This document shows, piece after piece, positions 1 through 64,000 of a DNA stretch of 64,000 bases (within the stretch, counting starts at the first letter, position 1; each line of letters begins with the position of its first letter). This stretch comes from Thermoflexus hugenholtzii JAD2 (GTDB lineage: Bacteria > Chloroflexota > Chloroflexia > Chloroflexales > Roseiflexaceae). Where the stretch lies: assembly GCA_945881915.1 (NCBI GenBank), contig CAMCVW010000015.1, forward strand, positions 1 to 64,000. The letters are read 5' to 3'. The position numbers and the translations under genes are program-made. The notes under the pieces are model-generated. The model was not told the origin of the DNA and ran no database searches. It saw nothing but the letters and a program-made list of their open reading frames with translations.

Positions 1-114
1 TTTGACCTCGCCCGCTTCATTTGACCTCGCCCGCTTCATTTGACCTCGCCCGCTTCATTTGACCTCGCCCGCTTCATTTGACCTCGCCCGCTTCATTTGA
101 CCTCGCCCGCTTCA
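1..114. repeat. 19-bp tandem repeat, six copies
   Basis: Six perfect head-to-tail copies of the unit TTTGACCTCGCCCGCTTCA run from the first base of the window, so the array may continue to the left. There are no spacers between copies. It lies about 100 bases upstream of the ABC-F gene and ends where the sequence changes to TTTCGCCGCG. No function can be read from it. Confidence 0.95.
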
Positions 115-183
115 TTTCGCCGCGCCCCAAAAACACCTCAAATGCAAAAATGCGATTCGTCCCATCCACGACCCCCACGCAGG

Positions 184-189
184 TATAAT
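184..189 (+). promoter_or_regulatory. -10 box of the ABC-F gene
   Basis: A perfect TATAAT lies 28 bases before the GTG start. No convincing TTGACA stands 16-18 bases upstream, so only the -10 element is called. Confidence 0.5.
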
Positions 190-217
190 ACCTATATCAC
201 TTGTAATAGAGGTATTT

Positions 218-1822
218 GTGGGTCACATTGATGTCAGTGAGTTGTACTATTCGTTGACCGACGGCCGGGTGCTGTTGCGCGACGTGAATTTCCGCATTGG
301 GGATGGTGCCAAGGCCGCATTCGTCGGCCCCAACGGCACCGGCAAGACTACGCTGGCGCGGATGATCGCCGGCGATCTGCCCGTCCAAGAAGGCAACATC
401 GTCACCTCGGGTGGGCTGGGCATCATGCGCCAGTTCATCGGCTCGGTGCGTGATGAATCGACATTGCGCGATTTGCTCATTTCGATTTTGCCCCCAGGGC
501 AGCGCGAAGCTGGCCAAAAACTGGTCGCCTCCGAACGCTTGATGAACAGCGAAGGCAGTGAAGATTCACAAATGGCATATGCCGAGGCCATCACCGACTG
601 GGGTGACATCGGCGGCTACGACCAAGAAGTCCTGTGGGACGTCGCCTGTATGTCAGCCTTCGAACAGCCCTTCGACGCCATGGCAGACCGCGGTGTCAAT
701 ACCTTCTCGGGCGGTGAACAAAAACGCATCGTGCTCGAAGTCCTCTTTCGCGGGCCAGACGAAGTCCTGCTCCTCGACGAGCCAGACAATTACCTCGACG
801 TGCCCGGCAAGCGCTGGCTCGAAGACCAGATTGTCTCGAGCCGCAAAACAATTTTGTTCATCAGCCATGATCGCGAGTTGCTCAACAAAGCCGCCACGCG
901 CATTGTGACCTTCGAATACGGGGCCAAGGGCAACACCGTCTGGGTCCACGGCGATGGCTTTGGCACCTGGAACGACGCCCGCAAAGCGCGCCACGAGCGC
1001 TTCGCCGAACTGTTGCTGCGCTGGAATCAAGAGCGTGAACGCCTGGTCGAGCTGGTCAAAACCCTGGCCATCCAGGCCAAGAGTAGCCACGCCATGGCCC
1101 CCAAATACCGTGCCATGCAGACGCGCCTCAAGCGCTACGAAGACGACGGTCCGCCCGAGGCACCACCACAGGTCCAAAACGTCAAAGTCCGCTTGCGTGG
1201 CGGTCGCACCGGCGTCCAGGTGGTCATCACCAAGGGACTCGTGCTCGAGAACCTGACCAAACCATTTGACCTCGAACTCGACTTCGGCGACCGCGTCGCC
1301 ATCCTCGGTGGCAACGGTACCGGCAAGTCGCACTTCTTGCGCCTGTTGGCCGGCGATCCGACGGTACACATCGAGGGTTCGTGGCGCCTAGGCTCACGTG
1401 TTATCCCAGGCTTTTTTGCGCAGACCCACGCACACCCCGAGTTCATCGGCAAAACCTTGCTGGAAATCCTGTGGACCAAGAATTCCCTCAACTTGGCCGC
1501 AGCAATGGGTAAATTGCGTCGGTATGAACTGACCCAACAGGCCGAGCAGAAGTTCGAAACGCTGTCGGGCGGCCAGCAAGCCCGCTTCCAGATCCTGCTC
1601 CTCGAGCTCGACGGCGCCACCCTGCTGCTGCTCGACGAGCCGACCGACAACCTCGATTTGCACAGCGCCGAGGCACTCGAAATGGGTCTCGAGTCGTTCG
1701 AGGGCACCGTCATCGCAGTCACCCACGACCGCTGGTTCGCCCGCGGCTTCGATCGGTTCATCGTCTTTGGGCGCGACCAACGGGTCTACGAGAGCCCCGA
1801 GCCGATCTGGGAAAAATGGTAG
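218..1822 (+). CDS. ABC-F family ATPase (two ABC domains, no membrane domain)
   Basis: A 534-residue protein with two nucleotide-binding domains on one chain and no membrane segments, as in the ABC-F family of ribosome-associated ATPases (translation factors and antibiotic-resistance proteins). Domain 1 has Walker A GPNGTGKTT at residues 37-45, signature FSGGEQKR near 165 and Walker B LLLDEPDNYLD. Domain 2 has Walker A GGNGTGKS near 365, signature LSGGQQAR near 448 and Walker B LLLLDEPTDNLDL. The charged stretch between them fits the ABC-F linker. The start is GTG at 218, preceded by AGAGGT. A strong terminator follows, so the gene appears monocistronic. Its exact ABC-F subgroup cannot be told from sequence alone. 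Confidence 0.9.
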   Translation: MGHIDVSELYYSLTDGRVLLRDVNFRIGDGAKAAFVGPNGTGKTTLARMIAGDLPVQEGNIVTSGGLGIMRQFIGSVRDESTLRDLLISILPPGQREAGQKLVASERLMNSEGSEDSQMAYAEAITDWGDIGGYDQEVLWDVACMSAFEQPFDAMADRGVNTFSGGEQKRIVLEVLFRGPDEVLLLDEPDNYLDVPGKRWLEDQIVSSRKTILFISHDRELLNKAATRIVTFEYGAKGNTVWVHGDGFGTWNDARKARHERFAELLLRWNQERERLVELVKTLAIQAKSSHAMAPKYRAMQTRLKRYEDDGPPEAPPQVQNVKVRLRGGRTGVQVVITKGLVLENLTKPFDLELDFGDRVAILGGNGTGKSHFLRLLAGDPTVHIEGSWRLGSRVIPGFFAQTHAHPEFIGKTLLEILWTKNSLNLAAAMGKLRRYELTQQAEQKFETLSGGQQARFQILLLELDGATLLLLDEPTDNLDLHSAEALEMGLESFEGTVIAVTHDRWFARGFDRFIVFGRDQRVYESPEPIWEKW

Positions 1823-1836
1823 TCTTATAGTCCGAG

Positions 1837-1878
1837 ACGAACAGGATTCGCGGAAATGCGAATCCTGTTCGTTTTTTT
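1837..1878 (+). terminator. Rho-independent terminator of the ABC-F gene
   Basis: A perfect 15-bp stem (ACGAACAGGATTCGC with its complement) and a 6-base loop are followed by seven T, 14 bases after the stop codon. Confidence 0.93.
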
Positions 1879-2008
1879 GCATGGAACGAGCCGTCCCGTT
1901 GCACACCGAAGCATCGTGGTATGGCACGCTACGAGGTACGATACCAGCGGTCACGCACAATTGTCGGTATGTGCAGCCGGTTGATCGGGAGGGCGTCTTG
2001 TGCGTGCG

Positions 2009-2040
2009 AAAAAAGAAACCCACAGCGTGAAGCTGTGGGT
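2009..2040 (-). terminator. Terminator of the RNase P RNA gene
   Basis: Read on the minus strand, a 9-bp stem (ACCCACAGC with GCTGTGGGT) and 5-base loop lead into a T-rich tract. It lies about 20 bases past the 3' end of the RNase P RNA. Confidence 0.8.
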
Positions 2041-2059
2041 CTTTGGTCGGTGAGGAAGT

Positions 2060-2495
2060 GGCACTTCCCATACCCCCGATTCTGTTTCTATCACCATCTC
2101 TCTCTCGGTGTTGCCACCGAGGCGACTCCTCGATTCGCGGGTGTTACCCGGTTCACGGTCATCGCGGCGATGCGAGTGGACGAGGTAGTACGAACGCCTT
2201 TCAGCTCCCACCAGGTAGCCCACCCCACGCACCTTGCTCTCCACCAGTTGGCGCAGTCACCGAGCCGGCGCAGTTGCCTGCCACCGCTGGTGCGCTCTTA
2301 CCGCACCCTTTCAGCCCTTACCTGTGCCGGTTGCCCGGTCATCGGCGGGAATGCTTGCTGTTGTCGTCTTGCGTCACGTGACCTTTCGGGCGCGTGCCCC
2401 TGCTTGCTTTTTCGCAGGGCAACCTCTGATGCCGAAGCACCACGAAGAGTCGGGAAGTTCCTCTGGCCGAAGCCAGCGATGATTTGTGAAGTGCC
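2060..2495 (-). ncRNA. rnpB: RNase P RNA (bacterial type A-like)
   Basis: This is the catalytic RNA of RNase P, which trims the 5' leader of tRNA precursors. On the minus strand the conserved blocks occur in the right order: GAGGAACTTCC near the 5' end (2453-2463); the CR-II block, GGGCTGAAAGG running into GGTAAGAGCGCACC (about 2289-2318); the hairpin CCGGGTAACACCCG (2138-2151); and ACAGAA (2080-2085). The ends pair as helix P1, GGCACTTC at 2495-2488 with GAAGTGCC at 2067-2060. A terminator follows at 2009-2040. The length of about 436 nt is in the normal range. Exact ends are inferred from P1. This RNA fills most of the 690-base gap between neighbouring genes. Confidence 0.93.
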
Positions 2496-2501
2496 GTTTC
2501 G

Positions 2502-2507
2502 TATTGT
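2502..2507 (-). promoter_or_regulatory. -10 box of rnpB
   Basis: TACAAT on the minus strand, seven bases before the inferred 5' end of the RNase P RNA. No clear -35 element was found. Confidence 0.5.
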
Positions 2508-2516
2508 AGCACGCCG

Positions 2517-3284
2517 CTATGCATTGAGTCCGTCGAGCATTGCTTTTGCGCCAGACGACAAAAAGCGCAATTCACTCGCACACAGCATCATCTGCATCCC
2601 TTTGTCACGCCAGCCACGCAACACTGCCGGGTCGGATGCGTGCGTACCAGTGGCGACGTTGTGGCGTTTGCCGGCGGCAACCACTTTGTCCATGGCAGCG
2701 ACAACCACAGGGTCTGTCGTACTGGGAGCACCGAGGGCGATGGCCAGGTCGTAGGGACCGACCAAGAGCACATCCACATCGGGCACGCTGGCGATGGCAT
2801 CGAGGTTGGCGATGGCCTGGGCGCGTTCGATTTGGATGATGACCAGGGTCTCTTGGTTCATCTCGCGGATCAGGGTCTGCGGTGGGACTTCGCGGTAGTC
2901 GGTTGCGCCACGGACCGAGGCTGCACCGCGATCGCCGCGGGGAGGGTACTTCATGTGGCGGATTGCTTCTTCGACCTGCGCGGCGGTGTCGATACGGGGG
3001 AACATGACGCCCTGCGCGCCGGCGTCGAGCAAGCGGGCGATATCGCCGTAGCGCAAATCGGGCACACGGACGATGGGCGTGATGCCGATTAAGCGCGTCG
3101 TACCAATCAGGTCAGCGACCATGGGCAGGTCATAGACACCGTGTTCGAGGTCGAAAAAGATGCTGTCGAAGCCGGCATCTGCGAGCAGGTGGACGTAGGC
3201 CGGCGCACGCATGTCCATGGCGAGTGTGCCGGTCACGGAAGCGCCGTTGCGCAATTTTGCTTTGAGGGTGTTAGTTGGTATCAC
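2517..3284 (-). CDS. HpcH/HpaI-family class II aldolase
   Basis: A 255-residue TIM-barrel aldolase of the HpcH/HpaI family, which splits or forms 2-keto-3-deoxy acids by retro-aldol chemistry with a divalent metal. Family marks: FDLEHG near residue 48, the metal-binding IQIE near 150 and VGPYDLA near 177. The start is GTG at 3284, which overlaps the stop of the upstream amidohydrolase (GTGA), so the two are translationally coupled. An AAAGG lies about 8 bases upstream. A longer frame continuing inside the amidohydrolase gene is a shadow. The substrate is not evident; coupling to a ring-opening amidohydrolase suggests breakdown of a cyclic amide to a keto acid. Confidence 0.85.
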   Translation of the reverse strand: MIPTNTLKAKLRNGASVTGTLAMDMRAPAYVHLLADAGFDSIFFDLEHGVYDLPMVADLIGTTRLIGITPIVRVPDLRYGDIARLLDAGAQGVMFPRIDTAAQVEEAIRHMKYPPRGDRGAASVRGATDYREVPPQTLIREMNQETLVIIQIERAQAIANLDAIASVPDVDVLLVGPYDLAIALGAPSTTDPVVVAAMDKVVAAGKRHNVATGTHASDPAVLRGWRDKGMQMMLCASELRFLSSGAKAMLDGLNA

Positions 3285-4684
3285 CAGAATGGCCTTTCGT
3301 ATGCACGGGGATTGGGCGCCACAAATGTGCCCCAGCCGGGTTCGCCGATGACTTGACCGTCGCGTGCGACCGTTTTGCCACGCACGAACGTCCGCATCAC
3401 TGCGCCGCGGGTCTGACGACCATGCCAGAGCCGGGCGGTGACGCGCGATTTGGATTGCCACTGATTGACGTCGATGCGCCCCTCGGCGGCCAAGTCGACC
3501 AGGATGAGGTCTGCATCTGCGCCGACGGCGATGACGCCCTTGCGGCCACGCAAGCCGAACATGTTGGCGGTATTGGTGCTGACCACACTGACCATGCGCT
3601 CCAGGGTGATGCGCCCATAGCCTACTGCGGTGAGCAGCAGTGGCACCAGGATTTCGATACCCGGGGCGCCTGGGGGTGCCGAGAACATGTTGGACCAGCC
3701 GGGTTCCTTTTCGGATGCCAAAAACGGCGAATGATCGGTGCCGATGATATCGACGTCGCCACGTGCAACCCGCTCCCACATCCCTTCGACGAATGATTCA
3801 TCGCGGATGGGCGGGTTCGTTTTGGCATAAGGACCATGGAGCTCGATATCGGCATCGGTGAGGAACAAATACGGCGGGCACGTCTCGCAGGTTACTTTGA
3901 CGCCGTTTGCACGGGCCTGGGTAATCAGGTCGATGGAGTAGGGTGACGAGACGTGCACGATGTGCAACCACGCCCCTGCTGCCCGTGCCAGCGCAATGGA
4001 TTGCGCCACCGACGCTTCTTCGACGACGGGTGGGCGGGCTTTGGTGTGGCTGATGGGACCGAGGTCGCCGGTGCGTTTGTAGTCCTCGGCCAAGCGACTG
4101 AGGATGTACTCGTCTTCGGCGTGGATGGCATGCGGCAGGCCAGTTTTGGCGGTCTCTTTGAGGACGGTGAAAAACGCACCGGGGTCGGGGCAACACAGCC
4201 CGATGAATTCTTTTTCACGACCCGGGGGGACCGCAGTGCGGAACGTTTTGAAGCCGATGATGCCGGCGTTGCCGAGGGCTGCGATGTGTTCGCGGTTGTC
4301 ATCGGCGGCACCACCGTAGAGGGCATAGTCGGTGTAGAGTCGGTCGCGCACGGCGTCGATCCGATCGGCGAGGGTCTGGGCACTGTGGGTCGACACCGCG
4401 GCGATGGGCATCTCGCACAGCATGGTGACGCCTGATACGGCCGCTGCCCGGGTCGCTGAGGCGAAGTCTTCGCGGTCGGAGCGGCCGGGGTCGCGCACAT
4501 GGGTGTGCGAGTCGATCGCCCCGGGCAGGAGGTGAAGCCCACCGGCGTCGATGACCTCATGTGCCTCGGCGAAGGTGCTGGCCATCCCGATGGCGACGAT
4601 AATGCCGTCTTTGATGGCGACATCGAGCTGACGGCGGCCGTCGGCGTTGACCACAGTGGCGTTTTTGATTATGACATCGAGCAT
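3281..4684 (-). CDS. Cyclic amidohydrolase (allantoinase / dihydroorotase-like)
   Basis: A 467-residue metal-dependent amidohydrolase of the allantoinase, hydantoinase and dihydroorotase group, which opens cyclic amide rings. Visible marks: GAIDSHTHVRDPG with the HxH metal pair near residues 58-60, a probable carboxylated lysine in GFKTF near 145, HAEDE, HVSS, and GTDHSPF with the late catalytic aspartate near 305. The start is ATG at 4684, with AGGA seven bases upstream; the frame stays open upstream but loses resemblance to the family. It overlaps the HpcH aldolase by 4 bp. Context suggests catabolism rather than pyrimidine synthesis. Allantoin, hydantoin and dihydroorotate are all possible substrates. 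Confidence 0.85.
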   Translation of the reverse strand: MLDVIIKNATVVNADGRRQLDVAIKDGIIVAIGMASTFAEAHEVIDAGGLHLLPGAIDSHTHVRDPGRSDREDFASATRAAAVSGVTMLCEMPIAAVSTHSAQTLADRIDAVRDRLYTDYALYGGAADDNREHIAALGNAGIIGFKTFRTAVPPGREKEFIGLCCPDPGAFFTVLKETAKTGLPHAIHAEDEYILSRLAEDYKRTGDLGPISHTKARPPVVEEASVAQSIALARAAGAWLHIVHVSSPYSIDLITQARANGVKVTCETCPPYLFLTDADIELHGPYAKTNPPIRDESFVEGMWERVARGDVDIIGTDHSPFLASEKEPGWSNMFSAPPGAPGIEILVPLLLTAVGYGRITLERMVSVVSTNTANMFGLRGRKGVIAVGADADLILVDLAAEGRIDVNQWQSKSRVTARLWHGRQTRGAVMRTFVRGKTVARDGQVIGEPGWGTFVAPNPRAYERPFW

Positions 4685-4723
4685 AGAACATCCTGTCGGA
4701 TTGACTTGTCTTGGTGTGACATC

Positions 4724-4729
4724 ATTATA
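4724..4729 (-). promoter_or_regulatory. -10 box of the amidohydrolase-aldolase operon
   Basis: TATAAT on the minus strand about 40 bases before the amidohydrolase start. No good -35 element was seen. Confidence 0.45.
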
Positions 4730-4918
4730 CGTTCGGTTGATGGAGGATGATTCGCTCGATGGAGCAGTCAACAAAATGTCGGTGAATGCGTCTCTAGGAA
4801 ACGGAAAACACTGTTCTGACCCTTGTTCCGTAAACAAAAAAGATGACCATCTAGACGATTTATCTCTAAAAGTGTAGACTATCGCCATAATTGTTACTGC
4901 ATGAAAAGGAGTACCCGT

Positions 4919-6202
4919 ATGCGATCGACGTGGTTGCGGTTCTTTGTTTGTTTTTTGTTGATAGCAGGAGTCGGAGTTCAGCGTGTTCCGTCGGTGCACG
5001 CAGCTACTGTGACAGATGTGAGTGTGGGGACAAATTTTGGCTGTGCAGTGACGGCAGGGAATGTCTATTGTTGGGGTCGGCATGACAAAGGTCAACTAGG
5101 GTCAAATCAAGCGCCCGGCGTGTCTGCAGGTGCAGTGCGTGTGGTGTTAAGTGACGACACGCCGTTGACCGGGGTATCGCAACTGGCTAGTAATGGTGAT
5201 AAGACGTGTGCCCTCAAAAGTGGTCAAGTCTGGTGTTGGGGCGGATCATATGCGTATGATGTGGCACAACGCAATGGGTCACTGAGTGGTGGTCAGTACA
5301 TCAGCGATGCGGTGTCGCTTGCGGTAGGGGGGAGCTCCAATGGTGGGCCACATGTGTGTGTGATTCGTAGTTCACAAAGTCGTTCGATTTGGTGCTGGGG
5401 AAACAATAATTCTGGTCAACTCGGCCTAAACCATACGCGACAACCCGCTGATTCGTTGGCACGCCAGGTGTTGACATCAAGCGGTACACCACTGTCGTTT
5501 GTGCCGTTAACGAACGCGCAAGGGCTCTCGGCCGGAGGGTATCATACGTGTGCGACGGTGGCAATGGCCAATCCTAAGCTGGGGAACTATGTCTATTGCT
5601 GGGGTAATAATGGGTACGGTCAGATTGGCAATGGACGCAGCGGGGTCACCGAAAAGGCGCTGACCGCCACGCAACTTAAAACATCAGCCGGTGTGGCAAT
5701 CGGCGCGATATCAAGTGTATCTGCCGGTTTCATACATACATGTGCATTGATGAAGAACACCGAAGTCATGTGTTGGGGATATGGGCGTGATTACCAACTC
5801 GGTCAAGGCGCTCAGACAAGCAGTTCGCGTGCGCTGTCAGTCAAAACAGATGCATCCACCAAGTTGACGGGAGTGACCGCCGTTGATGCGGGCGAGAAAT
5901 TTACCTGCGCCATTAAGAATACTGACATCTGGTGTTGGGGGACAAACACGTACGGACAATTCGGCGACAGTTTGTATATCCCTGCACAATATGCGGTGCG
6001 CACGGTGACGACCATTCTTGATGTGGTCGACATTGATACGACGAAGTACAACGTGTGTGCCGTGAACGGTACGATTGCAGCTAGTCGCAAAGTCTATTGC
6101 GTCGGCGATAACGACTATGGGCAGCTCGGCGATCGTTCATTTATTGATAGTACGGTGCATGTGTCAGTGAGGTTCGTCGGGAACGGCGCGACGTTCCCGT
6201 AG
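4919..6202 (+). CDS. Secreted seven-bladed RCC1-repeat propeller protein (copy A)
   Basis: A 427-residue protein with a signal peptide (MRSTWLRFFVCFLLIAG, cleavage probably after VHA near residue 28) and seven RCC1-type repeats ending in YCWG..GQLG-like motifs, so probably a complete seven-bladed propeller outside the cell. Every blade has a pair of cysteines, such as CAV...CWG, 14 in all. ATG at 4919 is preferred to ATG at 4901: AAAGGAG lies 7 bases before it, overlapping the upstream ATG, and copy B is conserved from this point. RCC1 domains bind proteins; the ligand is unknown. The gene is duplicated at 6473. Confidence 0.85.
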   Translation: MRSTWLRFFVCFLLIAGVGVQRVPSVHAATVTDVSVGTNFGCAVTAGNVYCWGRHDKGQLGSNQAPGVSAGAVRVVLSDDTPLTGVSQLASNGDKTCALKSGQVWCWGGSYAYDVAQRNGSLSGGQYISDAVSLAVGGSSNGGPHVCVIRSSQSRSIWCWGNNNSGQLGLNHTRQPADSLARQVLTSSGTPLSFVPLTNAQGLSAGGYHTCATVAMANPKLGNYVYCWGNNGYGQIGNGRSGVTEKALTATQLKTSAGVAIGAISSVSAGFIHTCALMKNTEVMCWGYGRDYQLGQGAQTSSSRALSVKTDASTKLTGVTAVDAGEKFTCAIKNTDIWCWGTNTYGQFGDSLYIPAQYAVRTVTTILDVVDIDTTKYNVCAVNGTIAASRKVYCVGDNDYGQLGDRSFIDSTVHVSVRFVGNGATFP

Positions 6203-6217
6203 GATATTCAAAACCAA

Positions 6218-6256
6218 ACCGGCGGCACGGGGTACTCCCCGTGCCGCCGGTTTTTT
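6218..6256 (+). terminator. Terminator of RCC1 copy A
   Basis: A 15-bp GC-rich stem (ACCGGCGGCACGGGG with its complement) and loop TACT, followed by a run of T, 15 bases after the stop codon. Confidence 0.92.
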
Positions 6257-6267
6257 GTATGTCTGAT

Positions 6268-6355
6268 TTATGGGAGTGCGTTCGAGGCAGCACCGTCGAC
6301 CAGGGTCGCCGTGCCGTTCATGTAGCTGGCTGCTGCTGAGGCCAAAAAGACGATG
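6268..6355 (-). pseudogene. Duplicated 3'-terminal fragment of the SDR gene
   Basis: An 88-base copy of the last codons and stop of the SDR gene at 7804-7891, with only three differences (85/88). It has no start, no promoter and no upstream part of the gene, and ends abruptly where the RCC1 copy B leader begins. It marks the junction of the tandem duplication. Confidence 0.9.
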
Positions 6356-6472
6356 CGGAAAACACTGTTCTGACCCTTGTTCCGTAAACAAAAAGGATGA
6401 CCATCTAGACGATATATGTCTATAAGTGTACACTATCGCCATAATTGTCACTGCATGAATAGGATTACCTGT

Positions 6473-7747
6473 ATGCGATCGACGTGGTTGCGGTTCTTTG
6501 TTTGTTTTTTGTTGATAGCAGGAGTCGGAGTACAGCGTGTTCCGTCAGTGCACGCAGCTACCGTGTCAGATGTGAGTGTCGGGAATCAGTTTGCCTGTGC
6601 CGTGACTGCGGGGAACGTCTACTGTTGGGGTAATCACACCCTAGGACAATTAGGGACGGACGAAGCCCCCCGTAACTATAACGGAGCGAAGCGGGTCGTT
6701 CTTGCGGACGGCAGTCCACTCACTGGTGTTTCACAACTGGCGAGTAATGGTGATAAGACGTGTGCCCTCAAGAATGGCCAAATATGGTGTTGGGGCGGGA
6801 TCACACGACATGATGTTGCCGCCAGAAAAGGGGTCGTGGGTACCCGGTATATTGATGACGCAGTTGCGTTGGCTCAAGGTGGTTCCGGTGGTGTGGGTTT
6901 TACATGTGTGATACGGAGCACACAGAATAATTCAATTTGGTGTTGGGGGTACAATACCTCGGGCCAATTAGGGCGCAACACCTCCACTAGTTATGAAAGT
7001 GTACCCCGGCAAGTGCTCACCTACATCCCATCGACACCAGGCCCGATTGCCCTCACAAAAGCACAGAGGTTGTCAGCTGGTATAAACCATATATGTGCCA
7101 CCGTTGCTATGGCGAATCCCAAACTTGGCAATACTGTGTACTGCTGGGGGAACAACGTGAGAGGCCAAATCGGGAATGGTCGGAGTGGAGCGGGGCAAAA
7201 AGAGACGACTGCAACGAATTTGAAAACGGCTGCAGGCGTTGCCATTGATGCTGTTGCTTCGGTGAGTGCAGGTGCGTATCATTCGTGTGCGGTATTGAAA
7301 AACACGCGCGTGATGTGTTGGGGCGATGGGTTAAACTATGAACTCGGACAAGGAGCACAGACATCGAGCAGCCGTGCGCTTTTTGTCAAAACAGATGCCT
7401 CAACGGTGTTGACGGGGGTTACTGCAGTGGATGTCGGTGAAAAATTCACCTGTGCCCTCAAAAACACAGACATCTGGTGTTGGGGAACGAATACCTATGG
7501 CCAATTCGGCGACGATTTGGTTCTGCCCGCCCAGTACGCCGTACGCACCGTGACGACCATACTCGATGTAGTAGACATCGACACCAGTAAGTTCAACATT
7601 TGTGCAGTCAACGGAAGCAGTGCTGCAGCGCGCAAAGTCTATTGTTCGGGGAAGAATGGTTCAGGCCAGTTAGGGAATCGGACGTGGATTGACAGTCGCA
7701 TCCATGTTGCAGTGAAGTTCCATGATTTGGACGCGACATTCCCATAA
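6473..7747 (+). CDS. Secreted seven-bladed RCC1-repeat propeller protein (copy B)
   Basis: A 424-residue paralogue of the 4919 gene, with an almost identical signal peptide and seven RCC1 blades, again with a cysteine pair in every blade. Conserved motifs include VYCWGN, IWCWGTNTYGQFG and QGAQTSSSRAL. ATG at 6473 follows AGGA at 6461-6464; upstream in-frame starts are not supported. The mature domain differs from copy A mainly in loop residues such as the first and third blades, which would change the binding surface. No enzymatic motif is present. It is probably an extracellular binding or structural protein. Confidence 0.85.
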   Translation: MRSTWLRFFVCFLLIAGVGVQRVPSVHAATVSDVSVGNQFACAVTAGNVYCWGNHTLGQLGTDEAPRNYNGAKRVVLADGSPLTGVSQLASNGDKTCALKNGQIWCWGGITRHDVAARKGVVGTRYIDDAVALAQGGSGGVGFTCVIRSTQNNSIWCWGYNTSGQLGRNTSTSYESVPRQVLTYIPSTPGPIALTKAQRLSAGINHICATVAMANPKLGNTVYCWGNNVRGQIGNGRSGAGQKETTATNLKTAAGVAIDAVASVSAGAYHSCAVLKNTRVMCWGDGLNYELGQGAQTSSSRALFVKTDASTVLTGVTAVDVGEKFTCALKNTDIWCWGTNTYGQFGDDLVLPAQYAVRTVTTILDVVDIDTSKFNICAVNGSSAAARKVYCSGKNGSGQLGNRTWIDSRIHVAVKFHDLDATFP

Positions 7748-7753
7748 TCACAC

Positions 7754-7797
7754 AAACGCGGGCGACGCAGATCATACTGCGTCGCCCGCGTTTTTTT
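7754..7797 (+). terminator. Terminator of RCC1 copy B
   Basis: A 17-bp perfect stem (AAACGCGGGCGACGCAG with its complement) and a 6-base loop, followed by T run. It lies between convergent genes but only the plus strand has the T tract. Confidence 0.93.
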
Positions 7798-7803
7798 GTG
7801 GGC

Positions 7804-8595
7804 TTATGGCAATGCGTTCGAGGCAGCTCCGTCGACCAGGGTCGCCGTGCCGTTCATGTAGCTGGCTGCTGCTGAGGCCAAAAAGACGATGAAGTTGGCG
7901 AACTCTTCGGGTTCGCCCAATCGTCCCGCCGGAATGCTCGCCAACGATGCCTTGCGAACTTCCTCGACGCTGGCGCCGGTGCGCTGGGCCATGGCATTAT
8001 CGAGCTCTTCGATGCGCTCGGTGCCGATGCGGCCGGGTCCAACCACGTGGACGTTGATGTTGTGCGGGGCCACTTCACGGGCCAGGCTCTTGGCCAGGCC
8101 ATTGATGCCGGCACGCATCACGTTTGACAGGATCAGGTTGGGGATGGGCTGGCGGATCGACGACGACGCGATGGTGAGCAAGCGACCGTATTTGGCGGCC
8201 TTCATGTGGGGAATGGATGCGCGGGCGACCCATACCAAACTCATCAGATTTTGGTTAAAGGCGGCCAGCCACTGGGCATCGTTGATGGCGTCGAAGCCGC
8301 CAGCGGGAGGACCACCGGCGTTGTGCAGGGCAATCTCGAGACCACCATAAGTTTTGACGCAAGTATCGATGACTTTTTGGACGTCGGCTTCGGTGTTGAC
8401 GTCGGCGGCGACGCCGACGACTTGCGCGCCGGTTTCGGCGCGGATTTTGGCGGCGGCTTCGTCGATGCGACCCTGGTCGCGGCTGGCAATGACCAACTGG
8501 ACGCCTTCACGGGCGAGCCCGAGGGCGCTGGCATATCCGAGGCCGCGGCTCGCAGCAAAAACGACCGCACGTTTGTCCTTCAGTCCGAGGTTCAT
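7804..8595 (-). CDS. Atypical short-chain dehydrogenase/reductase (no YxxxK pair)
   Basis: A 263-residue SDR-family protein. The N-terminal nucleotide-binding motif (AASRGLG near residues 14-20), HNAGG near 90 and the catalytic-region serines SSS near 144 are present. However, the stretch that normally holds the catalytic Tyr and Lys reads LSNVMRAGINGLAK, putting Ser and Arg where YxxxK should be. A subgroup of SDRs has this change, so it is probably a real variant rather than damage. ATG at 8595 has AAAGGAG upstream, inside the end of the preceding gene (1-base gap). It is last in an AroM / DapA-like / SDR operon. Its substrate is unknown. Confidence 0.85.
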   Translation of the reverse strand: MNLGLKDKRAVVFAASRGLGYASALGLAREGVQLVIASRDQGRIDEAAAKIRAETGAQVVGVAADVNTEADVQKVIDTCVKTYGGLEIALHNAGGPPAGGFDAINDAQWLAAFNQNLMSLVWVARASIPHMKAAKYGRLLTIASSSIRQPIPNLILSNVMRAGINGLAKSLAREVAPHNINVHVVGPGRIGTERIEELDNAMAQRTGASVEEVRKASLASIPAGRLGEPEEFANFIVFLASAAASYMNGTATLVDGAASNALP

Positions 8596-8596
8596 G

Positions 8597-9517
8597 TCAG
8601 GCTCCTTTGGTTTTCAGTAGATGGGCAAAACCCAGACGGGTGATGATATCGTGTAAATCGGCAATCACATCGGCTGCCAATGGGCTGGACGGCGCACGCA
8701 CATGGGCGTGGCTGATGGCACCACGTTGAGCATAGATGTATTTGCGGATGGCCATGTTGATACCCGGTTGATTTTCGTAGCGAATCAGCGGGCAGGCATG
8801 ATAAAAGGTCTGCGTAGCGCCGTCGATGTCACCGGCTGCGTGTTGGGCGCAGATTTTGACCAGCAACTCGGGGAACCCAAAACCCGTCATCGTGCCGTCG
8901 GCGCCGTGTTTGAGCTCTTCGAGCAGCATATTGGCACCCATGCCGCCAAAGATAATCATGTCTGGCGCAGCAGCACGCATGCGGGTGGTCTTGGCGGGGG
9001 TCGGTTCTTCTTCGAGCTTGAGGTAGTTGCAGCCTGGCGCCTCGCGAGCGAGGTTGGCCAAGAAGTCGACGCTCATCAAGACGCCACTGCTCACCGGGTG
9101 GTCTTGGACGACGATGGGGATGCTGACAGCGGCGGCAATGGCGTGGTAGTGGGCGCGCAGGGCGGTGTCGTTCGGTTTGGCGAGTTTGGGCGGGGCCACC
9201 ATCAGTGCATCGGCCCCGAGTTCGGCGGCGCGCTTGCTATATGCGACGGCCCGGTCGGTGCCCACGTGGCTGGTACCAATACAGATGCGCACACGGCCGC
9301 GATTGGCGGTGATGACATCGTCGATGATGACGTCGCGCTCTGCGTCGCCGAGTTTATCGACTTCACCCATGACCCCGAGCATGGTGATACCCTGGACGCC
9401 TAATCCGATCAAGAATTCGACCATCGTGGCAACGCTGGCACGGTCGATACTGCCGTCGGGAAGGAAGGGTGTGGGGGCGATGGTATAGCTGCTGTGGAGG
9501 AATGCGTGGCGGGTCAT
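8597..9517 (-). CDS. Dihydrodipicolinate synthase/N-acetylneuraminate lyase family aldolase
   Basis: A 306-residue class I aldolase of the DapA/NanA family. The Schiff-base lysine is in YLKLEEEP near residue 165, and GVMGEVDKL near 48 corresponds to the GTTGE loop of the family. The usual YNxP motif reads QDHP, as in non-DapA members that act on sugar acids or other 2-oxo acids, so lysine synthesis is unlikely. ATG at 9517 is preceded by AAGGAG; the much longer open frame upstream overlaps the AroM gene and is not coding. It sits 14 bases behind AroM and one base ahead of the SDR, so the three genes form one transcript. Confidence 0.85.
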   Translation of the reverse strand: MTRHAFLHSSYTIAPTPFLPDGSIDRASVATMVEFLIGLGVQGITMLGVMGEVDKLGDAERDVIIDDVITANRGRVRICIGTSHVGTDRAVAYSKRAAELGADALMVAPPKLAKPNDTALRAHYHAIAAAVSIPIVVQDHPVSSGVLMSVDFLANLAREAPGCNYLKLEEEPTPAKTTRMRAAAPDMIIFGGMGANMLLEELKHGADGTMTGFGFPELLVKICAQHAAGDIDGATQTFYHACPLIRYENQPGINMAIRKYIYAQRGAISHAHVRAPSSPLAADVIADLHDIITRLGFAHLLKTKGA

Positions 9518-9531
9518 CAAGACTCCTTTGT

Positions 9532-10185
9532 CTAAGTGGTGACGTGGCGGAGCATATCGCTGACGACTTTGCCCAAATCGAGCACGGGGATGGAGATGGC
9601 GCGTTCGATTGCGGCTATTTTCTCGATCGGATGACCGACATAATCCACCACGAGATATTCTGCGTTGCTGTAGTGGAGCTGCTCGCGCATCCAGACTGCC
9701 AATTCTTCGTGCGGAAGGCCAGGATCGACAAACACGGTGGGTACATACCCGCGTTTGAGCCACTTCTGGTGAATGGCCGTCGATTGCTCGCGTGAAGGAC
9801 TGAGCACGGCGATTTTGGTGATGCCCCGTGTCTGCAAAATGGTGTCGACCATTGCAGTAGGGCGGTACAGTGGCTGCGCACCGGTCAGTTCGTCGAATGG
9901 TCCTGCACAGAGCAGCACGCTCATCAATGCGCCTTGGCGCTCGGCGTTGGCGACTGCCTTTTGGAGGAGTGGGAACAAATACGACTCGTCGACCCGTACG
10001 AGTGTGCCGTCTGCGAGTCGTGTGGTCAGGATGTATTCGCTCGTCGGTTCGGGAATGTCTGCAGGGTTGACAAAGTCCAATGCACCAGATTCGATGTATT
10101 GGAAATTTGGATTGGCTTTGATGAGCGGTTTGACCAGGTCTGGTCGCGGCGATTGACCGATGAGAATAGCGCCTATCCGTGGCAT
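9532..10185 (-). CDS. AroM family protein
   Basis: A 217-residue protein matching the AroM family, with the N-terminal GQSPRPD motif at residues 10-16, the LLCAGPF region near 88 and the VVDYVGH region near 185. AroM proteins belong to the Asp/Glu/hydantoin racemase-like superfamily; despite the name no role in aromatic synthesis is established. Here it is the first gene of an operon with a DapA-like aldolase and an SDR, which points to catabolism of a small carboxylic compound. The start is ATG at 10185 with a weak GGAG upstream. A hairpin without a T tract (10201-10234) separates it from acs. Confidence 0.8.
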   Translation of the reverse strand: MPRIGAILIGQSPRPDLVKPLIKANPNFQYIESGALDFVNPADIPEPTSEYILTTRLADGTLVRVDESYLFPLLQKAVANAERQGALMSVLLCAGPFDELTGAQPLYRPTAMVDTILQTRGITKIAVLSPSREQSTAIHQKWLKRGYVPTVFVDPGLPHEELAVWMREQLHYSNAEYLVVDYVGHPIEKIAAIERAISIPVLDLGKVVSDMLRHVTT

Positions 10186-10242
10186 GCAACGCTCCGTTCG
10201 CAGCGGCTCAGCGAGGAATCACGGTGAGCCGCTGGGGTATTT

Positions 10243-12171
10243 TTAGCCTTCCAACGTCGAAATGTCGCCCAGATCCTGCCCAAGAGCCTGCGCCTTGAGG
10301 ACGCGCCGCATGATTTTGCCGGAGCGTGTCTTGGGCAAGGAAGCCATGAAGCTGACCGCTTCGGGCTTGGTGATGGGCCCGAGTTCTTTGGCGACGTGGG
10401 TGCGTAGTTCTTCGGCGAGTTTGTCACTCCCCTCGAAGCCGTTGCGCAGGATGACGAAGCAGTGGATGCCGGTTCCTTTGATCTCGTGTGGGAGGCCGAT
10501 GGCGGCTGCTTCGGCGACGGCAGGATGCGACACCAGGGCACTCTCGATTTCGGCCGTACCTAAGCGATAGCCGGATACTTTGATGACATCATCGATGCGC
10601 CCAATGACCCAGAAGTAGCCGTCTTTGTCGCGGCGCGCCGAGTCGCCGGCAGTATACAGCCCGACCGGTTCGTTGCTCCAATATGACTGTACATACCGTT
10701 CAGCGTCGTGCAAAATCGTCCGCATGATAGAAGGCCATGGACGTTTGGCGACGAGCAGTCCGTCGGCATTGTCTGGGGTACGATTGCCGTGCTCGTCGAC
10801 AACGTCCATCTCGATCCCCAAGAATGCTTTGGTGCCCGAACCGGGTTTGAGTGGAGTGGTGGGGTTCGGAGTAATCATGAAGCCACCAGTCTCGGTCTGC
10901 CACCAGGTATCCATGATGGGGCAGTTGCCGCCACCGATGATGTCGTGATACCAGCGCCAGGCTTCGGGGTTGATGGGCTCACCCACGGATCCCAGCAGAC
11001 GCAGACTCGACAAATCGTGGCGTTTGGGCCAGGCATCGCCAAAGCGCATCAGGCCACGGATGGCGGTCGGCGCGGTGTACAGGATACTGATTTTGTAGCG
11101 CTCGACGATCTGCCACCAGCGATTGGGGTATGGGTAATTTGGTGCGCCTTCGTAGATGAACGAGGTAGCCCCTTCTATCAGTGGCGCATAGACGATGTAG
11201 GAGTGACCGGTTATCCAACCGGGGTCGGCGGCGCACCAATAGATATCGTGATCTTTGATATCAAACGTGAAGTGGAACGTCGTCGCGATACCCACCGAAT
11301 ACCCGCCGTGGGTGTGCATGACGCCCTTGGGTTTGCCAGTAGAGCCGGAGGTGTAGAGGATAAATAACGGATGCTCGGCGTCGACGACCTCGGTTTCGCA
11401 GCGTTCGGATGCAATCGGCAGGGCCATCAAATCGTGCCACCAGTAGTCGCGGCCGACGTGCATGTCGACGGCGTGTCCGGTGCGTTTGAGCACGATGGCA
11501 GTCTGGATGGTCGGTGAGGAAGACATGGCGTCGTCGGCGATCTTCTTGAGCTCGATGACTTTGTTGCGCATGTAGCCGCCGTCTGCAGTGATGAGTACCT
11601 TGGACTGTGCGTCGGCGATGCGGTCACGCAACGCCTCGTGCGAAAAGCCGCCGTAAATGACCGAGTGCGCTGCCCCGATTTTGGCACAGGCTAGCATGGC
11701 AAAGGGCAATTCGGGAACTCGGGGCAAGTAGATCGAAACGATGTCGCCCTTTTGGACGCCCATCGCCTTGAGCACATTGGCCAGCTTGCTTACTTCACGG
11801 TTCACATCTGCATACGAGAAGTTGCGCACCGTGCCGTCTTCACCTTCCCAGATGAAGGCCAGCTTGTTGCGCCGCCAGGTGCTCATGTGACGGTCGATGG
11901 CGTTGTGGACGATGTTGATTTTGCCGCCGGTGAACCAGGAGAAAAAGGGCTTTTTGGAGTCGTCGAGAATCTGCGTGTATGGCGCATACCAATCGAGGCG
12001 CTGGGCCATTTCGTCCCAGAATGTATCGGACTGATCGAGGCTCCAGCGATGCAGATCATCCCAGTTCGAGAATCCCTTGCTGCGCATATAGGCGGTGATG
12101 TTGGCCTGCTCGACGAGAGATTCAGAAGGGTTATAGACCTCTTGGGTCTGTTGCCGTGCATCATCGGTCAT
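10243..12171 (-). CDS. acs: Acetyl-CoA synthetase (AMP-forming)
   Basis: A 642-residue enzyme that activates acetate to acetyl-CoA through acetyl-AMP. Domains: an acetyl-CoA synthetase N-terminal region, the AMP-binding core with YTSGSTGKPKG near residue 260, the CAADPGWITGHSY block, DTWWQTETGG with the tryptophan that limits the pocket to short acids, and a C-terminal domain with GRIDDVIKVSGYR and PKTRSGKIMRR, whose lysine is the regulatory acetylation site. ATG at 12171 is chosen because GGGAGG stands six bases upstream; an upstream TTG in frame is less likely. The length is typical. It faces a divergent nucleotidyltransferase gene. Confidence 0.93.
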   Translation of the reverse strand: MTDDARQQTQEVYNPSESLVEQANITAYMRSKGFSNWDDLHRWSLDQSDTFWDEMAQRLDWYAPYTQILDDSKKPFFSWFTGGKINIVHNAIDRHMSTWRRNKLAFIWEGEDGTVRNFSYADVNREVSKLANVLKAMGVQKGDIVSIYLPRVPELPFAMLACAKIGAAHSVIYGGFSHEALRDRIADAQSKVLITADGGYMRNKVIELKKIADDAMSSSPTIQTAIVLKRTGHAVDMHVGRDYWWHDLMALPIASERCETEVVDAEHPLFILYTSGSTGKPKGVMHTHGGYSVGIATTFHFTFDIKDHDIYWCAADPGWITGHSYIVYAPLIEGATSFIYEGAPNYPYPNRWWQIVERYKISILYTAPTAIRGLMRFGDAWPKRHDLSSLRLLGSVGEPINPEAWRWYHDIIGGGNCPIMDTWWQTETGGFMITPNPTTPLKPGSGTKAFLGIEMDVVDEHGNRTPDNADGLLVAKRPWPSIMRTILHDAERYVQSYWSNEPVGLYTAGDSARRDKDGYFWVIGRIDDVIKVSGYRLGTAEIESALVSHPAVAEAAAIGLPHEIKGTGIHCFVILRNGFEGSDKLAEELRTHVAKELGPITKPEAVSFMASLPKTRSGKIMRRVLKAQALGQDLGDISTLEG

Positions 12172-12265
12172 GTGCAACCTCCCTGTTACATATGGATGGG
12201 CTAATCGGGATTTGTCCTATTATATAGGAATGCCTCATGGCACATGTCAGAATTGGACAAAACAG

Positions 12266-13006
12266 ATGCACCCCGTCATTACGGCACTCAAAACACAGCT
12301 CCCTGTGCTCCTTGGAACGGAGCTGGTCGGTATCTATGTGTATGGTTCGCTGGTGTGGGGCGATTTCGATCCAGACAGCAGTGACATCGACACGCTGGTC
12401 GTGTTGGCCAGCGATGTGAACAAAACCCTGTTTCAGCAGCTGGATGCGGTCCACCAAACGCTCGAAGCGCAATTCCCTGATTGGGCTGGCCGAATTGAGA
12501 TTGCGTACATATCCGTTATGGCATTACAGACGTTTAAAACGCAGCGTAGTCCGATATCGGTCATCAGCCCAGGTGAGCCCTTCAACACCAAAGACGCAGG
12601 CCTCGATTGGCTCATCAACTGGTATACCATCCGCGCACAGAGCGTGGTGGTGCATGGGCCAGTTGCACAGACCATCATTCCCGATATTTCTGTCGAAGAA
12701 TTCCGCACCGCTGTGCGCAATCAAATCGATGAGTGGATCGATTGGGTCACGTATACACGCGAATCACGCCCGTCACAGGCATATGTGATTTTGACGATGT
12801 GCCGCGCATTATATGCGGTACAAACCGGTGAACAGACGTCGAAAATCCGAGCAGCAGACTGGGCAATGTTGCACCACCCAACGCAAGCAGAACGTATCAC
12901 CAAAGCGCTCCGCTGGCGCGAACTGCATCGCGAAGCGGTAGAAGACGCGACACTCACCTACCCAGAGGCAGTCGCGATGGTGGAATATGCCGCGCGAGTT
13001 CGATAA
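12266..13006 (+). CDS. Aminoglycoside adenylyltransferase-like nucleotidyltransferase
   Basis: A 246-residue protein with the Pol-beta nucleotidyltransferase signature VYGSLVWGDFDPDSSDID near residues 24-41 (GS...DxD), a helical C-terminal part, and general resemblance to AadA/ANT(3'')-type enzymes that attach AMP to streptomycin-like drugs. The true substrate cannot be told from sequence. The start is uncertain: ATG at 12266 matches the family N-terminus and leaves a short leader after a TATTAT at 12218-12223, while ATG at 12230 is directly behind AGGA with no spacing. It is divergent from acs and convergent with katG across a long palindrome. Confidence 0.75.
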   Translation: MHPVITALKTQLPVLLGTELVGIYVYGSLVWGDFDPDSSDIDTLVVLASDVNKTLFQQLDAVHQTLEAQFPDWAGRIEIAYISVMALQTFKTQRSPISVISPGEPFNTKDAGLDWLINWYTIRAQSVVVHGPVAQTIIPDISVEEFRTAVRNQIDEWIDWVTYTRESRPSQAYVILTMCRALYAVQTGEQTSKIRAADWAMLHHPTQAERITKALRWRELHREAVEDATLTYPEAVAMVEYAARVR

Positions 13007-13030
13007 CCCATAGCCCCACGCCATGCAAAT

Positions 13031-13062
13031 ACATAGCCCCACGGCATGCCGTGGGGCTATGT
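13031..13062. terminator. Perfect palindrome between convergent genes (likely bidirectional terminator)
   Basis: Two 15-base arms (ACATAGCCCCACGGC and its complement) around AT, located between the convergent nucleotidyltransferase and katG stops. There is no T run, so termination is inferred from position. An imperfect single arm also occurs at 13009-13025. Confidence 0.5.
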
Positions 13063-13090
13063 ATTGACATACAGAGAACCGCCGTGGTGA

Positions 13091-15223
13091 TTAGCGCAGG
13101 TCGTAGCGATCGGCGTTCATGACTTTGTTCCAGGCGGCGATGAAGTCGCGGACGAATTTGTCGTTGTTATCGTCTTGGGCATAGACTTCGGCAATCGCCC
13201 GGAGTTCGGAGTTCGAACCGAACACGAGGTCGATCCGAGTGGCGGTGCGCACGGATGCACCCGTCTTGCGGTTTTTGGCGACGTAGGAGTTGTACCCGGT
13301 CTTTTCCCACTTGACGTCCATGCTGAGCAGGGTTTTGAACCAGCTGTTGTCGAGTTTGCCCGAGGTATTCCAAACCCCTTCGCCGCTGCGACTGATGCCC
13401 ATGGCACGCATGCCGCCGACGAGGAGTGTGAGTTCGACCGGAGTCAGACCGAGGAGTTGCGCTTTGTCGAGCATCAATTCTTCGGGGCTGACGGAGAATT
13501 CCTTCTCGCAGTAGTTACGGAATGCATCGGCACGCAGCTCGAGGTGGGCAAAGCTGTCCGCGTCGGTATCGGCCTGCGTCGCATCACCACGACCTCCGGC
13601 AAATGGAACGTTGGCACCGGAGCTTTTTTCGATTGCGACCGCACCAGCCAGCACGATGACATCGGCGACCGACACGCCGGTGTCGGCGGCGATTTTCTCA
13701 TAGATGGGCAAGACTTTGTCGAGCAGAGCCGGATTGTTCACCGCCCAGCCACGCTGTGGGGTAAGTCGGATACGAGCGCCGTTTGCGCCACCGCGTTTGT
13801 CAGAGCCACGGAATGTCGCAGCACTGGCCCAGGCTGCTTCGACCATCTGTGCAGCCGACAGACCGCAGCTCTGGAGCGCAGTCTTGGCCTTTGCAAGCTG
13901 ATCGGCGGAGGGGGCGGAGCGGGCTGGGATGGGATCTTGCCAGGTGTATGTAGCGTTTTTGTAGTCACCGGCGGCATAGTTGCTCTTGGGGCCCATATCG
14001 CGGTGCAGCAGTTTGAACCAGGCGCGGGCAAATGCCTCACCAAAAGCAACCGGATCCTTGACGAAGCGTTCGCCGATGGCACGGTAGATGGGGTCGAACT
14101 TGAGCGCCATGTCTGCAGTGGTCATCATCGGCATGACTTTTTGTCCGCTGCCGTCGACCTCTGGTGCTTTGTCCCCTTCGGCGATGTCAATGGGATGCCA
14201 GATGTGTGCGCCGGCCGGGCTTTTGGTCAGCTTCCACTCGTAGTTGTACAGCAACCCAAGGTAGCCCATGTCCCACTCGGTGGGGTTGGTCGTCCACGGG
14301 CCTTCGATGCCGCTGGTGATGGCATCGACGCCGACACCACTCTTGTGTGAGCTGAGCCAGCCGAGGCCCTGTGCTTCGATTCCTTCACCTTCGGGCTCAG
14401 GACCGACACTGCTGGCCGGCCCATTCCCGTGGGCTTTGCCGAAGGTGTGGCCGCCGGCGACGAGGGCAAATGTCTCTTCGTCGTTCATTGCCATGCGCTT
14501 GAATGTTTCGCGCACGTCTTGGGCAGACAACAGCGGGTCAGGATTGCTGTTGGGACCTTCTGGGTTGACATAAATCAAGCCCATCTGGACTGCGGCGAGG
14601 GGATTTTCGAGGTCTTGACGGGAACTGCCGTAGCGTTTGTCCCCCAGCCAGGTGTCTTCGGAGCCCCAGTAGATGTCTTTTTCGGGATGCCAGATATCGG
14701 CACGACCAAGGGCAGTACCATGATTTGGACCACCCATGTCTTCGATAGAGACATTCCCTGCGATGACGAGCAAGTCAGCCCACGACAGCTTGTTGCCGTA
14801 CTTTTGCTTGACCGGCCAGAGGAGGCGTCGTGCTTTGTCGAGGTTGCCGTTGTCGGGCCAACTGTTCAACGGCGCAAAGCGTTGCGCACCGGTGCTCGCG
14901 CCGCCACGACCATCGCCGACGCGATACGTACCGGCTGCATGCCAGGTCATCCGAATGAAGAATGGACCGTAGTGACCGTAGTCTGCAGGCCACCAGTCTT
15001 GGCTGTCATGCAGCACTGCGCGTATATCTGCTTTGACAGCCGAAAAATCGAGCGTTTTGACGGCTTTTCGGTAGTCAAAATCACCCAGCGGGTTTGATTT
15101 CGTATCGTGTTGACGCAAGATATCCAGATTGAGTGCATTGGGCCACCAATCTTTGTTTTGGGTTCCAGTGGTAGGTGTGGTGGTGGCGCCGTGGTACGGG
15201 CATTTTGCGGTGGTGTCACTCAT
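13091..15223 (-). CDS. katG: Catalase-peroxidase
   Basis: A 710-residue haem enzyme that removes hydrogen peroxide by catalase and peroxidase activities. The distal pocket [12 protein letters not shown] (about residues 88-99) holds the catalytic Arg, Trp and His; LIYVNPEG supplies the tyrosine of the Met-Tyr-Trp cross-link; [12 protein letters not shown] holds the proximal haem-ligand histidine. Both peroxidase-like halves are present. ATG at 15223 ([12 protein letters not shown]) has AGGAG at a normal distance; the 19 residues upstream in the open frame are not typical. A TATAAT and a nested palindrome stand upstream, so the gene is probably repressor-controlled. Confidence 0.95.
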
Positions 15224-15281
15224 GGCTGCTCCTGTGTGTGGTCGATGTCGGGCCAAAATGGCGGAAAAAGATACACGCATG

Positions 15282-15336
15282 TGTTCTTAGACACCAATGT
15301 CATACACGGGTATGACATTGGGATGCAGTAAGAACA
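15282..15336 (-). promoter_or_regulatory. Nested palindromic operator upstream of katG
   Basis: An inner perfect inverted repeat, CCAATGTCATAC and its complement with four bases between (15294-15321), is enclosed by outer arms TGTTCTTA (15282-15289) and TAAGAACA (15329-15336). The whole lies just downstream of the katG -10 box, in the 5' leader, where a bound repressor would block transcription. The binding protein is not known. Confidence 0.7.
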
Positions 15337-15345
15337 GATAGTGTG

Positions 15346-15351
15346 ATTATA
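15346..15351 (-). promoter_or_regulatory. -10 box of katG
   Basis: A perfect TATAAT on the minus strand, about 10 bases upstream of the nested operator and 122 bases before the start codon. The -35 region is poor. Confidence 0.6.
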
Positions 15352-15416
15352 GCGGTTTTTGTGATGAGATGAGAAAAATTGTCGGAACAATCAGCGCGAC
15401 AGCGCAGATAGATGAT

Positions 15417-15854
15417 TTAGGAGGCGAGCACTGGAGTTTGCAGCGCGCGCTCTGTGCGCTCGTCCAATCGAAGCGTGGGTCGCTGCACAGGCTTGCGTGA
15501 TTGATTGAGTGCGTTCAGCATTCCAATCAAATCGTAGATGGTGCTGTTTTCTTCTGGTACATCTACGGATTCTCGGATATGCACCGGAATTTTCGCGCGA
15601 TTGACAGAGACGAGTCGTTCGATATACCCGATGCGCATCATGCCGTAGTCGTTCCGCAGTTTGGCGCAGAGGGTACTGATCTCCAAGGCACTCGCAAATG
15701 CCTGTTGCCGATATTGGATGAGACTGTAGATTTCTGCAACGAAGAGCAACTCCGTCACGTTGCCCACACACTTCAAGACATCGAATGTTTGCGATATGTG
15801 GCATGTTGCGTCTTCGAGATCATGCATGAGCGCACTGATGGCAGCGAGTCGCAT
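15417..15854 (-). pseudogene. Remnant of a TPR-type regulator C-terminus
   Basis: An open frame of 145 codons. Its helical pattern (YSLIQYRQQAFASALEIS and TLCAKLRNDYG) resembles the C-terminal TPR region of large ATPase/LuxR-type regulators, beginning mid-domain. An in-frame stop at 15870-15872 blocks extension, exactly where the plus-strand beta-helix remnant begins, and there is no ribosome binding site before the first ATG. It is therefore read as a gene that lost its 5' part. A short real protein cannot be excluded; the family match is by eye and weak. Confidence 0.45.
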
Positions 15855-15873
15855 TTTGATGGCTGCGAATTAA

Positions 15874-16605
15874 TTCAGTACATTCACGAACAACGCCAGT
15901 GGCGGCTTTTACAGCGGTGATGCAAGCGCCAGTTTTGCTCTAAGCAATCTGAGTGACTTTATTCTGCGGAACAATACATTCACCGGTAACGGCGATGCCA
16001 ACAATCGCGCAGCGGTCTACATCGAACGTCTGCAAAACGGCGTCATCGAAGGCAATACACTGACCGACAACGGTATCTCTTCCAATCCACGTGGTCTGGT
16101 GCTGAACCTCAAACACATGGCCTTCAGCGGTATCACAATCGCCCAGAATCTGTTCAGCGAAACACACAATGCAGATGCACAAAATGGCTTTGGTATGAGC
16201 ATCGCTGCTCGTGATGATGCGAGCTACGCAGGTACCCCAGCCAGCCTTGGTACAGTGACGGTCACCGAGAACGAAACATCAGGATTCTACTCGGGTATCA
16301 TCGTTGCAAACAATGTTGATCTGGATTCGTTCACACTCAACAACAATCTCATAACCGGAGGAGTCGTCAGCATCCACACAATGGGTTCGGCAGATGGAAC
16401 ACTGACGATGCGAAACAATAGCATTAAGGGTGCGAGCGGATATCTCATCATGAATGAGGCTGTTGGTACCATCGACGCTCGACAAAACTGGTTTGGCACA
16501 CCATTCATCGAGTTCTTCGAAACACTGTTGCTTGGCCAAATCGACTACGATCCATCACTCGAAAACGGCGACGATATGAGCACCGCTACGGGATTCCAGA
16601 AGTAA
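15874..16605 (+). pseudogene. 5'-truncated parallel beta-helix protein gene
   Basis: The frame is open from 15874 to the stop at 16605 and reads as a repetitive right-handed beta-helix: FILRNNTFTGNG, GVIEGNTLTDNG, ITIAQNLFSE, TVTENETSG, LTMRNNSIKG and a closing ARQNWFGTP. Homology starts immediately after a stop codon at 15871-15873, with no start codon or ribosome binding site; the first ATG (16099) is in the middle of the helix. This is the 3' part of a larger surface or secreted protein gene whose 5' part is missing. An intact terminator follows at 16627. Confidence 0.75.
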
Positions 16606-16626
16606 CGTCGTCCGACGCGTCCTCCT

Positions 16627-16663
16627 CCCCCATCACGGTCAATCGTGATGGGGGAGTTTTTTC
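16627..16663 (+). terminator. Terminator after the beta-helix remnant
   Basis: A 12-bp stem (TCCCCCATCACG with its complement) and 6-base loop followed by six T. It precedes the next promoter by about 20 bases. Confidence 0.9.
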
Positions 16664-16682
16664 AATACCGACGAAATCGCTC

Positions 16683-16688
16683 TATAAT
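16683..16688 (+). promoter_or_regulatory. -10 box of the pfkB-xdhC-mocA operon
   Basis: A perfect TATAAT, with TTTCAA 16 bases upstream as a possible -35 that overlaps the T tract of the preceding terminator. Confidence 0.55.
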
Positions 16689-16716
16689 TGAAGAACAGAG
16701 CGGAGGAATGATACCA

Positions 16717-17643
16717 ATGACCACCTACGACGTATTGGTTTTGGGAGAAATAAATGCAGATCTCATTCTGCGCGGCGACGTGGAACCCGTTTGGCAGCAA
16801 CACGAAAAAATCGTCGATGATATGGCACTCGTTCTCGGCGGTTCTTCTGGTATATTCGCCTGTGGTGCGGCCCGCCTCGGACTGCGTGTGGCCTATGTCG
16901 GCGTCTGTGGTGATGACACTATCGGCCGATTTTGTCTCGCTGCACTGACTGCTGCAGGGATAGATACGACACATTGTGTCGTCGATCCGAAGATTCGCAG
17001 TGGTTTGACGTTGGTATTGCAGAAGCCTGATGATCGTGCGATGTTGACGTACGAAGGCGGCATACCGCTCTTGTCTGCAGATATGATCCCTCCCGAACTG
17101 TTGGCTACTTCACGCCATATCCACATCGGGAGCTATTACCTCCAGCACGCGTTGCGCCCCGGCTTGGCTGAGCTATTTTCACAAAAGCAAGCACAAGGCG
17201 GCACGACATCCATCGACACCAACTGGGATCCAGCGGAACAATGGAATGGTCTCGAAGCGCTATTCCCGCATACCAATCTTTTCCTCCCGAACGACGCCGA
17301 AGCCATGGCGATTAGTCGGCAACAGACGGTGGCCAATGCGCTCACAGCCCTGGCGCAACGCGTGCAGGCTGTTGCCATCAAATGTGGTGCAGAGGGCGCG
17401 TTTGCCCAACACGGGGGCAGTGTTGCTCATGTGACAGCCCTCAAAACCAACTTCGTCGATGCAGTAGGTGCGGGCGATTCATTCAATGCGGGCATGGTAT
17501 ATGGCACGCTTGCTGGTTGGTCGTTGACGCGCTCTCTCCAACTAGGCGCCGTCTGCGGTTCGCTGTCTACCCGCGAAGCGGGTGGGACTGCTGCACAGCC
17601 TACCCTCGCAGAAGCACTGACGTACATGACGGAGGCATCATAA
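16717..17643 (+). CDS. PfkB-family carbohydrate kinase
   Basis: A 308-residue ribokinase/PfkB-family kinase that phosphorylates a sugar or nucleoside hydroxyl. The N-terminal signature GGSSGIFACGAARLG (about residues 38-52) and the C-terminal VDAVGAGDSFNAG, with the catalytic aspartate and anion hole, are both visible. ATG at 16717 is preferred to ATG at 16708, since GGAGGA at 16702-16707 touches the latter. It is first in a tight operon (its stop overlaps the next ATG as TAATG). The substrate is unknown; why a sugar kinase heads a molybdenum-maturation operon is unclear. Confidence 0.85.
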   Translation: MTTYDVLVLGEINADLILRGDVEPVWQQHEKIVDDMALVLGGSSGIFACGAARLGLRVAYVGVCGDDTIGRFCLAALTAAGIDTTHCVVDPKIRSGLTLVLQKPDDRAMLTYEGGIPLLSADMIPPELLATSRHIHIGSYYLQHALRPGLAELFSQKQAQGGTTSIDTNWDPAEQWNGLEALFPHTNLFLPNDAEAMAISRQQTVANALTALAQRVQAVAIKCGAEGAFAQHGGSVAHVTALKTNFVDAVGAGDSFNAGMVYGTLAGWSLTRSLQLGAVCGSLSTREAGGTAAQPTLAEALTYMTEAS

Positions 17644-17978
17644 TGCGTGATGTCATTGATGCAATCAGGCTCTGGCAGAGCCGCGGTGAACAGGTCGCAA
17701 TGGCAACTGTTGTGCGGACACTGGGATCGTCGCCGCGTGGTTTGGCCGCCAAGATGGCGGTCTCGGACCGTGGCAGTATCGCGGGCTCGGTGAGTGGTGG
17801 GTGCATTGAAGGCTCTGTCTACGATGCATGCCAGCAGGTTATTGTGACCCAACAGGCAGTACTCCTGCACTTTGGTGTGGCGGACGAACTTGCCTGGGAG
17901 GTTGGCCTCGCTTGTGGCGGGACGATCGACGTTTTTGTCGAACCGATGGCGCGAATCGAGAATCAGCATGAAGCCTGA
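17643..17978 (+). CDS. XdhC/CoxI family protein, N-terminal-type half
   Basis: A 111-residue protein matching the XdhC_CoxI domain: ATVVRTLGSSPRGLAAKMAV near residues 21-40 and GSVSGGCIEG near 48-57, a strong family signature. XdhC proteins bind molybdenum cofactor, help sulphurate it and insert it into xanthine dehydrogenase-type hydroxylases. Here the usual single protein is split: this part ends with a stop and overlaps the second part by 11 bp. Two-gene XdhC arrangements occur elsewhere, so this is probably natural. GGAGG precedes the start, which overlaps the kinase stop by one base. Confidence 0.85.
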   Translation: MRDVIDAIRLWQSRGEQVAMATVVRTLGSSPRGLAAKMAVSDRGSIAGSVSGGCIEGSVYDACQQVIVTQQAVLLHFGVADELAWEVGLACGGTIDVFVEPMARIENQHEA

Positions 17979-18690
17979 TATTTCCCGCGTCCTCAGCGCG
18001 CGTATTGCAGCAAACCAACCTGTTGCATTGGCTACCATCATTGCCGGACCATGTATCGGCCAACAGCTCCTCGTCCTGCCTGCAGGGGCGGATACACCAA
18101 CTGCGTTCACTGATGCCGCTTTAGCTGCTGCTGTCACTGTCGAAGCAATCCAGATGCTCAGCGATGGCATTCACGGGACGCGACTTTTTGGCGACACCGA
18201 GGTATTCATCGAGGTCTATCCACCGCCGCCCACGATTATCATGATTGGCGCAGTCCATATATCACTCGAATTGACTGCGTTGGCCAAGCAATTGGGTTTT
18301 CGCACCGTCGTCGTGGATGCGCGTGCTGCCTTTGCCACCGCCGAACGTTTCGGGCACGCGGACGAGCTCGTCCAGGCGTGGCCAGACGAAGCTCTGACTG
18401 GCAGGTTGCATTCTAACGTCGCTGTCGTCGTGCTGACACACGATCCCAAACTCGACGATCCTGCGTTGCTGGTCGCTCTGGCCAGTGATGTGCGCTACAT
18501 CGGTGCATTGGGTAGCCGAAAAACACACGCAGAGCGTATTGATCGACTCAGTGCTGCAGGTATTGCTCCCGAACGCATCGCGCAGATGCACGCACCGATT
18601 GGTCTCAACATCGGCGGGCGCACTCCTGCCGAAATTGCGCTCAGCATTATGGCGCAAATTGTGGCAGTTTGGAACGGTAAACCGGCCTAA
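17968..18690 (+). CDS. XdhC family protein with Rossmann C-terminal domain
   Basis: A 240-residue protein with a short XdhC_CoxI-like N-terminal part (ALATIIAGP near 20) and the XdhC_C Rossmann domain (IGAVHISLEL near 91, VVVDARAAFATAERF near 115, YIGALGSRKTHAER near 180, IGLNIGGRTPAEIALS near 212). It acts in loading the matured molybdenum cofactor into a hydroxylase. ATG at 17968 lies 11 bases inside the preceding gene, so the two are translationally coupled and probably form a complex. The following gene, mocA, completes the cofactor-maturation theme. Confidence 0.85.
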   Translation: MKPDISRVLSARIAANQPVALATIIAGPCIGQQLLVLPAGADTPTAFTDAALAAAVTVEAIQMLSDGIHGTRLFGDTEVFIEVYPPPPTIIMIGAVHISLELTALAKQLGFRTVVVDARAAFATAERFGHADELVQAWPDEALTGRLHSNVAVVVLTHDPKLDDPALLVALASDVRYIGALGSRKTHAERIDRLSAAGIAPERIAQMHAPIGLNIGGRTPAEIALSIMAQIVAVWNGKPA

Positions 18691-18709
18691 TTGATAAAAA
18701 GGCATGCAC

Positions 18710-19306
18710 ATGAGTAATGAGCGGCCACAGGTTGCCGCAGTGGTACTTGCAGCAGGCCTGTCGCGTCGATTAGGTCGTTCCAAGCAACTACTGCCATGGC
18801 GTGGGACGACCCTCCTCGGGTATACCATTGCAACACTACAATCCGCTGGAGTTTCGCAAATTGCCGTCGTCACGGGGCACGATGCTGCTGCAGTGGTTGC
18901 AGAGCTCGCCAAAACATCGGTAACGGTCGTTCACAACCCGGATTATGCAGAAGGTCAAGGAACCTCTGTTGCGTGTGGGGCACGCTGGGCGATGCAATCC
19001 AATGCACGACGCGTGTTTTTTGTACCGTGTGACCAACCGTTTTTGTCTGCACAGCATATCTCGGCGCTGCTGGCGTCTGACCAACAGGCTGCTGCGGTGA
19101 TGCCCCGGGTCGCAGGACGTCCCACGAGCCCCGTTCTGTGGGCAGACCATTGCCTGTTCCTCCTCACGCAACTCACGGGCGAACAAGGCGGTCGGCAACT
19201 TTTTGCGAACGGCGCCGTCACTCCTACCTACATCGAATTCACTACCCTGGATTTATTGCAAGACATTGACACTCCAGAGGACTATGCAGCCCTATGCGCT
19301 ATCTGA
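18710..19306 (+). CDS. mocA: Molybdenum cofactor cytidylyltransferase (MocA-like)
   Basis: A 198-residue MobA-like nucleotidyltransferase with the family N-terminus LAAGLSRRLGRSKQLLPW near residues 13-30, VVTGHDA, NPDYAEGQGTS and FVPCDQPFL near 103-111. MocA transfers CMP to molybdopterin, giving the cofactor form used by xanthine dehydrogenase and CO dehydrogenase. ATG at 18710 is chosen over 18704 because AAAAGG lies 7 bases ahead. It overlaps the next gene by 13 bp. Together with XdhC this strongly implies a molybdenum hydroxylase encoded elsewhere in the genome. Confidence 0.88.
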   Translation: MSNERPQVAAVVLAAGLSRRLGRSKQLLPWRGTTLLGYTIATLQSAGVSQIAVVTGHDAAAVVAELAKTSVTVVHNPDYAEGQGTSVACGARWAMQSNARRVFFVPCDQPFLSAQHISALLASDQQAAAVMPRVAGRPTSPVLWADHCLFLLTQLTGEQGGRQLFANGAVTPTYIEFTTLDLLQDIDTPEDYAALCAI

Positions 19307-20259
19307 CGTGCCCACCAGCCCAAGCAATCGGTCAGATTGCTCGCGCAAATATCAGCAATGACGAAGGCCAGCGCATCATCGCGAAAGGCCATCGGTTGAC
19401 TGCGTATGATGTCGAACGCTGTGTCCGTGCGGGAGTTGTGCTGGTAGACATCGTCATTACAGAATCTAATGAAGTCGACGAAAACGCCGCTGCGCAGCAT
19501 ATCGCCCAGTGCTGTATCGGTCCAGGGGTACGTGTGGCTGCTGCACATCATGGCAGGGCAGACATCCACGCTGACTGTGACGGGGTGCTTCGGATCGATA
19601 CATCCGCATTGCAGGAGTTTAACCTGTTGCCGACACAAACCCTCGCAACCATCCTCGATGGAACCGTGGTGCAAAAAGGACAACGCGTTGCGTCGGTCAA
19701 AATTCTCCCATTTGCCGTTCCTGAATCCGATTTACCGCAGCAACACATCCACGTCGTCAGAGTGTTGCCTTTCGTGCGTACACACGTGGGCGTGCTCATC
19801 GTTGGTGCACCCGCGACGCACCAGCGCATCCAGCAGACACATCTGGCACCACTATTGGAACGAATCGAGCGGTTTGGTGCGGTCATCACTGCGACGGTCC
19901 TGTGCATTCCTGACCAAGACATGATTGTCAATGCGCTCGCGCTTTTGTCTAAAGAATGTACTATTGTAATCTCGTTGTCCGAAACATCGGTCATGGGCAT
20001 CGATGAATCCATCCCACGGAGTCTGGTAGCCGCAGGTGGGAGTGTGATTCGCCACGGGGCACCCGTCGAGCCGGGCAATATGATGTTGCTCGGGAATCTC
20101 CACGGCGTCCCGTTTTTGGCTGCACCGGGGTGTATCCGTAATCGTGCACGGAATGTCGTTGATTTGTTGTTGCCGAGACTCATCGCAGACGATGTCCCGA
20201 CTGCGCGTGATATTGCTGGTTGGGCGCATGGTGGATTATTGAGGGGGAACGATGACTGA
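19294..20259 (+). CDS. MoeA-like molybdopterin-binding protein
   Basis: A 321-residue protein of the molybdopterin-binding (MoCF_biosynth) type: VGVLIVGAPAT near residue 169, LSETSVMGIDESIP near 229-242 and GAPVEPGNMMLLGNLHGVPFLAAPGC near 258-283, the last resembling the MoeA substrate loop. It is shorter than MoeA and lacks some of its domains, matching the MoeA-like proteins found beside mocA and xdhC in hydroxylase clusters. It overlaps mocA by 13 bp and the histidine kinase by 8 bp. A role in inserting or sensing molybdenum cofactor is inferred from its neighbours. Confidence 0.78.
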   Translation: MRYLTCPPAQAIGQIARANISNDEGQRIIAKGHRLTAYDVERCVRAGVVLVDIVITESNEVDENAAAQHIAQCCIGPGVRVAAAHHGRADIHADCDGVLRIDTSALQEFNLLPTQTLATILDGTVVQKGQRVASVKILPFAVPESDLPQQHIHVVRVLPFVRTHVGVLIVGAPATHQRIQQTHLAPLLERIERFGAVITATVLCIPDQDMIVNALALLSKECTIVISLSETSVMGIDESIPRSLVAAGGSVIRHGAPVEPGNMMLLGNLHGVPFLAAPGCIRNRARNVVDLLLPRLIADDVPTARDIAGWAHGGLLRGNDD

Positions 20260-21832
20260 CGCGACCCATCACCCACACGTATTGGTCGTCGATGACGAGC
20301 CCGAAATGTGCAGTATCTGTGCCCGTGCGCTCAAGTCACGTGGGTATCTTGTTTCGACAACGTCTGACCCCGCAGCAGTGACGGAATTGTTAGCGCGTGA
20401 AAGTTACGATGTCATCCTGACCGACCTCAAAATGCCGGTGGTCGATGGCCTCGGTATTGCAGCCATGGTGCGCGAGCGTGATCCCGCTGCAGCCATTGTC
20501 ATGATGACCGCGTATGCGTCATACGAGCACCTCCACCAAGCGATGCAATACGGAGTTTCAGAGTTCGTCACTAAACCATTCGATTTGAGTCAACTCTTGC
20601 TTGCTGTGGCACAAGCACTGCATCGCCGTGAAGTCATCCGTGATAACGTCCGATTACGGGCGCTCGAAGCGCTGCGGATGGATAGTGAAGTACTCAATTC
20701 GATGCTCGATTACCGCTCGTTGGTACCGTCCATCCTTGATTTGGCCGTGCGTTGGAGTGGTTGGCCAGTGGCGGCACTGCTCATCGGGAATGATAAAACA
20801 CCGCTCACCGCGGTGACCGTGTCGGATTCGTTATGGTCGCTGACCGTTGCTGCTGTTGATTTTTCACATCGTGTCTTGCATGACCGGTCACTACAAACGG
20901 GGTATTTTGCAGCATTTGAATTTAACGGGCGCACGACTGCTGTGACAGTCGCCATCCCGCTTTTGTCCAATGACATACAGGCGGTGCTGCTGGTTGCTAC
21001 AGATGATTTGTATCCCAATCTGCCATCAGTCAATGAACTGATGACATTGCTCGCCAAACAGAGTGTTGCAGCATTACACAATGCCGACGTATACGGCCAC
21101 ATGGCCGGGCTGTATCGCAAACAACGCCAAATCGAAGCGATGAAGGACGAGTTTGTCGCACTGGCATCGCATGAATTGCGGACACCGTTGACTATGGTGA
21201 TTGGGTATACCGAAGTGTTAGCGCGGAGCTTGAAGGGCGCAGATTTGACGCAAATCAGTGAAATTCAGTTGAATGCAGTCCGTATGAAGCAAATCGTGGA
21301 CACGTTGTCTGACCTCCAGATATCGGGGACTACCGAAGCTCTCGTGCCGCAGGAATTCGATGTGATGGCCATGCTGAAGCAGATTAATGGCCAAGTCAAC
21401 GAACGTTTCCCGCGTGTGAGTATCCAAATACAATCGCACCTCTCACAGTTCATGGTCAATGCTGATGCGCGCTGGGTGCGCGTATTCGTGTCGCATCTGC
21501 TGTTGAATGCTGCGGAACACGCTCGCCAAGAGCGCGTCGATGTGATGATTCAAGACACACTGCGGAGCGATATGCCAGAACCGACGACGAGTGCTGGTCG
21601 TCGTTGGCTGACCATTACCGTTATTGATCACGGGATTGGTATTGCAGATCAGGATCAGTTGCATCTGTTTGCACCATTCGTGCAACTCGACGACTCTCTG
21701 ACGCGTTCGAGTATGGGCTCTGGCTTGGGGTTGGCATTGGTATATGACATCGTCCAGCGCATGGAAGGCTACGTCTGGGTGTCGAGCAAAGTCGGGGTCG
21801 GATCGGCATTTGTGGTGATGATACCGGTGTGA
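20252..21832 (+). CDS. Hybrid response regulator-sensor histidine kinase
   Basis: A 526-residue cytoplasmic signalling protein. Residues about 8-125 are a receiver domain (VVDDEP, phosphorylatable Asp in ILTDLKMP, TKPF lysine). Residues about 140-290 are an unassigned sensor region, perhaps GAF-like. Then come HisKA with ASHELRTPLT near 305 and an HATPase domain with LLNAAEHA, IDHGIGIA and GSGLGLALV. It has no membrane segment, so it would sense an internal signal or relay phosphate. It is the last gene of the molybdenum-maturation operon (8-bp overlap), suggesting that it regulates that pathway; this is inference. Confidence 0.88.
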   Translation: MTDATHHPHVLVVDDEPEMCSICARALKSRGYLVSTTSDPAAVTELLARESYDVILTDLKMPVVDGLGIAAMVRERDPAAAIVMMTAYASYEHLHQAMQYGVSEFVTKPFDLSQLLLAVAQALHRREVIRDNVRLRALEALRMDSEVLNSMLDYRSLVPSILDLAVRWSGWPVAALLIGNDKTPLTAVTVSDSLWSLTVAAVDFSHRVLHDRSLQTGYFAAFEFNGRTTAVTVAIPLLSNDIQAVLLVATDDLYPNLPSVNELMTLLAKQSVAALHNADVYGHMAGLYRKQRQIEAMKDEFVALASHELRTPLTMVIGYTEVLARSLKGADLTQISEIQLNAVRMKQIVDTLSDLQISGTTEALVPQEFDVMAMLKQINGQVNERFPRVSIQIQSHLSQFMVNADARWVRVFVSHLLLNAAEHARQERVDVMIQDTLRSDMPEPTTSAGRRWLTITVIDHGIGIADQDQLHLFAPFVQLDDSLTRSSMGSGLGLALVYDIVQRMEGYVWVSSKVGVGSAFVVMIPV

Positions 21833-21867
21833 ACACACAATGTCGATAGCGTGACAAAAAATCGCAA

Positions 21868-21897
21868 TTGCCCATTCAATCTGACATGTGGTAATAT
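21868..21897 (+). promoter_or_regulatory. Candidate promoter of the ATP synthase operon
   Basis: TTGCCC and TAATAT are separated by 18 bases, about 105 bases before atpB and just after the histidine kinase stop. It is the best sigma-70-like pair in this gap. Confidence 0.45.
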
Positions 21898-21934
21898 GAG
21901 AATTGAATATATCTATATCCCGAACCGTGTTGCG

Positions 21935-21948
21935 CTTATCACGATAAG
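21935..21948. promoter_or_regulatory. Palindrome in the atpB leader
   Basis: CTTATC AC GATAAG, a perfect 14-base palindrome about 40 bases downstream of the candidate atp promoter. It could be an operator or leader hairpin. Confidence 0.4.
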
Positions 21949-22001
21949 GGTATGGGTATAGCACTTTGTGAAAGAGTTCATTAAGTCAGAGGGGCGTGTA
22001 C

Positions 22002-22967
22002 ATGTCAGTACGCAATGCCGCACTAGTGGCCCTCGTAATCGGCGCTGTCCTGTTTTACTTCGGGTTCAATTTCCCCACCTTCCCGCCGGTCTCTGTGAAA
22101 GCAGAAGCCTTAGCGTGTATCGGTGGAGTGATCGACGACGCGGGGCATTGCAGCAAAGAGACAGTCATCCCGATTACAAACTCCCTGGTCACTACACTCA
22201 TCGTCGATGTGTTGTTAGTGCTGGTGGTGGTGTTCGGAGTCAAGAACCAAATGGTTCCGCGTGGCTTCCAGAACTTCATCGAGTTGGTGGTGGGGTCACT
22301 CCACGATTTTGCCGTAGGGGTCGACAAAAAGAACGTTGCCAAGTTCTTCCCGTTTATTGCGACAGCATTTCTTTTGATTTTACTGTCGAATTTTATCGGG
22401 CTCTTCCCAGGAGCAGGCAGCATCGGCATGTGTCAGAAGGTCACAGATTCCGCACGCATCGAGGCCATGGAAAAGAAAGCTATCAAGCCAACCAGCTTTG
22501 ATACCTTGCCGCTCCAATGTGACCATCACGAGCACGAAGAACTCGTGCCGTTCTTGCGTGCACCGACGGCTGACCTGAACATGACGTTGGCGTTGGGGTT
22601 GATGTCGGTGATTTTGATTGAGTATTTTGGTCTCAAAGCGCTGGGGCTGGAGTATCTCACGCGGTTCTTCAACTTCCGTGAAGGTCCGATGTTTACGGTC
22701 ATTGGCTTTATCGAGCTGTTGTCCGAATTCATTCGTATCATCTCATTCGCCTTCCGTCTCTTCGGCAACATCTTCGCCGGTGAAGTGGTGCTCATCGTTA
22801 TGGGATATTTATTCCCATATATGCTGCCGCTCCCCTTCTATGCGTTCGAAGTGTTTGTCGCATTGATGCAGGCAGTGATTTTCTCGGTGTTGACACTGGT
22901 ATTTATGTCCATGGCCACACAGGCACATGGCGGTGGTCACGATGAGCAAGAAGCGGCTGCTCATTAA
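22002..22967 (+). CDS. atpB: ATP synthase Fo subunit a
   Basis: A 321-residue membrane subunit that, with the c ring, forms the proton path of the ATP synthase. There are several hydrophobic helices, and the essential arginine is in SFAFRLFGN. Between the second and third hydrophobic regions is a hydrophilic insertion of about 45 residues including CDHHEHEELVPF, unlike E. coli AtpB and reminiscent of Chloroflexus-type subunits. ATG at 22002 follows AGAGGGG by 7 bases; an in-frame GTG at 21996 is not favoured. The C-terminus is histidine-rich. It is the first gene of atpBEFHAGDC. Confidence 0.95.
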   Translation: MSVRNAALVALVIGAVLFYFGFNFPTFPPVSVKAEALACIGGVIDDAGHCSKETVIPITNSLVTTLIVDVLLVLVVVFGVKNQMVPRGFQNFIELVVGSLHDFAVGVDKKNVAKFFPFIATAFLLILLSNFIGLFPGAGSIGMCQKVTDSARIEAMEKKAIKPTSFDTLPLQCDHHEHEELVPFLRAPTADLNMTLALGLMSVILIEYFGLKALGLEYLTRFFNFREGPMFTVIGFIELLSEFIRIISFAFRLFGNIFAGEVVLIVMGYLFPYMLPLPFYAFEVFVALMQAVIFSVLTLVFMSMATQAHGGGHDEQEAAAH

Positions 22968-23010
22968 TCTTCGTTAATCTGTATCAGATTTGATGATGGA
23001 GGGTTTTGTA

Positions 23011-23256
23011 ATGGAAGCTGGTATTTCCAACGACGGTTTGCGATTCATTGCCATGGCTTTGGCAATCGGTTTGGGCGCAATCGGACCCGGTGCCGGTATC
23101 GGTGTCGTCTTCAGTGGTGCATTGCAGGCCATGGGCCGCAACCCCGAAGCCGAAGGTATGTTGCGCACATACATGTTCTTGGGCTTCGCGCTTGCTGAAG
23201 TGCCATTCATCTTGTCGATGGTGTTCGGTCTGCTCATCGGCTTCAAAATTATCTAG
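23011..23256 (+). CDS. atpE: ATP synthase Fo subunit c
   Basis: An 81-residue hairpin of two membrane helices forming the rotor ring. The glycine-rich first helix (IGLGAIGPGAGIGVVFSG) and the conserved polar loop GRNPEAE are present, with the ion-carrying glutamate in FALAEVPFI of the second helix. The start at 23011 is set by GGAGGG at 22998-23003; earlier ATGs at 22990 and 22993 overlap that site. Ion specificity (proton or sodium) cannot be settled by eye, but no obvious sodium motif is seen. Confidence 0.95.
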   Translation: MEAGISNDGLRFIAMALAIGLGAIGPGAGIGVVFSGALQAMGRNPEAEGMLRTYMFLGFALAEVPFILSMVFGLLIGFKII

Positions 23257-23317
23257 TTCTGGTGCATACGGGGCACGCAGATCGTGCTGATTCCGTAGTC
23301 CAGCAAGGAGCATTGCT

Positions 23318-23809
23318 TTGGAAAAACTAGGCATAAATTACAGCCTGTTGGTGGCGCAGATCTTCAACGTCATCTTCTTGGTGTGGATGTTGTCAAAGTT
23401 CCTGTTTACCCCTATTTTGAACCTTCTCAAAGAGCGCACCCTGCGCGTCGAAGATGGTCTCAAAGAGGCTGATAAGGTGCGTGAGCAGATGGCTGCACAG
23501 CGCAAAGAAAACGAAGTCGAACTTGCCAAGGCTCGTCAAGAAGCCGGCGCAGTGATGGCCCAAGCCACGGAGCGCGCGCGCATCCAAGAGCAAGAGCTCA
23601 TCAACGCAGCCCGTGCCGAAGCCGAGCGTATCAAGAGCGACGCCCGTGCCAACGCAGAGCGTGAAGTCGAGCGACTGGCCGGTGAATTCAAGAATCAGGC
23701 AGCCGCTTTGGTGACCGAAACGGCCGCTAAGGTATTGGGCGCTGAGCTCAAAGGCAATCATTCACAATTGATCGACGAGTCGTTGAGCCGTTTGGGCCGC
23801 AACAACTAG
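23318..23809 (+). CDS. atpF: ATP synthase Fo subunit b
   Basis: A 163-residue peripheral-stalk subunit with one N-terminal membrane helix (LLVAQIFNVIFLVWML) and a long charged coiled coil rich in Ala, Glu, Lys and Arg. The start is TTG at 23318, with AAGGAG seven bases upstream and no ATG nearby, so a UUG start is well supported. It lies in the usual place between atpE and atpH. Confidence 0.93.
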   Translation: MEKLGINYSLLVAQIFNVIFLVWMLSKFLFTPILNLLKERTLRVEDGLKEADKVREQMAAQRKENEVELAKARQEAGAVMAQATERARIQEQELINAARAEAERIKSDARANAEREVERLAGEFKNQAAALVTETAAKVLGAELKGNHSQLIDESLSRLGRNN

Positions 23810-23860
23810 TCTGGAGCATTGGTATGTGGTCTAACCACCACCACCGAGCGAGGTATTACC

Positions 23861-24340
23861 GTGACTACATCTGATGCACAGATGATTGCGCGCGCCATCC
23901 AAGAGGCCGTGAACGCGTCCACACTCAAAGCCCTCAAGGCAGCTGCTGAAGCCGTCAAGTCGGGTGCACAGAGTGCAGATGCAGTCACCGCAAAACTGGG
24001 GGCTGACGCTCCACGTGAAGTACGCAATGTCGTTGCAACCATGGCCAACAACGGCCAGTTGAATTCGTTGCCTGCCGTCGCCGCTGCATATGAGAAGGCA
24101 ACACAACGTGCCAATCATGCGCTCGAGGCACACATCACCAGTGCAGAAGCACTCAGTGATGCAAAGCAGAACGAAGTCATTGCAGATTTGCGTGGGAAGT
24201 ATGGAGATGGCTTGACGGTTCACTTCACAGTCGACGCGTCGCTTATTGGCGGCTTGATCGTACGCGTGGGTGATCAAGTGCTCGACAACAGTCTGCGGAC
24301 GCGCCTCAGTGCCGTCAAAAACAGCATGATGACGAGTTAG
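23861..24340 (+). CDS. atpH: ATP synthase F1 subunit delta
   Basis: A 159-residue stator subunit that joins the b stalk to the top of F1. The N-terminal helical domain is strongly diverged and alanine-rich, but the C-terminal region (VHFTVDASLIGGLIVRVGDQVLDNSLRTRL) is typical of delta. GTG at 23861 is chosen because GAGCGAGGT lies just upstream; a TTG at 23819 would add 14 residues and is possible. Position and the C-terminus make the assignment firm despite low N-terminal similarity. Confidence 0.9.
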   Translation: MTTSDAQMIARAIQEAVNASTLKALKAAAEAVKSGAQSADAVTAKLGADAPREVRNVVATMANNGQLNSLPAVAAAYEKATQRANHALEAHITSAEALSDAKQNEVIADLRGKYGDGLTVHFTVDASLIGGLIVRVGDQVLDNSLRTRLSAVKNSMMTS

Positions 24341-24418
24341 TTCAGGTCACGAATAGGAACGGCAGCAGACACTCCGCCGAGCGTGGGTGTCGCGACACAA
24401 CGATTGAGGTGCCAGACT

Positions 24419-25990
24419 ATGGCAGTAGCAGCAAACGATATTTACCAGCGTCTGCTAAAAAGCATTCAAGAGGGTGCCGACGTCCGACCACGGATGATGA
24501 ATGTCGGTACCGTCATCTCCGTCGGTGACGGCGTGGCCCGCATCAGCGGCCTCGAACAGGTCATGGCAGCCGAACTCCTCGAGTTCCCCGTGCAAGCTGG
24601 CCGCAGCGAAGCTGTGTTTGGTATTGCATTGAACCTCGAGAAAGACTCGGTCAGCGCCATCATCTTGGGTGACTATCTTTCGATCCAAGAAGGCGACCAG
24701 GTCAACGCCACCGGCCGTATCATTTCGGTACCGGTTGGTCAAGCCTTGGTTGGTCGTGTCATCAACGCCCTCGGTCAGCCGATCGACGGTAAGGGTCCCA
24801 TCAACAGCGAAGTCCTGCGCCCCGTCGAGCGTATTGCTCCCGGTGTGATGGACCGCCAATCTGTCAATGTCCCCGTGCAGACTGGCGTCATCGCCATCGA
24901 CTCGATGATTCCCATCGGTCGTGGCCAGCGTGAACTCATCATCGGTGATCGCCAAACTGGCAAAACTGCGGTGACCATCGACTCCATCATCAACCAAAAG
25001 GGCAAGGGCCTGTATTGTATCTACGTTGCTATCGGTCAAAAGCGTGCCCAGGTTGCCCAGATTGTGGGTTACCTCGAGCGCTTCGGTGCAATGGAATACA
25101 CCACAGTCGTGGCTGCAACTGCGTCCGAATCGGCCGCTCTGCAGTACATTGCTCCGTATGCTGGTTGTGCCGTCGGTGAAGAAGTCATGGAAAACGGCGT
25201 CACCATCAATGGTGAACTCGTCCGTGATGCCCTCATCATCTACGACGACCTGTCCAAGCACGCCACAGCCTACCGTCAGGTTTCGCTGTTGTTGCGCCGC
25301 CCACCAGGTCGTGAAGCCTACCCAGGCGACGTCTTTTACCTGCACTCCCGCTTGCTCGAGCGTGCTGCTCGTCTGAGCGAAGAAAAAGGCGGCGGTTCGT
25401 TGACGGCATTGCCCATCATCGAAACCCAAGCCAATGACGTGTCGGCGTACATTCCGACCAACGTGATTTCGATCACCGATGGTCAGTTGTTCCTCGAGTC
25501 CGACTTGTTCAACGCAGGTATCCGCCCTGCACTCAACATCGGTCTGTCCGTGTCCCGTGTGGGTACGTCGGCCATGACCCGTGCCATGCGTTCGGTCGCT
25601 GACCGCCTCAAGCTCGACTTGGCGCAGTTCCGTGACTTGGCCGCATTCGCGCAGTTCGCATCGGACTTGGACGCATCAACGCGTGCACAGCTCGACCGCG
25701 GATCACGCTTGCAGGAAGCCCTCAAGCAGCCACAGTTTGCACCGATGCCACTCGAAGACCAAGTCATGGTGCTGTTCGCAGCCACCAACGGCTACTGCGA
25801 CGGCGTTCCCGTGACAGCCATTGGCCAGTGGAAGGTTGAATTCTTGCAGTTCATGCGCACGGTCCACCCGGATGTGTGCAAGGGCATCTACGAGAACCGC
25901 AACGATCGCAAGTTCCCGTCACCAGAACTCAAAGGCGCCCTCGAAAAGGCCGTCGCCGAGTTCAATCAGACGAGCAACTTCAGCGCGTAA
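24419..25990 (+). CDS. atpA: ATP synthase F1 subunit alpha
   Basis: A 523-residue non-catalytic nucleotide-binding subunit of the F1 hexamer. The P-loop GDRQTGKT lies near residue 175, and the PAINVGLSVSR-type signature appears as [13 protein letters not shown] near 375. The N-terminal beta-barrel ([17 protein letters not shown]) is intact. ATG at 24419 follows GAGGT by 9 bases; an upstream in-frame start at 24383 is not typical of the family. Confidence 0.97.
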
Positions 25991-26049
25991 GGTCGCGTTG
26001 CACCGTCATGGAAACATGATGCTGTGACTTCAAACGGAAGAGGGAACCG

Positions 26050-26925
26050 GTGCCAAGTACACGTGAAATTCGCCGACGCATCCGCTCTGTGCGCAACTTA
26101 GCGCAAATAACGCGCGCCATGGAGATGGTCTCGGCGTCGAAAATGCGGCGTGCTCAACGCAACGTGCTCGCCACCCGGCCGTATGCCGACCGACTCCGCG
26201 ATGTCATGAGCAGCCTGATGGCGCGTACCTCCGGGTCACGCAAAGGCTCTCTGTTGGAAATCCGCCCTGAAGTCAAAAGCGTCGCGTTGATTGTCATCAC
26301 ACCCGATCGTGGTTTGGCTGGTAGCTTGGTCGGTAACTTGTTGCGCCGGGTCGCACGCTTCGTCCTCGACGAACGTGCCAAAGGACATACGGTCAAAGTC
26401 CTCGCTATTGGGAAAAAAGGTCGCGATTTCTTGGCTCGTAGCGGTCAAGACCTATTGGCCGAAGTGACGAAGCTGGGCGACAATCCGAAGCTCGCCGATA
26501 TCCTCGGTGTGTCCACGAACGTCATCGAAGGCTTCTTGAAAGGCGATTTTGACGAGGCACACCTTGTCTATAGTCAATTCGTCAATACGCTGGTACAACG
26601 CCCTGCGATTCGTCGCATCCTCCCGGTGGAAGCCGAGTTGAGCGACAAAACTGCCAAAGGCAGCGATTACAACTACGAACCCGATCAGGATGTCGTGTTG
26701 AATGACCTGCTCCCACGCTTCGCCGAGGTGCAAATCTACCAAGCGTTACTCGAAGCTATCGCCAGCGAGCATAGCGCCCGCATGGTGGCAATGCGTAATG
26801 CCACAGACAACGCCAAGGATCTACGCCGCGAGTTGTCCCTGACGTACAACAAAACCCGTCAGGCAAACATCACCAAGGAAGTCTCTGAGATTGCCTCGGG
26901 AGCGTCGGCCCTCGCGGATAGCTAA
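26050..26925 (+). CDS. atpG: ATP synthase F1 subunit gamma
   Basis: A 291-residue central rotor shaft. The N-terminal helix begins [30 protein letters not shown], and the C-terminal helix carries [15 protein letters not shown], both family signatures. The start is GTG at 26050 with GAAGAGGGA upstream. The middle domain ([20 protein letters not shown]) is complete. The length is normal. Confidence 0.96.
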
Positions 26926-28386
<1,461 letters not shown>

Positions 28387-28392
28387 GCCCCC

Positions 28393-28422
28393 CGTGGCGG
28401 TTGCAATTCTGTAACCGCCACG
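28393..28422 (+). promoter_or_regulatory. Intercistronic hairpin between atpD and atpC
   Basis: A 10-bp stem (CGTGGCGGTT with AACCGCCACG) and 10-base loop end seven bases before the atpC Shine-Dalgarno GGAGGTGA. There is no T tract, so it is more likely an RNA-processing, stability or translation-tuning element than a terminator. Confidence 0.5.
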
Positions 28423-28439
28423 ATTGATGGAGGTGAGAG

Positions 28440-28853
28440 ATGCCAATACATCTCGAAATCGTCACGGCTGAGCGATTGGTTCTCTCTGACGACGTTGATC
28501 AGGTCAATGCACCAACCAAGGATGGCCGCGTCGGTATTCTGCCCCGCCATATGCCCCTGCTCACCGTCCTCACCGAAGGCGAGCTCAGCATCATCAAGGG
28601 TGGCGTACGCACGGAGTTTGCCGTGTTCGGTGGATTCATGGAAGTGCTCCCCGACCGCATAACCATTCTGGCTGATTCCTGTGATCGCTCGGACGAAATC
28701 GATCTCGAACGTGCCGAGGAAGCAAAACGTCGCGCCGAAGAACGTCTCTCGTCACGCAAATCCAACCAAGATATGGCGTTGGCCGAAGCAGATTTGCGCC
28801 GTGCCTTGATGCAAATCAAGATGGCCAAGGTACGCAAGGGTCCTGGTGCCTAG
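28440..28853 (+). CDS. atpC: ATP synthase F1 subunit epsilon
   Basis: A 137-residue subunit with the N-terminal beta-sandwich (VNAPTKDGRVGILPRHMPLLTVL near residues 22-44) and the two-helix C-terminal domain, which can inhibit ATP hydrolysis. An unusually complete Shine-Dalgarno, GGAGGTGA, precedes ATG at 28440. It is the last gene of the operon, with a terminator behind it. Confidence 0.95.
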   Translation: MPIHLEIVTAERLVLSDDVDQVNAPTKDGRVGILPRHMPLLTVLTEGELSIIKGGVRTEFAVFGGFMEVLPDRITILADSCDRSDEIDLERAEEAKRRAEERLSSRKSNQDMALAEADLRRALMQIKMAKVRKGPGA

Positions 28854-28873
28854 CACCGTACTCAATGCGTCGA

Positions 28874-28904
28874 AACGAGGAAGGCATTGCCTTCCTCGTT
28901 TTTT
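28874..28904 (+). terminator. Terminator of the ATP synthase operon
   Basis: An 11-bp stem (AACGAGGAAGG with its complement) and 5-base loop CATTG followed by a T run, 20 bases after atpC. Confidence 0.92.
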
Positions 28905-28950
28905 GTGTCTGCTGCGTCCCGTTGCATGCAGCAAAAAAGATGCAGTGTGG

Positions 28951-28956
28951 TACAAT
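28951..28956 (+). promoter_or_regulatory. -10 box of mreB
   Basis: TACAAT about 36 bases before the mreB start. No convincing -35 was found. Confidence 0.45.
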
Positions 28957-28991
28957 ACGCAATAGATTCACAAATATGACCCGGAGTGTCT

Positions 28992-30002
28992 ATGGCCCGC
29001 AAAATCGGTATCGATCTCGGGACAGCGAATGTGCTTGTCTATGTACGCACACGCGGGATTGTCTTGTCGGAGCCATCGGTCGTCGCAATATCGACCAAAG
29101 ACAATCGTATCAAAGCGGTTGGTTCTGACGCTCTGGCAATGCTCGGCCGTGAGCCCGAAAGCATCGAAGTCATTCGCCCAATGCGCAACGGCGTCATCGC
29201 CGACTACGATATCACCGAGGCCATGCTGAAGCACTATATCAGCAAGACCAACGGTCGTTTTAGTTTGAGCAAACCGGACGTCATGATATCGATACCGGCC
29301 GGCATCACCTCGGTCGAGATGCGTGCGGTGCGCGAAGCGGGCCTCGCAGCCGGTGCTCGTCGTGCCTACCTCATTCGTGAACCGCTGGCTGCTGCAATTG
29401 GCGCTAATATTCCTATCGCAAAACCATCCGGCAATATGATTATCGATATCGGCGGTGGTACGACGGAAGTGGCAGTCATCTCGCTGAACGACATCGTGGC
29501 CTGGAGTTCGGTCCGCGTCGGTGGGAACCGCTTTGACGACGCGATCATGGCATACATCAAACGTAAATATAACCTGCTCATCGGTGAACGCATGGCCGAG
29601 AGCATCAAAATCGAAATCGGCTCTGCCGTTTCGATGAGCCGCCCACTCCAAATGCAGGTGCGTGGTCGTGACCAAGTCGCAGGTTTGCCGCGCACTATCG
29701 AAGTGAATTCGACCGAAATAACCGAAGCAATCCAAGAACCGCTCGAACAAGTCATCAGTGCGGTCCGCCGTGTGTTGGCCGAGACGCCACCTGCGCTCGC
29801 AGAAGACCTCATCGACAAGGGCATGGTCATGACTGGTGGTGGATCCATGCTGCGCGGAATCAATGACTTGCTCACCGAATTCACCGGTGTACCGTGTTAT
29901 GTGGCAGACCAACCTGCAAATTGTGTGGCAATCGGAACCGGTATGGCCCTCGAGTACCTCGATGTGTTGCACGACAGTCTTTCCGGCGACGAATTGAACT
30001 AG
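28992..30002 (+). CDS. mreB: Rod shape-determining protein MreB-like actin
   Basis: A 336-residue bacterial actin that polymerises under the membrane and guides cell-wall synthesis. The actin-fold phosphate loops are clear: [12 protein letters not shown] near residues 6-17 and [13 protein letters not shown] near 150, with GGSMLRGI near 287 completing the nucleotide pocket. ATG at 28992 follows CGGAG; a GTG two codons upstream is less likely. The protein is complete. The methyltransferase gene follows 5 bases after the stop, so they are probably cotranscribed. mreC and mreD are not adjacent. Confidence 0.92.
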
Positions 30003-30007
30003 GCGGT

Positions 30008-30703
30008 ATGGAACAACGACTCAACCCTCCCAAGCAGGGTCTTGTGCTTGAAATAGGCAGTGGCGAAAACCCTAATCCACGCTCCAATGTGCTTGTAGAC
30101 CGTTTTCTCTTTGATAACACCGAACGCGGTGGTGATCTGGTCATAGATCGCCCGTTTGTTGTGGCTGATGCCCATCACTTGCCATTCAAAGATGGTGCGT
30201 TTGCTTACACCATCTGCTCACACATCCTCGAGCACATGGATGACCCGCTCCAGTTCGTGAGTGAACTCAAGCGCGTCTCGCATGCTGGGTACATCCAAAG
30301 TCCTTCCGAAATCGCCGAAAAAACCTTCCACTGGTCATTCCATCGGTGGTATGTCAATCTCATCGACGATGTGATTATTCTGCACCCGCGTGAGGCAGTC
30401 GAGCCATTTGGTGAGTTCTTTGACTACTTGTATGCATATAATCCTGCCTATTACGTGTTTCAGCGCAGCATGCCCCATTTGTTTTGGGTAGAACGCGAAT
30501 GGCACGGTGCAGACCTCAAGGTCGAAGTGCACGCAGAATCTCCGCTCAAATTACGTGATCCCGCTGCCCTGATGGAGTTAGTCAAACCGCGTATGGGCAC
30601 GTTGCGGTTGATCTTCCTCTTGATTGTGAGTGGCATTGGCCGAAAGATTCCTGCAACATGGCGAGGCACACTTCGCCGCAAAATGGGACGAAGCTACCTC
30701 TAG
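30008..30703 (+). CDS. Class I SAM-dependent methyltransferase (type 11-like)
   Basis: A 231-residue protein with SAM motif I LVLEIGSGENPNP near residues 12-24, VADAHHLPFKDGAF near 53, and ICSHILEHMDDP near 69-80, the usual post-motif II of type 11 methyltransferases. The C-terminal part (FHRWYVNLIDDVIILH, and a hydrophobic stretch RLIFLLIVSGIG) is seen in glycan and cell-surface related members. The start is ATG at 30008; there is little Shine-Dalgarno, so it probably relies on coupling with mreB. The substrate is unknown. Confidence 0.82.
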   Translation: MEQRLNPPKQGLVLEIGSGENPNPRSNVLVDRFLFDNTERGGDLVIDRPFVVADAHHLPFKDGAFAYTICSHILEHMDDPLQFVSELKRVSHAGYIQSPSEIAEKTFHWSFHRWYVNLIDDVIILHPREAVEPFGEFFDYLYAYNPAYYVFQRSMPHLFWVEREWHGADLKVEVHAESPLKLRDPAALMELVKPRMGTLRLIFLLIVSGIGRKIPATWRGTLRRKMGRSYL

Positions 30704-30715
30704 CCAAGGTCTGAC

Positions 30716-31192
30716 ATGCTTGTCCACCTCATTAAACCACTCAAACGCACAACCGTGAGCTATGTTACGCGCCCATTGATGCTGGCACCTACCGAAGTGG
30801 TTGTGCGCGCACAGTGGACGCGGCCCGCCATAGATTTGGGCTACACCCAGATTGCCCCGGGCGATATGCTCGACGAGTACTTTTATGCCGATGAGTGGTT
30901 CAATGTGTTCACCTGGTTTACCAAGAATGGCCGACTGCGCGGCTGGTATTGCAATGTGACGCGTCCTGCAATCATCCGTGCAGGGAGTATCACATCCGTG
31001 GATCTCGAGCTTGACTTGTTTGTGTCGGCCAATCGGCAGGTATTGACTCGCCTGGATATTGATGAATTCGAAGTGCGTGGCTATCAGCAGACCGAACCCG
31101 ATACCTACCGCGCGGGCTATGCCGCGCTCGAAGCACTCGAAGCGCGTGCGTCCCGCGGGGCTGCACCTTTTGATCGAACGGAACTGCTATGA
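30716..31192 (+). CDS. DUF402-family protein
   Basis: A 158-residue protein resembling the DUF402 family (nucleoside phosphatase/RNA-linked domain): YFYADEWFNVFTWF near residues 56-69, LRGWYCNVTRP near 74-84 and DLELDLFV near 96-103, where acidic residues bind metal in family members. The start is ATG at 30716 with AAGG upstream. Its stop overlaps the next start as ATGA. It is part of the mreB-led gene run, but no functional link is evident. Confidence 0.75.
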   Translation: MLVHLIKPLKRTTVSYVTRPLMLAPTEVVVRAQWTRPAIDLGYTQIAPGDMLDEYFYADEWFNVFTWFTKNGRLRGWYCNVTRPAIIRAGSITSVDLELDLFVSANRQVLTRLDIDEFEVRGYQQTEPDTYRAGYAALEALEARASRGAAPFDRTELL

Positions 31193-32313
31193 CGAACATC
31201 GGAATCGGAATCGGAATCGGAATCGGCATTGTCGGCTATGGCGCTATCGCCCGCGTGCATGCCGCAGCGCTTAGTGTGTTGCCGTTCATGTATCCACAGA
31301 TGAAGTATCGACCGGACGTGCGGGCGATTAGCGCTGGCGGGTTGTCGAGTCAGGCAAATGCCCGCCGAGACTTCCCACATACCGCCCAAATGCCATATAC
31401 AGAGCTGTTAGCAGATTCAAACATTACGGCGGTCTTGTTGAGCACACCCACGGGAGTCCATGCAGTACAGGTTGCGCAGGCAATTGCAGCGGGCAAGCAC
31501 ATCTTGTGCGAAAAGCCGTTGACGGTGAACGTTGTCCAATCACGCGCACTCGTCGCAGCAGCCAATGCTGCAGGTGTCGTACTGGCGATGAATCATCACT
31601 TCCGGCGTATCCCCGCGTTGGTCGATGCCCAGCAACGCATCGCCGCAGGGTATCTCGGCACGCCGTTACGGGCACATTTGCGCTATTACCGCAGTAGCAA
31701 TGTATCGCCTCAACGGGCAGTGACCTGGCGCTTCGAGGGTGTCAGCGGCGGTGTGCTGGTCGATTTAGGCTCGCACTTGATTGATCTCAGTGCATCGTTA
31801 TTTGGGAGTCCACTGCAGCGTGTGCGCGCAGAATTGCAGACCGTCTATCCACAACGACCCGGACGTGATGGGGAATTGATTCAGGTTGATGTGGACGACA
31901 TCGCGTGGCTCCAAGCACGCCTCGCGAATGGGATGTTGGTGACCATGGAAGCCTCCAAAATGGTTCCCGGAGGAGCAGATAGTCTGCGTGTCGAGGCCTA
32001 CGGCACTGCCGGAACCATCATGTTTGACATGGATGATGTGAATGCATTGCGTATCGGAACTGCACAGACCGCCAATAGCCTGCAGCGCATCGATATTTGG
32101 AATCGCAACACACCAGCTGCATCCGTCCCTGGGAGCGAGACTTCGACGAGTTCATTATCGTGGCACGCAGCCAGCTGGGAGTCTTTTCTGGCAACGATTG
32201 CCGGTGAACAACGCATCGTCTGTACCGGCGACGCAGGGTTGCATGTTGATGCTGTTATCGAGGCAGCGCGTCGCAGCGCAGCGAATGATGGATTGTGGGA
32301 GGACGTCCAGTGA
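31189..32313 (+). CDS. Gfo/Idh/MocA-family oxidoreductase with a GI dipeptide repeat
   Basis: A 374-residue NAD(P)-dependent oxidoreductase. The Rossmann motif IVGYGAIARVHA is near residues 14-25, ILCEKPLTVN with the family EKP near 106 is present, and the C-terminal domain includes GVLVDLGSHLIDL. Unusually, the N-terminus is extended by (Gly-Ile) repeats encoded by the in-frame hexamer ATCGGA. It overlaps the DUF402 gene (ATGA) and the next gene (GTGA) by 4 bp each. The substrate, probably a sugar or cyclitol derivative, is unknown. Confidence 0.85.
   Translation: MTNIGIGIGIGIGIVGYGAIARVHAAALSVLPFMYPQMKYRPDVRAISAGGLSSQANARRDFPHTAQMPYTELLADSNITAVLLSTPTGVHAVQVAQAIAAGKHILCEKPLTVNVVQSRALVAAANAAGVVLAMNHHFRRIPALVDAQQRIAAGYLGTPLRAHLRYYRSSNVSPQRAVTWRFEGVSGGVLVDLGSHLIDLSASLFGSPLQRVRAELQTVYPQRPGRDGELIQVDVDDIAWLQARLANGMLVTMEASKMVPGGADSLRVEAYGTAGTIMFDMDDVNALRIGTAQTANSLQRIDIWNRNTPAASVPGSETSTSSLSWHAASWESFLATIAGEQRIVCTGDAGLHVDAVIEAARRSAANDGLWEDVQ
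31198..31226 (+). repeat. In-frame hexanucleotide microsatellite ATCGGA
   Basis: Four full copies of ATCGGA plus ATCGG encode Ile-Gly repeats immediately before the glycine-rich NAD-binding motif of the oxidoreductase. Each copy lost or gained would change the protein by two residues without a frameshift. Confidence 0.95.
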
Positions 32314-33191
32314 CCGCGCCACTGTCGTGGGCACCTGGTCAACAGGATTGGGTGGCGATTTGGCGCCAGATGTACGATGCGGAACGCGCGCAGGGTGAAG
32401 CAGCCACGCACCCAGACATGGAACGATCTGCTGATCAGTATGCCGCCATCGCGCAGCGATATGCTGCCACCGTGAAGCGTACACCACAGCCCGATGCGTT
32501 TATGCGCTGGCTGGTACCGCATCTGCGGCCTGGGTTGCGTGTGTTGGATATCGGTGCAGGCAGTGGCCGGTACCTGGAGCAGATTGTCGCACAGGGTTGT
32601 CGCTATATCGCTATGGAGCATTCGGCGGCCATGCGTGCGCAGATTGCGGTGGTACAGGGGAGGCAGGAGAATGCCGATGTGACGGTCATCGATGGCACGT
32701 GGCCAGCGACGACCGTGCCTGACAGTGATATCGTTTTTGCAGCTCACGTGCTGTATGCAGTCCGTGATATCGCCCCGTTCGTGCTGGCGATGGATGCAGC
32801 TGCGCGTGAACGCTGTGTCCTCTTGTTGGGCGCACGTCATCCGACCACCCCGATGTTGCCGCTGTGGCAGGCATATCACGGGGAAGCGCGTTTGCCATTA
32901 CCTGCAGCCTACGAGTGCATCGCAGTACTTGCCCAATTGGGCATCTGTGCCGATGTGACCGTATTGCCGGCGGTGGCACCGATGTCTGCGCTGACCCGGA
33001 GTGATGCAATCGACGATGCCTGCTACCGCCTGCGGTTGCCCTGGGATGCGGAACATCGTGCGGCAGTCGGTGCGTTGATTGATGCGCAGTGGCTGCCACA
33101 GGCAGATGGGAGCCTGGTGTCGCCGGTGGCAGTCCCGCCGCAGGTCGTGATGACCTGGGTGCCGACTGCAGCGCGGCTTCGCACGGTGTGA
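32310..33191 (+). CDS. SAM-dependent methyltransferase
   Basis: A 293-residue protein with a class I methyltransferase core: motif I VLDIGAGSGRYLEQI near residues 74-88, the acidic MEHS at the end of strand 2, and FAAHVLYAV near 140. The regions before and after the core are not recognised. The GTG start at 32310 overlaps the previous stop (GTGA), with GGGAGG seven bases upstream, so it is coupled to the oxidoreductase. A role in modifying the product of that enzyme is possible but only inferred. Confidence 0.78.
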   Translation: MTAPLSWAPGQQDWVAIWRQMYDAERAQGEAATHPDMERSADQYAAIAQRYAATVKRTPQPDAFMRWLVPHLRPGLRVLDIGAGSGRYLEQIVAQGCRYIAMEHSAAMRAQIAVVQGRQENADVTVIDGTWPATTVPDSDIVFAAHVLYAVRDIAPFVLAMDAAARERCVLLLGARHPTTPMLPLWQAYHGEARLPLPAAYECIAVLAQLGICADVTVLPAVAPMSALTRSDAIDDACYRLRLPWDAEHRAAVGALIDAQWLPQADGSLVSPVAVPPQVVMTWVPTAARLRTV

Positions 33192-33344
33192 ACATCTGGC
33201 AGGTCTGCTTTTCGATGCCGCAGGCACCGGTAGAGCGTTACGAAGGACCGCCGCAATCCTCATAACAGGACTTATTCTCGGTGATGCCTTTGGTTTTCTC
33301 ATCATGCGCGGGTAAAAGACCGCAATCCGGCTTGAAAACTCAGG

Positions 33345-33350
33345 TATAAT
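33345..33350 (+). promoter_or_regulatory. -10 box of the uracil-DNA glycosylase gene
   Basis: TATAAT ends 11 bases before the ATG, so the 5' leader would be only a few bases long; the AGGA just behind the box could not then serve as a normal ribosome binding site. No -35 is evident at the right spacing. Confidence 0.5.
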
Positions 33351-33361
33351 AGGATGAGTAA

Positions 33362-33931
33362 ATGCAGACTACCCTCATCGAATCGATTGCTCGTGAAGTC
33401 GCTGAGTGTACTGCGTGCCCGTTGTGTGAATCTGCGACGCGTGCGGTCCCGGGGGAAGGTCCTGCTGATGCGGCTGTAATGCTGATTGGTGAGGCGCCGG
33501 GAGCTGCCGAAGATAGATCTGGTCGACCGTTTGTGGGAGCGTCTGGGCGTTTGTTGGATGCGCTCTTACAGCGCGCTGGCCTCGACCGCAGTCAAGTGTT
33601 TATTGCCAATGTCGTCAAGCACCGTCCACCTGAGAATCGTGACCCTACTCCTGCCGAAATCCGAATGTGCCAGCATTTTCTGATGCGCCAAATTGCCGCA
33701 ATCCAACCGCGTGTCATCGTTCCTTTGGGTCGTCATGCTGCAAAATTTTGGCTGCCCGATATTCAGATTTCGCGACAACATGGACACGTACATCATGTCG
33801 ACGGACGGGTGGTCATCCCGATGTTACACCCTGCAGCAGCGCTCTATCAACCCAAGAATCGGCCGCTGATGGAAGCAGACTTCGAGAATCTTGGGGTGCA
33901 TATACGTAACGGAGTTCGAAGCGCGCCATGA
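33362..33931 (+). CDS. Uracil-DNA glycosylase, family 4 (iron-sulphur type)
   Basis: A 189-residue enzyme that removes uracil from DNA. Motif A GEAPGAAEDRSGRPF near residues 43-57, the N-terminal cysteine pair CTACPLC near 16-22, a third cysteine in IRMCQHFL, and motif B LHPAAAL near 158 are all visible, which matches the thermostable 4Fe-4S family. The start is ATG at 33362. The following membrane-protein gene begins 26 bases after the stop. Confidence 0.9.
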   Translation: MQTTLIESIAREVAECTACPLCESATRAVPGEGPADAAVMLIGEAPGAAEDRSGRPFVGASGRLLDALLQRAGLDRSQVFIANVVKHRPPENRDPTPAEIRMCQHFLMRQIAAIQPRVIVPLGRHAAKFWLPDIQISRQHGHVHHVDGRVVIPMLHPAAALYQPKNRPLMEADFENLGVHIRNGVRSAP

Positions 33932-33957
33932 GGCATGCATCAAACGGTGAGGAATGT

Positions 33958-34554
33958 ATGAAGGAATTTCAATTGTCTGGCCCAGGACGCCGTAATGCAT
34001 GGTTGATGTTGGTGGGCGCTGGGCTGATTTGGGTATTTGCTATCTGGACCTTTCAATCAACATTGGGAATCAGCTATGTCCCAGGCGACGTCGGTGCATC
34101 ATTGGGGACCATGTGGAGCGAAGGATTAACGGTCAATCGGACGGTGCCAGCGATATTTATGTTGGTACTCATGGTGGCTGCTCCCCTGACAATGTGGAAC
34201 ATCAGCATGGAATTGGTCTGCCAATACGCGGTGACGGATCAAGGCTTACGCTACCGTGCAACGGGTATCGACATAACCATCCCCTGGGATGGGATTACCG
34301 AAATCCGGACGGTGGATGGCGACAGCGACGAACCGAGCGACGAACTGGTCTTGCGTGATGCACCGAGCGTGCAAATCGCAAACCCCGTTTTCCGTTTGTT
34401 ATATAGCCAAGCATACGGGGCGCGCGTGTTGCCTGTGTACCCCGGGGTGAACGATCGTATCGAACTCATCGCCGAAATTCGTCGGCGCAGCGGCAACCCC
34501 GTCCAACCCGTATTCGCGCCGGCTGAAGCAGGCGACGAACTCCCTCAATCATAA
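33958..34554 (+). CDS. Membrane protein with PH-like C-terminal domain
   Basis: A 198-residue protein of no clear family. Two hydrophobic segments (about residues 14-34 and 66-86) are followed by a soluble domain whose pattern, VTDQGLRYRATGIDITIPWDGITEIRT, resembles bacterial PH domains (YdbT-type). ATG at 33958 follows GAGGA; the open frame begins slightly upstream. The C-terminus is polar. It may be cotranscribed with the glycosylase gene. The function is unknown. Confidence 0.6.
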   Translation: MKEFQLSGPGRRNAWLMLVGAGLIWVFAIWTFQSTLGISYVPGDVGASLGTMWSEGLTVNRTVPAIFMLVLMVAAPLTMWNISMELVCQYAVTDQGLRYRATGIDITIPWDGITEIRTVDGDSDEPSDELVLRDAPSVQIANPVFRLLYSQAYGARVLPVYPGVNDRIELIAEIRRRSGNPVQPVFAPAEAGDELPQS

Positions 34555-34614
34555 CGGCATCTGCCGTGTGGATATTGAAATTATGTGTGTGAAAGGAGCA
34601 ACAAGGTCCTCGGA

Positions 34615-34641
34615 ATGAGCGCCCTTGTATGTGAGCAATGA
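34615..34641 (+). CDS. Possible 8-codon leader ORF overlapping rnj
   Basis: ATG at 34615 opens an eight-codon frame (MSALVCEQ) whose TGA overlaps the rnj ATG as ATGA. AAGG at 34603-34606 and AAAGGAG at 34592-34598 lie upstream of it, while rnj itself has no good ribosome binding site. Reinitiation or coupling would explain how rnj is translated. It is too short to prove from sequence. Confidence 0.35.
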   Translation: MSALVCEQ

Positions 34642-36308
34642 CAAAACAGCGATTACGTGTGATTCCCCTTGGTGGTGCCGGTGAGGTCGGTCGCAATATG
34701 TGGGTCGTGGAATACGCCGATGACATTATTGTGTTGGATTGTGGTGTGATGTTCCCCGAAGCCGAGATGCTCGGCGTCGATCTGGTCTTGCCGGATATCA
34801 ACTATCTGCGCGAAAATATTGGCAAAATCAAAGCAGTGGTGTTGACCCATGGGCATGAAGACCACGTCGGCGGATTGCCCTATATTCTGCCTGAAATTGG
34901 CTTCCCAACGGTCTATGGCACCAGGCTCACCATCGGTATCGCCTCGCACAAACTCAAGGAACATCGTCTGCTCGAGCAGACCAAGTTTGCAACCTTTGAG
35001 GCCGGTGACGTGTTGCGAATCGGGGGCCTCACGGTCGAGACATTCCAACTTGCCCACTCTATCCCTGACACCGTCGGATTGGCTGTCAATACTCCCGCGG
35101 GTATCGTTGCCTACATCACTGACTGGAAGTTCGATCACACCCCGGTCGATCGCAAGAAGACCGACATCGCAGCTATCGCCGCGTTGGGTGCACGTCGCCC
35201 GGTTGTGTTGATAACCGACTGTGTGCGTGTCGAATCATCTGGCTTCACCCCGAGTGAACGGGTGGTCGGCGACTCTCTGGATAACATCTTTGCAACGGCA
35301 CCGGGACGGATTATTGTCGCGACCTTTGCTTCGAATATTTCACGCGTGCAGCAGGTCATCGACTCCGCCGAAGCCTACGGCCGGCGCGTCATGCTGGCCG
35401 GTCGCAGTATGGAAAACAATTCGCGCATCGCCCAAGAACTGGGCTATCTGCGCATCAATGGGGGCACCCTGGTGCGTCCAAACGAAGCAGCACAGTTGCC
35501 CGACGATCAAGTCGCCGTCATCTGCACCGGCAGTCAGGGCGAGCCGATGGCAGCCTTGGCACGCATGGCCAATCGTGAATTCACGAATCTGCGTATCAAG
35601 CAAGGTGACACGGTGGTTGTATCGGCGTCACCCATCCCCGGCAACGAAGTGTCGGTGTCACGCGTCATCAACAATCTGTTCCGTATTGGGGCAGATGTCA
35701 TCTACGGCAGCGATGCCAAGGTGCACGTGTCAGGACACGCGGCCCAAGAAGAACTCAAGATGTTGTTGGGGATGTTACGTCCACAGCACGTCATTCCATT
35801 CCACGGTGACTATCGCCACATGGTGCTCTATCGCAAACTGGCGATTGGCATGGATATGGGCTATACAACCGAGAATGTATTTGTGGTCGAAAACGGCTCT
35901 GTGCTCGAGTTCGGCCAGAATTACGGCAAACAGGTCAACAAAATTCCCGTCAACTACATCTATGTCGATGGGACGACGGTGGGCGATGTAAGCCAGATTG
36001 TTGTACGCGACCGACAGCTGTTGTCACGCGATGGCGTGATGATTGTGGTTGTCACCGTCGACCGACACTCGGGCGACCTCGCCGGTGGGCCCGAAGTGTT
36101 GACTCGTGGGTTTGTGCACATGAAGGAATCTGAGGAATTGCTTGAGGGCACCCGCAAGGTCGTCCGCAAAGTGCTCCAACACGGTAACGAAAAAACCGAA
36201 GTCGATTCGGCCTACCTCATCCGCAAAATCAAGGATGCGGTCGGTGACTTCCTCTACGAACAGACCAAACGTCGGCCGGTGGTTTTGCCCATCGTGACCG
36301 AAATCTAG
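34638..36308 (+). CDS. rnj: Ribonuclease J
   Basis: A 556-residue metallo-beta-lactamase/beta-CASP nuclease that matures and degrades RNA as both 5'-exonuclease and endonuclease. Metal ligands are in LTHGHEDHVGGL near residue 73; IPLGGAGEVGRN opens the protein; HSIPDTVGL, TDWKFD and the beta-CASP region (ICTGSQGEPMAAL, GHAAQEELK, IPFHGDYRHM) follow, with a C-terminal domain. ATG at 34638 matches the family start. It ends tail-to-tail with rimI, overlapping by 4 bases. Confidence 0.95.
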   Translation: MTKQRLRVIPLGGAGEVGRNMWVVEYADDIIVLDCGVMFPEAEMLGVDLVLPDINYLRENIGKIKAVVLTHGHEDHVGGLPYILPEIGFPTVYGTRLTIGIASHKLKEHRLLEQTKFATFEAGDVLRIGGLTVETFQLAHSIPDTVGLAVNTPAGIVAYITDWKFDHTPVDRKKTDIAAIAALGARRPVVLITDCVRVESSGFTPSERVVGDSLDNIFATAPGRIIVATFASNISRVQQVIDSAEAYGRRVMLAGRSMENNSRIAQELGYLRINGGTLVRPNEAAQLPDDQVAVICTGSQGEPMAALARMANREFTNLRIKQGDTVVVSASPIPGNEVSVSRVINNLFRIGADVIYGSDAKVHVSGHAAQEELKMLLGMLRPQHVIPFHGDYRHMVLYRKLAIGMDMGYTTENVFVVENGSVLEFGQNYGKQVNKIPVNYIYVDGTTVGDVSQIVVRDRQLLSRDGVMIVVVTVDRHSGDLAGGPEVLTRGFVHMKESEELLEGTRKVVRKVLQHGNEKTEVDSAYLIRKIKDAVGDFLYEQTKRRPVVLPIVTEI

Positions 36309-36964
36309 GATTCTGCTTGATCGAGCGCCGGTACCAACGGTACCGGCGCTTTGTCGCGTTGGAGGCGCAGGGAGAGTGCGTCACTGCGGGCTTTGAGGTA
36401 TTCACGGAAGGCGATGGTGGTGATGTCGGGGATGCACATCACATCGGCATCTTCGCCATTATCGGGGTAGTAGTTGGGAATGCGTGCGACACACGTGAAG
36501 CCGAATGTCGTATAGAGTCGCTGTGCATGGTGATTCGAGACGCGCACTTCGAGTTCGACTCGGCGCACCTGAAGGTCGTAGGCTTGTTCGATGAGCCCGA
36601 GCAAGAGTAATGCTCCAATGCCGTGACCACGGTACTGCGGGGCAACTGCGAGGGTCGTTATATGTCCTACACCGGCAGTGCGCATAATCCCGCCATGGCC
36701 AATCAGGCTGCCGGCAGAGCTAGGAACAACGGGCAGCGGTCGAAAGAGCATGCGAAGCCTGTTGCGTAGTGTCGATACCGTTTGTGCCGGAGGGATAGCT
36801 GGCTGTGCAGAAAAACGCGCCCCCACACAGCGATGATGCTGTGGGGAGCGCAGTTCTTGGAGATATGTGGCGCGGGACCACGGTGTTGAAAAACTCACTG
36901 CGTCAACAGCCTGGACCGCATCGAGATCGACTTCTTGGAGGTAGTCAATCCAATAGCGCGCCAT
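36305..36964 (-). CDS. rimI: Ribosomal-protein-alanine acetyltransferase-like GNAT
   Basis: A 219-residue GNAT acetyltransferase. The RimI-like features are the N-terminal FSTPWSRATYLQEL, the acetyl-CoA loop VAPQYRGHGIGALLL near residues 109-123, and VRVSNHHAQRLYTTFGF near 141-157. RimI acetylates the N-terminus of ribosomal protein S18. About 35 extra residues (around 52-88, proline- and arginine-rich) interrupt the early strands, and the C-terminus is extended, so length exceeds the usual 150. It is 7 bases downstream of the lipoprotein gene on the same strand. Assignment to RimI rather than another GNAT is moderately sure. Confidence 0.75.
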   Translation of the reverse strand: MARYWIDYLQEVDLDAVQAVDAVSFSTPWSRATYLQELRSPQHHRCVGARFSAQPAIPPAQTVSTLRNRLRMLFRPLPVVPSSAGSLIGHGGIMRTAGVGHITTLAVAPQYRGHGIGALLLLGLIEQAYDLQVRRVELEVRVSNHHAQRLYTTFGFTCVARIPNYYPDNGEDADVMCIPDITTIAFREYLKARSDALSLRLQRDKAPVPLVPALDQAES

Positions 36965-36971
36965 GCGGACG

Positions 36972-37769
36972 TTACTTGATTGGCTTTGCAGCGGTCACGT
37001 TCAAGAGTGCGGAATACGCGCCATCACGGCCATACTGACCACCACTCTGGAAGTCACCGGTGACTTCGACTTTGCCCCAGACAAAGCTGTTGTTGGGTCC
37101 GAGAGTCAGTTGTGCGGACTGGTCCGGTGGGAACCCTTCCATCCAGATGATTTTGCCCATGGGCTGCGGACTCAAACCATCTTCTTCGACTGCGACACCT
37201 TCAGCAAGCACATAGATGACCGAATTCCAGAAGTAATACCCTTGCGTGGTGACGGTTTTGCCGGAGTGCGCTGCACCGTTATCTGCGAGATCAAAAAATG
37301 ATACTTTATCGGCGCCCAAATCTTCTTTGGTGAGGCGATACTCCGTGCGCTTGATTTGTTCGATGACTTCGGATTGGGTCACCGCAATACGGTGTTTGAA
37401 GGCACCAGCCGGGCCAAACTCGCCCGATTCGATGCGTCCAGTGAGCTTCACAAAGCCATACACCGCATCACCGGGACGATGCAGATTCATGGTGACGTCT
37501 GCAGCGATATTGTCTACCCAGATGGCATCACCCAAGGGTTGTGCATCGAGGCCATTGTCGAGCGTACTCACGCCAGCAGCCATAATCGAGAATGGCTCTG
37601 CGCCGGTTTTGGAAAGGTATGCACCGGCGACGATGATATCTTTGCCAACGTATGCACCGATATCTTTGGTGACATCTGCGATATGGAGGGTATCATCGCC
37701 AAAAAGCCCACAGCTTGTGACCAATGCGACGGTCAACAAAAGTGCTAGAATTCGACTTATACGGACCAT
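36972..37769 (-). CDS. Lipoprotein with two repeated domains
   Basis: A 265-residue predicted lipoprotein: a hydrophobic leader and lipobox LVTSC with the lipidated cysteine near residue 19. Behind it are two similar domains of about 110 residues; each has a strand pattern ending in a module like GDAVYGFVKLTGRIESGEFG or NSFVWGKVEVTGDFQSGGQYG, and each contains a QPLGDAIW/QPMGKIIW element. The pattern suggests OB-like folds. ATG at 37769 follows GAGGT. No family is recognised; it probably sits on the outer face of the membrane. Confidence 0.65.
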   Translation of the reverse strand: MVRISRILALLLTVALVTSCGLFGDDTLHIADVTKDIGAYVGKDIIVAGAYLSKTGAEPFSIMAAGVSTLDNGLDAQPLGDAIWVDNIAADVTMNLHRPGDAVYGFVKLTGRIESGEFGPAGAFKHRIAVTQSEVIEQIKRTEYRLTKEDLGADKVSFFDLADNGAAHSGKTVTTQGYYFWNSVIYVLAEGVAVEEDGLSPQPMGKIIWMEGFPPDQSAQLTLGPNNSFVWGKVEVTGDFQSGGQYGRDGAYSALLNVTAAKPIK

Positions 37770-37902
37770 AGCCAACCTCGTGTAAAAACGATTTTTTACA
37801 TCATAACACATTCTGGTGTCTGTGATTGTTGGGTGAATGGCAGTCCTCACGCATTTGTCCGTTCTGCGGCAGCGACTCACGGCGGATGCACAAGCAGTGA
37901 TA

Positions 37903-37908
37903 TATAAT
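37903..37908 (+). promoter_or_regulatory. -10 box of the minCDE operon
   Basis: TATAAT 31 bases before minC, in the gap between it and the divergent lipoprotein gene. No strong -35 was seen. Confidence 0.5.
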
Positions 37909-37939
37909 AGAAAAAACGAACCAACAGGTGCGAGTTCCC

Positions 37940-38599
37940 ATGAGCGAATACATCACCATTAAAGGGTCGCGTGGCGGATTACGTGTGCAGATCCTCGACA
38001 CCTGCGAATGGAACGACGCATTCCTCGCGCTTCAGACGCAAATGCGTGACGGTGCCGCGTTGATGCATGGTATGAAGCTTTCGCTCGATCTCGGTCAGCG
38101 CGAACTCAGCCCACAGGCGCTCGACGAATTGCACCAAGTAATGCGAACGTACCAGACCGAACCGGTCGATATTTTGGCTGAATCGCGCACGGTACGTGCC
38201 GAGGCACGCACTGCCGGCTTCAATGCCAAACCGCCGATGCCCAAAAGCGATACAAGCGCACCAGAACAGACGAGTAGTGTGCTATCACGGACGGTCCGGT
38301 CAGGCCAAATCTTGCGCCATCACGGTGACTTGGTGGTTCTCGGCGACGTGAATGCTGGTGCTGAAGTAATTGCATCTGGCAGTGTGGTGGTCTTTGGCCG
38401 CGTGCGAGGTGTCGTTTTTGCTGGGGCAATGGGGGATCGTTCGGCGGTCATCTGTGCCATCGAATTATCGGCAACGCAGTTGCGTATCGCCGATTTACGC
38501 GCACGTGCTCCGGAGGACCAGGGTCAAAAGACCCCAGAGATTGCATCCATCGAAGACAACCATATTGCCGTTCATGCGTGGCATGACTATCGGCGATAA
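37940..38599 (+). CDS. minC: Septum site-determining protein MinC
   Basis: A 219-residue inhibitor of FtsZ ring assembly. The C-terminal beta-helix domain is clear: RSGQILRHHGDLVVLGDVNAGAEVIASGSVVVFGRVRG (about residues 120-157, with the conserved G/D pattern), which binds MinD. The N-terminal domain is diverged. ATG at 37940 follows AGGTG. It is the first gene of minCDE in the usual order. Confidence 0.92.
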   Translation: MSEYITIKGSRGGLRVQILDTCEWNDAFLALQTQMRDGAALMHGMKLSLDLGQRELSPQALDELHQVMRTYQTEPVDILAESRTVRAEARTAGFNAKPPMPKSDTSAPEQTSSVLSRTVRSGQILRHHGDLVVLGDVNAGAEVIASGSVVVFGRVRGVVFAGAMGDRSAVICAIELSATQLRIADLRARAPEDQGQKTPEIASIEDNHIAVHAWHDYRR

Positions 38600-38632
38600 G
38601 CGACTTTTTTGTTTATACGGGAGTAGTGCATC

Positions 38633-39430
38633 ATGGCGAAAGTTATTACAATCACATCAGGGAAGGGCGGCGTCGGCAAGACTACGTCGACTGCAAATCT
38701 CGGAACTGCCTTGGCCATGCTGGGCAAAAAAGTCATTGTCGTCGACGCCGACATCGGCTTGCGCAACCTCGATGTCGTGCTCGGCCTCGAAAACCGAATC
38801 GTCTACGACCTCGTCGATGTCATCGAAGGTAACTGTCGCTTGCGCCAAGCGCTCATCAAAGACAAGCACAACGGCGAACTGTACCTCCTCCCGGCGGCAC
38901 AAACCAAAGACAAAGACGCGGTATCGCAGACCGAAATGATCGAACTCGTCAATCAGCTCCGCAGCGAAGCCGATTACGTCATCATCGATAGCCCTGCTGG
39001 GATCGAAAGCGGCTTCAAAAATGCCATCGCAGGAGCAGACGAAGTCATCATCGTGACCACCCCAGAGGTGTCGGCAGTACGTGATGCAGACCGCATCATC
39101 GGCCTGTGCGAAGCTGCTGGCAAGGGGCATCCCAAGTTGATTATCAACCGACTGCGCCCCAAAATGGTACGCTCCGGCGAAATGATGTCGGTCGAGGATT
39201 TGCTCCAAATTTTGGCCATCGACTTGATTGGCATCATCCCAGACGACGAAGCAGTCATCACTGCAACGAATCGTGGCGAAGTGCTCGTCCTCGATAAAGC
39301 ATCCAAAACTGGTAAATACTACATCGATATTGCCCGGCGGATTCTCGGCGAAAACATCAAAATCGATCCGATCGAGGACAATCCATCACTGATGGAACGT
39401 TTGTCCGGCATGTTCCAAGGCAAACGCTAA
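38633..39430 (+). CDS. minD: Septum site-determining ATPase MinD
   Basis: A 265-residue ParA/MinD ATPase that places MinC at the membrane. The deviant Walker A KGGVGKTT is near residues 11-18, DADIGLRNLD near 41-50 and DSPAGIE near 119-125. The C-terminus ends with an amphipathic stretch, LMERLSGMFQGKR, the membrane-targeting helix. A full-length, canonical protein. Confidence 0.97.
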   Translation: MAKVITITSGKGGVGKTTSTANLGTALAMLGKKVIVVDADIGLRNLDVVLGLENRIVYDLVDVIEGNCRLRQALIKDKHNGELYLLPAAQTKDKDAVSQTEMIELVNQLRSEADYVIIDSPAGIESGFKNAIAGADEVIIVTTPEVSAVRDADRIIGLCEAAGKGHPKLIINRLRPKMVRSGEMMSVEDLLQILAIDLIGIIPDDEAVITATNRGEVLVLDKASKTGKYYIDIARRILGENIKIDPIEDNPSLMERLSGMFQGKR

Positions 39431-39456
39431 ATCGCATCGTACGAAAGGAGTCCGCA

Positions 39457-39705
39457 ATGGGATTCTTTAACCGCAATAAAGGTTCGGCAGAAGCAGCCCG
39501 GAATCGGCTGTTGAGTGTCCTGGTGTCAGACCGAGTCAAACTGACCCCCGATATGATGAACCGCATGAAGTCCGAACTCTGCGAGGTCATCAAACGCTAC
39601 GTGCCGGGTATCGACGCCGAGGCAATTGCCATCAGTGTTACCCAGACCGACAATCACATGGACCAACTCGAGACCAAGATTCCGATTAGCCGCAACCGCG
39701 GCTAA
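39457..39705 (+). CDS. minE: Cell division topological specificity factor MinE
   Basis: An 82-residue partner of MinD. The N-terminal MGFFNRN membrane helix, the MinD-stimulating region (AARNRLLSVLVSDR) and the C-terminal dimer domain (MKSELCEVIKRYV) are all visible. GAAAGGAG precedes the start. It is the last of the three min genes. Confidence 0.95.
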   Translation: MGFFNRNKGSAEAARNRLLSVLVSDRVKLTPDMMNRMKSELCEVIKRYVPGIDAEAIAISVTQTDNHMDQLETKIPISRNRG

Positions 39706-39790
39706 TCTGCGTTCGTCTATCGTACAGTGCGTTGTGTGTTTAGCCAGTGCGTCGAAACTGACGTCTGTACAATGAAGTGTCGAGGTTACT

Positions 39791-40861
39791 GTGGAATCAC
39801 CCCGTCCGAGCATTGTATTCAGCCCGCGTGTGAAGTGGTTTGCAGCGGCAGCGACCCTCGCTCTTGCGTACGTGCTATTTGACGCAGTACATGAAGTGGC
39901 GATGGTGTTTTTTGGCGCAGTAGTATTCGCGTACATCTTTTCTCCGATTGTTGATTTTATCGCACCCTACGTCCGTCAGTCGCGTGTCGGTGCGACATCA
40001 ATCCTCTATATCCTGATGGCAGCACTGTGTGCAATCAGCGTCGTACAGCTCGGCCCGGTTGTTTCATCACAATACAGCAGCCTGCGCGCTGATCTGCCCA
40101 ATGCCTTGGCAGTGCTCGACACGTGGACGGTGGACGTTGCAGGGACAACCGTGCCTGTCGGCGTGCGCATCAAAGAACAAGTCGCTGACCGCCTGCTGGC
40201 TATTCCGGCGAGCCTCCCCTCGATCGTTGTCACGCTCATTCATGGGTTCCTACACTTCCTTGCCTTCCTCATCACCAGTTTCTTCTTGATGATGAACGGT
40301 AAGGTCGTTGCGAGAACGCTCATTAACTTGGTCCCCAAGACGCATCAAGCTGAGGTCCGCTACGTCGGAAGACACATCAACAGCATCCTGCGAGGATACA
40401 TTCGCGGGACATTGTTGCTCATTCCGATCATGGCAGTGTTGACGACTATTGCATTGTCGCTCCTGGGGGTCCGGTATGCGTTGCTCATCGGCATTGTGAG
40501 TGGGATCGTCGAGATTGTGCCCATTATTGGGCCGTGGTCTGCCGCAGCGTTTGCGATTATCATGGCGGTTTTTCAGAGTCCACTGCCGTTCGGCGATACG
40601 GTGTTTGTGGTGGCTGCGGTCATTGGGAGTGTGTACTTTGTCCTGCGGATGTTCGAAGACTACGTCATCATCCCTGCAGTCGTTGGCCCAGCAGTCCATC
40701 TGCACCCGATTATGGTGATCGCCGCAATTCTCGCGGGGGCCGAAATCGGTGGTGTCCTCGGCCTCTTTTTGGCCATCCCATTTATGTCGGTATTGCAATA
40801 CTTGTTGCGATGGGTGTATCACAAGCTCATCAGCTCCGACACGCTTCCTGACGGCCACTAA
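39791..40861 (+). CDS. AI-2E (PerM)-family membrane transporter
   Basis: A 356-residue membrane protein with about eight hydrophobic segments and a large soluble loop after the second or third, as in the PerM/AI-2E family. FFLMMNGKVVARTLINLVP and the C-terminal GSVYFVLRMFEDYVIIPAVVGPAVHLHP are family signatures. Members export diverse small molecules or sodium; the cargo here is unknown. The start is GTG at 39791 with CGAGG ahead. It is followed by a bidirectional terminator. Confidence 0.88.
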   Translation: MESPRPSIVFSPRVKWFAAAATLALAYVLFDAVHEVAMVFFGAVVFAYIFSPIVDFIAPYVRQSRVGATSILYILMAALCAISVVQLGPVVSSQYSSLRADLPNALAVLDTWTVDVAGTTVPVGVRIKEQVADRLLAIPASLPSIVVTLIHGFLHFLAFLITSFFLMMNGKVVARTLINLVPKTHQAEVRYVGRHINSILRGYIRGTLLLIPIMAVLTTIALSLLGVRYALLIGIVSGIVEIVPIIGPWSAAAFAIIMAVFQSPLPFGDTVFVVAAVIGSVYFVLRMFEDYVIIPAVVGPAVHLHPIMVIAAILAGAEIGGVLGLFLAIPFMSVLQYLLRWVYHKLISSDTLPDGH

Positions 40862-40876
40862 TGCGTGATAAATGAA

Positions 40877-40910
40877 AACCGCCCGCAGTGCATATGCACT
40901 GCGGGCGGTT
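40877..40910. terminator. Bidirectional terminator between AI-2E gene and fabI
   Basis: A perfect 34-base palindrome (AACCGCCCGCAGTGCAT and its complement) with A-rich sequence before and GTTTT after, placed between convergent genes. Confidence 0.85.
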
Positions 40911-40923
40911 GTTTTAGGGTGAA

Positions 40924-41697
40924 TCAGATTTTGACACTGACATTGCGGAAGCCGGCATCGACGTAGATAATCTCGCCGGTAGTGGCTGATGCCAAATCAC
41001 TGCACAAGACCATCGCCATCTTGCCCACGTCTTCTTGGGTGACCAAGCGCCGGAGTGGTGCGACGTCGGGGAAGTTTTTGAGCAGATCCTTGAAGCCCGA
41101 AATGCCGCTGGCTGCCAAGGTGCGGATCGGACCAGCACTGATAGCGTTGCAGCGAATGTTATCTGGACCAAGGTCGCTGGCCAGGTAGCGCACGCTGGCC
41201 TCGAGGGCTGCTTTGGCGACGCCCATGACGTTGTAGTTCTGGGCGACCTGCTGCGAGCCATGGTAGGTCAGGGTGAGCACGGAACCGCCGTTGTTGAGCA
41301 ACGGGCGGGCTGCTTTGACCACAGCGGTCAACGAGTAGACGCTGATGTCCATCGCAATGCGGAATCCTTCGCGGGTGACATTGAGGTAATCGCCAGCGAG
41401 TTCTTCTTTTTTGGCGAAACCAATCGCGTGGATGATGATGTCAAAGGTACCCCAGCGGTTTTTGATGGCATCCATCAGATTGTCGATGTCGCTATCGCTG
41501 TCGACATTGCAGGGCTCGATGAAGTCGACGCCCAGACTGGCTGCCAAAGGCCGCACGCGCTTTTCGATGGCGTCGCCGACATACGTGAAGCAGAGCTCCG
41601 CGCCTTCGGCGTGGAATGCCTTCGAAATGCCCCAAGCAATAGAGTTGTCATTGGCCAGGCCCATGATGAGGGCGCGTTTGCCGGTGAGTAATCCCAT
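40924..41697 (-). CDS. fabI: Enoyl-[acyl-carrier-protein] reductase (NADH)
   Basis: A 257-residue SDR-type enzyme for the last step of each fatty-acid elongation cycle. FabI features include GLANDNSIAWGISKA near residues 13-27, HAIGFAKKEEL near 91, the YNVMGVAKA catalytic motif (Tyr-x6-Lys) near 155-163 and AISAGPIRTLAASGI near 187-201. GGAG precedes ATG at 41697. It is the target of triclosan-type inhibitors in other bacteria. It lies 46 bases downstream of clpP on the same strand. Confidence 0.95.
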   Translation of the reverse strand: MGLLTGKRALIMGLANDNSIAWGISKAFHAEGAELCFTYVGDAIEKRVRPLAASLGVDFIEPCNVDSDSDIDNLMDAIKNRWGTFDIIIHAIGFAKKEELAGDYLNVTREGFRIAMDISVYSLTAVVKAARPLLNNGGSVLTLTYHGSQQVAQNYNVMGVAKAALEASVRYLASDLGPDNIRCNAISAGPIRTLAASGISGFKDLLKNFPDVAPLRRLVTQEDVGKMAMVLCSDLASATTGEIIYVDAGFRNVSVKI

Positions 41698-41743
41698 CGT
41701 GAATGGCTCCTTGCAAAAGCACTCCGACCGAATCGGAGTGGAA

Positions 41744-42334
41744 TTATCCGCGGGCGGGGACGTCGAGGATGTGGTCGATGAACCCGTAGTCTTTGGCTTC
41801 GGTGGGGGTCATGAACTTATCGCGCGAGAAGTCACGCGTGATTTCTTCGGAAGTACGACCCGTATCGGCCGACAACAACCCGTTGCCCACCGCTTGCAAG
41901 CGCAGCAATTCCGCCACCATGCGCTCGACGTCGGGGGCATAGCCCTGTGCGCCGCCGCCGGCAGGGTGGAAGTGGATGGTCGAGTGCGGCAACGCGTAGC
42001 GCTTGCCTTTGGTACCACCCGCCAACAGAATGGTTGCCATGCTGCCGGCACGGCCGACACAGACTGTGTTGACGTCGGGGTTGATGATGTGCATGGTGTC
42101 GTAGATGGCCAGGCCGTCACGGACGCTGCCGCCCGGGCTGTTGATGTAGAACCAGACGTCGCGCTTGGAATCTTGGTGCTGCAGGTACAGCAACTGCGCG
42201 ACAATCGACGATGCAACGTCGTCGTCGATGGGGGATGCCAACATAATTACCCGCTCTTGGAGCAGGCGTGAGTACAGGTCCCAGCCGCGTTCGCCCCTTG
42301 GGGTGCGCTCGACGACACTTGGAATAATAGGCAT
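41744..42334 (-). CDS. clpP: ATP-dependent Clp protease proteolytic subunit
   Basis: A 196-residue serine protease subunit forming the ClpP chamber. The catalytic Ser is in GRAGSMATI near residue 95; aligning without gaps puts the catalytic His at the second histidine of HFHPAGGG near 120; the Asp is in the DFSRDKFM region. GGAGGAGA three bases before ATG at 42334 fixes the start. The partner ATPase is not nearby. A TATACT at 42379-42384 (minus strand) may be its -10 box. Confidence 0.95.
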   Translation of the reverse strand: MPIIPSVVERTPRGERGWDLYSRLLQERVIMLASPIDDDVASSIVAQLLYLQHQDSKRDVWFYINSPGGSVRDGLAIYDTMHIINPDVNTVCVGRAGSMATILLAGGTKGKRYALPHSTIHFHPAGGGAQGYAPDVERMVAELLRLQAVGNGLLSADTGRTSEEITRDFSRDKFMTPTEAKDYGFIDHILDVPARG

Positions 42335-42463
42335 GGTGTTCTCCTCCAGATGCGCATGGGCGTACCCAATGCACAAGAAGTATACCATAAAGCGTTTTTC
42401 GACGAATGCACGCGGGGCATAAAAATCGAGCAGGGTTTATTGCATTGAAAAGGGAAAATAAAT

Positions 42464-42493
42464 GAGCGGGGTTTACTGCAATAAACCCCGCTC
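42464..42493 (-). terminator. Palindromic terminator after the YtcJ-like gene
   Basis: A 12-bp stem, GAGCGGGGTTTA with TAAACCCCGCTC, and 6-base loop, followed on the minus strand by ATTTATTTT. The outer GAGCGGGG/CCCCGCTC arms recur at 51827 and 63114. Confidence 0.8.
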
Positions 42494-42548
42494 AAAAGAA
42501 ATCTCAGTCGAAAGAAACCGCGCTCAATCCCGTGTTGGAGGAACAGCG

Positions 42549-44168
42549 TTACCCGCGCTGATAGACCACCTTGCCGCCGAGGATGGTGGTGGTGACCTTG
42601 ATCTGCAGGATTTCTTCTTCGCTACAGGTCAGGTAGTCGCGGTCGAGCACGGCCATGTCGGCCAACATACCGGGCATCAAGATGCCCTTGAGGTGCTCTT
42701 CACGGGTCAACCAGGTAGGGCTGGCGGTGTAGGAGCGCAGCGCTTCCATGCGGCTGATGGCCTCTTGGGGTGCAATCACCGTACCCTTGTGGGTTTTGCG
42801 CGTTACCAAGCTGTACAAGCTGATGAAGGGATTGTAGTGGAACGTGCTGGGGATGTCGCTCGAGGCGATCATCGGGATGCCACGCTTGAGGTACGTCTTG
42901 GCTGGCTTGTACTCGTGGGCCAGCTCTTCGCCGACGTCGCGGAACAAATCGTCGCCTTCGAAGTAGATGAACGTCGGCTGGATGACGGCGCCGATTTTGT
43001 ACTTGGCCATGGCGTCGAGCGATTGTTCGCTGGCGAAGTAAGCGTGGATGATGTTGTGGCGATGGTCGCGGGGATTGGCAGCTACTGCATCGGCAAAGGC
43101 CAGCGCAGACTCGTGGTGGGCGCGGTCACCGATAGCATGAATGCCGATGTCCCAGCCCAGGTCGTGGCCGCGTTTGAAGTAGCGGCGCAGATCGGCCGGG
43201 TTGAGGCGGTTGAAGTCGCGCACGGTCGTCTCGCCCACAAATGGGTTGAACATCCAGGCGGTCCGGCTGGTGGTGCCGCCGTCGACGGCCATCTTGAGGG
43301 CCGTCATGCGCAACATGTCGTCGCCCAACCCGCTCCAAATGCCCAGATTGGCAGCTCGGTCGTCCAGTTCGGCTTCGTTTTCTTCTTCACGGAAGCCGTG
43401 CCATGACGGCATCAACGACGTGCGCTGGTGCAGCTTGCCTTCGCGGTGGGCGGCCATGTAGCCACGGATTTCGTATGGGTACAGACCGGGCTCTTGGATG
43501 CTGGTAATTCCATAGGTCAAATACTGCTGACCGGCCTTGTCGATGCCCTCGACGCATTGCTCTTGGGTCACGGCCGGCAACAGATTACGTACCAGCAACT
43601 TGGCGGCGGCGCGCAATATGCCGTTGGGTGTGCCGTCGGGGAATCGTTCGATCGAGCCGCCGGCCGGGTCGGCCGTGTTGGCGTCGACGCCAGCCAGGCG
43701 CAATGCCACGCTGTTGACCGTGTCCATGTTGAAGAAGCGCTTGAGCAGCACGGGATGCTTGTCGGTGGCGCTATCGATGTCGGCGCGGGTGGGCACGCGG
43801 TTTTCGACCAAGAACGATTCGTTCCAGCCTTCACCGATAATCCACTGCCCGGCGGGGGTCTTTTTGGCTGCGGCAGCAACCAAATCGTGGATTTCTTTGA
43901 GGGACTTGCAGTCGTCGAGCGAGATACGCGTCAACTTGATGCCCACTTCGAGCATGTGATTGTGTGAGTCATTGAAGCCCGGGATGACCATTGCTCCGTT
44001 GAGGTTGATTATTTTGGTGCCGGGGCCGGCCAGTGCCAGAATGCTGGCGTCGTCGCCGGTGGCGACAATCAATCCATTCAGGCTGGCGACTGCGCTGACC
44101 TGTGGTTTGGTCGGATCGAGCGTGATGATTTTGGCATTGTGCACAATCAAATTGGGCGAGAGCGACAT
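42549..44168 (-). CDS. YtcJ-like metal-dependent amidohydrolase
   Basis: A 539-residue amidohydrolase of the YtcJ/amidohydrolase-3 family. VIPGFNDSHNHM near residues 61-72 gives the first metal histidines; WIIGEGWNES near 107, GIHAIGDRAHH near 345 and MIASSDIPSTFHYNPF near 430 match the later metal and catalytic positions. ATG at 44168 follows AAAGGAG. It is the last gene of an operon with mtnP, a PIG-L deacetylase and a transporter. Family substrates are varied (N-acyl or cyclic amides); this one is not known. Confidence 0.85.
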   Translation of the reverse strand: MSLSPNLIVHNAKIITLDPTKPQVSAVASLNGLIVATGDDASILALAGPGTKIINLNGAMVIPGFNDSHNHMLEVGIKLTRISLDDCKSLKEIHDLVAAAAKKTPAGQWIIGEGWNESFLVENRVPTRADIDSATDKHPVLLKRFFNMDTVNSVALRLAGVDANTADPAGGSIERFPDGTPNGILRAAAKLLVRNLLPAVTQEQCVEGIDKAGQQYLTYGITSIQEPGLYPYEIRGYMAAHREGKLHQRTSLMPSWHGFREEENEAELDDRAANLGIWSGLGDDMLRMTALKMAVDGGTTSRTAWMFNPFVGETTVRDFNRLNPADLRRYFKRGHDLGWDIGIHAIGDRAHHESALAFADAVAANPRDHRHNIIHAYFASEQSLDAMAKYKIGAVIQPTFIYFEGDDLFRDVGEELAHEYKPAKTYLKRGIPMIASSDIPSTFHYNPFISLYSLVTRKTHKGTVIAPQEAISRMEALRSYTASPTWLTREEHLKGILMPGMLADMAVLDRDYLTCSEEEILQIKVTTTILGGKVVYQRG

Positions 44169-44189
44169 TGCATACTCCTTTGGCTGCCT

Positions 44190-45401
44190 CTATACAGCTG
44201 CTGCGTCTTCTGCCAGTCGTGAACTGGACTTCTGGGTTGCCGGGTTGATGAATCGGGTCGATATCATGGTAATCACTGCGAAAGCGCAGGCAATCATGAA
44301 CGGGATTTGGTAGCCATAGAAGTTCAAAATGTACCCCGTCGCCAACGGCACAATCACCGCGGCCACGTGCTGCATCGTCAACCCCATGGCAATCGAAGGC
44401 GCGATGTCTTGGTGTGAGGCGATTTTGCGCAAGTATGTATTAGCACCCACCCACGAAATGGGGAAGATGACACTATAGACCGTATAACACGCCACCAACA
44501 CCCAGATATTATCGCTGAACGCATACCCCGTCAGCGCCACCACGTACAGTACATTGGCTACTGCCAACATCGGTCGCTCGCCGAATCGGTCAATCAATCG
44601 ACCGACGCGCCGACCAATCAGCGTATTCACCAGATTGACCCCGATGAGAATCATGGTCAAGCGCGTGACGTCCAGGTTGAACTTGTGCGCCAGTACCCAC
44701 AATCCGAACGAAAAGAAGATCTGCTGCCGGCCACCGTCCAACAGATTGAGCATGTAATAGAATCGATAGTCTTTGTGGACCACAATCGGCTCGCGCTTGG
44801 TGGTCACTTCGTGTGGTACACCATTGCGCAGACTGGGGAAGGAGTAGATCATGATGCCCGCAGCCAGTGATGCCAACCCGGTCAGCCAAAAAGCGCTGGC
44901 GAACGTCATTAGATTGAGGTAGAACCCAAGCGCCATGATGACCATCGCCACCAACCCGCCCAAGTTACCCAAGGCGGTCACATGCCCGAGGATAGCCCCC
45001 GATTTGTTTTCGGTGGTGATACTCATGGCGAGGGCGTGCTGCGTCTGCAACCAGGTGTGGTAGCCCATCGAGCTCAAAATCACCCACGGGGTGACCGTGG
45101 CAAAGTCCGTCGCGATGCTGAACAGCGCATAGCCGATTGCCAGCGTGGTCAATGCCAATGTGGTCAGTTTGGGCAACGACAAGCGATAGAACAGCGCTGT
45201 GAGGAAGATAATCAAAAAGCCCGGAATCTCGCGGATGGCGGTGATGTAGCCGAACTGCGGACCAGCCAGACGCAACTCGTTTTCGAAGAAGTTGGTCACC
45301 ACTGCCTGCTGCCCCGACATGGCGAAGCTGGCCAGCACGGTCGTCAGCGTAATCAGCATGAAGCCGCGTTGGGCTTCTGCGGACGGGAGGGATTTTTGCA
45401 T
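44190..45401 (-). CDS. Major facilitator superfamily transporter
   Basis: A 403-residue membrane protein with about 12 hydrophobic segments. The central loop contains an MFS-like motif, NTLIGRRVGRLIDRFGERP near residue 260. ATG at 45401 starts directly after the PIG-L stop (TAGATG, no gap), indicating translational coupling. It probably moves the substrate or product of the surrounding enzymes; import or export cannot be told. Confidence 0.85.
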   Translation of the reverse strand: MQKSLPSAEAQRGFMLITLTTVLASFAMSGQQAVVTNFFENELRLAGPQFGYITAIREIPGFLIIFLTALFYRLSLPKLTTLALTTLAIGYALFSIATDFATVTPWVILSSMGYHTWLQTQHALAMSITTENKSGAILGHVTALGNLGGLVAMVIMALGFYLNLMTFASAFWLTGLASLAAGIMIYSFPSLRNGVPHEVTTKREPIVVHKDYRFYYMLNLLDGGRQQIFFSFGLWVLAHKFNLDVTRLTMILIGVNLVNTLIGRRVGRLIDRFGERPMLAVANVLYVVALTGYAFSDNIWVLVACYTVYSVIFPISWVGANTYLRKIASHQDIAPSIAMGLTMQHVAAVIVPLATGYILNFYGYQIPFMIACAFAVITMISTRFINPATQKSSSRLAEDAAAV

Positions 45402-46145
45402 CTAGAGGTTCTCCGTCTTGTGGAATATTTCGGCCATGGGGAGGTTGAAGCGCTCACCCAACTCGACTGCCCAATCGCGCATGCGTTTGTCGAGCTCGGG
45501 ATTGACCGCGCCGACTTGGCTGGCGTGGGCGTGCAAGGCAGCCAGTTTTTGGTCGAATACTGCCGTGATGTCGATGGCGACATTCGGCATCGGCGTGCCC
45601 ACAATGTAGAATTCGGGAATCTTGTGTGGGAGCAAGCCTTCTTCGGTCATCAACTCGGGGAAGTCCCAGGGATTCTGCGCAGCCGGGTAGGCCGCAGCCA
45701 ACGTGGCAGTTCCCGCGGCGATGTGATCGGGGTGGTAGCGGGCGATGCCCAACGGCGTCCCCCAGAAGCGCTCGGGCGATTGGCAAATCAGACGCGTCGG
45801 CTTGTAGGTGCGCAGCACGCGGACGATGTCTTTGCGCAATTGCAGCGTCGGGTAGAGCCGGCCATCGGGGTAGTCGAGGTGGATGACACCTTTGAGCCCG
45901 AGGATTGCGCCGGCTTCGGCTTGTTCCTTTTTGCGCGTGTCGATGGTCACTTGGCGGGCTGCCAGGCTGAGGTCAGTGGCATCGTCGGATCCGCCTGCAG
46001 AGGCGTCGGTGATGACGCAGATGTAGGCGTCATAGCCTTCGTTCATCCAGGTGAGCAGTGCGCCAGTGCTGCTGAATTCGGCGTCATCGGGATGCGCCAT
46101 GATGGACATGCAGACGGGTTTGGGTGCGCTTGTCATGATTGTCAC
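45402..46145 (-). CDS. PIG-L family deacetylase
   Basis: A 247-residue zinc-dependent deacetylase of the PIG-L/LmbE family. The zinc site AHPDDAE near residues 17-23 and the distal HPDHIAAG near 146 are intact. Members remove acetyl groups from N-acetylglucosamine conjugates and similar amides. GTG at 46145 overlaps the mtnP stop (GTGA); an ATG at 46136 three codons in is an alternative, as neither has a strong ribosome site. It is the second gene of the mtnP operon. Confidence 0.85.
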   Translation of the reverse strand: MTIMTSAPKPVCMSIMAHPDDAEFSSTGALLTWMNEGYDAYICVITDASAGGSDDATDLSLAARQVTIDTRKKEQAEAGAILGLKGVIHLDYPDGRLYPTLQLRKDIVRVLRTYKPTRLICQSPERFWGTPLGIARYHPDHIAAGTATLAAAYPAAQNPWDFPELMTEEGLLPHKIPEFYIVGTPMPNVAIDITAVFDQKLAALHAHASQVGAVNPELDKRMRDWAVELGERFNLPMAEIFHKTENL

Positions 46146-47008
46146 TTCTGTAGGTATGGATCGAGGAGGAGCGCCAGCTCAGCCCGGCGATCAGCCGGAA
46201 TGACTGCAGGATTGGTCATAATCGCACTCGCCAGGGCACGATGGGCCGGGCTGTCGAAGCCCGTGCCGATCAGCGGCACGACGCGGCGGATGATGTCTTG
46301 GGCCATAGCCACATTTGCATGCATCGTGGCAACGACCGTCTCGACCGTGACGGCGTCGTGGGCGGGGTGCCAGCAGTCGTAGTCGGTCACACAGGCCAGC
46401 ATGGCATAGGCAATCTCGGCCTCGCGGGCGAGTTTGGCTTCGGGCAAGGCGGTCATACCGATGAGGTCAAAGCCGCGCCGGCGGTTCTCGTTGCTCTCGG
46501 CCAGGGTCGAAAACTGCGGCCCTTCCATGCACACATACGTCCCACCAACGTGGAACGCAGCGCCGGCAGCGGTCGCAGCAGCAGCCAGACGGTCGCTCAA
46601 GCCCGCATCGAAAGGCTTGTCAAACGCCACGTGCGCCACGATGCCATTGCCGAAAAACGTATTCGGCCGCATCCCCGTCGTTCGGTCGTAGAGCTGCGTG
46701 GGGATGACGATTTGTCCCGGCGCATAGTCGTCACGCAGACTGCCCACCGCGCTGACGGCGATGAGCGAACGGACGCCGAGCATGCGGAATCCGTAGATGT
46801 TTGCCCGTACGGGGACCTCCGTGGGTGTATAGCGATGCCCGACCCCGTGGCGTGGTAAAAATGCCACGCGTTGGCCGGCAATCGTCCCGATGACGTATGC
46901 ATCGCTGGGCGCACCGAACGGCGTCGTCAACTGCACCGTCTCGACATCGGTCAGCCCGGGCATACTGTACAGCCCACTGCCGCCGATGACACCAATAGTT
47001 GCCTTCAT
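46142..47008 (-). CDS. mtnP: S-methyl-5'-thioadenosine phosphorylase
   Basis: A 288-residue phosphorylase that splits methylthioadenosine into adenine and methylthioribose-1-phosphate. GVIGGSGLY (residues 6-14), PRHGVGHRYTP, SAVGSLRDDYAPGQIVIP, YVCMEGPQFST and TDYDCWH near 221 are MTAP signatures; the last favours MTAP over guanosine- or inosine-specific phosphorylases. ATG at 47008 has GAGGC ahead; the open frame upstream overlaps the divergent HMA gene and is not coding. It is the first gene of a four-gene operon. Confidence 0.92.
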   Translation of the reverse strand: MKATIGVIGGSGLYSMPGLTDVETVQLTTPFGAPSDAYVIGTIAGQRVAFLPRHGVGHRYTPTEVPVRANIYGFRMLGVRSLIAVSAVGSLRDDYAPGQIVIPTQLYDRTTGMRPNTFFGNGIVAHVAFDKPFDAGLSDRLAAAATAAGAAFHVGGTYVCMEGPQFSTLAESNENRRRGFDLIGMTALPEAKLAREAEIAYAMLACVTDYDCWHPAHDAVTVETVVATMHANVAMAQDIIRRVVPLIGTGFDSPAHRALASAIMTNPAVIPADRRAELALLLDPYLQK

Positions 47009-47029
47009 GCGTGCCTCATATATCCTGGA

Positions 47030-47058
47030 TTGACGTGAATGCAGCATCATTTTATACT
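47030..47058 (+). promoter_or_regulatory. Promoter of the HMA-domain gene
   Basis: TTGACG and TATACT with an ideal 17-base spacer, 35 bases before the ATG. Confidence 0.8.
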
Positions 47059-47092
47059 GAATCTGCAGTTCCATTTGGAACAGGAGAGAGAT

Positions 47093-47302
47093 ATGACCAC
47101 GACCACATACCACGTCGCCGGCATTTCGTGCGACCATTGCGTGCGTGCCATCACCAACGAAGTCAAAGACATCGCCGGGGTCAGCACGGTGACCGTCGAT
47201 ATCCCCACCAAAATCGTCACCATCGAGCACACCAACGTGTCTGCTCCGGTGCTGGTCGCGGCCATCAACGAGGCCGGCTTCGACGAGGTCGTGGCGCAGT
47301 AA
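47093..47302 (+). CDS. Heavy-metal-associated (CopZ-like) metallochaperone
   Basis: A 69-residue single-domain protein with the HMA fold pattern and metal site GISCDHC (cysteines at residues 12 and 15). Such proteins carry copper(I) to P-type ATPases; no ATPase is adjacent. ATG at 47093 follows AGGAG at a good distance, and a strong promoter precedes it. It is divergent from mtnP. Confidence 0.88.
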   Translation: MTTTTYHVAGISCDHCVRAITNEVKDIAGVSTVTVDIPTKIVTIEHTNVSAPVLVAAINEAGFDEVVAQ

Positions 47303-47584
47303 GGCGGTTGTTCAGGGAAAAGCGGGGGAGCGGCTATTGCCGCTCCCCCGTTTGCTGTCATAGTCCATGGTGTCGGCGAGGTTGGTCAGCGCCTTCTGGA
47401 GTGTGTGGGAGCATATCGTCAGTGGGCGCTCGGGCGCCGAGCTGGGAGTGCATTTTCGCACCGAACCAACCCCTGACCCGCCAAAGAGTGTCCGCCCAGA
47501 ACGACTGCCTGTGAAGCTGCGCTGCACCCAATCCCTGCAGCTGTCCCGCCGTGTGCGGGCGAAGCTTTTCCCCTGCTCTTCGTC
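47303..47584. other. GC-rich gap without recognised gene
   Basis: Apart from the hairpin at 47323-47353, this 280-base stretch has no open frame with a start signal on either strand. It contains several short inverted repeats. The minus-strand frame through CSHTLQKALTNLADT looks protein-like for about 25 residues but is not supported by a start or by conserved motifs. Confidence 0.5.
47323..47353 (+). terminator. Terminator of the HMA-domain gene
   Basis: A 12-bp stem (CGGGGGAGCGGC with its complement) and loop TATT followed by only three T, 20 bases after the stop. Confidence 0.7.
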
Positions 47585-48004
47585 CTACTCCGGCTGTATC
47601 GCCAAGGCCTGGGCAAATGCCAGCGTGTCATAGACCTGGGTAGTCATAACGGACTGCAGTATGGTCGGATCGAGGCGGGTGTATTGGTGTACGAGGATAG
47701 TGCGGAATTCCACCATGGTCAGCATGCTGCGGAGCATCGGTGTATCGATGATGCCTGCCTCGGCGAGCAACACAAAGCAATCTCGTGACTCTTTGGGGGA
47801 GCCCAAGCGGCGCAGGCGCACAACCCGATTGGCGATATCGATGCACGATTCACAGGCACGCTGGATGTTCATCGTGACGGCGTCTTGGGTCAGGTAATCC
47901 TGTGCAAACGGGATGTCCGACCGCTGGGTCAGATACGCTTCGATCTGCGCGATACAGCGCTCGATGGATGTGCGTTTGGCGAGGATGACGTCATCGACGT
48001 GCAT
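47585..48004 (-). CDS. hepT: HepT-like HEPN ribonuclease toxin
   Basis: A 139-residue all-helical HEPN-domain protein. The catalytic RNase motif is RTILVHQY near residues 108-115 (R-x4-H-x-Y), intact. In MntA-HepT (type VII) systems, HepT degrades RNA and MntA neutralises it by adding AMP to the tyrosine of this motif. ATG at 48004 has GGGAGG four bases upstream and overlaps the MntA gene by 14 bp. Confidence 0.85.
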   Translation of the reverse strand: MHVDDVILAKRTSIERCIAQIEAYLTQRSDIPFAQDYLTQDAVTMNIQRACESCIDIANRVVRLRRLGSPKESRDCFVLLAEAGIIDTPMLRSMLTMVEFRTILVHQYTRLDPTILQSVMTTQVYDTLAFAQALAIQPE

Positions 48005-48398
48005 AAAACCTCCCGGTTTGTAGGCCATGGGCGACAATGTCGGCACGTTCGCGATTGAAGTATTGATACGTTTTGATGATGACCAGTTCGTAGAGGTCGC
48101 TCTCGGTGCGTTGCGGGGCGGCGATGCGCCTCCCAGTGCTGATGACTTCATACTGCAATATGGTATCGACCTGACGCAGATTAACGAGGTCGATTGACCG
48201 ACCAGTTTTGAGCATCAGGTCGATGGTGAGTTCGTGCAACGCCGCAGTTGCGGTTTTGGCGATGTCAAAAGGGAGGACAACGGCGATGTCGATGTCGCTC
48301 GCGGGGCGCTCGTCGGCCGTGCCGAACGACCCAAACAGATAGATTGCTTGAGTCGTCGGGAATGCCTGCAGGATGTGTGTGACGAGTGTCTGTTCCAT
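47991..48398 (-). CDS. mntA: MntA-like nucleotidyltransferase antitoxin
   Basis: A 135-residue minimal nucleotidyltransferase with FGSFGTADERPASDIDIAV near residues 22-40 (GS-x10-DxD). It would AMPylate and silence the HepT toxin encoded just downstream. Start and stop overlap pattern (14 bp with hepT) is typical of the pair. It begins 10 bases after the guaB stop, so the module seems to ride on the guaB transcript. Confidence 0.85.
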   Translation of the reverse strand: MEQTLVTHILQAFPTTQAIYLFGSFGTADERPASDIDIAVVLPFDIAKTATAALHELTIDLMLKTGRSIDLVNLRQVDTILQYEVISTGRRIAAPQRTESDLYELVIIKTYQYFNRERADIVAHGLQTGRFYARR

Positions 48399-48408
48399 CG
48401 TTCCGCCG

Positions 48409-49884
48409 CTAGCGTTGGCCGTAATTGGGTGCCTCTTTGGTGACGGTGACGTCGTGTGGGTGTGACTCAGTCAGGCTGGCCATGCTGATGCGGTTGAAGC
48501 GTGCGTGCACACGCAAGTCTTGGATGGTCGCGGTCCCCACATACCCCATCCCGGCTTTGAGGCCGCCGACGAGTTGGTAGATGGTGTCGCCCACAGCGCC
48601 CTTGAACGGCACGCGGCCGACGATACCCTCGGCGACGAGCTTGCGACCCTCACGCGTGTTTTGGAAGTAGCGTTCCCCGCCGCCTTGCTGCATGGCATCA
48701 ATCGAACCCATGCCGCGATAGATTTTGTAGGAACGACCTTCGTAGAGGACCGTCTCGCCCGGACTTTCGTCCGTACCGGCGAACATCGAACCCATCATCA
48801 CAGAGTGTGCGCCGGCAGCGATGGCCTTGGTGATGTCGCCGCTATAGCGGATGCCGCCATCACCGATGACCGGGATGCCGAAGGTGTCGGCCACTTTGGC
48901 ACATTCCGATATTGCCGTAATCTGTGGCATGCCTGCGCCCGATACCACCCGCGTCGTGCAGATGCTGCCGGGGCCTTGGCCCACTTTGATGCCGTCGACG
49001 CCCCGTTCGCACAAGGCGCGGGCTGCTGCCGCCGTCGAAATATTGCCAACGATGAGTTGCATGTTCGGGAACTGTTCACGCACTTTTTCGACGCTGCGCA
49101 GCACACCACTCGAATGCCCATGTGCCGTATCGATGCACAATACATCGACGCCGACCTTGATGAGCGCTTCGGCGCGCGCCAGGAAGTCGCCGCTGACGCC
49201 GATAGCTGCGCCCACACGCAACCGACCCTGATCGTCTTTGCACGCATGCGGGTATTCGATTTGCTTCATGATGTCTTTGACGGTAATCATGCCCGACAAG
49301 CGGCCGTTGCGATCGACGACGAGGACTTTTTCGATGCGGTGTTTGTGAAGGAGTTCTTTGGCCTGCTCGAGGGTAGTCCCTTCGGGCACGGTGACCAAAT
49401 TTTCTCCGGTCATCAGCTCGCTGATGGGGCGGGTGCGGTCGGTCTCGAAGCGCAGGTCGCGGTTGGTCACAATACCGACCAAATCGCCGTTGGCGGTGGT
49501 GATGGGGATGCCCGAGATACGGTATTCGGCCATCATATCCAGCGCGTCGCCGACGGTGCGATCGTGATTCATGGTGATGGGGTCGGTAATCATCCCGTTT
49601 TCGGAGCGCTTGACCTTGCGGGCCATCTCGACCTGGTCGTCGATGGATAGGTTTTTGTGAATGATGCCGATCCCGCCCTCGCGGGCCATGGCAATTGCCA
49701 AGCGGTGTTCGGTGACGGTGTCCATAGCGGCACTCACCAGCGGTAGATTCATGCGAATGCCGCGGGTCAGCCAGGTGCTCACGTCGGTGGTCGAGGGCAA
49801 CACATCAGACGCGGCAGGTATGAGCAATACGTCGTCGAACGTCAATGCTTCACGGGCAAATTTGTCATCCCAATCGATGGTCAC
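48409..49884 (-). CDS. guaB: IMP dehydrogenase
   Basis: A 491-residue enzyme converting IMP to XMP, the committed step to GMP. The barrel start [11 protein letters not shown], a CBS-domain pair (about residues 90-200: [40 protein letters not shown]) and the catalytic loop GPGSICTTR near 305 are present, with RGMGSIDAM and the flap region behind. GTG at 49884 (MTIDWDDKF) has GGAGG five bases upstream; the ATG at 49902 lies ahead of that site. A strong promoter precedes it. Confidence 0.95.
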
Positions 49885-49926
49885 AACCGCCTCCAATACT
49901 CGCATCGGCCCAAAAATATTCTCATC

Positions 49927-49955
49927 ATCATACGACGAAGCCAAAAAAGCGTCAA
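49927..49955 (-). promoter_or_regulatory. Promoter of guaB-mntA-hepT
   Basis: On the minus strand TTGACG and TATGAT with a 17-base spacer, 43 bases before the GTG start. A heptanucleotide repeat lies immediately upstream. Confidence 0.75.
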
Positions 49956-49962
49956 TCGGAGG

Positions 49963-49994
49963 AATTATGAATTATGAATTATGAATTATGAATT
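49963..49994. repeat. Heptanucleotide tandem repeat AATTATG
   Basis: Four perfect AATTATG units plus AATT, directly upstream of the guaB promoter. The same heptamer forms a longer array at 55154. Confidence 0.95.
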
Positions 49995-50068
49995 GGCGTG
50001 AAGGATGGTTGTATACTTGCAGTATTACGTGAATGTGCAGGCTTGGTTCTATGCAAAGGACACAGGGA

Positions 50069-50515
50069 ATGACGCAGAATCTACCCGCAATGACGAAACA
50101 GCAGATTGATCAACTGACTTTGTTTCTCCCTGTATTTGAAGCACCGGGATTTACGCCATTCCTCCCGAAGGGCGAATACAACATGACATTGCCGTATGTC
50201 GAGGCAGTCATGCACTTCAGAGATGTGTATGTGCCGATTTGTGCATCGATACCACCATATGATCTGCTCCCCGAAGACAATGGGGACGTCGTTGCAGGAA
50301 TCACCATCTACCAGCAGTTCGCCACAATCGACGCGATGGAGCGTACAAGCGCCAATCAGATTCGTCGATTGCTGCGCGGCTGCACGCGTGGGGAGCATTT
50401 TGGCTTTGCGTCGACGGGCGATTTGATTGCCGCAGGCGTCATGGCCGCAGCACTCCGTCGCCTGCTTGAACTACGTCCAGACGCTCCCGATGGCGCAGAT
50501 GTGATGGTTGACTAG
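50069..50515 (+). CDS. DUF6508-like protein, paralogue 1
   Basis: A 148-residue soluble protein. Its outline, LTLFLPVFEAPGF near the N-terminus and TSANQIRRLLRGCTRGEHFGF followed by AALRRLLEL near the C-terminus, resembles the DUF6508 family, which has no known function. ATG at 50069 is chosen because the resulting N-terminus (seven residues, then MTKQQID) matches paralogue 2 exactly in length; AAAGGA stands 9 bases upstream. It is followed 63 bases later by the paralogue. The family assignment is by eye. Confidence 0.65.
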   Translation: MTQNLPAMTKQQIDQLTLFLPVFEAPGFTPFLPKGEYNMTLPYVEAVMHFRDVYVPICASIPPYDLLPEDNGDVVAGITIYQQFATIDAMERTSANQIRRLLRGCTRGEHFGFASTGDLIAAGVMAAALRRLLELRPDAPDGADVMVD

Positions 50516-50578
50516 TCTGAATCTCTGGCTCGCGTCGCAGGTCGACGGAAGCGTTCCCGCACCACACAGGAGCATACG

Positions 50579-51001
50579 ATGCACGAAGTTCCCCCACCCA
50601 TGACCAAACAGCAGATTGATGCACTCACCCCGTTCCTCGCCATTTTCACCCAGCCTGGCTACCGCCCGTATCTGCCAGAGGCCGAGATGACCATGGCGCT
50701 CCCTGATCCGCCTGAAGTGGAATCATTCCGAAACATCTACCTGGATGTGTGCCAGGATGTCGCGCCTGCCGGTGCACTCGCTGGGGATCCTCCTGGGCTC
50801 GATCCGACGGAGCTCTACATGCACTATTCGAACCCCGAAGCAATGGCAACGGCGAGCGCCAATCAAATCCGACGCTTCCTGCTGGTCACGTATCGAGGCG
50901 ACTATCACGGGTTTTTGGCGACGGCCAACAAAATCGCCTCGGGGGTCATTCCCGCGGCGTTGCAGCGACTGCTGGAATTACGTGCTGACGCACCGGATTG
51001 A
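50579..51001 (+). CDS. DUF6508-like protein, paralogue 2
   Basis: A 140-residue protein paralogous to the preceding gene: both share MTKQQID, a diverged middle, SANQIRR, and a closing RLLELR.DAPD. The middle third differs strongly (LDPTELYMHYSNPEAMAT versus GITIYQQFATIDAMERT). AGGAG precedes ATG at 50579. The next small gene starts 28 bases after the stop, so the run looks like one transcript. Confidence 0.65.
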   Translation: MHEVPPPMTKQQIDALTPFLAIFTQPGYRPYLPEAEMTMALPDPPEVESFRNIYLDVCQDVAPAGALAGDPPGLDPTELYMHYSNPEAMATASANQIRRFLLVTYRGDYHGFLATANKIASGVIPAALQRLLELRADAPD

Positions 51002-51029
51002 GAAATCAGAGATCAGAAAGGAAAACCAC

Positions 51030-51332
51030 ATGACACAAGACGGTAACAAAGAGCTCCAACTCGTGATTGAGAAAACGACCGGACGATACATTGATGCATC
51101 GATTAACGCGGCTGGGTCGCTGTATATTACTGGCGTTGATGATGGCCCGCTAACCAGTGCGTTCTTTGGCAAAAGTGACTATGAGTACTGCATCACCATC
51201 GAGGCACAGCACAAAGATTTGCTGCTGCTCCACCTCATCAAGGCGCTACATGGACATGACGCTGCAATCACCTCGGCGCTCATGACAATCGCCAAAGAGA
51301 ATGGGATTCCCTACAGTTTCGCATCGTACTAA
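51030..51332 (+). CDS. Small acidic protein, paralogue pair member 1
   Basis: A 100-residue protein of unrecognised family. The sequence GSLYITGVDDGPLTSAFFGKSDYEYCITIEAQHKDLLLLHLIKAL shows a beta-rich N-terminal half with a conserved FFG.SDYEY core and a helical C-terminal half. It recalls small proteins near toxin modules in other bacteria, but a function cannot be assigned. AAAGGA precedes ATG at 51030. A diverged copy follows at 51489. Confidence 0.65.
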   Translation: MTQDGNKELQLVIEKTTGRYIDASINAAGSLYITGVDDGPLTSAFFGKSDYEYCITIEAQHKDLLLLHLIKALHGHDAAITSALMTIAKENGIPYSFASY

Positions 51333-51488
51333 TCAGGAATCTGTTGTGTTGGGTCATGAGTACATTCCGGACGGAGAAGAATGAACTGCTTCCGGTGAAT
51401 TGTTGATTGCAATGCTGTATGTAATGGAACTTTTTGACCAAATCAAGCGTCTGGATAGTGTTCCCCTCAATCAAGAAAGGATACTCCG

Positions 51489-51800
51489 ATGGCTGAAGAA
51501 ACACCACAACGGAAGCATCTGGCTATTGAGCACACGAACGGACGGAACTCTCGCGACATTGATGCATATATCAACGAAAACGGTGATCTCTACATTTACG
51601 GCTACGACTGCGGCCCAGTTACCTCGGATTTTTTCGGCAGCAGCGACTACGAATACCATTTGACTATCAAAGCAGCAGACAAAGACATGATTTTGTTGCA
51701 CGTGCTCAAAGCATTACACAACAACCCAGAGGCAATTAGTTCCCGGTTAATGGATATCGCGCGTGAAAACAACATCAACTATGGTTTTCACTCTTTTTAG
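51489..51800 (+). CDS. Small acidic protein, paralogue pair member 2
   Basis: A 103-residue paralogue of the preceding gene: GDLYIYGYDCGPVTSDFFGSSDYEYHLTIKAADKDMILLHVLKALH aligns along its whole length, as does the C-terminal DIARENNINYGFHSF with TIAKENGIPYSFASY. AAAGGA precedes ATG at 51489. The 156 bases between the two copies hold no other gene. A palindromic terminator follows. Confidence 0.65.
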   Translation: MAEETPQRKHLAIEHTNGRNSRDIDAYINENGDLYIYGYDCGPVTSDFFGSSDYEYHLTIKAADKDMILLHVLKALHNNPEAISSRLMDIARENNINYGFHSF

Positions 51801-51826
51801 TCGGTGTGCGAACCACCGGTTTTCGG

Positions 51827-51852
51827 GCGGGGCTTTTTGCAAAAAGCCCCGC
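51827..51852 (+). terminator. Palindromic terminator of the small-paralogue cluster
   Basis: A perfect 26-base palindrome, GCGGGGCTTTTTG and its complement, 27 bases after the last small gene. Closely related palindromes lie at 63114 and 42464. Confidence 0.75.
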
Positions 51853-51919
51853 TCTCCTGTACCTCTGCCATACGATATTCCGAACCCGTCCCCCCACCTA
51901 CATAACATGCCTCCTCCAA

Positions 51920-52008
51920 CCGTGAATGCAAGCCGCGGAATCTGCGGGCGAGGTACCCCGCTTCGCGGGGCATGACGACCTCGCCCTTGTTCACCGTCAC
52001 GGTCATCG
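51920..52008. repeat. 89-bp direct repeat, copy 1
   Basis: Differs from 52324-52412 at one base. Inside it a hairpin ACCCCGC TTC GCGGGGC is enclosed by the arms GCGAGGT and ACCTCGC, so the unit folds on itself like bacterial intergenic palindromic elements. Confidence 0.95.
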
Positions 52009-52060
52009 CATCCTACCCGTCCCATCCATCCGTCATGGCATGCCTCACAACTCCCCGTCT

Positions 52061-52114
52061 TGGTATGCCGACTCTCGCTGCAACCGCGCTCCAGATAATC
52101 CTGTCGGCATGCCA
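52061..52114. repeat. Stem-loop with 30-base loop (first)
   Basis: TGGTATGCCGAC (52061-52072) pairs with GTCGGCATGCCA (52103-52114), 12 positions with one T/G wobble, leaving a 30-base loop. Confidence 0.7.
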
Positions 52115-52240
52115 TCTTCTGCAGATGCACTGCATGTTGCCGGGTAGGCCACAGCATGCTGCTCCCATCCACCACTATTCTTCATGTACAGGTATCAGTT
52201 GCTGCGTCGCCGGGCGTACAATCACTGCATCTTATACACG

Positions 52241-52296
52241 ATTCCATGCTCCGTGATGGTGTGTCCAAAATGGAGTTGTCGATCGGAGCATGGAAT
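52241..52296. repeat. Stem-loop with 30-base loop (second)
   Basis: ATTCCATGCTCCG (52241-52253) pairs perfectly with CGGAGCATGGAAT (52284-52296), again with a 30-base loop. The stem sequence is unrelated to the first, but the size is the same. Confidence 0.75.
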
Positions 52297-52323
52297 GACG
52301 GTTGGGATGGGTTGGGCGCTCCC

Positions 52324-52412
52324 CCGTGAATGCAAGCCGCGGAATCTGCGGGCGAGGTACCCCGCTTCGCGGGGCATGACGACCTCGCCCTTGTTCACCG
52401 TCACCGTCATCG
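52324..52412. repeat. 89-bp direct repeat, copy 2
   Basis: Matches 51920-52008 at 88 of 89 positions. The two copies enclose 315 bases that contain both 30-base-loop stem-loops. Confidence 0.95.
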
Positions 52413-52517
52413 AAGCCCACACACTATTTTTCACACCTGCGAATTCACTGAAACATGCTCAACCAAGGCGACACCTATGCATCCACGAACAACTCAAAGA
52501 AACCATCGCCCGCAGCC

Positions 52518-52542
52518 AACTGAAAACTGAAAACTGAAAACT
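52518..52542. repeat. Heptanucleotide tandem repeat AACTGAA
   Basis: Three AACTGAA units plus AACT, six bases before the stop of the convergent DUF5107 gene. Confidence 0.93.
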
Positions 52543-52547
52543 ACTAT

Positions 52548-54563
52548 CTATTTGGTGATTGCGCGGAAGTCAATGTGCACCGGCGGTGGATGCAGGCGCC
52601 GCAGTTCTGCTTTGGCCGCATCAGACAGGGCAGTACCGACAGCAGTGTTCCGTCGGTAGTGGAGTTCAAACCAGATGTCGGTCAGTTCGGTTTCGCCTTC
52701 GCGGACGACGGCATATTCGTGTTGCATTAACTGCTCCACGGTGGGGTAATCGCCACGTTCGAGGGCGATGCGCGCAGACAAAATCTGAATTCGGTCGTGC
52801 GTGCGCACCGCTGCGGGGAGGGCACAAAAGACGGTGTGCGCTGCATCAAAATCGCCTGCTGCGCAGAGGAGTTCCATGTACTCCTGAGCAATTTCCATCG
52901 CTGCAGGCTGGAGTTGCCATGCCTGTGCCATGTGTGCACGGCCAACTTCGGGGTGTCCATTGCTGCTGGCAAGCACGGCCAGATTGCGCCACGCCCAGGC
53001 CGACGGCTGCAGTGCAATCGAAGCCTCCCATGCGTCTTGGGCGCCGGCTGCATCGAAGTGTTCCATCCGCATCACTCCCAGGTGCAGCAACGCATACCAA
53101 TTCTGGTGCGCGTCTGGGGCGGCTTCGAGCAATGCCCGCCATTCTGGTTGGACCATCCATTCACCGGGTGCGCTGTCTGGGGATTGTGTGGGTAACGAGC
53201 CTTGCTTGAGCAACGTCTGCCACTTGGCCTGTTCCGGTCCCAGTGACGCAGCCGGGAAGACAAACGAAGCAGGAACAGATGGTTCGGTTCGACCCTGGCG
53301 CCGAGCCAATTCGAGCGCACCCCAGCCGGACCCGTGGGCCAGCACTGATTGACCAGGCGCATCGGAAATGGCTGCATATTGGGTATCGAGCGCCTGTAAC
53401 TGGGCGGTGCTGAGCCGTCCCTTCAGCAGACGATCGACACTCTGCCAGGCATAATCCCAATCAGGGGAGTGCACAGCGGCAGGATCTCCCTGGAAGTGGC
53501 CAAACACCTGCGTCCAATGCCAATCCGCCCTTGCCGGCATGGTCAGACCGTGCAATTGAGATGGTGCAATACCGGCTTGAATCTCGAGGTATGGTTTGCC
53601 GCCGGGGGCCAAGAATTCTTGCCAGTGCCGCCCGCCCTGGTGACTGCCCCAGCAGAACATTTTGCGGTAGCGCAGGAGCGGTGTCGATGCCTCGAGGAAG
53701 CCCGATCCGTCGGCCCCTAGGGCTGCTTCCCAGGGTATATCTGCTTCATCTGGTTGGAAGAAGTACTCGTTCGCCGAGCCTGAGTGTAACGAATACGAGG
53801 CGTCTTTGTTGTCGAACGTCGACAAAATGGGCATTTCGCCGTAGGCGTAGTCATACCCCTTGCCCGTCAAATCGGTATAGATTATTTCTTTGGTAGGTGC
53901 CAATACACGCACGTCTGGTCGTTCATCTACCGCAGTATTGGTCCACCAGTACATTGAGGTCGCGACGTCATTGGGATTGGCGACGCGGGTGTGTGCAATG
54001 AGCCAGTGCGACCCTTGGGGCAGATAAAAATCAATCTGCCAGAACAAGTTTTTGGTGCGTTCGTATTCATACAGGCGTAATCCCGGTTCACCGTCGGCAC
54101 CGCGAATTTCGGCGGCATAGACCGACGCGCAGGTGCCAAAGGTATGCCCGTATTGGCTGACATTCCACTCGATCCCGCCCGAAAACCAGGCGTTGCGGAT
54201 TGCCAAATTCGCCGGTTGGTAGACCGGATTGACGTTGAGCAATTCACGTTGGGTCGGGATGTGAAAAAGCGACAACAAGCGTCCGCCATGGGCGGGCAAA
54301 AACGTCGCGCGCAGGATATCGTTTTCGAGCACGATGGTCTGGTAGGTTGTCGCGACACGCTGACGGGTGTAGGTATCTTGCATGCGGTACGGCAAGACAC
54401 GTGCGCCGCATTCCGAGCCCAGCATTTCGAGCTTTTTCGCAGGCATGTTGGCATGCACACTGACGGTCCGATTGGTGGTGCGATCGCGGAAGCGCGGCAG
54501 AGGATTTTCGCTCCCCAATGCGACGCCGGGCATGCGGTGTGGAACGACGGTCAGTGTGGTCAT
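52548..54563 (-). CDS. DUF5107-like protein with TPR C-terminus
   Basis: A 671-residue protein. The N-terminal two thirds match the DUF5107 pattern, a carbohydrate-related beta-sandwich: LPAHGGRLLSLFHIPTQRELL near residue 82, WFSGGIEWN near 118, MYWWTNTAV near 190, and WGSHQGGRHWQEFLAP near 290. The C-terminal part is helical, with TPR-like repeats (LHLGVMRMEHFDAAGAQDAWEASIALQPSAWAWRNLAVLA). ATG at 54563 follows GGAG; the longer frame upstream crosses the next gene and is not coding. A role in glycan binding or hydrolysis is inferred. Confidence 0.78.
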   Translation of the reverse strand: MTTLTVVPHRMPGVALGSENPLPRFRDRTTNRTVSVHANMPAKKLEMLGSECGARVLPYRMQDTYTRQRVATTYQTIVLENDILRATFLPAHGGRLLSLFHIPTQRELLNVNPVYQPANLAIRNAWFSGGIEWNVSQYGHTFGTCASVYAAEIRGADGEPGLRLYEYERTKNLFWQIDFYLPQGSHWLIAHTRVANPNDVATSMYWWTNTAVDERPDVRVLAPTKEIIYTDLTGKGYDYAYGEMPILSTFDNKDASYSLHSGSANEYFFQPDEADIPWEAALGADGSGFLEASTPLLRYRKMFCWGSHQGGRHWQEFLAPGGKPYLEIQAGIAPSQLHGLTMPARADWHWTQVFGHFQGDPAAVHSPDWDYAWQSVDRLLKGRLSTAQLQALDTQYAAISDAPGQSVLAHGSGWGALELARRQGRTEPSVPASFVFPAASLGPEQAKWQTLLKQGSLPTQSPDSAPGEWMVQPEWRALLEAAPDAHQNWYALLHLGVMRMEHFDAAGAQDAWEASIALQPSAWAWRNLAVLASSNGHPEVGRAHMAQAWQLQPAAMEIAQEYMELLCAAGDFDAAHTVFCALPAAVRTHDRIQILSARIALERGDYPTVEQLMQHEYAVVREGETELTDIWFELHYRRNTAVGTALSDAAKAELRRLHPPPVHIDFRAITK

Positions 54564-54719
54564 CGGTGCGACTCCGTCAAATAATGCAAGTGCGTGTGTT
54601 GTGTGGATATCATACTGTATGACCAATGGGGTGTGGTTGACGGTGGGGTAGCAATGCTTCAGAATGGGTGTGATTTCCGACGTCAAAAAGTCAGAAGTGC
54701 ACGTGCACAAGGAGAGCGC

Positions 54720-55154
54720 ATGAGTCCCAAAAAAACAGACGGATTCTCGGCCGCCGAAAAGGCTGCAATGGCAGAGCGGGCCCGTGAACTCAAAGCACAG
54801 GCCAAGAGCACGCAAGTGCGTGCCGATGGTGAAAAAGATTTGCTCGCCAAAGTCGCCGAAATGACCGTGGATGAACAGGGTATCGCCACACGTCTGCACG
54901 AGCTCGTCAGCACACACGCTCCCATCCTCACTCCCAAAACATGGTACGGCATGCCTGCATGGGTACGCGACGGCAAGGTTGTCTGCTTCTTCCAATCTGC
55001 GAGTAAATTCGGCTCGCGCTTGAATACATTTGGCTTCCAAGATGCAGCCACGCTCGATGACGGGCCCATGTGGCCGACGGCGTATGCCCTGCTTGCGATG
55101 ACTCCCGATATCGAGGATCGCATTATTGCGTTGTTGAAAAAAGCCACCAAGTAG
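54720..55154 (+). CDS. DUF1801-like protein
   Basis: A 144-residue soluble protein. After a charged N-terminal helix (SAAEKAAMAERARELKAQAK) comes a domain resembling DUF1801/YdhG proteins: PKTWYGMPAWVRDGKVVCFFQSASKFGSRLNTFGF (about residues 77-111). These small proteins have been linked to iron handling in some bacteria, but their role is unclear. AAGGAG precedes ATG at 54720; the upstream open frame lacks a start signal. It is divergent from the DUF5107 gene. Another DUF1801-type gene lies at 58056. Confidence 0.75.
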   Translation: MSPKKTDGFSAAEKAAMAERARELKAQAKSTQVRADGEKDLLAKVAEMTVDEQGIATRLHELVSTHAPILTPKTWYGMPAWVRDGKVVCFFQSASKFGSRLNTFGFQDAATLDDGPMWPTAYALLAMTPDIEDRIIALLKKATK

Positions 55155-55241
55155 AATTATGAATTATGAACTGAATTATGAATTATGAACTGAATTATGA
55201 ATTATGAATTTTGAATTTATGAATTTATGAATTTATGAATT
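55154..55241. repeat. Heptanucleotide tandem array GAATTAT and variants
   Basis: About twelve GAATTAT-type units (GAATTAT, GAACT, GAATTTAT variants), starting inside the DUF1801 stop codon. It shares its unit with the array at 49963. Confidence 0.92.
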
Positions 55242-55661
55242 AGGTTGCGTCTTGTCAAGTGGTGTAAATTCGTGGGTTCGCTGAAGCGGCAGTAATTATC
55301 GGCGGTAAGTGGAATCGCGGGCTTCATCCATAAACTTTTTGGTGAAGTAACCGCGCTTCAGACTCCAATCTCTGTCTAGTTCTACGACCTCGATGGTTGT
55401 TTCTTGACAAGCGGTAAATATTGAAGGGTTGGCGCACCCTATTCCCCTCGTTACCTGTACGAGGCGGCTGTTCTTTGATTTTTCATGAAGCACCGTCGTT
55501 ACACCCGCATTCCATCATCGAGATTGGTTACCACAGAGCACCACGTTCGCAAGAAGGATGTAGACTTTTGGCATCTGGTTATAGCAAAGAGATTGTGCAA
55601 CTGCATAATAGACGACAATCGTACGAGATGAATAGAAGACCAAAAATATTGTGACATAAAC

Positions 55662-55689
55662 TTGACATTTAAATAAATACTGTTAATAT
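55662..55689 (+). promoter_or_regulatory. Strong promoter-like pair in the intergenic region
   Basis: TTGACA and TAATAT with a 16-base spacer. The next gene starts 290 bases downstream, so this implies a long 5' leader or an unrecognised small RNA. Confidence 0.5.
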
Positions 55690-55760
55690 AGTCATAATCA
55701 TTCAAATTAGTATGATAAATAAACTAGACAAGAAGATTTATCCCCGTCGAGTACGTAGCA

Positions 55761-55779
55761 GATGTCAAACATTGACATC
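55761..55779. promoter_or_regulatory. Operator-like palindrome
   Basis: GATGTCAA ACA TTGACATC, perfect 8-base arms, between the promoter-like pair and the secreted-protein gene. Confidence 0.45.
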
Positions 55780-55979
55780 GGCACGCAGTGTAGCTTGCAA
55801 ACCTAACCCTGCGACCGAGCAGCAAATGATGCGCCTGTGTACTGTTCGGAACCCAAACACAGTAGGTCACGGCTGACGCTCGCAACCATGGGAACAGCCG
55901 CGCATGATCGGCATCTTTCCACCGCACACGCCCTCGCTCCCGGACTCCCTCCCAACAAGAAGGTTAGAAGGAGAACACT

Positions 55980-56657
55980 GTGTTTAAATCTCTCGCAATT
56001 GTTTTTGCCGTGCTATGTTCAATGGTCTTGATTCCCAGTATGCCTACTCAGGCAGCAAGCGATGATCGCTGCTTTGCTGAAACTGGTTTTTGTATTAGTG
56101 GCCAAATCCGTTCGTATTGGGAACGCAATGGTGGGTTGCCCGTTTTTGGCTTCCCAACATCTGAATTACGGTCAATGGATATCGAAGGAACTCCGTTCAT
56201 GGCGCAAAACTTTGAACGTAATCGCTTAGAATTACATCCTGAAAACAAGGCACCATATGATGTACTGATTGGGCGAGTCGGCGCATTATCATTAGAACAA
56301 GATGATATTAATCCAGACATACTTGCGATTGACGACTACGACACAAAAGAAACAGACGGTGTTCTGTGGAAAAGCGACCCCATTAACACGAAATGGTTTC
56401 CACAAACGAAATTTTTCATCGCGGGTGAATTTCTTGAATACTGGCGGACTCATGGGTTACAACTCGATGGAAAAAAGAGTATTTCAGAAGCGGAGAGCCT
56501 AGCGTTGTTTGGCTTACCACTTACTACACATTATTTGTCAGAAGATGGGTATTTGAGTCAAACTTTCGAGCGCGCTCGATTCGAATGGCATCCCGATAAT
56601 CCAGAACCATACAAGGTGTTGTTGGGTTTACTCGGTAATAAATACTTACCAAAGTAA
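55980..56657 (+). CDS. Secreted protein with two LGFP-like segments
   Basis: A 225-residue protein with a signal peptide (KSLAIVFAVLCSMVLIPS, cleavage near TQA at 25). The mature part has two related segments: CFAETGFCISGQIRSYWERNGGLPVFGFP near residues 31-60, and FPQTKFFIAGEFLEYWRTHG near 138-157 followed by ALFGLPLT. Such F.ETG..ISG.F..YW..NGGLP.FG.P units recur in secreted Chloroflexota proteins. The start is GTG at 55980 with AAGGAG six bases ahead. Its codon use is more AT-rich than that of most neighbours. The function is unknown, perhaps cell-wall or sheath binding. Confidence 0.75.
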   Translation: MFKSLAIVFAVLCSMVLIPSMPTQAASDDRCFAETGFCISGQIRSYWERNGGLPVFGFPTSELRSMDIEGTPFMAQNFERNRLELHPENKAPYDVLIGRVGALSLEQDDINPDILAIDDYDTKETDGVLWKSDPINTKWFPQTKFFIAGEFLEYWRTHGLQLDGKKSISEAESLALFGLPLTTHYLSEDGYLSQTFERARFEWHPDNPEPYKVLLGLLGNKYLPK

Positions 56658-56685
56658 GCCGGATTGTACAATCTCGTGAATCTAA

Positions 56686-56719
56686 TAGCAGACTTCGGTG
56701 AATTCACCGAAGTCTGCTA
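56686..56719. terminator. Perfect palindrome after the LGFP-like gene
   Basis: TAGCAGACTTCGGTGAA and its complement, a gapless 34-base palindrome 28 bases after the stop. There is no T run on the plus strand (TAAAAATTT follows), so terminator function is inferred. Confidence 0.6.
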
Positions 56720-56770
56720 TAAAAATTTGTCGTTGTGATGTGGTAATAATTTCTTTTCAAGGAGACTACG

Positions 56771-57841
56771 ATGAACTTACGTTTCAAAACCCTGGCAGTG
56801 TTGCTTGTGATGTCCTTTGTCGTCGTTGCTTGTGCAGGTGCAGCAGTACCTGTCGCTGAGCCAACGCAAGCTCCGGCCGCGACCGAAGCGCCCGCTGCAA
56901 TCGAAGCGCCCGCCGCCACCAAAGCGCCCGCGTGTACATCCGATGAACAGGATATCATGTGTGCACTTGAATCAGATCCTCAGTTCTCTACAGTAGTGGC
57001 TATTTTGAATACACTCCAATTAGCAGGTGGAATAAAAAATGGTAAATTGGGAACTATCACCTTTTTAGTGCCTACAAACGATGCTTTCGAAGCATATTTT
57101 GCCGGAGCTGGCACGAGTTTGGAAGAACTGAGCAAGCCAGAAAACTACAGCGTCCTTCTTAAATCCGTCCAATTAGGCATATTCCCAGGCAAACAAATGG
57201 AAGCTGATTTGGCAAAATCAGGAAACTGGACAGTCGCTGGCACTGCAATCCAAGTTGCTGTCATCGATGGCAAGCTTGTGATAGATCGCGACATAAATGT
57301 GCTCCTGGCCGACACAGAACTTCTTGACGGAAACGTGATTCACGTAATCGATGGGGTGATTATTGGTAAAGCTCCCGCCGCCACCGAAGCTACCGCTTGT
57401 GAATCCGATGATCAGGATATCATGTGTGCACTTGAATCAGATCCTCAGTTATCTACAGTAGTGGCTATTTTGAATACACTCGAATTAGCAGGTGGAATAA
57501 AAAATGGTGAATTGGGAACTATCACCTTTTTAGTGCCTACAAACGATGCTTTCGAAGCATATTTTGCCGAAGCTGGCACGAGTTTGGAAGAACTGAGCAA
57601 GCCAGAAAACCACAGCGTCCTTCTTAAATCCATCCAATTCGGCTTATACCCAGGCAAACAAATGGAAGCTGATTTGGCAAAATCAGGAAACTGGACAATC
57701 GCTGGCACTAAAATCCAAGTTGCTGTCATCGATGGCAAGCTTGTGATAGATCGTGACATAAATGTGCTCCTGGCCGACATAGAACTTCTTGACGGAAACG
57801 TGATTCACGTAATCGATGGGGTGATTATTGGTAAAGAATGA
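56771..57841 (+). CDS. Lipoprotein with two fasciclin domains
   Basis: A 356-residue surface lipoprotein: hydrophobic leader, lipobox VVAC with the lipidated Cys at residue 21, an alanine/proline/threonine-rich linker (APAATEAPAAIEAPAATKAPA), then two fasciclin (FAS1) domains at about residues 58-200 and 213-356. Each has the H1 motif TITFLVPTNDAFEAYF and ends with VIHVIDGVII. FAS1 domains mediate adhesion. The two domains arose by a recent in-frame 465-bp duplication. GGAG precedes ATG at 56771. Each domain begins with a close cysteine pair. Confidence 0.92.
   Translation: MNLRFKTLAVLLVMSFVVVACAGAAVPVAEPTQAPAATEAPAAIEAPAATKAPACTSDEQDIMCALESDPQFSTVVAILNTLQLAGGIKNGKLGTITFLVPTNDAFEAYFAGAGTSLEELSKPENYSVLLKSVQLGIFPGKQMEADLAKSGNWTVAGTAIQVAVIDGKLVIDRDINVLLADTELLDGNVIHVIDGVIIGKAPAATEATACESDDQDIMCALESDPQLSTVVAILNTLELAGGIKNGELGTITFLVPTNDAFEAYFAEAGTSLEELSKPENHSVLLKSIQFGLYPGKQMEADLAKSGNWTIAGTKIQVAVIDGKLVIDRDINVLLADIELLDGNVIHVIDGVIIGKE
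56942..57841 (+). repeat. 465-bp intragenic tandem duplication (FAS1 domains)
   Basis: 56942-57406 and 57407-57841 align with an exact offset of 465 bases (155 codons) and only scattered differences, including the linker between domains. Confidence 0.95.
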
Positions 57842-57938
57842 CGATGACGATCAGCAGATTATGAGTGGTTGTGGTCGGTGGCCAGTGTAGCTGCCTAAAT
57901 AACCATTGTTTGATGGTTTGTCCATTTGGTCAATCAAC

Positions 57939-57966
57939 GAAAGGAGCCGGAATACCGGCTCCTTTC
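57939..57966 (+). terminator. Hairpin after the fasciclin gene
   Basis: A 12-bp stem, GAAAGGAGCCGG with its complement, and loop AATA about 100 bases past the stop. No T run follows, so termination is uncertain. Confidence 0.5.
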
Positions 57967-58055
57967 TCGCGCGGGGAACACACCCCCGCAGCTTTTTTCT
58001 ACACAAAAGCACTGTATGATGCACATAGTCTCAGAAACCGCTTAGGAGCATACAC

Positions 58056-58418
58056 ATGCCTTCAAAATACGCCAACCTCGACGAATACTTCGCCACCCTC
58101 GCCACAGCCCAACGCGACACGATGAACGAGATCATCGAGTTCGTTTTGGCAGAATACCCCCAGCTCGAATGCAAAATCGCCTGGAACAAACCGCATGTCC
58201 ATTTGGCCGGCAAGTACGTCTTGGGCATGGAAGCCGCCAAAAAACATCTGATGTTCCACCCCTGGAGCGTGCCGGTGTTCGAGAGCTTCTTGCCACGTCT
58301 GACCGGCTATGTCTGCGGCAAACGCACCTTCCAAATTCCCCTCACCTGGACCATGGACAAACAGTTGCTGCGTGACATCGTCGACGCCCAACTCGCCGAA
58401 AAGCAACAGAGCGCCTGA
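58056..58418 (+). CDS. DUF1801-family protein (YdhG-like)
   Basis: A 120-residue protein. LDEYFATLATAQRDTMNEIIEFVLAEYPQLECKIAWNKPHVHLAGKYVLGM (about residues 8-58) and FHPWSVPVFESF fit the compact DUF1801/YdhG family. AGGAG seven bases upstream fixes ATG at 58056. It stands alone between the fasciclin gene and a decayed gene. Function in this organism is unknown. Confidence 0.82.
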   Translation: MPSKYANLDEYFATLATAQRDTMNEIIEFVLAEYPQLECKIAWNKPHVHLAGKYVLGMEAAKKHLMFHPWSVPVFESFLPRLTGYVCGKRTFQIPLTWTMDKQLLRDIVDAQLAEKQQSA

Positions 58419-58423
58419 ACAAA

Positions 58424-58446
58424 GTTATCAGTTACCAGTTATCAGA
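58424..58446. repeat. Heptanucleotide-type repeat (AGTTATC units)
   Basis: AGTTATC AGTTACC AGTTATC AG, three seven-base units. On the other strand this is CTGATAA, the same kind of unit as at 58901 and 62259. Confidence 0.85.
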
Positions 58447-58800
58447 GCGTGGTTTTTTGGCAGTCCGACACATTGCAAAGACGATTTTCACGAGTTCGAG
58501 TCCTTATCGTATATTGGGTCACACTCGGTTTTGGGCATGATTTCTGTATCAACGAAAAAGACGTAGCCAGTAAGCAGTTTCACGGGCTTCTTTGTACGCA
58601 ATGGTCATTTTGTGACGAAAATCAGCGCGTGATTCTGCTGCCACGGCTTCTTCAACATTTGCTCCGACGCTCGTTGCCGAACGAACGAATTGAAGTAATA
58701 TCGGACGGAGAATCTGATTGTTCGAATGCAAGGAATACATGCGTACGGCTAACTTAGCAAATACGTAACTCTTGTCTCGGATGATGTTTTGGTAGGTCAT
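58430..58800 (-). pseudogene. Frameshifted four-helix bundle (S23/avd-like) protein gene
   Basis: The intact part (58549-58800, 83 codons) starts at ATG 58800 behind GGAGGG and reads as a four-helix bundle protein: LQFVRSATSVGANVEEA near residues 37-53 and KMTIAYKEARETAYWLRLF near 65-83, then a stop. The lost C-terminus is visible downstream in other frames: removing one T from the TTTTT run near 58553 restores VDTEIMPKTECDPIYD, and a second shift near 58495 restores ELVKIVFAMCRTAKK. Two frameshifts point to a decayed gene rather than a short variant. The family occurs in rRNA intervening sequences and elsewhere. Confidence 0.7.
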
Positions 58801-58900
58801 ACTTCCCTCCGTATACGTCTCAATGCGAGTATGGAGGAGTGCCGTTACCAAATCATTACCAGACGCAGAGCATTGAAAGAAATGTCCTGATACAACACTG

Positions 58901-58929
58901 CAAACTGAAAACTGCTAACTGATAACTCT
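58901..58929. repeat. Imperfect heptanucleotide repeat (AACTGAA/AACTGAT)
   Basis: Irregular AACTGAA, AACTGCT and AACTGAT units between the four-helix remnant and nadK, ending at the nadK stop. Confidence 0.75.
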
Positions 58930-59754
58930 TCAATCGCGTCGTAATCGCTGCGTCAATCGGGCATAAAACGTATTCGATGAATAGACTCTTTTAAACGCAC
59001 AGGTACGTTCGGAGCGCCGAATCGTGACGGTGTCGCCCTCTTGCATGGGATGATGATCGTTGCCATCGGCGTAGACCGCGGCCGAATGCCGGCCACGTAA
59101 CGTCAGCTGCAACGTTGCATCTTCATGCAAGACCAACGATTTGATGCTGGTCATGTGAGCCGCAATCGGGACCATCACCATGGCGGTCGAGCGTGGATCA
59201 ATAATCGGACCGCCCGCTGACAGGGCATACGCCGTAGACCCCGTGGCGGTCGAAATGATGAGTCCGTCCGAGTGGTACGTATTCAGATGCGTATCGTAGA
59301 TGCGCACATCGATGCTGATGATGCGATTGATGTCGCGCCGGGTAATGATAATCTCGTTGATGGCAATTAAATCCAAATCAGGGCTGCCGTCGACGTGGGT
59401 CACGACGCCTTCGATCATGGAGCGTTCGTCGATCCAGCCACCGCCATCCAAAACAGTCGCAATACCCTCGTAGAAGGTATCAGGCTCGAGCTCTGCCATG
59501 AAGTTCAAATGCCCCAACGCGACCGGTAATACGGGCACACCCATGCGCATACCTACACGCGCAGCGCGCAGCACCGTCCCGTCGCCGCCGGCCGCAACAA
59601 AGAGGTCCGCGGTCTCGACCGAACGCACGTCACGGCCCTCGTGTGAGGCACTGCGCCATGCGTCGACGCCACGACCCCGTAGCCAAGTAGTGGCCGCTTC
59701 GGAAAAGCGCACACTGGCATCCGAAAAAGGGTTGTAAAAAACCCCGACGCGCAT
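58930..59754 (-). CDS. nadK: NAD kinase
   Basis: A 274-residue ATP-NAD kinase, the only route to NADP. The catalytic AAGGDGTVLRAAR near residues 54-66, the NE pair in AINEIII near 131, and STATGSTAYALSAGGPI near 166-182 are intact. The usual GNLGFL reads GHLNFM. ATG at 59754 is used; its upstream neighbour ends 9 bases away, so the two genes form an operon. Confidence 0.93.
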   Translation of the reverse strand: MRVGVFYNPFSDASVRFSEAATTWLRGRGVDAWRSASHEGRDVRSVETADLFVAAGGDGTVLRAARVGMRMGVPVLPVALGHLNFMAELEPDTFYEGIATVLDGGGWIDERSMIEGVVTHVDGSPDLDLIAINEIIITRRDINRIISIDVRIYDTHLNTYHSDGLIISTATGSTAYALSAGGPIIDPRSTAMVMVPIAAHMTSIKSLVLHEDATLQLTLRGRHSAAVYADGNDHHPMQEGDTVTIRRSERTCAFKRVYSSNTFYARLTQRLRRD

Positions 59755-59763
59755 GGGGTACTC

Positions 59764-60657
59764 CTACTCCGGCCGCATGACGCGCTCCAGCGCGTCGGCG
59801 ATATTGCTGATATCTCGTACTTCGTGCAGTGTATCACAAGCAGGACCCACTACCAATAACGGCACTGGGTTGCGCGTGTGACTCGGGTCGGATTGGCACT
59901 CGAAATTCCCATGATCGCTCGACATGACGAGTGAGTCCTGCGGGCGCATCGTCGCCACTATGCCTCCGATCAAGCGGTCGATACGCGTCACCACCGTTCC
60001 GGCATCGATATTACTGCGCCCGTGACCGACCAAATCCGTCAAAAATGTCTCGTACAGCGTCATCACATGCCCTTGTGCCAGCCGGGCGAGGTTCACTCCT
60101 GCGTCATATGCATCAATAGTCTGTACGCGGTCAGGGTGCCGAGCCTGCATGACGTCATTGGTGATGTCCCACGACAGAGCCTGCCCAGTGGCGAGCTCCG
60201 CTATCCCGCGGAAGCGTACGTCTGCGCCTTCAGCAGCAATCACACTCGCCGATTTACGGATTTTACGCGTCGCAATAGCTTCCCAAAATCCCCCATCGAA
60301 CGCATTGGCAAAGGTACTGCTGCCATGTACCAATGCCCGTCGCAACACGCTGCGCTCGCGCAATGTCTGCTGCAATGCCGTCGGCGGGAAGTGGGATTGA
60401 TGGCGTTGTACGAGCCCGACCGCATCAATCCCCGCAAACAATGCCGTCTGCCCGGTACCACTCTGCGGCAACCCAGGCACGCTGAAGCAGGCATCCACGG
60501 CAAGTAACAGCGCTTGGCGGTGCTGACCAACGGCATCGCTGAGCAGTGGGCCACCGATGAGGGATTGCATGTACGGCATCGCTGTGGTAGCAAATGGATT
60601 GTCATTGCTCGCCGTGGTCAGCCCGATTCCATCAATAAAGACAAATATGATTGCCAT
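59764..60657 (-). CDS. Alkaline phosphatase-superfamily metalloenzyme (phosphoglycerate mutase-like)
   Basis: A 297-residue protein of the metalloenzyme superfamily shared by cofactor-independent phosphoglycerate mutase and alkaline phosphatase. IFVFIDGIGL (metal Asp near residue 9), the nucleophile region LPQSGTGQTALFAGI near 63-77, LVGHGRSN near 208 and MSSDHGNFE near 245-253 hold the metal ligands. It is much shorter than true mutases and lacks their insertion domain. ATG at 60657 is chosen; upstream codons look non-coding. It is cotranscribed with nadK. Its substrate is unknown. Confidence 0.8.
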   Translation of the reverse strand: MAIIFVFIDGIGLTTASNDNPFATTAMPYMQSLIGGPLLSDAVGQHRQALLLAVDACFSVPGLPQSGTGQTALFAGIDAVGLVQRHQSHFPPTALQQTLRERSVLRRALVHGSSTFANAFDGGFWEAIATRKIRKSASVIAAEGADVRFRGIAELATGQALSWDITNDVMQARHPDRVQTIDAYDAGVNLARLAQGHVMTLYETFLTDLVGHGRSNIDAGTVVTRIDRLIGGIVATMRPQDSLVMSSDHGNFECQSDPSHTRNPVPLLVVGPACDTLHEVRDISNIADALERVMRPE

Positions 60658-60730
60658 GCAGGCTGTCTCAATTCGTGTCGTGCAGATGCGGTTGATGGCA
60701 TGCCAATGATGAACAGTAATGTCTGTTTCT

Positions 60731-60759
60731 TTGACATTTACGCCGTACATCTCTATACT
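60731..60759 (+). promoter_or_regulatory. Consensus promoter of rpsA
   Basis: TTGACA and TATACT with a 17-base spacer, the best promoter match in the window. It predicts a 5' leader of about 115 bases before the S1 gene. Confidence 0.85.
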
Positions 60760-60786
60760 TACATAATATCGTATGCCACGAGCCAT

Positions 60787-60813
60787 GGCGTCTGATTGAC
60801 GCCGGGTTTTTTT
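60787..60813 (+). terminator. Terminator-like hairpin in the rpsA leader (possible attenuator)
   Basis: GGCGTC and GACGCC form a 6-bp stem with loop TGATT, followed by GGG and seven T, all between the rpsA promoter and its start codon. An earlier ATGCCA (60773-60778) can pair with TGGCGT inside the hairpin, a possible antiterminator. Confidence 0.6.
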
Positions 60814-60880
60814 ATTCGCGCGAAGCGGCAGTCGTGGCACACCGCCAAGCTAGTAGTATCTACCTAGGAGAATTCTTTTT

Positions 60881-62035
60881 ATGGGTCAGGAATTAGAAGG
60901 TCATTTCGATTGGACGCAGTTGCTGAACGAGTACGATTATGCTCGTCCGCAGCGTGGTGAAGTACGCGAAGGCGTGATTATGAAGGTCGAATCTGATTCG
61001 ATCCTCGTGTCGATCGGCTCGAAGCGTGAAGGCACCATCACCACCGGCGATTTGCGCACCATGGGCGAAGATTATGTCACCACCCTCAAGGTCGGCGACA
61101 CCCTCCAAGTCTATGTCCAAGACCCAGAAAACCGCGATGGCGAGCTGGTTCTGTCCGTTGGCATGGTTCAAGTTGCACGCGACTGGGAAGAAGCACTGCA
61201 ACTCCAAGCCGACAACGGCATTGTCCAGTCCGCAGTCATCGGCTGCAATAAAGGTGGTTTGTTGGTCCAGTTCAACCGCATCCGCGGGTTTGTACCAGCC
61301 TCACAAGTCGCCCAGCTCCACGGGCGCACCGCCGCCGAAGAACGCCAGCACGCTTTGCAGCGCATGGTCGGTCAGACCATTCCGCTCAAGGTCATCGAAG
61401 TCGACCGCGAGCGCAATCGCCTCGTGTTGTCCGAGCGCTTGGCCACCCAAGAATGGCGCAAGGCCCAGAAGCACCGCTTGCTGTCCGAACTCCAGCAGGG
61501 CGATGTCCTGTCCGGTCGTGTCAACCAGCTCACCAACTTCGGTGCATTCATCGATTTGGGCGGCGCCGATGGCCTGGCCCATATCTCCGAACTCTCGTGG
61601 CAGCGTGTCAATCATCCTCGTGAAGTCCTGTCCCCCGGCCAGGAAGTCCAGGTTATGATTATCGAAATCGATGCATCACGTGAGCGCATCGGCCTGTCCC
61701 TGCGCCGCTTGTTGCCCAACCCGTGGGACACCATCGAACAGCGCTACACCATCGGTCAAGAAGTCAGCGGACCAGTCACCAACGTGGCTCCGTTCGGTGC
61801 CTTCGTCCAGATCGAAGACGCTGTCGAAGGCCTCATCCATGCCAGCGAAATCGACGGCGAAGGTGCAGTCACTTCCCGCGACAAGCTCCAGCCTGGTGTG
61901 ACCGTCACGGCACATATTGTCAGCCTCGACCGCCAGCGCCAGCGTATGGGCCTCTCGCTCAAAAAGCCTGAGGAAATTCAGCGCATCATCGCCGAACAAG
62001 CCGCCAAGGCCGAAGCCGCCGAAGAACAAGCCTAA
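60881..62035 (+). CDS. rpsA: Ribosomal protein S1-like RNA-binding protein (four S1 domains)
   Basis: A 384-residue protein with four S1 RNA-binding domains, beginning at about residues 27, 110, 208 and 292 (GEVREGVIMKVESDSILVSIG; GIVQSAVIGCNKGGLLVQF; GDVLSGRVNQLTNFGAFIDLGG; GQEVSGPVTNVAPFGAFVQIE), then a short charged tail. S1 helps the ribosome bind mRNA; four-domain forms are usual outside Proteobacteria. AGGAG lies 10 bases before ATG at 60881. The leader carries a strong promoter and a possible attenuator. A terminator follows. Confidence 0.92.
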   Translation: MGQELEGHFDWTQLLNEYDYARPQRGEVREGVIMKVESDSILVSIGSKREGTITTGDLRTMGEDYVTTLKVGDTLQVYVQDPENRDGELVLSVGMVQVARDWEEALQLQADNGIVQSAVIGCNKGGLLVQFNRIRGFVPASQVAQLHGRTAAEERQHALQRMVGQTIPLKVIEVDRERNRLVLSERLATQEWRKAQKHRLLSELQQGDVLSGRVNQLTNFGAFIDLGGADGLAHISELSWQRVNHPREVLSPGQEVQVMIIEIDASRERIGLSLRRLLPNPWDTIEQRYTIGQEVSGPVTNVAPFGAFVQIEDAVEGLIHASEIDGEGAVTSRDKLQPGVTVTAHIVSLDRQRQRMGLSLKKPEEIQRIIAEQAAKAEAAEEQA

Positions 62036-62050
62036 TCACTCCAACGTTCT

Positions 62051-62083
62051 CACCACCTCGCTCCGGCGAGGTGGTGTTTTTTT
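62051..62083 (+). terminator. Terminator of rpsA
   Basis: A 10-bp stem, CACCACCTCG with its complement, and 6-base loop followed by seven T, 15 bases after the stop. Confidence 0.95.
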
Positions 62084-62258
62084 GCCTTATTCTTCCCTCT
62101 GTGAAAACGCGGCAATGGCCTTTTGCACCGCTGCGCATCGTGTTCCGCGTCCGCGCACGTGTGCTTCCTCGTACAAAAAAGAGGATGGTATGCGCATATC
62201 CCTGCTGAGCAGGTGTTCCGCAAACCATCCCCATCCAAAACTTAGTGTACTGACTTAA

Positions 62259-62274
62259 ACTGATAACTACTTCT
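62259..62274. repeat. AACTGATAACT motif (short heptamer-type repeat)
   Basis: AAACTGATAACTACTT at the end of the PhyH gene, a single-unit relative of the heptanucleotide repeats at 58424 and 58901. Confidence 0.5.
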
Positions 62275-63043
62275 TCACAATCAACGGAAACAACCCACCC
62301 TTGAACGGCTGGTCTGCCACTAGTCCTTTGCCGTCGGTGATGACGTGCGGTTTGCCGTTGAAGCGCGTCCCGTCCGGGAAGAAGATCAACGCCAACACGC
62401 GCCGTGGCTGATCGGATTTGTTTGCGTGCGCGTAGTGGAATGTCAACCCATTGTGGAAGGTCATCTGGCCCTTCTTGAGGGGCACTTTGACCGCGGTGTT
62501 GCGGTTCACGTCTTTGTTTTCTTCGAACGCAAAGATATCTTGTGGGTTGACGAGGTCGATACCCGTCAGCTTCCCTTTGTTCTGGGTCCCGGGCACAAAC
62601 ATCATGCAGCCATTGTCTTCGTCGACGTCGTGCATGGGAATCCAGGCAGACAATGCGCCAGATTCGTGCATCGGCCAGTAGGGGAAGTCTTGGTGCCATG
62701 GCGTCGGCTTCGAATCACCGGGCATCTTCCACAACGCATGATCGTGAAAAAGCCGGACGCCTGATGCACCGCTCAATTGCATTGCGGCCCGAGCTATTTT
62801 CTCATTGAGCGAAAACTTGGCCATCACCCCATGGTCGCGCCACGTGTTGACCCGCTGATTGAGGACTTTGTAGTAATTCCCGCCCGCTTTGTCGGTCTGG
62901 AGTGCGACCTCTGCAGTCGAATCGAGCATGACTTCGTCGATTGCGCCGGACAATTCATCCAGTTCTGCGTTCGTCAGAACGTTGTCGAGCTGTACAAAGC
63001 CATTTGTTTGGTAGAAATCAATTTTGGACTGTGGTAGCTGCAT
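62267..63043 (-). CDS. Phytanoyl-CoA dioxygenase (PhyH) family protein
   Basis: A 258-residue Fe(II)/2-oxoglutarate oxygenase. The metal-binding HxD is in PTPWHQDFPYWPM near residue 117, and the distal His and the 2-oxoglutarate Arg in TFHNGLTFHYAHANKSDQPRRV near 195-216. The N-terminal FYQTNGFVQLDNVL is typical of PhyH proteins. GAGGAG precedes ATG at 63043. Family members hydroxylate lipids, antibiotics or other small molecules; the substrate here is not known. It stands alone. Confidence 0.88.
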   Translation of the reverse strand: MQLPQSKIDFYQTNGFVQLDNVLTNAELDELSGAIDEVMLDSTAEVALQTDKAGGNYYKVLNQRVNTWRDHGVMAKFSLNEKIARAAMQLSGASGVRLFHDHALWKMPGDSKPTPWHQDFPYWPMHESGALSAWIPMHDVDEDNGCMMFVPGTQNKGKLTGIDLVNPQDIFAFEENKDVNRNTAVKVPLKKGQMTFHNGLTFHYAHANKSDQPRRVLALIFFPDGTRFNGKPHVITDGKGLVADQPFKGGLFPLIVKK

Positions 63044-63113
63044 CGTTGCATCTCCTCTTCAATACCGTCGTTGGTATCTGAGTGTATCACGAATTCACCG
63101 TCATGTTATGGAT

Positions 63114-63145
63114 AGAGCGAGGCTTTTTGCAAAAAGCCCCGCTCT
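63114..63145 (-). terminator. Palindromic terminator after gnd
   Basis: A 32-base palindrome with one mismatch, AGAGCGGGGCTTTTTG and its complement on the minus strand, 22 bases past the gnd stop. Its core is identical to the palindrome at 51827. Confidence 0.75.
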
Positions 63146-63166
63146 CTGAGCCCAGGTCACCGGCGA

Positions 63167-64000
63167 CTATTCTGCCTTTTTGATGGCGTGGCCGCCGAAG
63201 CCCTTGCGCAACGCTGCCAACACCTTGGCAGCATACGAGTGTGGGCGGCGCGAGTGGAAGCGTTCGTACAACGACAGGGTAATCACCGGTGCAGGTACAT
63301 CCAGGTCGATGGCGGCCTGAATGGTCCAGCGGCCTTCACCACTGTCTTCGACATAGCCCTTGAGCTCGCTCAGTTGCGGATCCTGCTTGAAGGCTTCTTC
63401 GGCCAATTCAAGCAACCACGAACGCACCACGCTCCCGTGGTTCCAAACTTTCGAGATGGCATGCATATCGAGGTTGAAGTCTTTGCGGGCCTGCATAATC
63501 TCGAAGCCTTCGGCATATGCCTGCATCATGCCGTACTCGACGCCGTTATGCACCATCTTGACGAAGTGACCACTGCCGACCGGTCCCGCATGCAGGTAGC
63601 CGTCTTTTGGTGCCAAATCGATGAATGCCTGCTCGAGGCGCTTGACCACTGTGGTGTCGCCACCGACCATCAGACAAAAGCCCAGTTCAAGCCCCCAGAT
63701 GCCCCCCGAGGTGCCTTGGTCGATGTAATTGATCCCTTTTGCTGCCAAAACCGGCGCGCGGCGCATATCGTCGTTGAAGTTGGTATTCCCGCTGTCGATG
63801 ATGGTATCGCCGGGACTCAGGAGCGTCGATAAGTTATCGATCATTGCTTCGGTCGTCGCTCCACTCGGGAGCATGACCCAGATGGCTCGGGGAGCAGGCA
63901 ACGCTGCTACCAGTGCCGGCAAATCGTAGGCACCGACGGCGCCGTCCTTCTCGAGTTCCCGGATAGGATCGTGGCTGCGGTTATTCACCACCACGCGATG
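63167..64000 (-). CDS. gnd: 6-phosphogluconate dehydrogenase (decarboxylating), partial
   Basis: The C-terminal 277 residues; the N-terminal nucleotide-binding loop lies beyond the window. VMLPSGATTEAMID, DSGNTNFNDDMRR, the substrate motif DQGTSGGIWGLELGFCLMVGG and the catalytic-lysine segment GSGHFVKMVHNGVEYGMMQAYAEG are present, with a short C-terminal domain (EDSGEGRWTI). This short type (about 300 residues) converts 6-phosphogluconate to ribulose-5-phosphate and usually prefers NAD. The gene continues past base 64000, so no start is visible. Confidence 0.93.
   Translation of the reverse strand, partial: HRVVVNNRSHDPIRELEKDGAVGAYDLPALVAALPAPRAIWVMLPSGATTEAMIDNLSTLLSPGDTIIDSGNTNFNDDMRRAPVLAAKGINYIDQGTSGGIWGLELGFCLMVGGDTTVVKRLEQAFIDLAPKDGYLHAGPVGSGHFVKMVHNGVEYGMMQAYAEGFEIMQARKDFNLDMHAISKVWNHGSVVRSWLLELAEEAFKQDPQLSELKGYVEDSGEGRWTIQAAIDLDVPAPVITLSLYERFHSRRPHSYAAKVLAALRKGFGGHAIKKAE

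Follow-up and report, generated by a model that had tools for sequence, protein, structure and literature searches.

Tandem of two divergent RCC1-type propeller genes between near-identical flanks, probably assembled by interspecies recombination

How can two adjacent gene units keep nearly identical ends while the genes between these ends are strongly diverged? The question is raised by a head-to-tail tandem of two RCC1 propeller genes, P1 and P2, found in the 64,000-nucleotide stretch of DNA analysed here (the window), which belongs to a genome designated G000 and was compared with ten congeners, G001 to G010. Attention had first been drawn to positions 4919-7747, which correspond to both genes, but the duplicated unit is larger and spans 4802-7891 (Table 1). 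Each unit contains a 99-nt leader, an RCC1 gene on the plus strand with a strong hairpin terminator behind it, and the end of an SDR gene, and the pair is flanked by the minus-strand SDR gene and by a minus-strand amidohydrolase gene reaching to about 4686-4693. At the 6355|6356 junction, direct reading of 7885-7900 and 4790-4812 gives zero bases common to both parents. The signal peptide of P1 was placed by eye at about codons 1-35, T1 appeared terminator-like on the opposite strand too when scanned, and the leader yielded neither a stable fold nor an Rfam match as a candidate RNA element.

Table 1. Positions of the two units and of neighbouring features in the window.
Feature	Position	Strand	Remarks
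Amidohydrolase (dihydroorotase-like) gene, 5' part	3942..4693	-	PF01979
Unit 1	4802-6355		head-to-tail with unit 2
Leader 1, non-coding	4802..4900	+	6/99 differences vs leader 2
RCC1 propeller gene 1 (P1)	4901..6202	+	433 aa; PF00415/PF13540/PF25390; alternative ATG 4919
Terminator T1	6216..6253	+	near-perfect hairpin; -38.2 kcal/mol, z -8.9
f1, 88-bp 3' remnant of SDR gene	6268..6355	-	85/88 identical to 7804-7891
Unit 1/unit 2 junction	6355..6356	.	SDR ...GACGATG then CGGAAAACAC... leader
Unit 2	6356-7891		directly after unit 1
Leader 2	6356..6454	+	counterpart of leader 1
RCC1 propeller gene 2 (P2)	6455..7747	+	430 aa; RCC1 profiles; alternative ATG 6473
Terminator T2	7754..7793	+	-37.7 kcal/mol, z -10.7; sequence unrelated to T1
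f2, SDR end	7804-7891		counterpart of f1 in unit 2
Intact SDR gene, right flank, resident-like	7804..8595	-	PF13561/PF00106

Other repeats occur elsewhere in the window: a 19-mer, TTTGACCTCGCCCGCTTCA, is present in 6.2 perfect copies at the window start (1-117), heptamer GAATTAT arrays lie at 49962-49994 and 55154-55242, and a gene for a fasciclin-domain protein (56771-57838, plus strand) carries a 465-bp in-frame tandem duplication at 56904-57836, with 2 copies that are 95% identical.

On comparison of the two units, the contrast described in the original prediction was recovered in all its parts. The SDR fragments f1 and f2 do differ at only 3 of 88 positions, the leaders and signal-peptide codons are near-identical as claimed (about 94% identity), and the propellers are diverged also at synonymous sites. 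Indeed, 3 synonymous differences over 28.5 sites were counted in leader codons 1-38 and 214.9 over 277.5 sites, a saturated value, in the propeller codons from 46 on (Fisher p = 9e-13). The proposed sliding-window check shows that the synonymous distance is not uniform along the unit, with a pS of 0.05 in the leader and of 0.5-1.0 in the propeller, and it places the left edge of the divergent block at about codons 36-46 (about 5010-5036). T1 and T2 are of similar strength but completely different in sequence, a difference absent from the original prediction; since the terminators differ too, the divergent block starts at the mature N-terminus and ends just short of the SDR stop codon. P1 and P2 share 72-73% of their amino acids, with a dN of 0.25 and a dS of about 2.1, a rough figure since it is close to saturation. 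A single recent duplication followed by drift, which had been held insufficient from the outset, is excluded by the synonymous contrast between leader and propeller and by the unrelated terminators. Within the otherwise diverged propellers, 29 nucleotides are identical between 5189-5217 and 6743-6771 (p = 0.0006 by codon permutation and 0.01 by a run test), a stretch at which G003 differs, and which could possibly be a short conversion tract between the copies.

Both proteins match PF13540 and PF00415 far above the curated cut-offs and display seven blades, with seven CWG/CVG motifs and one Cys pair per blade; the 14 Cys of the mature part are invariant across all four relatives. The structure model (pLDDT 71, pTM 0.78) is a seven-bladed propeller with UVR8 as its best Foldseek match (E 4e-20), BLIP-II and RCC1 being matched as well, while a first model built on a 4-row alignment (pLDDT 53) was excluded from fold matching. 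As read by eye, the N-terminus has a basic start, a hydrophobic stretch and a VHA-A site. Differences between P1 and P2 favour the regions outside strands (p = 0.006) and peak in density immediately behind the CWG motif, where 15 of the 21 residues at +3, +5 and +6 differ, and the dN of 0.25 against a dS of about 2.1 indicates purifying selection overall. P1 and P2 are probably exported propellers that would bind a ligand through their differing loops.

A source for the divergent cassette was sought in the genome, which comprises 3.09 Mb on 63 contigs and is 98.6% complete. The original prediction called for a search for further RCC1 paralogues with the same leader; no third copy of either leader or propeller was found in the 3.09 Mb, where the next RCC1 stretches have 37-40% identity and sit in very long ORFs. 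Such RCC1-repeat-rich ORFs (about 970-1670 aa) were observed on contigs C1, C2, C3, C29 and C43 of G000, and many occur in congeners too. Among 158 genomes of the class, close relatives occur only in G000, G003 and G008, which belong to a single genus. In these 158 genomes and 400 drawn from the phylum, P2 has no closer relative than P1 and the genes of G008 and G003; as to a donor of P2, nothing above 40% was found outside the genus in the class and phylum samples, the phylum sample adding only a 40% match. A phage or plasmid origin was rejected, only distant RCC1 proteins (25-33% identity) being found; the viral contigs searched lack the junction and leader sequences, and no close propeller relative was found on a mobile element. 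Of the proposal that the cassette was replaced by recombination with a paralogue, the exchange of a propeller cassette by recombination therefore stands but the donor does not, none in the same genome being closer than 37-40% at the amino acid level. The comparisons instead support divergent alleles at the same site in sister species, G003 and G008, as the likely propeller sources.

In eight of the ten congeners (G001, G002, G004, G005, G006, G007, G009 and G010) the amidohydrolase and SDR genes are direct neighbours and lack an RCC1 gene in between. G003 has a single RCC1 gene at the site; its propeller is of P1 type and its terminator stem of T1 type, but leader and signal peptide are of another kind; homology to G000 upstream of this gene was not above that of shuffled sequences. 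The orthologues of P1 are 98% identical to it at the amino acid level in G008 and 83-84% in G003. The propeller of G003 shows a dS of 0.60 to P1 and its flanking genes 1.22-1.43; it is itself a mosaic, since among codons for the same amino acid the identical share rises from 64% upstream of codon 297 to 88% downstream of it (p = 0.002). For G008 the dS is 0.01 at P1, compared with 0.27 for the amidohydrolase, 0.48 for SDR, 0.86 for DapA and 0.80 for Acs. All named genomes are probably MAGs. The assembly of G008 has a gap between the T1 and T2 hairpins: contigs C238 and C408 end inside the one and inside the other, and the second arm of T2, half of the hairpin, is present beside the SDR gene. 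Given these breaks inside both hairpins, G008 probably has a second, unassembled unit. This half of T2 beside the SDR gene means that the tandem may predate the transfer; it may already be present in the G008 clade, from which just the left part would have moved. It is suggested, as a separate observation, that the near-perfect terminator hairpins stop assembly in G008 and hide the gene between.

In order to delimit the transferred part, fixed differences from the clade of G008, G001, G004 and G006, whose members are mostly 94-98% alike in the compared segments, were counted along G000, which is 84-94% like this clade in most segments. Only 8 of 702 positions (1.1%) are fixed differences within 3942-4693, against 7.8% over 2836-3941, where 3284-3941 accounts for 50 of 630; a permutation test supports the breakpoint at 3942 (p<0.001). 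Unit 1 as a whole has about 99% identity to G008 (98.7% over 4802-5030). Fixed differences number 0/82 in f1 and 2/82 in f2, a contrast that is not significant alone over 88 bp, while the 10 of 182 found to the right at 7804-7999 do differ from the tract (p = 0.001). Further right, most segments have about 9-15% fixed differences, with a low value at 8000-8190 (3/173), and the lowest 400-bp value over 16-36 kb is 3.1%; the intact SDR gene has a dS of 0.45-0.48 to the sister clade. With 13/355 fixed differences, the 3' part of the SDR gene (7804-8190) is closer to the sister clade than the rest of the operon, which hints at a further small recombination tract. At the level of sequence comparison, these data show an interspecies transfer of unit 1. 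Because f1 and the 5' part of the amidohydrolase gene are of the G008-clade type and the f2 side is of the resident type, they point to a single imported tract that stops at the junction: the G008 clade is the apparent source of about 3942-6355, and unit 2 looks resident.

The origin that we consider probable is an interspecies homologous recombination which swapped a cassette of propeller and terminator, followed by an illegitimate join which set two divergent alleles adjacent to each other. The gap between the SDR and amidohydrolase genes would be an accessory slot that holds a small gene for a secreted seven-bladed RCC1 propeller in some species of this genus of freshwater Chloroflexota (Roseiflexaceae). 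The exchanged part would begin at the mature N-terminus and include the terminator, P1 and P2 each having its own, while the surrounding leader, signal peptide and SDR sequence would keep the local type. A relative of the G008 clade would have supplied a stretch of about 3942-6355, which carries the 5' part of the amidohydrolase gene, the leader, P1 with T1 and the final 88 bp of SDR. This stretch would have been integrated through homologous recombination at its left end and through a homology-free join at its right end, so as to stand now directly before the resident leader-P2-T2-SDR. The flanks would then be alike as orthologous flanks of sister species, and the propellers different as distantly related alleles. 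It is the order of events and the mechanism of the join that we infer here. Gene conversion of the flanks, offered earlier as another explanation, becomes superfluous since the leader and SDR divergence between units, 3-7%, is that usual for orthologous flanks of sister species.

The same mosaic would also be obtained if the duplication came first, that is, if leader-P2-T2-SDR(88 bp) was doubled in the lineage and the upstream P2-T2 later gave way to the P1-T1 of a sister species, with leader and SDR remnant as the sites of homologous recombination. That f1 and f2 are 97% alike is accounted for in this way, and the older tandem may be common to both lineages, T2 standing beside the SDR gene in G008; the G008-clade type of f1 and of the adjacent amidohydrolase 5' part, with a resident type on the f2 side, argues against it, and we give this order of events a modest chance at best. 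A chimera of metagenome assembly or binning, in which the alleles of two strains were joined in one contig and the tandem exists in no cell, deserves mention since G000 and its relatives look like MAGs and the units resemble alleles of two species. However, an overlap-based assembly needs real reads across a junction without common bases, and the separate assembly of G008 shows T1 after P1 and T2 before SDR, implying two units, which makes such an artefact quite improbable.

Two further readings explain the contrast by what happened to the copies themselves. Conversion between tandem copies is plausible, and the 29-nt identity suggests one short tract, but an old duplication whose flanks were kept alike by conversion while the propellers drifted is contradicted by the relationships, P1 being nearer to G003 than to P2 in dS; moreover, the terminators are unrelated rather than drifted, and the single P1-type gene of G003 has another leader. 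We judge it very improbable. Diversification of one propeller by targeted hypermutation, retroelement-like, or by strong positive selection and fast evolution would agree with the enrichment of differences in loops, above all behind the CWG motif. It is refuted by synonymous sites that are equally dense in differences, and goes against the purifying selection, the differing terminators and the lack of any reverse transcriptase or template repeat among the neighbouring genes that were checked, so that it can practically be dismissed.

If the preferred recombination between species holds, alleles of two species can yield a tandem of very different secreted binding proteins at once and not by slow divergence after duplication, and near-identical flanks of diverged genes need not be read as a sign of gene conversion. 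A broader proposal is that the leader/signal peptide and the SDR end serve as standing homology arms of a dedicated slot with which species of the genus keep exchanging secreted binding propellers among themselves under selection for diversity (e.g. phage or grazer recognition), two-allele tandems being a recurring intermediate; we regard it as speculative and rather doubtful. Were the slot indeed used repeatedly, lake bacteria would have in it a natural library of exchanged extracellular propellers.

The idea of a dedicated system for swapping the binding domain found no support: the genes checked around the locus, in the part of the window scanned for protein families, include neither a recombinase nor a reverse transcriptase, no template repeat or silent cassette array was seen there, and the neighbouring genes are metabolic or core. 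These absences, the core-chromosome surroundings and the fit to ordinary homologous plus illegitimate recombination leave such a system unsupported. The locus resembles antigenic variation from silent cassettes and diversity-generating retroelements (DGR) in that a binding-type domain is replaced while the flanks are constant, but it differs by having no silent copies, dedicated enzyme or template repeat, and by an exchange that would take place between genomes. In-genome donors with common flanks, as in silent-cassette systems, were not found, and the changes affect all sites including the terminator and are not adenine-specific, unlike those of a retroelement.

With the RCC1/BLIP-II group (PF00415/PF13540; review PMC9218822) the proteins share seven RCC1-type blades and a model that matches the UVR8, RCC1 and BLIP-II folds; like BLIP-II they are predicted, from a signal peptide read by eye, to be secreted. 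They depart from the group by a Cys pair in every blade and by only about 20% identity to solved structures. The likeness of the model to BLIP-II concerns the fold alone, and nothing points to a partner such as a beta-lactamase or a GTPase.

A literature search for the combined pattern gave no match, and its components have known parallels. Touzain et al. (2010, PMC2884548) describe variable segments with conserved flanks in bacterial genomes, and transformable bacteria provide known cases of homology-facilitated illegitimate recombination (de Vries and Wackernagel 2002, as cited in PMC2884548). As in these cases, a short divergent block lies in homologous flanks, and one boundary is homologous (about 3942 on the left) and the other without shared bases (6355|6356 on the right), a combination which is the signature of homology-facilitated illegitimate recombination. 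Unlike them, the present locus holds a tandem of two divergent whole alleles, from species about 85-90% alike, that such a mechanism would have joined.
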